From a virus: DNA of 28,928 bases. This document shows positions 1-28,928 of the stretch, piece after piece. Both the position numbers and the translations under genes were made by a program. How positions within the stretch are numbered: position 1 is the stretch's first letter; the number at the start of each line of letters is the position of its first letter. Under the pieces are notes generated by a model. It was given only the letters and a program-made list of their open reading frames with translations. It made no database searches and was not told the origin of the DNA. The stretch lies in the IMG/VR virus record IMGVR_UViG_3300038825_001373, positions 1 through 28,928 of that record. One strand, 5' to 3'.

Positions 1-130
1 ATTAGACCTTTCTATATTTGGAAGGAAGCAACACCATTATGGACAGATACTGAAGGAACTTGGAGTAATCCTTTTTTATCAACATCAAACAACTCAGTTA
101 TAATGGGTAAAGATAGAATGTTTGTATCAG
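1..130. repeat. Terminal overlap, copy 1 (circular contig end)
   Basis: Bases 1-130 match 28799-28928 at 129 of 130 positions; base 79 is T here and C at 28877. The copy ends exactly at the window end and keeps the gene in frame, so it is best read as an assembly overlap of a circular or circularly permuted genome. Confidence 0.9.
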
Positions 131-204
131 GTTCAGTTTCTCCAGAAGAAAAACTTTACATAACATCTAACGATGATGCTAAATTTACAATATATCAAGG
201 ATAG
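1..204 (+). CDS. 3' part of a 163-aa structural-module protein split by the circular junction
   Basis: These are the last 67 codons and TAG stop of a gene whose start lies at 28511. The reading frame entering at base 1 is the one running off the other end of the window, so the full product is 96 + 67 = 163 residues. The stop is 2 nt before the portal start, so the two are probably cotranscribed and translationally linked. The protein is rich in aromatics, Thr and Ser, with no signal peptide or membrane segment. I do not recognise the family. Its place between tail tube and portal, behind its own promoter, suggests a virion or receptor-contact protein (inference). Confidence 0.8.
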   Translation: MRPFYIWKEATPLWTDTEGTWSNPFLSTSNNSVIMGKDRMFVSGSVSPEEKLYITSNDDAKFTIYQG

Positions 205-206
205 TA

Positions 207-1442
207 ATGAAAGAATTAAATAAACATAAATTAACTATTATACCAAAGTATGGAGATTATTATTATCCTACATCAAAGGTATTTGAGGATGATAAAGGAG
301 ATGTTGTATATTATGGAGAAGGAAATGAGTTTCCACAATATATAATTGAGCTTTATAATAAATCTTCTATAAATGGTACTGCAATATCAGCAAAACAAGA
401 TGGTATTGTTGGACAAGGATTGATTGCAGAAGATGAATCAATCTTACAACATGCAAACAAAGAAGGTGAAAGTTGGAATGATATATTCAAAAAAGTTGCT
501 TTAGATAAAGCAATGTTTGGTGGATTTGCATTAGAAATAATATGGTCTAACGATAGAACAAAAATTGCAGAAATATATCATGTAGATTTCTCTTACATCA
601 GAGCACATAAGATGAATCACAGAGGAATTGTACCAGGATATTATATTTCATCTGCATTTGAAAATAAAGGGAGATTAAGAATACCAAAAGAAGATTTAAC
701 TTATATACCTAGATTTAATAAGTTAGATAGAACATCTCCATCACAAATGATATATGCTGGAAATTACAAACCAGGTATGAGGTATTATCCTCTACCAGAT
801 TATCATTCAGGTCTAAATATTATAGCACTTGATGCAGAAATAGATAATTTCCACAAAAACAATATTAAAAATGGATTAGCTCCTTCGTTATCAATTACAA
901 CATTTACAAATGCAGATAATGAAGAAAGAGGAATCATAGAACAACAATTAAGAGATGCTTATGCAGGAAGTGATAATGCTGGTTCTCTTATTTATATGGA
1001 TGTTGCTAACAAAGAAGAAGCACCTGTCATCACACCAATACCACAAAATGGTGCTGATGGGTACTACACTACTGTTAATGATATGGTCACTCAAAAGATA
1101 CTTACATCTCATAGGATTACATCTCCTATGATTTTAGGTATTAAAACAGAAGGACAATTAGGAGGAAGAACAGAAATGTTAGAAGCTTATGCTCACTTCC
1201 AAAAAACAGTAATTGAACCAATGCAATCAGATATCTTAACTGTATTTGAAGATATATTTAAGGTAAATGGAATAGATGTAACACTTGGTGTAGAAACTAC
1301 AAGAATATTTGATGATGGTGATGAAACAGAAGTAGTAACATCAGTAGATGCAGAAGCAGGTGAAGATACTCTTTTAGAAGATGGTATAGAAGAAAACATC
1401 GTAAACATTCAAGAAGAACCTAAAAACGAGGAGATAATATAA
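207..1442 (+). CDS. Phage portal protein
   Basis: 411 aa, a normal size for a portal. It would form the ring at the capsid vertex through which DNA is packaged and to which the connector and tail attach. The N-terminal part with an NGTAISAKQDGIVGQGL segment, the helical middle and the GGRTEMLEAYAHFQKTVIEP segment near residues 313-332 resemble portals of Bacteroidota phages. The last ~45 residues are strongly acidic, probably a flexible tail. An AAGGA sequence about 6 nt upstream supports the ATG at 207. The gene starts 2 nt after the junction gene and its TAA overlaps the next ATG (TAATG). The call rests on family resemblance and position; the distance from terL, which normally neighbours portal, is unusual. 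Confidence 0.8.
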   Translation: MKELNKHKLTIIPKYGDYYYPTSKVFEDDKGDVVYYGEGNEFPQYIIELYNKSSINGTAISAKQDGIVGQGLIAEDESILQHANKEGESWNDIFKKVALDKAMFGGFALEIIWSNDRTKIAEIYHVDFSYIRAHKMNHRGIVPGYYISSAFENKGRLRIPKEDLTYIPRFNKLDRTSPSQMIYAGNYKPGMRYYPLPDYHSGLNIIALDAEIDNFHKNNIKNGLAPSLSITTFTNADNEERGIIEQQLRDAYAGSDNAGSLIYMDVANKEEAPVITPIPQNGADGYYTTVNDMVTQKILTSHRITSPMILGIKTEGQLGGRTEMLEAYAHFQKTVIEPMQSDILTVFEDIFKVNGIDVTLGVETTRIFDDGDETEVVTSVDAEAGEDTLLEDGIEENIVNIQEEPKNEEII

Positions 1443-2023
1443 TGCAAAATACATTACTAATATCAGAAGCTAAAGTAAAAGCATTTACAGATATAAACAA
1501 TAACTTAGACCCTGCTCTTATTAAATCAACAATAAGAGAAGCACAGATAATTCATATCACTCGTTTGTTAGGAACAAAATTATATGATAAAGTAATTAAT
1601 GATGTAAATAGTGGAAGTTTAGATGGAAATTACAAAACTCTTGTAGATGATTATGTACAAGATAGTTTACTATACTGGTCTTATTATGAATCATTAGAAT
1701 CAATATACCTAAGACCTAGAAACAATGGATTACTGCAACCACAAGGAGGAGATAACTCACTTTCTGTGGATATGTTAGTATATGATAAGAAAAGACAATC
1801 AGTAAAAAACAAAGCTGAATACTTTTCTGAAAGATTGGTAGATTACTTGTGTTTTAACAATGATTTATTTCCAGAGTATGGAACTGAAACAAATGATGAT
1901 ATATATCCAGATGCATCAATACAATTTAAATCTCCAATCGTATTTAGAAAAACAATTAGAGATAACATAGAACAAATGGGAATAAAAGTAGTGAATTCAC
2001 GATACAAATATTTACCACAATAA
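1442..2023 (+). CDS. Head-tail connector / DUF6712-like protein
   Basis: 193 aa, mostly helical, with a pattern (AKVKAFTDINNNLDPALIKSTIREAQ at the N-terminus, a YLRPRNNGL region in the middle) that I associate with the DUF6712 family found directly after portal genes in Bacteroidota phages. Such proteins are thought to be head-completion adaptors that sit under the portal. The start overlaps the portal stop by one base and is preceded by GAGGAG with 9 nt spacing, which suggests translational coupling. No membrane segment or catalytic motif is visible. Function is inferred from position and family resemblance. Confidence 0.6.
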   Translation: MQNTLLISEAKVKAFTDINNNLDPALIKSTIREAQIIHITRLLGTKLYDKVINDVNSGSLDGNYKTLVDDYVQDSLLYWSYYESLESIYLRPRNNGLLQPQGGDNSLSVDMLVYDKKRQSVKNKAEYFSERLVDYLCFNNDLFPEYGTETNDDIYPDASIQFKSPIVFRKTIRDNIEQMGIKVVNSRYKYLPQ

Positions 2024-2037
2024 GAGGATAGAATAAC

Positions 2038-4521
2038 ATGGCAAATTATAACTTAACAAATCAACCAATATCAGCATCATTTCAACAACTGCTACAAAAG
2101 AATGATAATGATTTTTTAGTAGATGGAACTGGTTCTTTAATACAAAGTTTAAAAGTAACTGGCTCAATATCATCATCCACTTATTATGGAGATGGTAGTA
2201 ACTTAACTGGTATTTCAGCAGGAGCAGTTGCAACTGGCTCTCTTCTAAAAACAGCATCATTTGATAATGGCACTAGAAATATGACCTTTACAAAAGGAGA
2301 TAGTAGCACTTTTGATGTTAATATACCAGGTGGAAGTGTAGATACAGGCTCACTTCTAACAACAGCATCAATAGCAGATGCAACTATTACATTTACAAAA
2401 GGTGATGCATCACAATTCAGTATAGAGGTAAATAATGTATCAGCATCTATACAAGCAGAAGATTTAGTAATTAATGTAAAGAATGTATCGGGTGTAACAT
2501 TACCTGCAGGAACAGCAGTAAAGGCAACAGGTGTTGTTGGTGAAAATATTACGATAGTATCTGCATCAGCAGATAACCCTTCATTAATGCCAGCAATTGG
2601 TGTATTAAATCAAGAACTTTCAAATAACGCTAGTGGTGAATGTTACATTGCTGGTAGATTAGAAAATATAAATACAAGTAATTTAGTAGCAGGAGCAGCA
2701 GTATATGTTAATAACAATGGTGGATTAACTGCAACAAAACCAACTGGTTCTGAATTAATACAAAACATAGGTATAGCCGCTAAGATAAATGGAACTGAAG
2801 GAGAATTGGTAATACAAGGTAGTGGTAGAACAAATGATTTACCAAACATTACAGAAGGATATCTATGGGTAGGAGATTCAAATGGAGTACCTGAAGCAAT
2901 ATCAACAGGTTCATTTGTAAAAGAAGCAGAAACAGGTTCATTTGCAAGAACAAATGTAGCAAATACATTTACTGCAGGACCACAAACTGCTAGTGGTTCA
3001 AATGGATATTTTAAATCACAATTAGAAATACCAACAAGTGGAATTGTACAAAAGGCATTATGGGATGGTAATGGACAAAACTTATCAGTAGATGGTAATG
3101 GTGATTATAATATTTTTCAAGGTACTTTATCACATTTTAACGGATATGGTAGATGGTACGATGGTTCTTGGTATGAAGAAGCATACAATAGTGGATTTAC
3201 TTATGGTGCAGAAAGATTGTTTAATGGTGGAGGACACAAATTCACAGTATATTCAAGTGGTTCTTCTCCAGCACAATATGCAGATATGAGAATAAAAGAT
3301 GATTACGATGGTACTACATCTATAATCATGGATTCACAAAGAATTGCTATTGGTACTTCTGGTAATGCAGCATATACAGCAGTAGATGGTATCTTAATAG
3401 GTTCAACAAACGGTCCTATTACTTTAAGTGGTGATACAACTCTTTCAAGTGGTAGAACACTTACAGTTCAAGGAAATACTGTATTTAGTGGTTCAGTAAC
3501 CTTAGCAGATGGTATATCTACAAACATAGCAAGAACAGATACAGCAAATACATTTACAGGTGGAATACAACTTGCAAGTGGTTCTAACAATGTATTTACT
3601 TCACAACCAGAATATCCAACAGCAGGAGCAGCAGTACAAAAAGTATTAGTTAATCTAAACAATCAAGCTGCAGATGTTGATGGTAATGGACCATATAATG
3701 TATTTCAATCAACTATATCACACTTTGATGGGTATGGTAGATGGTATGATGGTTCATTATATAACGAAGCTCTATTAAGTTCATTTGAAGGTGCAGAAGA
3801 AATATTCAATGGTGGTGGTTGGAAAGCTGCTGTTGCAGCAAGTGGTTCTGGTTACTCAAGAGCAGCACAACTTTACATTCAAGATGATTATGACCAATCA
3901 ACATCAATCAATGCAGAAGCACAACAAATCAATATTGGTACTTTAACTTCTGGTTTATACCAAGCAAGAGATGGTATTAACATTGGTTCTACAAATGGAC
4001 AAATTTACTTAAAAGGTAATGTTAATGTAACTGCACCAATTAGTTCATCTACTTATGTATCAGCATCAGCATTCATTGGTGATGGTTCACAATTAAGTGG
4101 AGTAGCAGGTGGTATATTCATACAAACAGGTTCGTTCTATTCAACTACAAATGATTTACAAGTAACTGGTTCATTTAATGTTAAAGGAGGAATTGGTGGT
4201 AGTAATGTTGATTTAACAATCTCATCACAAACTGCATCACTTGATTTACGAAATAGTAACACATTTACTTTACAACTTGTAAATGCAACTGATACTCATT
4301 TAAATGTATCATCGTTTAGTGGTGAAGGACAATCAATCAATGTATTAGTAAAACAACCAATCGGTGGAGGTCAAAGTGGTTCTATATCATTCTCATCTGA
4401 TTTCAAGTTTGGACAAGGATATGAATTTATACCAACACCATTAAATGGTGTAGAAGATATGTTATCATTTACAAGATTCGGTAATTATTTATATGGAACT
4501 TACATAAACAACTTTAGTTAA
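2038..4521 (+). CDS. Large tail-fibre-like structural protein with an internal duplication
   Basis: 827 aa, rich in Gly, Ser, Thr and Asn, with low Cys. Residues 40-65 hold the GDGSNLTGISAG motif common at N-termini of phage fibre and collar proteins, and it recurs as GDGSQLSGVAGG near residue 681. Residues ~130-290 resemble a domain found in T4-like fibre proteins (MPAIGVL..., LIQNIGIA..., GSGRTNDLPN). Residues ~304-465 and ~499-660 are two homologous units of 162 aa. The C-terminus is a beta-rich domain. A GAGGA precedes the ATG by about 9 nt. It lies between the connector and a lectin-like gene, and its likely role is host adhesion or capsid decoration (inference). Confidence 0.7.
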   Translation: MANYNLTNQPISASFQQLLQKNDNDFLVDGTGSLIQSLKVTGSISSSTYYGDGSNLTGISAGAVATGSLLKTASFDNGTRNMTFTKGDSSTFDVNIPGGSVDTGSLLTTASIADATITFTKGDASQFSIEVNNVSASIQAEDLVINVKNVSGVTLPAGTAVKATGVVGENITIVSASADNPSLMPAIGVLNQELSNNASGECYIAGRLENINTSNLVAGAAVYVNNNGGLTATKPTGSELIQNIGIAAKINGTEGELVIQGSGRTNDLPNITEGYLWVGDSNGVPEAISTGSFVKEAETGSFARTNVANTFTAGPQTASGSNGYFKSQLEIPTSGIVQKALWDGNGQNLSVDGNGDYNIFQGTLSHFNGYGRWYDGSWYEEAYNSGFTYGAERLFNGGGHKFTVYSSGSSPAQYADMRIKDDYDGTTSIIMDSQRIAIGTSGNAAYTAVDGILIGSTNGPITLSGDTTLSSGRTLTVQGNTVFSGSVTLADGISTNIARTDTANTFTGGIQLASGSNNVFTSQPEYPTAGAAVQKVLVNLNNQAADVDGNGPYNVFQSTISHFDGYGRWYDGSLYNEALLSSFEGAEEIFNGGGWKAAVAASGSGYSRAAQLYIQDDYDQSTSINAEAQQINIGTLTSGLYQARDGINIGSTNGQIYLKGNVNVTAPISSSTYVSASAFIGDGSQLSGVAGGIFIQTGSFYSTTNDLQVTGSFNVKGGIGGSNVDLTISSQTASLDLRNSNTFTLQLVNATDTHLNVSSFSGEGQSINVLVKQPIGGGQSGSISFSSDFKFGQGYEFIPTPLNGVEDMLSFTRFGNYLYGTYINNFS
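2947..3432 (+). repeat. Intragenic duplication, unit 1 (162 codons)
   Basis: Begins RTNVANTFTAG and ends ILIGSTNGPITLSG. It aligns along its length with 3532-4017; shared landmarks are GSN, VQK, DGNG.YN.FQ, SHF.GYGRWYDGS, FNGGG and GSTNG.I.L. Both units are exactly 486 nt. Confidence 0.85.
3532..4017 (+). repeat. Intragenic duplication, unit 2 (162 codons)
   Basis: Begins RTDTANTFTGG and ends INIGSTNGQIYLKG. It is a diverged second copy of 2947-3432, shifted by 585 nt, with the GYGRWYDGS core preserved. Confidence 0.85.
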
Positions 4522-4522
4522 T

Positions 4523-5512
4523 ATGTTTACACCCTTAGCAAATAACAAACCAAATATAAACAACGAGGTAGATAGAAACTCTTCTTCAGTTAATTCAGGA
4601 ACAAATATCATTGGTGGATATAGAATGGATAATCCTAATGCCAATAATACTTTTTTTAATAATTGTAATGATTTTACAGTAGCTTTTCAATTTGTTATTT
4701 CTGATAGATACTTTAATACATTTATTAGAAGAGATAATAATATGTTTCAAATAAGTAAAGGAAATGATGGGTATTTACAATTATGGCCTTGTATGACAGG
4801 ATTGAATAATAACAACTTACCTACTTGGGCTCCTGATTTATTTGATTTAGATGGTCAAGGATTTGTTTATTCATTAGAAAATTGGGTAGTGGGTTATAGA
4901 AATGCTAATGCTTCAGATGCATTTTTTAATCCGGATTTAAACAATCAGTTCTCACCAATAGAAGCAGGTAAACCTTATACATTTGTATTTAGTATGGGTA
5001 CTCAACACCCAAGTGGTTCTGCTTGTATAAATGGAACACAAACATCATGTGGTTGGCAAGCAAGACAAGGTCAAGCAGGTAACACTACAACAAGTACTGA
5101 TAGTCTATCAGATTTAGCTGGTTCACAATGGAGATGGAGTGTAAATGGATATCCTGATACAGGAGCACCAGTATCACAGACATCATCAAATAGTTCAGTA
5201 GCTCAGATGGCATTTTGGACTGGTTCGTTAAATGTAGAAGAAATGAAAGTTGTATCCAATCAACCATTTGGAGAACCACTTGATATATTAGATACACAAC
5301 CAAGTTTTCATTATTATTATAAAGAAGATTATAAAGTAAATAAAAGAACTGCATTAGATGGTGATGAGATTGCAAACAACTCATACAATAATTTGGGTTC
5401 TATTGGTGACCAAGATTATGCACAATTTACTTTAGCAGATGGTGTAAACTTTAATTACTCTGCTACAGAATCATACGATAGAGAAGCAGAACAATATAGA
5501 AATAGAATATAA
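4523..5512 (+). CDS. Lectin-like (LamG-type) virion protein, candidate receptor-binding protein
   Basis: 329 aa, Asn/Ser-rich and beta-predicted. The central part (GYRMDNPN..., FTVAFQFVISDR, YTFVFSMG, AQMAFWTGSLNVEEMKVV) has the spacing of concanavalin A-like/LamG folds, including the late segment where a strand is followed by a short helix. The last ~70 residues (YYYKEDYKVNKRTALDG...) look like an attachment or oligomerisation tail. The ATG lies 1 nt after the fibre gene's TAA, with no clear SD, so it is probably translated by reinitiation. A carbohydrate-binding role in adsorption is inferred; the domain is called from strand pattern only. Confidence 0.5.
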   Translation: MFTPLANNKPNINNEVDRNSSSVNSGTNIIGGYRMDNPNANNTFFNNCNDFTVAFQFVISDRYFNTFIRRDNNMFQISKGNDGYLQLWPCMTGLNNNNLPTWAPDLFDLDGQGFVYSLENWVVGYRNANASDAFFNPDLNNQFSPIEAGKPYTFVFSMGTQHPSGSACINGTQTSCGWQARQGQAGNTTTSTDSLSDLAGSQWRWSVNGYPDTGAPVSQTSSNSSVAQMAFWTGSLNVEEMKVVSNQPFGEPLDILDTQPSFHYYYKEDYKVNKRTALDGDEIANNSYNNLGSIGDQDYAQFTLADGVNFNYSATESYDREAEQYRNRI

Positions 5513-5532
5513 AATTAAAAAAGGAGAATATT

Positions 5533-5631
5533 ATGCCACTACCAGAAGGACATGAAAGTTGGACACAAGAACAAATAGATGAGTTCTTAATACAACACAA
5601 AGAAAACATAGAAAACGCAAACAAAAAATAA
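5533..5631 (+). CDS. 32-aa hypothetical protein at the end of the structural operon
   Basis: Encodes MPLPEGHESWTQEQIDEFL... and ends in Asn/Lys. It is charged, with one predicted amphipathic helix. A strong SD (AAAAAAGGAG, 6 nt before the ATG) supports translation. It is the last gene before two terminators, 20 nt after the lectin-like gene. No family recognised. It is short enough that chance cannot be excluded, but the SD and placement argue for a real gene. Confidence 0.6.
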   Translation: MPLPEGHESWTQEQIDEFLIQHKENIENANKK

Positions 5632-5656
5632 AATTACATATATTTATTGATATAAA

Positions 5657-5692
5657 TGTTTACTCAATACATTTGAGTCATTTTTTATTTTT
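5657..5692 (+). terminator. Rho-independent terminator of the portal-fibre operon (first of two)
   Basis: ACTCAA (5662-5667) pairs with TTGAGT (5673-5678) around a 5-nt loop; flanking ATG/CAT can extend the stem over a TTT bulge. A T-rich tract follows. The stem is weak, which may explain the second terminator just downstream. Confidence 0.6.
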
Positions 5693-5708
5693 TACTTGTT
5701 AAATTTAG

Positions 5709-5740
5709 AAAACCAGTTATGAAAATAGCTGGTTTTTTTT
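5709..5740 (+). terminator. Rho-independent terminator (second of two)
   Basis: AACCAGTTA (5711-5719) pairs with TAGCTGGTT (5726-5734) with one T-G wobble and a TGAAAA loop. Flanking A and T residues lengthen the stem to about 11 bp. It runs into eight consecutive T from 5733. Confidence 0.8.
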
Positions 5741-5758
5741 ATGAAAATATTTTTTTGC

Positions 5759-5784
5759 TATATTTATACTTACAAAGGAGTATA
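5759..5784 (+). promoter_or_regulatory. Repeated early-type promoter/leader element, copy 1
   Basis: A 26-nt segment identical at 25 positions to 5992-6017. It holds TATATTTA, close to the Bacteroidota -7 box TAnnTTTG, followed by ACAAAGGAGTATA. A T-rich stretch lies about 20-30 nt upstream, where the -33 TTTG would be. Here the GGAG is 36 nt or more from the ATG at 5820 and lies in the inverted repeat GGAGTA-TAT-TACTCC (5777-5791). Confidence 0.55.
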
Positions 5785-5819
5785 TTACTCCACATTATTA
5801 ACAAAAAAAAATAAAAATT

Positions 5820-5960
5820 ATGGAACAAAAATTACAAAACATTGCAGACAGTTTAGATGAATTAACAAGAAATTCATTTGATGGCCAAGAAATTATAGAT
5901 TCACTAAATTGGATTGGACATGAGTTAAAAAGATTCAATGACAGAGAAGAGGGTAAATAA
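5820..5960 (+). CDS. 46-aa hypothetical protein
   Basis: Encodes MEQKLQNIADSLDELTRNSF... ending RFNDREEGK. It is acidic and helical with heptad-like Leu/Ile spacing, so a small coiled-coil or partner-binding protein is likely. It has its own upstream element and its own terminator, whose stem includes the stop-codon region. It lies directly before the sigma-like gene, which suggests an early-expressed host-takeover or regulatory protein (inference from context). No family recognised. The ATG has A-rich sequence but no SD immediately before it. Confidence 0.6.
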   Translation: MEQKLQNIADSLDELTRNSFDGQEIIDSLNWIGHELKRFNDREEGK

Positions 5961-5973
5961 CCCTCTTTTTTTT
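5947..5973 (+). terminator. Rho-independent terminator overlapping the end of the 46-aa gene
   Basis: AAGAGGG (5947-5953) and CCCTCTT (5961-5967) form a perfect 7-bp stem with a TAAATAA loop that contains the stop codon. A run of eight T follows. Confidence 0.8.
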
Positions 5974-5991
5974 CTGTTTTTTGAAATTCGT

Positions 5992-6017
5992 TATATTTAT
6001 ATTTACAAAGGAGTATA
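5992..6017 (+). promoter_or_regulatory. Repeated early-type promoter/leader element, copy 2, with SD for the sigma-like gene
   Basis: Matches 5759-5784 at 25 of 26 positions. TATATTTA lies at 5992-5999, and AAAGGAG ends 6 nt before the ATG at 6019. Both copies follow a terminator, as expected for transcription start regions. The transcript leader would be very short if TATATTTA is the -7 box. Confidence 0.6.
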
Positions 6018-6018
6018 A

Positions 6019-6546
6019 ATGAATATAAACAATTACATACAAATCCATTTCGGTGAGATTAAAAGAAAGATAAAGGCAGTAACAAGAAACCATCCAAATA
6101 CAGATGATTTAATATCAGATTGTGTTTTATCTTTATTAGAAAAAGGACCTGATTACACACATCAACTATTACTTGATGATAAAGTACAACACTACTTGAT
6201 TAAGATGGCTTACATACAATATAACTCATCTACATCACCTTTTCACTTAAAGTATAGGAAATCTAACCAATTACAACAATTGGAAGATAGACATGAATAT
6301 ATAAAAGTAGAAACCGAACCTAAAGTAGATGTAGATTCGTTTGCAAAAGATGTGAAGATATACATAGGTAAATTACCTTTTTATCAGAAAGAGTTAGCAA
6401 CTCAACATTTTATAAATGGTACATCTCAAAGAAAGATGAGTAAAAAATATAATATCAATAGAGTGCATATATCTAAAGATATAAAATTAATTAAGAAAAA
6501 TATGCAATTAACATTTAACAAAAACAAATACAAAAATGATGAATAA
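6019..6546 (+). CDS. Sigma-70-like RNA polymerase factor / HTH regulator
   Basis: 175 aa. Residues 24-42 (NHPNTDDLISDCVLSLLEK) resemble sigma region 2, where a DDL...D..L.LLEK helix contacts core polymerase. Residues 119-163 (LPFYQKELATQHFINGTSQRKMSKKYNINRVHISKDIKLIKK) match the helix-turn-helix of region 4. The protein is shorter than a full sigma factor, similar to ECF-like and phage sigma-like proteins. SD AAAGGAG lies 6 nt upstream. As the first gene after a host-type element, it could redirect polymerase to the ACC-N16-TATAAT promoters in this genome (inference). Alternatively it is a DNA-binding regulator without core binding. Confidence 0.65.
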   Translation: MNINNYIQIHFGEIKRKIKAVTRNHPNTDDLISDCVLSLLEKGPDYTHQLLLDDKVQHYLIKMAYIQYNSSTSPFHLKYRKSNQLQQLEDRHEYIKVETEPKVDVDSFAKDVKIYIGKLPFYQKELATQHFINGTSQRKMSKKYNINRVHISKDIKLIKKNMQLTFNKNKYKNDE

Positions 6547-6715
6547 CATAGAATTAATATTAGCAGTAATAGGTTCCTTTACAATAGGATATATTACATT
6601 TAAAGGTATAAAGTGGTTATGGGTAAAAAGAACCGTTATATCACTTAAAAATCCTCTTAAACAATACATAAGGAAACAAGTAGTAGAATATCTAAATGAA
6701 TTGAAAGATGAATAG
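6536..6715 (+). CDS. 59-aa single-pass membrane protein
   Basis: Starts MMNNIELILAVIGSFTIGYI, a hydrophobic segment at residues 5-22 with a second hydrophobic patch near 25-30, then a basic-rich helical tail. It overlaps the sigma-like gene by 11 nt and the HNH gene by 8 nt (ATG at 6708 inside its last codons), so it belongs to the same operon. Size and topology would suit a small holin, a spanin component or a superinfection-exclusion protein, but nothing in the sequence distinguishes these. Confidence 0.6.
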   Translation: MMNNIELILAVIGSFTIGYITFKGIKWLWVKRTVISLKNPLKQYIRKQVVEYLNELKDE

Positions 6716-7340
6716 TTTAGGATTAAAAATAAAAGGTTTCGAAGATTATGTGGTTACATCCGATGGTGATGTATATTCTTATAAAAGATTAAAACCTAGA
6801 AAACTTAAACCACAGAAAGCATCACAAAGTAAAAAGAAATATCTTCAAGTAAGGTTGTTTAGTAAAGATACAAGAAGAGGAAAAACTTTTAATAAAAATG
6901 GTACTACTAAACAAATGGGTCAGTTGCATTATATACATAGGTTGGTATGGGAAACATTTATAGGTGAAATACCAGCAGATAAAGAAATAGACCACAAAGA
7001 TAGTAATCCACATAACAACAATATAAAGAATCTACAAGTAATTACAAGAAGAGAGAACCTTATAAAGTATGCAACACCAAATGGTAAATTGTACATAAGA
7101 TTCCACAGAGATGAGGTTATAGAAGATTTTAAGAAACTAAAATCTATGCCAAAGGTAGCAAAGAAATGGGGTGTTTCTCCTCATGTAATTAGAAGGTGTA
7201 TAAAAAATATTTACTATAAAAAAATTGAAGTAAATGGAAAAGATAAATGGGTAACTCAAATTTGGGATGACAATATAAAAGATAAATGGGTAATTCAAGA
7301 TTTAAGAAACAAAGGAAGTAAAAATGAAATTTGGTTGTAA
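6708..7340 (+). CDS. HNH endonuclease with NUMOD4-like N-terminus
   Basis: 210 aa. Residues 8-27 (IKGFEDYVVTSDGDVYSYKR) resemble the NUMOD4 motif. HRLVWETFIG (77-86) and EIDHKDSNPHNNNIKNLQV (93-111) form the HNH core, with His77, Asp95-His96 and Asn103/104 as likely metal and catalytic residues. Residues ~135-165 (DFKKLKSMPKVAKKWGVSPHVIRRCI) look like a helix-turn-helix for target binding. This arrangement is typical of free-standing homing endonucleases. However, it lies 0.7-1.8 kb upstream of terS/terL, and HNH proteins near terminases can take part in cos cleavage, so a packaging role is possible. It overlaps both neighbours by a few bases. Confidence 0.85.
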   Translation: MNSLGLKIKGFEDYVVTSDGDVYSYKRLKPRKLKPQKASQSKKKYLQVRLFSKDTRRGKTFNKNGTTKQMGQLHYIHRLVWETFIGEIPADKEIDHKDSNPHNNNIKNLQVITRRENLIKYATPNGKLYIRFHRDEVIEDFKKLKSMPKVAKKWGVSPHVIRRCIKNIYYKKIEVNGKDKWVTQIWDDNIKDKWVIQDLRNKGSKNEIWL

Positions 7341-7512
7341 AATAAAATTAGGTGATAGAGTTGAATGGATTATTGACAAAATCACATTTGGTAATGGTCA
7401 TTATTGGGCCTATATAGTAGCAGTTGAATGGTTAGGTTATGAATCATGTGGTTGTGAAGAAAGAAGAATTTGGTTAAATAAATTATTTTGTAAAGATTAT
7501 AAAGATGAGTAA
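7324..7512 (+). CDS. 62-aa hypothetical protein with Cys-x-Cys motif
   Basis: Begins MKFGCKIKLGDRVEWIIDKI. Residues ~8-35 have a beta-barrel-like pattern (IKLGDRVEWIID...GHYWAYIVAVEW), and SCGCEERRIW near 41-50 could bind metal with the other two cysteines. It overlaps the HNH gene by 17 nt and the next gene by 8 nt, consistent with a tightly packed operon. No family recognised. Confidence 0.6.
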   Translation: MKFGCKIKLGDRVEWIIDKITFGNGHYWAYIVAVEWLGYESCGCEERRIWLNKLFCKDYKDE

Positions 7513-7912
7513 AAATAAATTAACATTAGAAGAAGAAGCAAAAGTATTACACTATATTGAATACCATAGAGGTAAACAAATGAAAGGTGAGCAAAGAGGA
7601 CATATGTATGATATATATCAGATATTCTCAAACGATGGTAGAACTACTAAAACTTGTGGTTGTTTAGATAGAGATACACATAAGAAGGTAGATAATTTTA
7701 TAAATGGTATAGAATGGAGTGAATTTACTAAAACATCTGCTAAGATGAAACAACTCTTACCTGATAAGTATGTAGAACCTATTGAGATAGAAGAAGTTAG
7801 TACACAACCTGTTAAGGTAGATGTAGATAAACTTGCAAAGAGTATAAAGAAAAGAAAGGCAAAGGCAGTACCTGTAAAACCTGTCAAAAGAAATAAAGTA
7901 AGAAAAAAATGA
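7505..7912 (+). CDS. 135-aa hypothetical protein with basic C-terminus
   Basis: The N-terminal ~90 residues are mixed helical with a TCGCLDRDTHKKVDNFI segment that carries a Cys-x-Cys pair, like its 62-aa neighbour. The last ~25 residues are rich in Lys/Arg/Val/Pro, suggesting nucleic-acid contact. I have seen similar small CGC-containing proteins upstream of terminases in Bacteroidota phages but know no function. It overlaps both neighbours (8 nt and 4 nt). Confidence 0.6.
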   Translation: MSKNKLTLEEEAKVLHYIEYHRGKQMKGEQRGHMYDIYQIFSNDGRTTKTCGCLDRDTHKKVDNFINGIEWSEFTKTSAKMKQLLPDKYVEPIEIEEVSTQPVKVDVDKLAKSIKKRKAKAVPVKPVKRNKVRKK

Positions 7913-8079
7913 TAAAGTTTGGTAAAGATGATTCATATGAGAATGTTAAGAAAACATTACAAGAAGAATTAAAAGAAAACAATACAATTACAGTAGAAGG
8001 TTTAAAGTATCCACAAGTATTAAGAGCATATGAAGATTTTATTAAAGAAAACGATTTAGAAACAGATTTATGGGATTAA
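7909..8079 (+). CDS. 56-aa acidic hypothetical protein
   Basis: Begins MIKFGKDDSYENVKKTLQEE; all helical and charged, ending ETDLWD. Its ATG overlaps the previous stop (ATGATAA) and its end overlaps the terS start by 10 nt. Overlaps on both sides in different frames and full use of the gap make it a credible gene. No family recognised. Confidence 0.65.
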   Translation: MIKFGKDDSYENVKKTLQEELKENNTITVEGLKYPQVLRAYEDFIKENDLETDLWD

Positions 8080-8417
8080 GATATACAAAAAAGAAATTAG
8101 AAGAGATGTCTTTAAAGGCAATCAAGAAAGAAAAACTAACTTGGATTACTGAGGTAGTTGCATTCTTACCTATAACTCGTGCTACATTTTACAATAAAGG
8201 GTTAGACAAATTGGACAGTATAAAAGATGCTATAGAATTAAATAGATTATCGATGAAGGTAAAGATGAAACATAAATGGTTTAATTCAGATAATGCAACT
8301 TTACAGATAGCGTTAATGAAGTTGATGGCAGATAATGAAGAGTGGGATAAATTAAATTCTACTAAACAACAAGTAAAATCAGAAACATCAGGTTCAATAC
8401 AATTTGATTTTAACTAA
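8070..8417 (+). CDS. terS: Terminase small subunit (probable)
   Basis: 115 aa, a normal size for TerS, which recognises the packaging site and delivers it to TerL. Residues 23-45 (LTWITEVVAFLPITRATFYNKGL) form a helix-turn-helix. Helices at 48-68 could form the oligomerisation region. The C-terminal segment NATLQIALMKLMADNEEWDKLN then KQQVKSETSG resembles the ends of many small terminase/Nu1-like proteins. It lies 85 nt upstream of terL with only a tRNA between. The call rests on architecture and position, as TerS sequences are poorly conserved. Confidence 0.75.
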   Translation: MGLRYTKKKLEEMSLKAIKKEKLTWITEVVAFLPITRATFYNKGLDKLDSIKDAIELNRLSMKVKMKHKWFNSDNATLQIALMKLMADNEEWDKLNSTKQQVKSETSGSIQFDFN

Positions 8418-8418
8418 T

Positions 8419-8489
8419 GGTACGATGTCCGAGAGGCTAGGAGATGGTCTGCAAAACCATTTACATCGGTTCGAATCCGATTCGTACCT
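8419..8489 (+). tRNA. tRNA-Cys (anticodon GCA)
   Basis: A 71-nt cloverleaf: acceptor GGTACGA pairs perfectly with TCGTACC, with discriminator T (U73 is the cysteine identity base). The D stem is TCC/GGA, with GG in the D loop. The anticodon arm is ATGGT-CTGCAAA-ACCAT, giving GCA. The variable loop is 4 nt. The T arm is ATCGG-TTCGAAT-CCGAT. CCA is not encoded. It begins 1 nt after the terS stop and ends 13 nt before terL, so it must be processed out of the terminase mRNA. It may support the Cys-rich protein at 17579-18640 (inference). Confidence 0.95.
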
Positions 8490-8502
8490 CTAAATAAGCC
8501 AT

Positions 8503-9717
8503 ATGGTATATAAAGGATTTAAACCTTACGATTTCCAAAGAAAGATTATAGATGATATTCTTAAGAAAGAGGATATGTTTTACACGCTTGTATGTGGGAG
8601 ACAAATCGGTAAAACTCTTTTACTTATCAATATGTTATTGTATTATGCAATAAACAAACCTAAGAGTACTTTACTATGGGTATCACCTTATTACTCAATG
8701 GCGGTAAAAGTTCTTTCACAAATCATAGATGCAATAGAACAAACACCTATAACAAAGGAAGCAAACAAATCAGAAAAGATTATAACCCTTATAAATGGTA
8801 CAAGAATATACTTTCGTTCAGCAGAGAAACCAGAAACTATTAGAGGTCTAGCTATTGATTATTGTTTTATAGATGAAGCACAAGATATAAGTGATAATGC
8901 ATTTAACAAAGCTATTCTACCTACTTTAACAGCAAAAGGTAAAAAGTGTTTGATTGCAGGTACTCCTAAATCAAAGAATTGGTTTTATCAATACTTTCAT
9001 CGTAGTGAAGATAACTATAATTCTTATACTGCTCCTTCTTCTATATCTCCTTATGTAAGTGAAGAGTTTTTAAAAGAACAAAAACAATCTCTACCACCAA
9101 GTATATATGAACAAGAGTTTGAAGCTAAATGGCAAGAAGGTGATGGTGAAGTATTTACAAACATAGATGAGGTGTGTAATTTATCACAATGGATAGGAAC
9201 AAAAGATAGAACTGTTGGTGGTCTTGATATTGGTACAAAACAAGATTACTCTGTATTAACGATTATGGATACAAGTGGAAGGATAGTATATATGTGGAGA
9301 GAAAGAGGCTTAGAATACTCTCAAATCGTTGATAAGGTAGTATATCTATGTAAACAATATAGAACAGAATTGTATGTAGAAGCAAACTCCATAGGAGATG
9401 CGGTATATGAGATGATAAGAAAAAAATATAAATCAGTAAAACCTTTTATTACTACTAATACAAGTAAAGAAAACATTATACGAAGATTGATTAGTGATAT
9501 ATCGGATTTATCATTAGAGTTACCATCACCTAACTTGTTTGAACCTCTATACAAAGAGTTACATGCATTTCAATACAAATACTTACCGAGTGGTAAGATA
9601 ACTTATCAAGCAATGGCTGGGTTCCACGACGATTGTGTTATGTCACTTGCAATTTGTAATTGGAATAGAATAGAAAACCCAATAAGAAAGAAATTGGTTA
9701 TAAGTGGATTAAGGTAA
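8503..9717 (+). CDS. terL: Terminase large subunit
   Basis: 404 aa. This is the packaging ATPase and nuclease that binds the portal and cuts genome units. The ATPase domain has Walker A GRQIGKT (residues 32-38), Walker B CFIDEAQ (121-127, catalytic Glu125) and a motif III-like AGTPKSKN (152-159). The nuclease domain has the RNase H-like acidic residues in GLDIGTKQDYS (240-250), YVEANSIGD near 291-299 and a C-terminal AGFHDDCVMSLA segment. All key residues are present, so it looks active. The protein is compact, at the short end for TerL. The next gene has its own promoter 9 nt after the stop. Confidence 0.97.
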   Translation: MVYKGFKPYDFQRKIIDDILKKEDMFYTLVCGRQIGKTLLLINMLLYYAINKPKSTLLWVSPYYSMAVKVLSQIIDAIEQTPITKEANKSEKIITLINGTRIYFRSAEKPETIRGLAIDYCFIDEAQDISDNAFNKAILPTLTAKGKKCLIAGTPKSKNWFYQYFHRSEDNYNSYTAPSSISPYVSEEFLKEQKQSLPPSIYEQEFEAKWQEGDGEVFTNIDEVCNLSQWIGTKDRTVGGLDIGTKQDYSVLTIMDTSGRIVYMWRERGLEYSQIVDKVVYLCKQYRTELYVEANSIGDAVYEMIRKKYKSVKPFITTNTSKENIIRRLISDISDLSLELPSPNLFEPLYKELHAFQYKYLPSGKITYQAMAGFHDDCVMSLAICNWNRIENPIRKKLVISGLR

Positions 9718-9725
9718 TTATCCAT

Positions 9726-9750
9726 ACCAAGTAAATAAACAAAATATAAT
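9726..9750 (+). promoter_or_regulatory. ACC-N16-TATAAT promoter, leaderless start for the tail chaperone gene
   Basis: ACC at 9726-9728 (within CATACC), a 16-nt spacer, TATAAT at 9745-9750, then 7 nt to the ATG at 9758. The sequence TTATC(C/T)ATACCAA and all spacings are shared with the tape-measure promoter at 22096-22120. A start 7 nt after the box would place +1 on the A of ATG. Confidence 0.75.
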
Positions 9751-9757
9751 AAAGTAT

Positions 9758-10465
9758 ATGAAAGAAATAAAAGTTAATATACCAACTGAATTTACAATTG
9801 AACATTATCAAAAGTTAGGTCAGTTTGAACACCTATCAGAAATAGAAAAGATTATAAGAATTGTATCTGCTATTTCTTCTTACGATGAGGAGTTTATAAG
9901 AAGTTGGGATTTATCAAGTTTACAAAAGATATATGTAGATTTACACAAAAAGATTATTGATACACAAGCAATCTTTTTACCTATCTTTGAGTTTGAAGGT
10001 ATAAAGTATGGATTACAACCTATATCTAAAATGTCTGCGGGTGAGTATATAGATTTAGAAGCTCATCTACAAAAAGCTAGTGTGTTAGATGTTATATCTA
10101 TTATATACAGACCGATAGTAGAACAAAAGTTTGATTCTTTTGAATGGAGAATAAGAAACGATATAAAGTTTATACAAGGTAAAACAGAAACTCTTTTTAA
10201 GTATTATAAAGTAGAAGATTATGATAATGAAAAGAGAGAATGGAGAAAAGAGATATTTAAGAATTTACCTATGAGTATTGCTCTTGGAGCATATAATTTT
10301 TTTTTGCTAATAGGAATTCAATCATCAAACAATTTCCTTCAATCTTCCCAACAGTTAACACAGAAGGAGAAGAAGATGTGGAAGGAGGGGATGGACAAAG
10401 TATTCAAGAACATTTTGGATGGTTCTACACACTCCACCACCTTGCAAAAGATGGGGGAATCTTAA
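9758..10465 (+). CDS. Tail assembly chaperone, short (G-like) product
   Basis: 235 aa. Cytoplasmic tail-assembly chaperones coat the tape measure during tail building and are commonly made as a short form and a -1 frameshifted long form. The body (QKLGQFEHLSEIEKI..., IFEFEGIKYGLQPISKMSAGEYIDLE, ...SIIYRPI) matches chaperone-like proteins of Bacteroidota phages in which a 'G.Y.dle' segment precedes 'iyRPv'. A T9 run lies at codons 180-182, and the -1 frame stays open to 10599. Start: the ATG is exactly 7 nt after a TATAAT box, so the message is probably leaderless. Its distance from the tape measure gene (22128) is unusual. Confidence 0.7.
   Translation: MKEIKVNIPTEFTIEHYQKLGQFEHLSEIEKIIRIVSAISSYDEEFIRSWDLSSLQKIYVDLHKKIIDTQAIFLPIFEFEGIKYGLQPISKMSAGEYIDLEAHLQKASVLDVISIIYRPIVEQKFDSFEWRIRNDIKFIQGKTETLFKYYKVEDYDNEKREWRKEIFKNLPMSIALGAYNFFLLIGIQSSNNFLQSSQQLTQKEKKMWKEGMDKVFKNILDGSTHSTTLQKMGES
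10297..10303 (+). promoter_or_regulatory. Slippery heptamer T TTT TTT for -1 ribosomal frameshifting
   Basis: In the zero frame the run reads AAT TTT TTT TTG, so 10297-10303 is a classical X XXY YYZ site (T TTT TTT) within nine T (10297-10305). Slipping back one base reads on from 10303 in an open frame without any stop until 10597. I see no strong downstream pseudoknot by eye. Confidence 0.7.
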
Positions 10466-10599
10466 GATTAACAGGTGAGAAAGATGTTACAAAAGTAAAC
10501 TTTGTTACAATGTTAAACTGGTTATCGTTAGAAGGTGATATAATGAAAGAAGAACAAAAGAAACAAAAACAAATATTAAATCAATATAAAAGAAGATGA
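10303..10599 (+). CDS. -1 frame extension of the tail chaperone (GT-like long form, 280 aa in all)
   Basis: 98 codons and TGA in the -1 frame from the slippery site, giving a fusion of 182 + 98 residues. The segment reads as real protein: an acidic linker (TEGEEDVEGGDG) followed by EHFGWFYTLHHLAKDGG, DVTKVNFVTMLNWLSLEGD and a Lys/Gln-rich end. It resembles the 'FGWY..iy.LA' C-terminal segment of chaperone-like proteins in Bacteroidota phages. It overlaps the zero-frame coding to 10465, so about 160 nt are dual-coding. An independent start at GTG 10378 (AGGAG about 8 nt upstream) is the alternative; a T missing from the homopolymer in the assembly is another. Confidence 0.65.
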   Translation, partial: FANRNSIIKQFPSIFPTVNTEGEEDVEGGDGQSIQEHFGWFYTLHHLAKDGGILRLTGEKDVTKVNFVTMLNWLSLEGDIMKEEQKKQKQILNQYKRR

Positions 10600-10787
10600 A
10601 AAAGTTAATATTATTAGGAGTGTTATTAGGTATTATAATCTCAGCAGCTTATTTGTTAAGACCTTATGCATATGGATATACAGAAAACATTGAAGTAAAA
10701 GAAGTATGTGAAAAACCAAAAGATACAATTGCAATAGATACAATCAAACCTATTGATTTAACAATTCCTAAATTAGAGATAGAATAA
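10596..10787 (+). CDS. 63-aa membrane-anchored protein
   Basis: Starts MKKLILLGVLLGIIISAAYLL, a basic start and hydrophobic stretch at residues 3-21 that serves as signal anchor. About 40 periplasmic-type residues follow, with one Cys and a Pro/Ile/Asp-rich end. The ATG overlaps the frameshift product's TGA (ATGA), a sign of translational coupling to the -1 frame. There is no lipobox in the usual position. A spanin-like or other envelope function is possible but unsupported. Confidence 0.65.
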   Translation: MKKLILLGVLLGIIISAAYLLRPYAYGYTENIEVKEVCEKPKDTIAIDTIKPIDLTIPKLEIE

Positions 10788-10788
10788 T

Positions 10789-11232
10789 ATGGTAAGATAC
10801 GATGAATTAGTAAATACGATAGAGTATTTCGTTAACAACCACAACTACTTTAAGGGATTCGGCCATGGTAGTATAGATAAGATAGATGCTGCGGTAAATC
10901 GTGGTTATCCACTTTTATTTATGAGACCTTTATCATCACCTGGTCTTACTGGTGTAGATGGTAGACAGAGAGAATTAACTTTTGAGTTTTATTCTTTAGA
11001 TGTTCCAAAGTTAGGTGATGAAGATATGAGAATAGTTCTTAACAATACAGAACAAGGTTTATATGATATGTACGCATATATCTTAGATGGACCTGTACAA
11101 TACCCTTTACAAATACAGATGAATAATATAGTTCCTCTTGTAGAAGCGTTTCAAGATAAAGCAGTAGGTTGGGTTATGACGGCAACAATTATAACAGATA
11201 GTAAGGAAATATCATATTGTGATATAGCATAG
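10789..11232 (+). CDS. Tail terminator / neck protein (probable)
   Basis: 147 aa, alpha/beta, beginning with a helix (DELVNTIEYFVNNHNYFKGFGHGSIDKID) and a strand pair (YPLLFMRPL...RELTFEFYSLDVPK). It ends in VEAFQDKAVGWVMTATIITDSKEISYCDIA. This order, with the 'dkv.GW...i.i' segment and a terminal Cys, is what I associate with tail terminator or neck proteins in Bacteroidota phages. They cap the tail tube at its head end. It follows the 63-aa gene by 1 nt and sits with the tail-completion gene at 11391, which fits. Confidence 0.55.
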   Translation: MVRYDELVNTIEYFVNNHNYFKGFGHGSIDKIDAAVNRGYPLLFMRPLSSPGLTGVDGRQRELTFEFYSLDVPKLGDEDMRIVLNNTEQGLYDMYAYILDGPVQYPLQIQMNNIVPLVEAFQDKAVGWVMTATIITDSKEISYCDIA

Positions 11233-11235
11233 ATT

Positions 11236-11400
11236 ATGAATAACAACTTTTCATTCTTCAGCGGATTTACATTTACATCAATTTACACGATGACTCTTTA
11301 TGATGCTGGAATTGCATTGTTTTTAGGTATAGTAGGTGGTATAGGTGGTGTAATAGGAAAAGAAATATTTTATTTTATTAAGAATAAGAAATGGAAATAA
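11236..11400 (+). CDS. 54-aa membrane protein
   Basis: An N-terminal polar/aromatic stretch is followed by a Gly-rich hydrophobic segment (residues ~23-40, AGIALFLGIVGGIGGVIGKE) and a basic tail ending KKWK. The gene starts 3 nt after the previous stop and overlaps the next gene by 10 nt. The Gly-x-Gly helix and basic end suit a small holin or pore-forming protein, but lysis partners are not visible nearby, so this is only a possibility. Confidence 0.65.
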   Translation: MNNNFSFFSGFTFTSIYTMTLYDAGIALFLGIVGGIGGVIGKEIFYFIKNKKWK

Positions 11401-11855
11401 AAAACATCAGAGAAGTATTAGAACAACTTGCACAGTTCTTACAAGATAACTTGAAAGATGGTATCATCAATGAAGGTCTTTTTAAGACAGGTACTCTTGC
11501 AAACTCTGTACAGGTAAGATACAACGATGATGAGAAAGAACCTAACTTCTCTTTAACAATGGAGAACTATGGTTTTTATCAAGATAGTGGTGTAAATGGT
11601 AGAGTTGGAAAGTTTTCTCCAAATCCAGAATCTCTTTTTTCACCAGGTCAGTTTAAGAAAGATGTGATTGGAGGACCTTTACCTTTTGCTGTTCGTAAAT
11701 CAATAGCACAGAAAGGATTTAGACCTAGACCTTTTATTGTACCAGCAGTAAATAGAAGTGTAGAAAACTATTCTGATAAATTATTAGAAGCAGGTGCAGA
11801 GGATATAAATGAAGAGATTATAGAGTTATTTAAATTAAATGGAGCAAAAGTATAA
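11391..11855 (+). CDS. HK97 gp10-like tail-completion protein
   Basis: 154 aa. The pattern of an N-terminal amphipathic helix (REVLEQLAQFLQDNL), GLFKTGTLANSVQVR, ENYGFYQDSGVNG and KGFRPRPFIVPAVN is that of HK97-gp10-type proteins, where the 'tG.L..Sv', 'Y...q..G' and 'RPFl.pA' elements recur. These join the tail to the head or complete the tail end. It lies between the tail terminator candidate and the Dit-like gene, separated from the latter by 3 nt. Confidence 0.75.
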   Translation: MEIKNIREVLEQLAQFLQDNLKDGIINEGLFKTGTLANSVQVRYNDDEKEPNFSLTMENYGFYQDSGVNGRVGKFSPNPESLFSPGQFKKDVIGGPLPFAVRKSIAQKGFRPRPFIVPAVNRSVENYSDKLLEAGAEDINEEIIELFKLNGAKV

Positions 11856-11858
11856 ACA

Positions 11859-13052
11859 ATGGCAGTATCATTCATACAACAACCAACAAACCCAAATGGA
11901 ACACAAGCAACTGTTGTGTATTCTTTAACAGGTCTAACTTTAGCAGACCAAGCAAAATATATATGTGATGTAAAGGATGCAACAGGTACAACACAATTAG
12001 TAAGAATAAAACAACCAAGTAATGCATCCAATTTTGGTGTATTTGAATTAAGTGATGTTTTACACGATTATACTGATTGGGATGAGGTATGGACTACTCC
12101 AACAATAGTTAGTTCATCTAACAACAACACAAGAACATTTAGTATAGAGTTTGGAGAAGAATATGGAACATCACCATCTTCTTCACTAATTATATCAGCT
12201 TCGCAAGTAACATCTTCTTTAACTGTTTATCCTGCAGTAGAAGAATTAGTAGATGGAATGAACTGGCAATCAGGTTCTTACTTTAATGATTTTCTTTCTA
12301 ACTCACCAAACACACAATATGTAAGATTAGAAGATTATGGTACTCTTTCACATTTTAATTTATCTAACTCTTTTGTAACAAATTACAGAGTAACAATATA
12401 TAATGAGAATGATAGTATATTAGCTCAGAAGTTCTTTACAAATACTTTTAGTGGTTCTCACAATGATAGTGAAGCTAGTAAATTAGTACATTATCCAACA
12501 GGTCCTCAAAACTTTATAAATGATGCAACACTTGGTTCTGTATTCTCTGCTAATAACTGGTCTTATTATACAGTTGTTGCGAATGTAAATGAAGGTGATA
12601 GAAGATTTAACAAATTAGATTCTTGTATTGGTGATAATGGAACAAGATTTGCATTTATAAACAAAGTAGGTACTTGGGATTATTATACTGCTAATTTAAC
12701 AAAGACAGAAAACCAAACTTATGTACAAGATACTTACGAACAAGAATTTGTAAATTATTCTACAACAAATGGTGTAGTTAATTTTGATAAAGCAAGAAGA
12801 GGAACTACGATATACAATAAACAAACAACTAAAAACTTTGGAGCACAAACTGATTGGTTAACAACAGAAGAATCAGAGTGGTTGTTAGAGTTATTCCAAT
12901 CTCCTTCTGTATATGTACAATACAATAATGGGTTTGTACCTGTGATTATTACAAATACATTGGTAGATAAGAAAACAAATCCAAGAGGACAAAAACTATT
13001 CACATATAGAATAAATTACCAATACGCAAATAAATCTAAATCAAGAAGATAA
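11859..13052 (+). CDS. Distal tail (Dit)-like / baseplate protein
   Basis: 397 aa, beta-rich, low in Cys. The C-terminal third (WLTTEESEWLLELFQSPSVYVQ..., GFVPVIITNTLVDKKTN, LFTYRINYQYANKSKSRR) is typical of distal tail or baseplate proteins of flavobacterial phages, where 'pViitn..y..K.....L..y.i.f.yAn' closes the protein. It sits directly before the huge hub/tip protein, as Dit does before Tal. The ATG follows the previous stop by 3 nt. Role by resemblance and gene order. Confidence 0.6.
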   Translation: MAVSFIQQPTNPNGTQATVVYSLTGLTLADQAKYICDVKDATGTTQLVRIKQPSNASNFGVFELSDVLHDYTDWDEVWTTPTIVSSSNNNTRTFSIEFGEEYGTSPSSSLIISASQVTSSLTVYPAVEELVDGMNWQSGSYFNDFLSNSPNTQYVRLEDYGTLSHFNLSNSFVTNYRVTIYNENDSILAQKFFTNTFSGSHNDSEASKLVHYPTGPQNFINDATLGSVFSANNWSYYTVVANVNEGDRRFNKLDSCIGDNGTRFAFINKVGTWDYYTANLTKTENQTYVQDTYEQEFVNYSTTNGVVNFDKARRGTTIYNKQTTKNFGAQTDWLTTEESEWLLELFQSPSVYVQYNNGFVPVIITNTLVDKKTNPRGQKLFTYRINYQYANKSKSRR

Positions 13053-13055
13053 ACT

Positions 13056-16000
13056 ATGGCATTCATTAGAGCTCAATATGATGGTGTAATATATGATTTG
13101 GATGTATTAGAAGATACTCCAATACGAGTAGATATATCTGCAATAGAAAATGGAGAGATTGGAGAAGTATTCGGTGCAACATCACAACAATTTACTTTAC
13201 CTGGTTCTAAGAAGAACAATAGATTTTTTAAACATGCGTATAAAGTAGGTGTGACTGGAGTACCTGGTTTAGGTGAATCAGTAAATGCATCTGTTATATC
13301 TAAATCAAATACATTATTAGAAGGTAGTTTATTTTTAGATGAGGTAGTTAAAACACCAAATGGAGGATATAACTACGAGATTACAATAACCAATAGTGTT
13401 GTAACTTTTAATGAATCTATAAAAACAGTTGCTGTAAGTGATTTAAATTGGGCAGATTTAACACATAACTTTACAGTTGAAAATGTAACAGGTTCTTGGG
13501 AGGGTAATTTAGTAACTACTGGTTCTATAACAACATCTGCAGTTTATTATCCTTTAGTTGATATGGGTAGTGATGGTACAGAAACAACAGGTTCTTTACC
13601 AAATGTTGCGATAGATGCAGGAGATGTTGCATCAGTAGGATTTATAAACAACTCATCTTCACCTTTACAAGTAAGACAATTAACACCTGCTATTAAAGTA
13701 TCGGTAGTATTAGATAAAATATTTGAACAAGGTCAATTTACTTACTCATCTTCTCTACAACCTCTTTTTGAGAATTTATATATATTACCTAAACAAACAG
13801 AAGATTTATCTGTTAAAGGTAGTGGATTTACTTCATTTGGTTTTATTGCTAGTTCATCTGCAGACCAGACAGGAATTATAGAAACTGATGGGTATGTAAC
13901 AGCAAGTATAAACACAGAAGTGTTTGATGAATCAAATACATATAACCCAACAACATACACATATACAGTTGGTAAAACAGGTACTCATAGATTTACAGGT
14001 ACAATCAACTATGAAATAGAACCAGAGGATACTAATCCTACATTACTTGGTAGAATAAGAAATATAACTACAAATACTACTTTAGGTAATACATCGTTTT
14101 CACCAACAGAAATAACTGGCTCATTCAATGTAGAAACTGATTTTGTAAATCTTTCGTTAAACGATGAAGTACAACTACAAATGAAATATGTACAAGGTGG
14201 TGGAGCTGGTGTTCTTACTGCAAGTATATTAAGTGGTTCTAACTTTGCTACTTTAAATGCTCCACAAGATTATGAAACAGGTACAATCAAAGTAGGAGAC
14301 CAGTTTGAACCACAAACTAAATGTATAGATATATTACGAGGATTGATACAAAAGTTAAATTTAGTAATAGAACCTGTATATACAGAGAACAGAGTTTTAA
14401 AGATAGAAACTTTTAACAACTGGTCAAATAGTGGTAAGAAAGTAGATTGGACAAAGAAGATACAGAATGCAGATAGAATATCTCTTCGTTCTACTTTAAG
14501 TAATCAACAAAAAACTCTGATATACGAAGATAACAAAGATAATGATAAATTATCTAAACAAGTTCAAGATAATGCAGAAGGATTCCAATGGGGAACAGAG
14601 GTAGTAAATTCTGCATCAGATGTACCACAAGGAGAAAGAAATATAGGTGATTACTTTGGACCTGTTATATTAGATAATCTACCAGGTGGTACTCAAACTA
14701 ATTTAATACCACAATTATATAAAACAGATAATAGTGAAGTTGGTAAAAAAACATTTAAGTTTAAACCAAGATTAGGATATAAGATAAACGATACTTTATC
14801 AACAGGTTCGTTTATAGGAAATAATGCAAAACCTTTTCAAGATTATGCTACAATATCAAACTATGATACTTTACCTGTTGTAAGTGGTTCTACAAATAAC
14901 TTACATTTTAACGAATCGTTTTATCCACCAGCATTTGATGTAAATGCAACTGGTTCTATAACATCATATACAACTTATTGGGATTCGTATATACAAGATT
15001 TATATGGAACTAATAGTAAGGTACTAAACTGTGAAATAGAGTTTGAACCTGATGAGATTAGAAACATTGCGTTAAACGATAAAATCTTTGTAGAAGATAA
15101 GTGGTATAGAATAAATAAAATAAAAGGATATAACTTAAATTACAATGATGTAGTAGGTTTAGAGTTAATTACAATAAATGATGCTGGTTATCCAAATATT
15201 ATTTGTGATTTTGATTTCTTAGAAGTAACTACAACTACTACGACTACAACAACTACTACTACGAGTACAACTACAACTACTACTACTACAACAACTGCAG
15301 CTCCAAATAAAATTATAGAGCTAAGTTCATACAATAGTAGTTCAGTTCAGTATGGTCAATTAAATCTAAATTGGGATAGTGAAAACTTAACTTATGCACC
15401 AATTGTGATTGGAGATAATATTACATCAAGTTTAGATATACTAACTGGTTCTGTTGCATTTACTTCATCTATAACATCAAACGATGAACAAACAAACTGG
15501 GTTGCAAGATGGAGAGGTAATGGTAGTTTATTGGGTATTAATTTTGGGTTTGCACCATATGTTAGTTCATCTGTATTTGTAGATAGATTAATAGACACAG
15601 ATTTATACTCAACTATTAGTGTAGATTGGGAAATACAAGAACCTGATAGTTTTGTTAGAAATCTTACATTAGATGTTGATAACAATACACAGTTTAATAT
15701 TTCAAGTTCAGCTATTTTATTTAGTGATAATGATAATGATTTATTTAGAATACATAATATAAGTTCCGGTTCACAAGTTGTTAGTTCATCAAATGAAGTT
15801 ATAATAACACCATTTGAATTAAATAGTATTTCTGCACAATGGCAGTTTGATTATCCTTCATTAATAGATTATTCTTATACAGCATCATTAACAATAGATG
15901 GAAGTGTTGAAAATACTTTAAGTGCTTCATCATTTACTACATCACCCAATGAAACTATTACTTTTTTAATGGATAATAATAACAATGTAGAATTATCAAC

Positions 16001-17564
16001 TTCATATTCACTTGATTTAGAAGTTAATTATGAAGGTGAAGATGTTACAAATCGTCATTTCACATCAAGATTATTTGGTGTTGGTAATGAGAGAAGTACT
16101 GTTTGTACACAAGGTATTAATGCATTTGATAATTTTGCATATACAACCGAATCACTTGCAGTAGGAGTTCAATTATATTCTAACTCTGGCCTTACTACTC
16201 CATTTACTGTATTGACATCTAGTGGTTTCCAAAATGATTGGATAGCAATAGAAAAACCTTGGCAATCTTTAACAAGTGGAGTGGTTTATCAAGTTAGTTC
16301 ATCAGGTGAGATTATAGATACTTGGAATTGTGAAGATAGGTATGTTACTTATGATTATACACAAACATCTGCAAATTCAGGTGTAGCATATAAGATTGAA
16401 AGTCCATATGGAAACGATGCTACTGTTTTAAATGATAGTAATTATAGTCCTACATTTATACCTATATCAAGACAAGTTAGTGAAATAGGAACAGTTAATT
16501 TTAACAATATTCCTTATGGAACTTTAGAAGAGGTTGATTTCTTTAATATTACAGAATCATTAGAAACTGTAACTGCATTATCATTACCAACTGGAAGTGT
16601 GTTTGAAACAGCATCTCTTGGAGTTCATTCAAGTTTAGGTGGTTATATGGATTCAAGTAGTTTTGATAGAATACCAATGTTTGCAAGAGCAAGTGGTAGT
16701 GTGCAAAGTGTACAACCTACTACTGCATTTGGTAGATATTTGAGAGAGGATACAAGTTTAACATACTTCCCTTCTCAATCAAATTTAATGTATGCCAATG
16801 TTTCTCAATATGATTACAGACATAAAGGACAATATGTGACATCATTTGAAAATGGTAGGTGGTTTGATATTAGTGGTAATACAACTAATGGAAGTAATTA
16901 TGGTAGATTGAATAAAAATGCTGTTTATAATACACAAGGAACATTTAGTAGTATAAGAAACGCTGTGTTTTTGAAAAATGACCAAGGTAGTGCTGGTAAT
17001 AATCAGGGTGGTATTAGAACAACTGCAGTTAGTGGAAGTATTCCTTCTATTAAAGCATATTCAATTGTGTGGGACACAATTAATGCTTCATTTGCAGGTA
17101 ATAGATATTTAGTTGATTGGAGAAATATGGATACAAGATATGATAGTGAACCAGGTAATGATGGATATATTAGAAAAGATGAGGTAGGTGGAAGTAGTAA
17201 TATAATGAGTGGTTCAAACTATTATGTATTTGATTCTAAAACTGATACACACTATGATGTAGGAGAGGTAAATACTACAAACACTTGCGGAACTGGTTCA
17301 ACTCAATTCCCAGGACCGTATAATACTGTACCTAGTGGTGAAGAATATGGACAAAGAGTATTTACAATAAACTTTGGAACAGATAAATCGTATCAATGGG
17401 ATAATACAATTGGTAATGGTTTTAATAAAGGAATGACAGAAGGGATGAGAGGATATATATATGGTATCTTTGTTTGGGATGAACCTCTAACATTTACTGA
17501 CCATAAAAACTTATGTAATCAGTTAATAACCAATAATATTTTAGTATCAGGTTCAATACAATAA
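13056..17564 (+). CDS. Tail-tip/hub protein fused to a receptor-binding region through a poly-Thr linker
   Basis: 1502 aa. Residues 1-~720 look like a baseplate hub: an early GATSQQFTLPGSKKNNRFFKHAY segment, long beta regions, and a DILRGLIQKLNLVIEPVY helix followed by IFVEDKWYRINKIKGYN, seen in Tal/hub proteins of Bacteroidota phages. Residues 725-747 are 22 Thr and 1 Ser. Beyond this the protein is beta-rich and Ser/Asn/Thr-rich. The last ~200 residues (RNAVFLKND, SIVWDTINA, YIYGIFVWDEPLTFTDHKNLCNQL) follow a concanavalin A-like/LamG pattern. So the N-terminal half likely closes the tail tube, and the C-terminal half reaches out to the cell (inference). Confidence 0.75.
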   Translation: MAFIRAQYDGVIYDLDVLEDTPIRVDISAIENGEIGEVFGATSQQFTLPGSKKNNRFFKHAYKVGVTGVPGLGESVNASVISKSNTLLEGSLFLDEVVKTPNGGYNYEITITNSVVTFNESIKTVAVSDLNWADLTHNFTVENVTGSWEGNLVTTGSITTSAVYYPLVDMGSDGTETTGSLPNVAIDAGDVASVGFINNSSSPLQVRQLTPAIKVSVVLDKIFEQGQFTYSSSLQPLFENLYILPKQTEDLSVKGSGFTSFGFIASSSADQTGIIETDGYVTASINTEVFDESNTYNPTTYTYTVGKTGTHRFTGTINYEIEPEDTNPTLLGRIRNITTNTTLGNTSFSPTEITGSFNVETDFVNLSLNDEVQLQMKYVQGGGAGVLTASILSGSNFATLNAPQDYETGTIKVGDQFEPQTKCIDILRGLIQKLNLVIEPVYTENRVLKIETFNNWSNSGKKVDWTKKIQNADRISLRSTLSNQQKTLIYEDNKDNDKLSKQVQDNAEGFQWGTEVVNSASDVPQGERNIGDYFGPVILDNLPGGTQTNLIPQLYKTDNSEVGKKTFKFKPRLGYKINDTLSTGSFIGNNAKPFQDYATISNYDTLPVVSGSTNNLHFNESFYPPAFDVNATGSITSYTTYWDSYIQDLYGTNSKVLNCEIEFEPDEIRNIALNDKIFVEDKWYRINKIKGYNLNYNDVVGLELITINDAGYPNIICDFDFLEVTTTTTTTTTTTTSTTTTTTTTTTAAPNKIIELSSYNSSSVQYGQLNLNWDSENLTYAPIVIGDNITSSLDILTGSVAFTSSITSNDEQTNWVARWRGNGSLLGINFGFAPYVSSSVFVDRLIDTDLYSTISVDWEIQEPDSFVRNLTLDVDNNTQFNISSSAILFSDNDNDLFRIHNISSGSQVVSSSNEVIITPFELNSISAQWQFDYPSLIDYSYTASLTIDGSVENTLSASSFTTSPNETITFLMDNNNNVELSTSYSLDLEVNYEGEDVTNRHFTSRLFGVGNERSTVCTQGINAFDNFAYTTESLAVGVQLYSNSGLTTPFTVLTSSGFQNDWIAIEKPWQSLTSGVVYQVSSSGEIIDTWNCEDRYVTYDYTQTSANSGVAYKIESPYGNDATVLNDSNYSPTFIPISRQVSEIGTVNFNNIPYGTLEEVDFFNITESLETVTALSLPTGSVFETASLGVHSSLGGYMDSSSFDRIPMFARASGSVQSVQPTTAFGRYLREDTSLTYFPSQSNLMYANVSQYDYRHKGQYVTSFENGRWFDISGNTTNGSNYGRLNKNAVYNTQGTFSSIRNAVFLKNDQGSAGNNQGGIRTTAVSGSIPSIKAYSIVWDTINASFAGNRYLVDWRNMDTRYDSEPGNDGYIRKDEVGGSSNIMSGSNYYVFDSKTDTHYDVGEVNTTNTCGTGSTQFPGPYNTVPSGEEYGQRVFTINFGTDKSYQWDNTIGNGFNKGMTEGMRGYIYGIFVWDEPLTFTDHKNLCNQLITNNILVSGSIQ
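15228..15296 (+). repeat. Poly-Thr codon tract in the hub/tip gene (23 codons)
   Basis: Codons pattern as Thr12-Ser-Thr10, using a mixture of ACT, ACA and ACG. The tract separates the hub from the receptor-side region and is followed by AAPNK. Confidence 0.95.
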
Positions 17565-17578
17565 AAAAAGAATAGATT

Positions 17579-18640
17579 ATGGCATTTATAGATATAACAG
17601 TAGAATTAACAGAACATAACCAATCAGGACCTTTTTATAGTGCATCTTATGCATTAGATTGTACAGGTTCTTATACAGCATCAACAGATTCACCATTGTT
17701 TTTACCTACATTAGGTTCTACTGCTACTATGTCAGTAGATGATAGATACGATTGTGTTAAGTTAGAATCATTAGGACAATGTACTAACTTTGTAATTAGT
17801 GGTTCTGATACTACTACTACTACAACAACTACAACAAGTACTACTACTACCACAAGTACAACTACTACGAGTACTACCACAACTACTACTACAACGACTA
17901 CATCTCCTTGTAGTGAGTGGGATTTAGAATGTCCTTCGAATGCAAGTGGAGATTGTCAGTTCCAAGTTGATTGTTGTGCAGGTAATCAAGTTATTTATGA
18001 TGTAGCACCTGATTTTGCAGCAGTTGCTTGTGTAGAAGCTGGAGGAACAGTAACAGTATTGACTGCAAGTGGAACTGCTACTCAAATGTCTCCTGTTTCA
18101 CCTTGTGGAACTGATTGTGGTGATGTAACATCTACAACTACAACTACTACTACAAGTACTACTACCACAAGTACAACAACTACAACCTCAACTACAACTA
18201 CTATAAATCCAGCAGATTGTGTGGAATATGAATTAGATTGTAGAAGTGGAGCAGTTGGTGGAAGTTGTAGATTTGAATGGGATGATTGTGAAGGTGTAGA
18301 ACAAAGTGTAACACTTGGACCAGATTCAGGAACTGCAATATGTGCATTAAGTGGTTCTGTGGTTGTAACATCTACAAGTGGAGCTTGGTATGAATACGAC
18401 CAATGTTACTATGGTCCATATACATTAGAGTATGGTTCAGTATCTCCTGCAACTGTATGTTCTAACTTTGGTTCTAACCCAAGTGGTTCATTCTACTTTG
18501 ATGTTCCAAACTTCTCTATTACAAGTGTGATATATACAGATTTATTAGGAAGTCCAGCTCCTGCATTCTTCTATACTGATGGTACTGAAGTTGTAACAGT
18601 AGGTAGTAATGGAGTTATAACTGCTAGAACAAATTGTTAA
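17579..18640 (+). CDS. Cys-rich poly-Thr virion protein (tail-associated)
   Basis: 353 aa. An N-terminal domain (residues 1-77) has three Cys. Then come a 31-residue Thr/Ser tract, a Cys-rich domain (~110-180), a 23-residue Thr/Ser tract, a second homologous Cys-rich domain (~213-282) and a beta-rich C-terminal domain. The two Cys-rich units share C-x4-5-L(E/D)C, G-x-C-x-F, DDC/DCC and A.C...G.V.V. The layout is like secreted modular adhesins with mucin-type linkers, unusual in cytoplasm-assembled virions. It follows the hub gene by 14 nt and, like it, starts MAFI. Probable tip or side-fibre component; the cysteines may form disulfides after release. No named family. Confidence 0.65.
   Translation: MAFIDITVELTEHNQSGPFYSASYALDCTGSYTASTDSPLFLPTLGSTATMSVDDRYDCVKLESLGQCTNFVISGSDTTTTTTTTTSTTTTTSTTTTSTTTTTTTTTTSPCSEWDLECPSNASGDCQFQVDCCAGNQVIYDVAPDFAAVACVEAGGTVTVLTASGTATQMSPVSPCGTDCGDVTSTTTTTTTSTTTTSTTTTTSTTTTINPADCVEYELDCRSGAVGGSCRFEWDDCEGVEQSVTLGPDSGTAICALSGSVVVTSTSGAWYEYDQCYYGPYTLEYGSVSPATVCSNFGSNPSGSFYFDVPNFSITSVIYTDLLGSPAPAFFYTDGTEVVTVGSNGVITARTNC
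17810..17902 (+). repeat. Poly-Thr codon tract 1 (31 codons)
   Basis: Thr9-Ser-Thr5-Ser-Thr4-Ser-Thr10. All four Thr codons occur (ACT, ACA, ACC, ACG), so the tract is not a pure triplet repeat at the DNA level. Confidence 0.95.
18134..18202 (+). repeat. Poly-Thr codon tract 2 (23 codons)
   Basis: Thr7-Ser-Thr4-Ser-Thr5-Ser-Thr4, using ACT, ACA and ACC. It separates the two homologous Cys-rich domains. Confidence 0.95.
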
Positions 18641-19050
18641 TGAGTATAGATACTTGGATAAAATCTATACAGAAACTTATACCTGATATGGTTATATTAG
18701 GTGGTTATTCTCGTTTTAAACAAGGTTTAGAGAACGAATACACAAAGACATGGATAGATGTTAAGATAGATTCTGTTAATCGTTGTAAACCGTTATTTGA
18801 TAATGGTAGATTTAATTGGTTTGATTCTGATTTTCAATCATCTGTTCAACATCGTGCTACTTGGAAATCACCTGAAGGATATTATTTAGATATTTTTATT
18901 GATGATACTGATAGAGATTATATTAAGATAGATGGTTTAAATTGTCAGACAGTAAAAGAAGCTATCTTATTTGTAGAAGATTATATACAAGAAATGGGTT
19001 CCAATCCTTACATGGAATCTAAATTAACCAAGCTCCAAAAATATATATAA
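18640..19050 (+). CDS. 136-aa hypothetical protein, weak nucleotidyltransferase-like pattern
   Basis: The ATG at 18640 overlaps the previous TAA (TAATG) and is preferred over the TTG two codons upstream. Residues ~16-43 (MVILGGYSRFKQGLENEYTKTWIDVKI) have the 'hGG-S/YS...G....y...hDh' order of nucleotidyltransferase folds. A later YYLDIFIDD (residues ~83-91) could carry the third acidic residue. However, the first acidic pair reads D-V-K rather than D-x-D, so activity is doubtful. It is placed between tail and glycosyltransferase genes. This is pattern-level inference only; the family is not recognised. Confidence 0.55.
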   Translation: MSIDTWIKSIQKLIPDMVILGGYSRFKQGLENEYTKTWIDVKIDSVNRCKPLFDNGRFNWFDSDFQSSVQHRATWKSPEGYYLDIFIDDTDRDYIKIDGLNCQTVKEAILFVEDYIQEMGSNPYMESKLTKLQKYI

Positions 19051-19069
19051 TTATATAAAGAGTATAATT

Positions 19070-20023
19070 ATGATTTACTTATCGTGTCAACCAGCAATAC
19101 CAAGATACACTTGGGAATGCGAAGTATATATTGAAAATTTCCTACATATGGGAGTTTCTCCTCAACAAATACATTTAGTTAATGGTTTGGATAGGGAATG
19201 GAAAGAAGTTCCTTTAGATTGGAAAAAATTACAAAACAAATACCCCTCAGTTAACTTTTGGTTTTATTATGATACAAGACCATTAGATAACAATTATCCA
19301 CCTTCTTTACAAGCACATCTGTTAGAGAAACATTGGATAATGAATCCACATTTAAATAATGAAGCTGTATTCTTTCATGATGCAGATTTTATATTTACAA
19401 AACCAATGGATTTTATTCCATTCTTACAAGATAACCATTGGTATTTGTCCAACACCATTTCTTACATTGGTGCTGAGTATATAAGAAGTAAGGGAGAGGA
19501 GGTGTTAGATAAGATGTGTGAAATAGCAGAGATAGATAAACGATATGTAGTTTATAATCAAGGTGGTTCGGGCGGAGCACAGAAACTTATAAAGAAAGTA
19601 GATAGTAAATATTGGAGAGATGTTTATAATTTATCTATGAGATTTTGGAAAGAAGTACCAATTATATCTCAAAAGATAAAATTTGAAAAACAAAAGAAGG
19701 GTGAATCTTATCACGAATTACAACATTGGACAATGAGTATGTGGGCTGAATTATGGACTGGATGGAAAAGAGGTGTTAGTACAAGAGTTGTACCTGAGTT
19801 TAATTTTATGTTTGCTACTAACCCAATAGAAGATTGGGAAAAGTACCCATTCTTCCATAATGCTGGTATAGTAGAAAATATGAGAAATAAATTATTTTTT
19901 AAAGGTGATTATGATAAAAGATTACCATACAAATACACCTTGTTAGATGCTGATAAAAGTAAAGCTAGTTATAAGTACTATGAGTGGATACAGAAGGTAG
20001 GTCAAAACTCATGCTTGATATAA
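19070..20023 (+). CDS. Glycosyltransferase-like protein (GT-A type, DxD motif)
   Basis: 317 aa. An N-terminal alpha/beta region leads to EAVFFHDADFIFTKPMDF (residues 98-115). Its D104-A-D106 after a hydrophobic strand is the DxD metal/sugar-nucleotide site of GT-A glycosyltransferases. GGSGGAQ (~165-171) and the later HELQHWTMSMWAELW segment fit the acceptor side. It has no membrane segment, so it is cytoplasmic. Upstream there is only an AT-rich stretch with a TATAAA/TATAAT-like sequence. It converges with and overlaps the minus-strand glycosyltransferase by 22 nt. Likely targets are virion proteins, host glycan or DNA; the neighbouring Thr/Ser tracts are an attractive candidate (inference). 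Confidence 0.7.
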   Translation: MIYLSCQPAIPRYTWECEVYIENFLHMGVSPQQIHLVNGLDREWKEVPLDWKKLQNKYPSVNFWFYYDTRPLDNNYPPSLQAHLLEKHWIMNPHLNNEAVFFHDADFIFTKPMDFIPFLQDNHWYLSNTISYIGAEYIRSKGEEVLDKMCEIAEIDKRYVVYNQGGSGGAQKLIKKVDSKYWRDVYNLSMRFWKEVPIISQKIKFEKQKKGESYHELQHWTMSMWAELWTGWKRGVSTRVVPEFNFMFATNPIEDWEKYPFFHNAGIVENMRNKLFFKGDYDKRLPYKYTLLDADKSKASYKYYEWIQKVGQNSCLI

Positions 20024-20694
20024 CCTAAGTTATAATCTTTTTGTTGAGCTAGTTTGTTAAACTGTTCTGTATCTTTTTTGTATTGTTCTGTAAATCCCTT
20101 AATTAACTCACCATTAGATAAAGTAGCAGATATTCTACTATCTTTCATAGGAACTCCTTTAAGAGCTTTACAAGGAACTTGGTTCATATGAAACTGCCAA
20201 GTATCTCCATAGAATAATTTTATTTCATCAGGTATAATACTCCAATTCCATTTATCAAAGAATATAGCACAACCCCAACCCATACAATGTTGTGGTATAT
20301 CTACTATTTCATATCTTTTTTCTTCACACTTATAGTTTGTATCGTGCATACCTAAAATACCCATACCTTCTGAAAAGTATGCAATATATTCAAATATATC
20401 TACATCAAAGATAATATCATCGTTTAAAATACCAACAATACTCTGGTCTTGACAAAACCCAACTCCTTTGTTCCAAGCTTTGTTAATCATCCAATCATTA
20501 TACTTCTGTGGTTTGTGTACTTTTAATTTAGGTTCTAAATCTTCATAAAAAGGAAAGTGTTCATCAAATGCTAAACCATTATCTATAATATGTACATGAG
20601 AAACCAAATCGTATTTAAGATACTTTGGTAACATCTCTTTTAAGTTTGTTAATGCTGGTTCTTTATAAAGTGTGGGTATAACTAATTCAATCAT
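20002..20694 (-). CDS. GT2-like glycosyltransferase
   Basis: 230 aa. MIELVIPTLYKEPALTNLKEML is the usual first strand-helix of GT2 family enzymes. HIIDNG (35-40), NKAWNKGVGF (71-80) and VGILNDDIIFD (87-97, with Asp92-Asp93) give the nucleotide-sugar and metal site. CMGWGCAIFFDK (~137-148) is the acceptor-side segment. It is shorter than bacterial GT2 enzymes and has no membrane domain, so it is a soluble phage-type transferase. It is the last gene of the minus operon, overlaps the 104-aa gene by 8 nt, and runs 22 nt into the end of the opposing glycosyltransferase gene. Confidence 0.8.
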   Translation of the reverse strand: MIELVIPTLYKEPALTNLKEMLPKYLKYDLVSHVHIIDNGLAFDEHFPFYEDLEPKLKVHKPQKYNDWMINKAWNKGVGFCQDQSIVGILNDDIIFDVDIFEYIAYFSEGMGILGMHDTNYKCEEKRYEIVDIPQHCMGWGCAIFFDKWNWSIIPDEIKLFYGDTWQFHMNQVPCKALKGVPMKDSRISATLSNGELIKGFTEQYKKDTEQFNKLAQQKDYNLGYIKHEF

Positions 20695-21001
20695 AATCGT
20701 AATGCCATTTTCTTCCTCTTGCTTTTCTTTCCATTATCATCTTATCTTGTTCTGATAGAATCTCCCAAGTAAACTTCTGATAATCACCATCTGGTTCAAA
20801 CAATAAATCTGTTAATTCTTTAAGATAAGCTTGATATAATTTTCTTTCTTCATCAGTATATACATCAATTGTTCTACCTGGACTAGGTTTTTTAAATATT
20901 GATTTAGGATATTTCTTTTTTATACTTTCTTTCTTTTTATCGTAGTTTCTATAATGTGCATTTGTCATAAGATGCTCTCTTTTAGTTTTGTTTATTTTCA
21001 C
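20687..21001 (-). CDS. 104-aa hypothetical basic protein
   Basis: Lys/Arg-rich N-terminal half (KTKREHLMTNAHYRNYDKKKESIKKKY), then an acidic helix (TDEERKLYQAYLKELTDLLF) and an end KARGRKWHYDYD. It overlaps bS21 by 20 nt upstream and the glycosyltransferase by 8 nt downstream, so the three are cotranscribed. The basic start could bind RNA or ribosomes, which would suit its neighbour, but no family is recognised. Confidence 0.6.
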   Translation of the reverse strand: MKINKTKREHLMTNAHYRNYDKKKESIKKKYPKSIFKKPSPGRTIDVYTDEERKLYQAYLKELTDLLFEPDGDYQKFTWEILSEQDKMIMERKARGRKWHYDYD

Positions 21002-21269
21002 TTTTACTTGGTTTAGATTTCTTTCTTTTCTTAGAATATAATTTTACTGTTGTATCTCCATCTTCTATTTTATCTAACTTACTTAAAAGTTCTTGTTCTC
21101 TGATTGCATTTAACTTTTGTTTTCTTTTAACAACAGATGGTTTTAGATACTCTTGTCTGTTTCTATATTCTATAAGATGTTCTGATTTTCTAACTTTTCT
21201 TTTGAATCTTGAAAGTAATTTGTTGAAGTGTTCACCTTTCTTAGCTTTAACTGAAACTAATTTTGCCAT
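20982..21269 (-). CDS. rpsU: Ribosomal protein bS21 homologue
   Basis: 95 aa. Residues 1-60 follow the bS21 fold: a beta-like start (MAKLVSVKAKKGEHFNKLL), then SRFKRKVRKSEHLIEYRNRQEYLKPSVVKRKQKLNAI, corresponding to the family's 'L.RFKR...k.g.l.E.R.r..yekPs..rkrk...a'. bS21 sits by the 3' end of 16S rRNA near the anti-Shine-Dalgarno. The ~35-residue C-terminal extension (acidic patch, then KKRKKSKPSKSENK) is beyond the usual bS21 length. Phage-borne bS21 is known from several environmental phage groups and can replace the host protein in ribosomes. No SD precedes this start; a TAACC-N16-TATAAT promoter lies at 21292-21316. Confidence 0.85.
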   Translation of the reverse strand: MAKLVSVKAKKGEHFNKLLSRFKRKVRKSEHLIEYRNRQEYLKPSVVKRKQKLNAIREQELLSKLDKIEDGDTTVKLYSKKRKKSKPSKSENKQN

Positions 21270-21291
21270 ATATTGTAACTTTATGTATTAA

Positions 21292-21316
21292 ATTATATCT
21301 TTTGCTCAAGGCTGGT
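21292..21316 (-). promoter_or_regulatory. ACC-N16-TATAAT promoter for the bS21 gene
   Basis: On the minus strand ACC (in TAACC, + coordinates 21314-21316), a 16-nt spacer, then TATAAT (21292-21297). It lies within the last codons of the 55-aa gene and would start transcription about 15-17 nt before the bS21 ATG. Confidence 0.7.
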
Positions 21317-21460
21317 TATTCTTTCTTCTAGTTTATCTATTCTTCTAACCAATCTATCAAATGCATAACTGTACTCTATCTTCCTGCTTTCTAAACGCAA
21401 TTCATCTATAATAGAGTGTAATGTCTCAATCTTATGTGTATTGCTTCTTGAGTCTTTCAT
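21293..21460 (-). CDS. 55-aa coiled-coil protein
   Basis: Begins MKDSRSNTHKIETLHSIIDE and continues with a heptad-patterned helix (RLVRRIDKLEERITSLEQKI). It starts inside the end of the upstream 51-aa gene (29-nt overlap) and its final codons contain the bS21 promoter. Small coiled-coil proteins of this kind are common in phages without a known role. Too short for independent proof, but the clean helix pattern and overlaps support it. Confidence 0.65.
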   Translation of the reverse strand: MKDSRSNTHKIETLHSIIDELRLESRKIEYSYAFDRLVRRIDKLEERITSLEQKI

Positions 21461-21587
21461 AGGAAGTTTTTAACATAGGTATTCTATGTAAGCATTGTGA
21501 TTGTAGCTGATAATATAACTTTTTATTTTTTATATTCTTAACCCAACCTTTTATATCTTCTGCTTTTAAGTAGTACCAAATACTCAT
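21432..21587 (-). CDS. 51-aa hypothetical protein
   Basis: Starts MSIWYYLKAEDIKGWVKNIK and ends SYERLKKQYT. The frame is open further upstream (to 21671), but the chosen ATG at 21587 lies 19 nt downstream of a TTAACC-N16-TATAAG promoter, while a longer product would begin upstream of that promoter. Mixed basic/aromatic helical protein; function unknown. It overlaps the 55-aa gene by 29 nt. Confidence 0.6.
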   Translation of the reverse strand: MSIWYYLKAEDIKGWVKNIKNKKLYYQLQSQCLHRIPMLKTSYERLKKQYT

Positions 21588-21606
21588 AGTGTAAGTTTTA
21601 TATATA

Positions 21607-21631
21607 CTTATATATTTTTTTATATAGTGGT
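21607..21631 (-). promoter_or_regulatory. ACC-N16-TATAAG promoter for the minus-strand operon
   Basis: Minus strand: TTAACC (ACC at + 21629-21631), 16 nt, TATAAG (+ 21607-21612). The predicted start is about 12 nt before the ATG at 21587. TTAACCACT is shared with the promoter at 23883-23907. Confidence 0.7.
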
Positions 21632-21679
21632 TAAGTTTAAAAATAAATGCATCAACCTCGAACTTAAACACTCAGGTAG

Positions 21680-21697
21680 TGCTGCAGTGCTGCAGTA
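21680..21697. repeat. CTGCAG-containing near-palindrome/tandem
   Basis: GTGCTGCAGTGCTGCAGTAC covers two CTGCAG hexamers 8 nt apart. A further CTGCTGCTGCG lies about 60 nt downstream (around 21740-21750). This is among the most GC-rich sequence in an otherwise AT-rich non-coding stretch. It could be part of an origin or a protein-binding region, but nothing proves it. Confidence 0.4.
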
Positions 21698-21920
21698 CAA
21701 GGTTGCTAATTTTAATTTATACTTGTCAGTTATTAAGTGCTGCTGCTGCGATAGTTAAGATTAGAAAAAAGAAGATTTACCTGAACCAATAGGAGTGGAT
21801 ACCTAAAGTTTAGAACCTTATACAGATGTTCAGCTGTTTATTATATGTACTTCCTGCAATACTGAATTATACTCGTACTAATAAATATATAGCAATCCAG
21901 AAAAACATAAAAAATTATAC
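21698..21920. other. Non-coding stretch without identified gene
   Basis: Between the minus operon promoter and the paired palindromes both strands have frequent stops, and I see no ORF with a plausible start. Apart from AT-rich tracts and a possible weak promoter (AATCC, then TATACT about 17 nt later, ending at 21922), I find no assignable feature. As the longest gene-free part of the genome, it is the natural place to look for a replication origin. Confidence 0.5.
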
Positions 21921-21946
21921 TGACAATTTGTCATGACATCGTGTCA
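21921..21946. promoter_or_regulatory. Two adjacent 13-bp palindromes (operator-like)
   Basis: TGACAATTTGTCA (21921-21933) is directly followed by TGACATCGTGTCA (21934-21946). Both have the form TGACA-N3-TGTCA, so identical half-sites are presented on one face pattern with a 13-bp period. A TATAAT-like sequence on the minus strand adjoins at about 21914-21920. Best explained as a dimeric repressor or activator site. Confidence 0.6.
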
Positions 21947-21952
21947 TACAAA

Positions 21953-22054
21953 CGAAAAGAGGGACCGAAGCCCCTCTTGTTAGTGTGGTAAGTTCAAAGT
22001 GAGTATAATTGAAGTTCAGAGTTGAACCATAATTTGAGTAGTAACCTACCACTT
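21953..22054 (-). ncRNA. Predicted ~100-nt structured small RNA
   Basis: A promoter of the genome's ACC-N16-TATAAT type (TCC-N16-TATAAG) predicts a start at 22054. The RNA would begin AAGUGGUAGGUU. GUGGUAGGUU (22052-22043) pairs with AACUUACCAC (21994-21985) through 10 bp, including one G-U that would be an A-C mismatch on the opposite strand. An inner GUUCA-ACUC-UGAAC hairpin and a final terminator hairpin with a UUCG tetraloop follow. No ORF of any length fits. Strand-specific pairing, promoter and terminator agree on the minus strand. Target unknown; it does not look like 6S RNA, tmRNA or a tRNA. Confidence 0.6.
21955..21978 (-). terminator. Terminator of the predicted small RNA with C(UUCG)G tetraloop
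   Basis: Minus strand: AAGAGGGGC-UUCG-GUCCCUCUU forms a 9-bp stem with one G-U pair and an extra-stable tetraloop, followed by two more U before a C. On the plus strand the same place has an A-C mismatch and no T tract, so the element is oriented minus. Confidence 0.7.
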
Positions 22055-22061
22055 GTATATA

Positions 22062-22086
22062 CTTATATATATTTTTAGATAGTGGA
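22062..22086 (-). promoter_or_regulatory. Promoter of the predicted small RNA (TCC-N16-TATAAG)
   Basis: Minus strand: TCC (+ 22084-22086), 16 nt, TATAAG (+ 22062-22067), then 7 nt to the first base of the outer RNA stem region. It closely resembles the 21607-21631 promoter, sharing CCACTAT and ATATATAAGTATATA. Confidence 0.65.
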
Positions 22087-22095
22087 TTTATCTAT

Positions 22096-22120
22096 ACCAA
22101 TGTTTTATAAAAAATATAAT
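22096..22120 (+). promoter_or_regulatory. ACC-N16-TATAAT promoter, leaderless start for the tape measure gene
   Basis: ACC at 22096-22098 (in TATACC), 16 nt, TATAAT at 22115-22120, 7 nt to the ATG at 22128. All spacings equal those at 9726-9750. The promoter is back to back with the small RNA promoter. Confidence 0.75.
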
Positions 22121-22127
22121 TTATTAT

Positions 22128-23873
22128 ATGGCACAAGAAACTATACAATATAACATTAAAGTTAATACTGATAATTCGGTAAAAACTCTTGGACAATTAG
22201 AAGAAGAGTTAGGTCAGATTAACGAAGAACTGAAGAATGTAGATAGAAACTCAAAAGCATTTCAAGATTTAACTAAAAGGTCTCAAGAAACAACTGCAGA
22301 ACTTGAGAAAGTAAATCGTCAAATAGAAGGTATAAAAGGAGAGGATAGAATACAAGCTGTAGATGGTTCTCTTAAAGTACTAGGTGGTACAGTACAAGGT
22401 GTAGTTGGTGGATTAGGATTACTTGGTATTGAATCAGAGAAGTTCGGTGAGTTTGAAGAAAAAGCTGCATCAGCTATTGCATTAGGTATAGGTTTAAAAG
22501 ATGTAGGAGAAGGTGTAGGTCAATTATCAAGATTTATAGCTAAATTACCTGGTCCTACAAAGATAGCTACTGCAGCTAACAAAGCATTCAATTTAGTATT
22601 AAGAGCAAATCCAATTGGATTGATTGTTACAGCAATTGGTTTAGCAATTGCAGGATTTATATTGTTTAGTGATAAAGTAAGAGGTGTAATTAAATCAATA
22701 GAACCTCTAAACAAAGCATTACAAAAAACTGTTAACTTCTTTAAGATGGTTGGTAGAGCTATTGGATTAGTTGCAACCGAAGAAGAAGAAGCAGCAGAAA
22801 AGTTCAAGAAAGCTACTGATAGTAGGATTGCAGATATTGATAGAGAAGTTGCATTAAGAAAAGCAAAAGGTGAAGAAACTGTTGAGTTAGAAAGAGAGAA
22901 ACTACAAAAACTAATACAACTTACAGAAGAAGGAACAGAAGAAAGAAAGAATGCAGAAAACAATTTAGCTGTATTTGAAGCTACTCTACTAAAACAAAAA
23001 CAAGATGCAATAGATGAAGCCAATAAGATTGCAGCTGATAAGAGAAAAGAAGAAAGAGAAAAGAAAGAACAAGAACAAAAAGAAGCTGATGAAAAAGAAA
23101 AAGCAAGATTACAAAAGATTGCTGATGAAACAAAGAAAAGAGAAGAGGATGCTAAAGCATTAGCAGAACAAGAAAAGTTAGATGCTGAACTAATTGGTTT
23201 AACAGAGTTTGAAGCAGAGTTAGAAAAACTTGATAGAGAGTATGAAACTAAATTAGAAAAGTTAGAAGAGTTTAATATATCCAAAGAAGATTTAGATGCA
23301 AACTATCTTGCAAGAAAACTAGAAATACTAAATGCAGAAACAGAAGCAGAAAAACTAGCTGCTGATGAAAAGATAAGAATCACAGAAGAAGAAGCATTAC
23401 TAAAAGAACAAATACAGAATGCAACAATAGATAATTTCCAAGGAGCATTAATGTCTCTATTTGGAGAATCAAAAGCAGTAGCATCAGCTAATGTTCTTGT
23501 AGATGCAGCACAAGCAGGTGTAGGTATTATAAAAGCTGCTCAAGAAGGAGGACCATTTGCTGCTCCTTTCTATATTGCATCACAATTTGCATTATTAGGA
23601 GCTACAACGATTGCATCATTAAGAAGTATAAACCAAGCACAACCTGGTGGTAGTGGAGGTGGTGGTGGAGCTCCATCATTACCAAGAAGTGGAGGAGCAC
23701 AAATACCAACTACACCAACTTCACAAACTCCAACAGAACAACAACTAGGAATTGCAGATGCAACATCAAGAGAACAAGAACCTGTAAGAGCATATGTAAT
23801 TGCTGGTGAGGTAACATCTGCACAAGAAGCAAATGCTAGAATTACACAAAGAAGAGTTGTTGGTAGAAATTAA
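22128..23873 (+). CDS. Tape measure protein
   Basis: 581 aa. Residues 1-70 are a helical coil. Residues ~80-200 contain Gly-rich and hydrophobic parts, with a membrane-type segment NPIGLIVTAIGLAIAGFILF (161-180), as in most tape measures. Residues ~215-430 form a long Lys/Glu/Ala coiled coil. Residues ~450-515 are a second hydrophobic region, followed by a Gly/Pro/Thr-rich end. By the rule of about 0.15 nm of tail per residue, the tail would be near 85-90 nm (inference). The ATG is 7 nt after a TATAAT box. It is unusual that it stands before the capsid protease gene instead of after the tail chaperone gene. Confidence 0.88.
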   Translation: MAQETIQYNIKVNTDNSVKTLGQLEEELGQINEELKNVDRNSKAFQDLTKRSQETTAELEKVNRQIEGIKGEDRIQAVDGSLKVLGGTVQGVVGGLGLLGIESEKFGEFEEKAASAIALGIGLKDVGEGVGQLSRFIAKLPGPTKIATAANKAFNLVLRANPIGLIVTAIGLAIAGFILFSDKVRGVIKSIEPLNKALQKTVNFFKMVGRAIGLVATEEEEAAEKFKKATDSRIADIDREVALRKAKGEETVELEREKLQKLIQLTEEGTEERKNAENNLAVFEATLLKQKQDAIDEANKIAADKRKEEREKKEQEQKEADEKEKARLQKIADETKKREEDAKALAEQEKLDAELIGLTEFEAELEKLDREYETKLEKLEEFNISKEDLDANYLARKLEILNAETEAEKLAADEKIRITEEEALLKEQIQNATIDNFQGALMSLFGESKAVASANVLVDAAQAGVGIIKAAQEGGPFAAPFYIASQFALLGATTIASLRSINQAQPGGSGGGGGAPSLPRSGGAQIPTTPTSQTPTEQQLGIADATSREQEPVRAYVIAGEVTSAQEANARITQRRVVGRN

Positions 23874-23882
23874 AAAAACTTA

Positions 23883-23907
23883 ACCACTCTTTATATATCT
23901 ATATAAT
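23883..23907 (+). promoter_or_regulatory. ACC-N16-TATAAT promoter, leaderless start for the protease gene
   Basis: ACC at 23883-23885 (in TTAACC), 16 nt, TATAAT at 23902-23907, 7 nt to the ATG at 23915. It lies in the 41-nt gap after the tape measure gene. Confidence 0.75.
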
Positions 23908-23914
23908 ATACTAG

Positions 23915-26203
23915 ATGGATATAGAAGAATTACAAAATTACAAAGCTCCTAAAATCATTTCATTAGAAATAGATGAGTTTGATGAAGATTCAGGTGTTGA
24001 TGGTATTGCTCTTGTTGAGCAACCAGCGATCGAATCCGACTGGGTCTATTTCTCTTCACAGAAACATTTATTTGAATCTTATAGTGATTATCCTGATTCA
24101 GTAAGTAACAACGCTAAGAAAGGTATTGAACTTAACGAGAAACAAGGAAATAAATGTGCAACTCAGGTTGGCAAGGTGAGAGGACAACAATTAGCTAAGA
24201 AAGAAAAAATTTCAGTAGAAACAATTAAACGCATGTACTCTTATTTATCAAGAGCACAAGTTTATTATGATGAAGGAGATACTACATCTTGTGGATACAT
24301 TTCATATATGTTATGGGGAGGTTTAAGTGGAAAGAGATGGGCAGAATCTAAATTAAAAGAATTAGGTTTGTTTGAAGGAGAGATAGATGTAGCAGATATA
24401 GGAGATTATATACCAACAGGTAGTGATATAATTCCACAAGATGTATTTGTAGAAAATGCAGGTGGTTTTTCAGTAGGAGATTATGTATCTTGGACATTCG
24501 CGGGTAGAGGTGATGATGCAGATAGAGGAAGAGGACAAATTAAGGAACTACGAGTAAGTGGTAAACTAAAAGTACCAGGAACAGATTTCGAATTGTCTCC
24601 AACAGAAGATAGGCCAGCAGCTTTAATAGAAACTGTTGACGGAAAGTTAGTTGGACAATATACTGAAAACTTAAGAAAAATTAAGAAACCTGATAACTTT
24701 GATGAAGGTGAAAATATAGATGTATTAGGATATAGAACTAAATACTTCTATATGTGTAAAGGAGCTATCGGTACTTTCTTACACTTAATACAAATGGAAC
24801 CTGATGAAGAAACAGCAGGTATGATTCGTTCTGCAGCACAAATAGCAGATAATATATTTAAGATAGAACACGATGTAATACACGAAGGTGTTGCAGAGTT
24901 AGAAGAACTAGGTGAAGCACAAACTCTATTAGATGATTTTAAAGATTTGATGAAAGAGATTGATGAACTACTAGGAATGAAACACGATATATCCTATATG
25001 GATGGACATATAGAAGTTATAAGAGGATATATTGATGATATAGTATTAGAATACATTCTCCGAGAGATAATGGGAGAAAACAAATATATACAAGACTTAC
25101 CTCAAGATACTCAAGATAAAATATTAGAACGCTTGGATGAGATAGGAGAGAGTGAAGAGGAGCTCGAGAAGGCAGGTTGGGTATTGGTAGAAGATGAACA
25201 AAAGTTCGCAATATCTTCTAAACCCAACGAACCTTCCATAGAAGATTATGGTAAGTTTAGAATTAGATACAAATATACTGGTCCAAAGGATTCTAAGAAT
25301 AGAACTTTTTGTAGAAAGGTTTTAGATAAAGGACTTGTCTTTAGAAAAGAAGATATTAACAATATGTCAATAAGTGGAGAAAATTCACAATTTGGTGTAT
25401 ATGATATTTTTACATACAAAGGTTCTTATGGATGTAGACATTATTGGACAAGATTAGTATATGAGAAGGGGGATGATAATAGGGAAAGAAAAACAGAACA
25501 AAGAAGTGTAGATGAATCTTCTTCTGTTAATGCTAAACCTACAATGAATAGAAACCCCAATTCAGAAACTTTAATAGATAAAAATGCAACACAAACTGCA
25601 TTTAGTAAAATAAAATTTGAAAATGAGAAACAACTTATAGCAGGTCCTCTTATGATACCTCGTAGGTTGATATATCGTTTTGATGAAAATAATGGGGAGT
25701 ATTGGGTATATTTTACCGAAGAAACCATTGAAAAGATTGCTTACAAATACTTGATGAATAAAAATCAAGACCAAACTAATTTAGAACATAGTGAAGATAT
25801 AAAGTTGGAAGATGTTGTATTGGTTGAATCTTGGTTGGTTCAAGACCCTGAGAAAGATAAATCGTATGCCTTAACCGGTGAAAAGTATGAAAAAGGTACA
25901 TGGTTTGGAATTATGAAGGTGAAAAATTCAAGTGTATGGGAGGAATGGGTAAAGACTGGTAGAGTAAAAGGATTTAGTGTTGAAGGCTTTTTTGCTGATA
26001 AGATGATAAATGCTTCTAAACATCAGTTTTATTACCGAACTACTAAAGGTGGAACAGAGATAGTAATTGACCACGAAACCTTGGTAGTATTTATTCTAAA
26101 AGATGGTGAGCGTACAGCTATACTGCCAGATGGAACTTATGAACTTACTAATGGAACAACATTAAGAGTTATAGATTCTAAAGCGGTAGAGGGTTCGTTC
26201 TAA
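23915..26203 (+). CDS. Multidomain prohead protease (XkdF / Peptidase S78_2-like)
   Basis: 762 aa, far longer than a simple protease. Residues 1-47 (DSGVDGIALVEQPAIESDWVYFS) resemble the start of XkdF-type maturation proteases. Residues ~57-150 form a helical domain (YPDSVSNNAKKGIELNEKQGN...WGGLSGKRWAESKLKEL). Residues ~184-257 look like a Tudor-like DUF2945-type domain (VGDYVSW..., LVGQYTENLRKI). Residues ~270-380 are helical. Residues ~446-515 contain RYKYTGPKDS, CRKVLDK and CRHYWTR, as in domains linked to Mu-like head proteins. Residues ~570-700 are the protease, with candidate His625 (LEHSED) and Ser688 (GFSVEG). The protein is probably cleaved and partly discarded or packaged in the prohead. 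Start chosen from the 7-nt TATAAT spacing. Confidence 0.75.
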   Translation: MDIEELQNYKAPKIISLEIDEFDEDSGVDGIALVEQPAIESDWVYFSSQKHLFESYSDYPDSVSNNAKKGIELNEKQGNKCATQVGKVRGQQLAKKEKISVETIKRMYSYLSRAQVYYDEGDTTSCGYISYMLWGGLSGKRWAESKLKELGLFEGEIDVADIGDYIPTGSDIIPQDVFVENAGGFSVGDYVSWTFAGRGDDADRGRGQIKELRVSGKLKVPGTDFELSPTEDRPAALIETVDGKLVGQYTENLRKIKKPDNFDEGENIDVLGYRTKYFYMCKGAIGTFLHLIQMEPDEETAGMIRSAAQIADNIFKIEHDVIHEGVAELEELGEAQTLLDDFKDLMKEIDELLGMKHDISYMDGHIEVIRGYIDDIVLEYILREIMGENKYIQDLPQDTQDKILERLDEIGESEEELEKAGWVLVEDEQKFAISSKPNEPSIEDYGKFRIRYKYTGPKDSKNRTFCRKVLDKGLVFRKEDINNMSISGENSQFGVYDIFTYKGSYGCRHYWTRLVYEKGDDNRERKTEQRSVDESSSVNAKPTMNRNPNSETLIDKNATQTAFSKIKFENEKQLIAGPLMIPRRLIYRFDENNGEYWVYFTEETIEKIAYKYLMNKNQDQTNLEHSEDIKLEDVVLVESWLVQDPEKDKSYALTGEKYEKGTWFGIMKVKNSSVWEEWVKTGRVKGFSVEGFFADKMINASKHQFYYRTTKGGTEIVIDHETLVVFILKDGERTAILPDGTYELTNGTTLRVIDSKAVEGSF

Positions 26204-26239
26204 ATCAATTAATGTTAAAACCAAAAATAGGAGTTTATT

Positions 26240-26947
26240 ATGAACAACGAAGAACTAAGAAATTTAGTTAAAAAACATTTCAACTTAGTTGAACCAGCAG
26301 TTGAAGAAACTGTGGAGGAAACAAAAGAAGAAATGTCTGAAGTTGCTAACGAACAAACCTTTGGTGAAATTTTAACTGCTGATGGAGAACTTACTCTTAC
26401 TTATGAAGGAGAAGAACTCTCTGTTGGATTACCAATATTTGTTAAAACAGATGATGGTAATGTACCAGCACCAGATGGAGAACATGCTTTGGAAGGAGGT
26501 GTGTTTATTAAAACAGAAGGTGGTTCAATAGTTGAAATTTCAGAAGGTGAAATCGAAGCGGCTGAAGAAGAAGTAGTAGCTACAGAAGAGGAAAAAGATT
26601 TCTCTGAAGAAGAAACTACTGAAACTGAAACAAAAGAGTCTGATGAGAAATTTGATGAACACGAAGAAGAAGTTGTATTAGAAGAAGAAGAAATCATTAT
26701 TAAAGCAATTGCTGAAACAATTTTACCTATCATTGAAGAAATGAAAGACGAAATTGAAGAGATGAAGAAAAACTTTTCTAAAACTGAAACTAAGGTCAAA
26801 GAATTTGCATTAGCACCTGCAGCGGAAAGAACCAAAGCAGAAATTAACAACAGAAATCATAGTAAAGTTGATAATTCTTATAATCCAATTAATGATGATA
26901 AGAAGAAACAATTTGAAAGATTATTAAAAATTAGAAACAAAAAATAA
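26240..26947 (+). CDS. Capsid scaffold protein (probable)
   Basis: 235 aa, very acidic. An N-terminal helix leads to a beta-type segment (residues ~41-100: ILTADGELTLTYEGEEL..., APDGEHALEGGVFIKTEGGSIVEI), a Glu-rich region (~100-150), a coiled coil (~150-185) and a basic C-terminus. Glu-rich coiled coils with a basic end that touches the capsid protein are typical of phage scaffolds, and it sits exactly between protease and major capsid genes. Its beta segment resembles the last ~25 residues of the protease (LPDGTYELTNGTTLRV), suggesting a shared origin. SD TAGGAG lies 8 nt upstream. Confidence 0.75.
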   Translation: MNNEELRNLVKKHFNLVEPAVEETVEETKEEMSEVANEQTFGEILTADGELTLTYEGEELSVGLPIFVKTDDGNVPAPDGEHALEGGVFIKTEGGSIVEISEGEIEAAEEEVVATEEEKDFSEEETTETETKESDEKFDEHEEEVVLEEEEIIIKAIAETILPIIEEMKDEIEEMKKNFSKTETKVKEFALAPAAERTKAEINNRNHSKVDNSYNPINDDKKKQFERLLKIRNKK

Positions 26948-26958
26948 GGAGAAAAATC

Positions 26959-27873
26959 ATGGCAGGATTTAACGTATCTGCATTAGCAGATTTTAACAAT
27001 GAATTGGCTGGAGAATTCCTAGTAAAATCAGTAATCGCTGGTTCTACCGCGGAATATGTAACGGTCAAAGAGGGGATTAAATATAAAGAACCCCTAAATC
27101 TACAAGAAATAGATTTACAAATACAAGACGGATTTGGATGTGTAACTACACCTTCAGGTTCAGTAACATATACTCAAAGAGATTTGGAAGTATGTCAAAG
27201 AAGTTCATACGATGGACTATGTTTAAGAGACTTAGATAAGAAGTATATTGGTCTATTAGGACCTGAAGGTTCTTATCCTGAAACTTATGCATTCGCAGAA
27301 GAATATGCATCTCAATTAGTTGCTAACTTCCAAAAGAAGAATGACCAGTTTATCTGGACTGCAACTACTGGTGGTGGTGACTGTGTTAATGGTCTTAATA
27401 CACTATTAGCTTCAGGTTCAGCTGCAACTTTTGTATCTTCATCTGCACCAACATCAGACAATATCTTAGGTATTCTTGATGAGCAGTTAGAGAACTTATC
27501 AGTAGATGTACAAGATAGAGATGACTTAACAGTATTTATGTCAATCGCTAACTTTAGAAAATACATCGTAGGATTAAGAAAAGCAAACAACTATTTCTAT
27601 GACCCTAACACGGTAGAGAATAGAGGTTCATTACTTTCAGCAATGCACCCATTTGCTAACTTAAGAGTTGTTGGTACAGTAGGATTAGCAGGTACTAACA
27701 GAATCGTAACTGGTCCAGCTAGACACATCGTAATTGGTACTGATTTAATTTCAGACCTTGATAACTTCCAATTATGGTATGATATCAACGATGACCAATT
27801 GAAACATAGAATTGTAACTAAACTAGGTGTTCAAGTTGCTTATCCAGAATTCTGGGTAACTAACAACCTGTAA
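26959..27873 (+). CDS. Major capsid protein
   Basis: 304 aa. A loop-rich N-terminus is followed by QEIDLQIQDGFGCVTTPSGSVTYTQRDLEVCQ, CLRDLDKKYIGLLGPEGSYPE, a helix (AEEYASQLVANFQKKNDQFIWTA) and a C-terminal domain with DLTVFMSIANFRKYIVGLRK, RVVGTVGLAGTNRIVTGPARHIVIGTDL and DQLKHRIVTKLGVQVAYPEFWVTNN. The ending with a strand-rich A-domain is typical of HK97-fold capsid proteins of Bacteroidota phages. Size, strong SD (AAGGAG, 8 nt before ATG) and its place after scaffold and protease agree. Three of its Cys lie in conserved-looking loops. Confidence 0.9.
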   Translation: MAGFNVSALADFNNELAGEFLVKSVIAGSTAEYVTVKEGIKYKEPLNLQEIDLQIQDGFGCVTTPSGSVTYTQRDLEVCQRSSYDGLCLRDLDKKYIGLLGPEGSYPETYAFAEEYASQLVANFQKKNDQFIWTATTGGGDCVNGLNTLLASGSAATFVSSSAPTSDNILGILDEQLENLSVDVQDRDDLTVFMSIANFRKYIVGLRKANNYFYDPNTVENRGSLLSAMHPFANLRVVGTVGLAGTNRIVTGPARHIVIGTDLISDLDNFQLWYDINDDQLKHRIVTKLGVQVAYPEFWVTNNL

Positions 27874-27899
27874 TCATTAACTAAAGGAGGAGAAAAATT

Positions 27900-28436
27900 A
27901 TGGCATGTGATATTACAAGTGGATTTGCTCTAGGATGTAGAGACAATACCGGTGGAATCAAAGCGGTTTATATCCTCTCTGGTTCAGTTTCAACAGTAAC
28001 AGATACTGCAAATGAAGTATCTAATATTAGTGGAACTGGAATTTTTTATCAGTTTGATTTACAAAGGGGAACATCTGATTTCACAGAAACAATCAACGGT
28101 TCAACTGAAAACCAAACAGTCTTTTATGAGGCTACGATAAATGCCGCGTTCGCGAAATTACAAACCGATACTAGAAACCAAGTAAAAATACTTGCTCAGA
28201 ATCCAGATTTAAAAATCGTTGTTGAAACAAACAACGATGCTGCATCTGAGAAGTTTATTTATGTAGGTAGAAGAAACGGTGCTGTATTAAACGCAGGACA
28301 AGGTCAGTCAGGAACTGCTTTAGGTGATGCTAACGGATATACCTTAACTTTCACTGCACAAGAACCACAACCAGCAGATTTTATCTCTGGTTCAAACTTG
28401 GCGGGAGCGTTAACAGGAATAACTGTTTCACAATAA
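27900..28436 (+). CDS. Major tail tube protein (probable)
   Basis: 178 aa. The start MACDITSGFALGCRDNTGGIKAVYI, the centre FYQFDLQRGTSDFTETINGSTENQTVFYEATINAAFAKL, then RNQVKILAQNPDLKIVVE and the end TALGDANGYTLTFTAQEPQPA match a family of single-domain tail tube proteins in Bacteroidota phages. It carries the best SD of the genome (AAAGGAGGAG, about 8 nt before the ATG), as expected for the second most abundant virion protein. It is followed by a strong terminator, ending the head module. The alternative is a capsid decoration protein, given its position right after the capsid gene. Confidence 0.75.
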   Translation: MACDITSGFALGCRDNTGGIKAVYILSGSVSTVTDTANEVSNISGTGIFYQFDLQRGTSDFTETINGSTENQTVFYEATINAAFAKLQTDTRNQVKILAQNPDLKIVVETNNDAASEKFIYVGRRNGAVLNAGQGQSGTALGDANGYTLTFTAQEPQPADFISGSNLAGALTGITVSQ

Positions 28437-28445
28437 GAGTGATTG

Positions 28446-28488
28446 AAGATAAAGTGGGAGATTTATTTCTCCCACTCTTATCTTTTTT
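28446..28488 (+). terminator. Strong rho-independent terminator after the tail tube gene
   Basis: AAGATAAAGTGGGAGA (28446-28461) pairs with TCTCCCACTCTTATCTT around TTTAT/T with a single bulged C, about 16 bp, and runs into a T tract. The 3' arm contains the upstream half of the next promoter. Confidence 0.9.
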
Positions 28489-28495
28489 ATATAAT
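28471..28495 (+). promoter_or_regulatory. CCC-N16-TATAAT promoter embedded in the terminator
   Basis: CCC (28471-28473), 16 nt, TATAAT (28490-28495), then 15 nt to the ATG at 28511. CCACTCTTAT is shared with 23884-23893. The upstream element lies in the terminator's 3' arm. Confidence 0.55.
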
Positions 28496-28510
28496 ATAAT
28501 AGAGTAGAAT

Positions 28511-28928
28511 ATGCAAACAGTAAAAGAAAACCAAGTAAATGAATTAGTATGGCCATATGAGGTTGTTGCATGGGTAAATCCACCAACAGGTTCAAAGTCA
28601 AACTATATTCTTGCATATGAAACTTTAGCAAATGATAGTGGTTCTTCGGAAGTAAGTTCATTTGCAACAGCAAGTTTACAACTAAATAACAATAGATGGA
28701 GAAGAACTCCAATCACACTTGTTACAGGTTCAACTACAAATCTTGGTGAAATGTATGTTAAATCAGGAACAACATACGAAATAAGTTTTAGATATGGTAT
28801 TAGACCTTTCTATATTTGGAAGGAAGCAACACCATTATGGACAGATACTGAAGGAACTTGGAGTAATCCTTTTTTACCAACATCAAACAACTCAGTTATA
28901 ATGGGTAAAGATAGAATGTTTGTATCAG
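28511..28928 (+). CDS. 5' part of the 163-aa junction gene
   Basis: Begins MQTVKENQVNELVWPYEVV; frame continues without a stop to the window end and, across the circular junction, from base 1 to the TAG at 202-204. The part before the overlap encodes 96 residues. Beta-rich, Thr/Ser/Asn-containing sequence without Cys, as in small virion proteins. It has its own promoter and precedes the portal gene. The overlap copy differs at one base: Pro here, Ser in the copy at the window start. Confidence 0.8.
   Translation, partial: MQTVKENQVNELVWPYEVVAWVNPPTGSKSNYILAYETLANDSGSSEVSSFATASLQLNNNRWRRTPITLVTGSTTNLGEMYVKSGTTYEISFRYGIRPFYIWKEATPLWTDTEGTWSNPFLPTSNNSVIMGKDRMFVS
28799..28928. repeat. Terminal overlap, copy 2 (circular contig end)
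   Basis: Matches bases 1-130 except C at 28877 versus T at 79. See the first copy; together they imply a genome of 28,798 bp. Confidence 0.9.

Follow-up and report, generated by a model that had tools for sequence, protein, structure and literature searches.

The virus record IMGVR_UViG_3300038825_001373 of IMG/VR (28,928 bases, analysed over its whole length and referred to here as the window) encodes a ribosomal protein bS21 with Arg at the site occupied by Tyr54 in the bS21 of Flavobacterium johnsoniae, and it belongs to a clade of phages in which Shine-Dalgarno (SD) sequences are conserved before several genes. The Arg at the Tyr54 site, the confinement of both SD use and bS21 to a single portal clade, and the finding that the nearest isolated phages are marine flavobacterial ones are new. 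The anti-SD lock of F. johnsoniae is known, the phage protein differs exactly there, and SDs are absent from the bS21-negative kin, which makes phage ribosome specialisation testable. The impression that phage bS21s of such a kind always retain the aromatic residue is corrected here.

The bS21 gene, its cassette and the genome

Among the ribosomal proteins encoded by viruses, phage bS21 is the commonest. In the window, the first-pass annotation had recognised a 95-aa bS21-like protein with a family-like core in residues 1-60, an extra C-terminal tail of about 35 residues and no SD of its own, all of which was borne out. The PF01165 profile matched residues 5-58 with 40.5 bits (gathering score: 27), and PHROG 21469 ('ribosomal protein S21') was the second profile match. 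The AlphaFold2 model (mean pLDDT 82) contained helices at residues 15-29, 31-39 and 44-69, in agreement with the short helical fold expected of bS21; the last helix was longer, and the basic tail beyond residue 80 was of low confidence. F. johnsoniae bS21 (PDB 7jil; PMC9976891) was among the best solved-structure matches, with a gap-free core (residues 5-61) and the helix arrangement usual for bS21. The phage protein differed from it by Arg in place of Tyr54 and by approximately 31 additional C-terminal residues, and its gene lacked the extended SD that autoregulates host rpsU. The tail, extending about 37 residues past the family core, was restricted within the group to the closest subclade (the window, L109, L116 and L119), and a similar tail was found in the T4-like phages L141 and L142.

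SD strength was expressed as duplex energy against the 16S 3' tail, and an SD was counted at −5 kcal/mol or lower. No SD was found before bS21 in the window (−0.8 kcal/mol) or in any of the 11 members of the group that were read (−3.7 to +0.8), whereas many cellular rpsU genes carried an extended SD (−12 to −19). The proposed switch would therefore be independent of itself.

The bS21 gene lies in a reverse-strand cassette flanked by forward-strand genes (Table 1). Genes 20687, 21293 and 21432 recurred, singly or together, beside bS21 in the unrelated phages L144, L148/L149 and L150, suggesting that bS21 moves as a module; judged from these sequences, the cassette looks mobile between phages.

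Table 1. Features of the window that bear on bS21 and SD use (energies in kcal/mol)
Feature	Position	Strand	Basis or remark
Portal protein	207..1442	+	Used for the family tree; named relatives 50/50 phages of Bacteroidota
SD GAGGAG of gene 1442	1428..1433	+	−8.7; 36/36 orthologues
SD AAAGGAG of 32-aa ORF 5533	5520..5526	+	−9.3
SD AAAGGAG of sigma-like gene 6019	6007..6013	+	−8.7; 27/27 orthologues
230-aa cassette protein, unknown function	20002..20694	-	No Pfam match; conserved in the group
Conserved small protein overlapping the bS21 end	20687..21001	-	Accompanies bS21; the unrelated phages L144, L148, L150 have it too
Phage bS21 (rpsU-like), 95 aa	20982..21269 (start 21269)	-	Basic tail (59-95) after the family core (5-58)
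C-terminal extension of bS21, rich in Lys (KIEDGDTxxxLYSKKRKK type)	20985..21095	-	Sequence and alignments
Codon 57 (Arg), F. johnsoniae Tyr54 position	21099..21101	-	Gap-free alignment to 7jil and 9i5v chains; family alignments
55-aa coiled-coil-like ORF upstream of bS21	21293..21460	-	Also adjoins bS21 in L148/L149
79-aa ORF of the bS21 cassette	21432..21671	-	Also adjoins bS21 in L144
SD AGGAG of gene 26240	26229..26233	+	−6.8; 90% of 30 orthologues
SD AAGGAG of gene 26959	26946..26951	+	−8.2; −5 or lower in 91% of 32 orthologues
Probable major capsid protein	26959..27873	+	By position; phrog_11320 (unknown function); gene order matches P12024S
SD AAAGGAGGAG of gene 27900	27883..27892	+	−12.0; kept in 34/34 orthologues
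178-aa virion-module protein (tail tube in the first-pass annotation)	27900..28436	+	Named relatives only P12024S/L, same site adjoining the portal gene

The gene order of relatives (window versus L120-L139), with gene 27900 followed by 103 and 207, indicated that the genome is circularly permuted and about 30 kb long, so the window is almost the entire genome. This is small for a bS21 carrier; the cultivated bS21 phages in Mizuno et al. 2019 exceed 130 kb (PMC6375957). One of the known carriers, Pelagibacter phage HTVC008M, resembles the window phage in encoding a bS21, which enters Escherichia coli ribosomes on overexpression, but differs in its alphaproteobacterial host and in sequence (Mizuno et al. 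2019, PMC6375957). Bacteroidetes myophages likewise carry a reverse-strand bS21 among structural genes, for which late ribosome redirection has been proposed (Chen et al. 2022, PMC9723584). However, those phages have genomes of up to 331 kb and an aromatic residue at position 54 in 61/61 bS21s (PMC9723584), a trait absent from the window bS21, whereas the window phage combines Arg, a genome of about 30 kb and conserved SDs.

The nearest isolates were the Nonlabens phages P12024S and P12024L (JQ823122 and JQ823123), which share the order of the head module and have relatives of the portal, of gene 27900 and of the protease-like domain at 27-36% identity. The labels 'capsid', 'scaffold' and 'tail tube' derive from gene order; the structure model of gene 27900 (pLDDT 45) was too poor for testing the last of these, and no named relatives were found for the major capsid-like, 1442 and 10789 proteins. 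The region 23915-26203 is possibly a multi-domain phage fusion, matching portal C-terminal, protease-like and phrog_24921 profiles, and the phrog_24921 profile also matched the gene after 23915.

SD use within the portal family

Strong SDs had been reported before the sigma-like gene, the 32-aa ORF and the head genes. These SDs are real and conserved at orthologues, but the window alone showed no significant excess: 8/26 starts and 20/106 internal Met codons reached −5 or lower (p = 0.19). In addition, the sigma label has a weak family match behind it (gene 6019-6546; phrog_1740, E 7e-6). A sigma-70 region 2 gene, preceded by no SD, is present in P12024S. No SD was found in the window before the terminase gene, 13056 (1502 aa), 17579, 22128 or 23915, the portal SD reached only −5.0, and the orthologues of the terminase gene, 13056 and 11391 were mostly without an SD. 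Moreover, many SDs were only of the AGGA class (−5 to −6).

The significance of the SDs thus comes from conservation at orthologous starts and from the pooled relatives, in which starts were enriched in clades A-C (p = 0.0003) and in clade D (p = 1e-15), P values that overstate the independence of related genomes because they are pooled over genes. Although the window-only p of 0.19 would suit an origin of the SDs as random A/G runs of an AT-rich genome, that origin is highly improbable and is contradicted by the orthologues, since the SD cores of three genes, unlike other genes, were kept in 34/34, 36/36 and 27/27 cases down to a protein identity of 57% or lower, and by the clade D enrichment.

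In a tree of 58 portal proteins, the SD-using phages formed a single clade (A-D; 97%) that contained all known bS21 carriers of the family. SDs preceded 136/295 starts in this clade, whereas the sister group and the outgroups, including P12024S, avoided them (2/51 and 12/151 starts; pooled 14/202). The bS21 gene was present in every clade A-C contig covering the locus and in 0/30 sister and outgroup records, some of which span 23-42 kb and many of which are fragments. Specifically, the syntenic flavobacterial phage P12024S, like P12024L, differed from the window phage in that no bS21 was found and orthologous genes lacked SDs. The heaviest SD use was observed in clade D, which is sister to clades A-C (76/122 starts, 62%). 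One clade D contig, G012 (27.1 kb, with a small gap remaining), used SDs at 50%, and no bS21 was seen in it. At its end (L139), a terminator-like hairpin follows terL at the place of bS21 in the clade D contig G008. Because the SD trait and bS21 changed jointly only once in the portal family, their cause is inseparable from a shared host change.

The Tyr54 site in other phages and in cells

In F. johnsoniae, the anti-SD is held by Tyr54 of bS21, which stacks on A1534; this tyrosine is uniquely conserved in Bacteroidia (McNutt et al., PMC9976891). The Y54A substitution raised translation of a strong-SD reporter 1.7-3 fold in vivo and deletion of the bS21 C-terminus raised SD-reporter output 2-4 fold, whereas a weak AGGA SD gave no response (PMC9976891). 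Tyr occupied the site in 80/80 flavobacterial rpsU genes and Arg in all 12 clade A-C bS21s readable at the site, and the one known clade D bS21, which is more distant (G008, L408), has Tyr. The window bS21 lacked both marks of the Bacteroidia-type, anti-SD-sequestering protein, namely the aromatic residue at 54 (here Arg57) and the extended SD on its own gene. In the bS21 tree, which is poorly resolved with many open forks because the gene is short, the phage Arg54 proteins grouped with Tyr/His54 phage bS21s (98%), apart from a clade of cellular Arg54 proteins (99%). Within phages, the residue has thus apparently undergone more than one change, as far as such a short gene can tell. The same tree, poorly resolved as it is, gave no support for a cellular Arg54 lineage as the source of the phage gene.

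The first-pass annotation expected SD use to differ between relatives with and without bS21. This held for the bS21-negative portal kin, but bS21 carriage alone did not track SD use. Short Tyr54 (type-1) bS21 phages of another lineage avoided SDs (5/194 starts versus 205/953 internal codons), so the presence of bS21 was rejected as the determinant, and the majority of the other bS21-carrying phages surveyed, mainly with Tyr54, avoided them as well. Among these other phages, SD use was higher with Arg54 bS21 (43/90) than with aromatic type-2 bS21 (36/165). Exceptions occurred both ways: outside the group, Arg54 was found in SD users (L141, L142, L152 and L178) and in SD avoiders (L150, L155 and the L151 group), and Tyr54 was found in the SD users L157, L202 and L208. 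Over lineages grouped by hand, the association of Arg54 with SD use gave p = 0.08 uncorrected, and 0.21 inside the relevant bS21 clade. A strict rule with Arg54 as the sole determinant was therefore rejected. Of the T4-like relatives of L141 and L142, immuto (a Flavobacterium phage) avoids SDs but Mel-JY01 (a Microcystis phage) uses them, suggesting that SD use may be decided by which host is infected. In Mel-JY01 (L412, 6152-6379; recorded from Microcystis), L141 and L142, bS21 lies near the capsid gene.

The window phage, which is aquatic, probably infects a member of Bacteroidota, an assignment that stops short of the host class. All named matches of the portal and of gene 27900 (4/4) were phages of Bacteroidota, and part of gene 23915 pointed the same way. 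The Bacteroidota promoter TTTGG-N17-21-TAnnTTTG was found 7 times in clade D against 0.5 expected, and 3 times in clades A-C, including the window, against 2.2 expected. A portal search of genome contigs for the host returned no match; in sampled genomes it gave distant matches in 2 of about 300 from the phylum and one short weak match in about 300 from Pseudomonadota. Within the GTDB phylum, Arg at the site is itself found in some cellular lineages, of the KAVREQ and KAIRR types. The KAIRR-type cells sampled were mostly SD users (16-76% of starts), and the KAVREQ-type cells showed no SD use (about 21% of starts versus 25% internally), with 14-36 genes read per genome in both. In the genomes L301, L305, L315, L316, L322 and L326 of the Bacteroidota phylum, the rpsU genes of the cellular bS21 type ending in KAVREQ keep an extended SD (−13 to −14).

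Models for the role of the phage bS21

A link between the Arg57 bS21 and the retained SDs is plausible. The phage bS21 message has no SD and would be readable by ordinary host ribosomes. Its product could then enter the host 30S in competition with host bS21, as another phage bS21 does in E. coli. As the aromatic residue stacking on A1534 is replaced by Arg and a basic tail is added on that face, the 16S 3' tail may be held more loosely and the anti-SD freed, by analogy with the F. johnsoniae Y54A and C-terminal deletion mutants. Messages with strong SDs (the sigma-like and virion genes) would out-initiate SD-less host messages, and a fraction of the host ribosomes would become SD-reading for virion production.

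That the phage bS21 opens the anti-SD and favours SD-bearing phage messages late in infection, as first proposed, is possible but doubtful. It draws support from the family membership, the 12/12 Arg, the mutant effects, the conserved SDs, the co-occurrence in one clade, the SD-less bS21-negative kin and the higher SD use of other phages with an Arg54 bS21. It is weakened by the many AGGA-class SDs, a class to which F. johnsoniae is unresponsive (PMC9976891), by clade D, where SD use is highest with a Tyr54 bS21 or, in G012, with none seen, by Arg54 avoiders and Tyr54 users with the lineage association at p = 0.08, by Tyr54 bS21 phages that avoid SDs, and by the near-background promoter count of clades A-C. 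The stronger version, in which a Tyr-less phage bS21 builds SD-reading ribosomes in an SD-ignoring bacterium and gives virion genes an mRNA code of their own, is tentative and rather unlikely.

It is quite possible, though short of probable, that the clade A-D host already reads SDs, for example as a member of a non-Bacteroidia class with an Arg bS21, and that the phage protein just matches the host ribosome, supplementing or replacing its bS21; this differs little in likelihood from opening of the anti-SD. Cellular lineages with Arg at the site exist, most of the KAIRR types sampled are SD users, and AIREQ, the motif of the phage, is similar to KAVREQ. Likewise, SD use is uniform over the clade regardless of the bS21 residue, and the T4-like pair divides by host. 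An SD-reading host is, however, harder to reconcile with the grouping of phage Arg54 bS21s with Tyr/His54 phage proteins rather than cellular Arg54 ones, short as the gene is, with the absence of SD use in KAVREQ cells, with the promoters and Bacteroidia-type Tyr54 of clade D, and with the Bacteroidia hosts of the nearest named phages.

Finally, bS21 may aid translation generally and have no connection with SDs, by completing the 30S, replacing lost bS21 or countering a host block, with SDs serving initiation or mRNA stability otherwise. Most of the bS21-carrying phages surveyed avoid SDs, the cassette is shared by unrelated phages with and without them (L144, L148 and L150), and published phage bS21s retain the aromatic residue (PMC9723584). 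Such a general role is nevertheless rather unlikely, and it leaves unexplained both the loss of the aromatic residue in this clade and why SD use and bS21 coincide in one clade of the portal tree.
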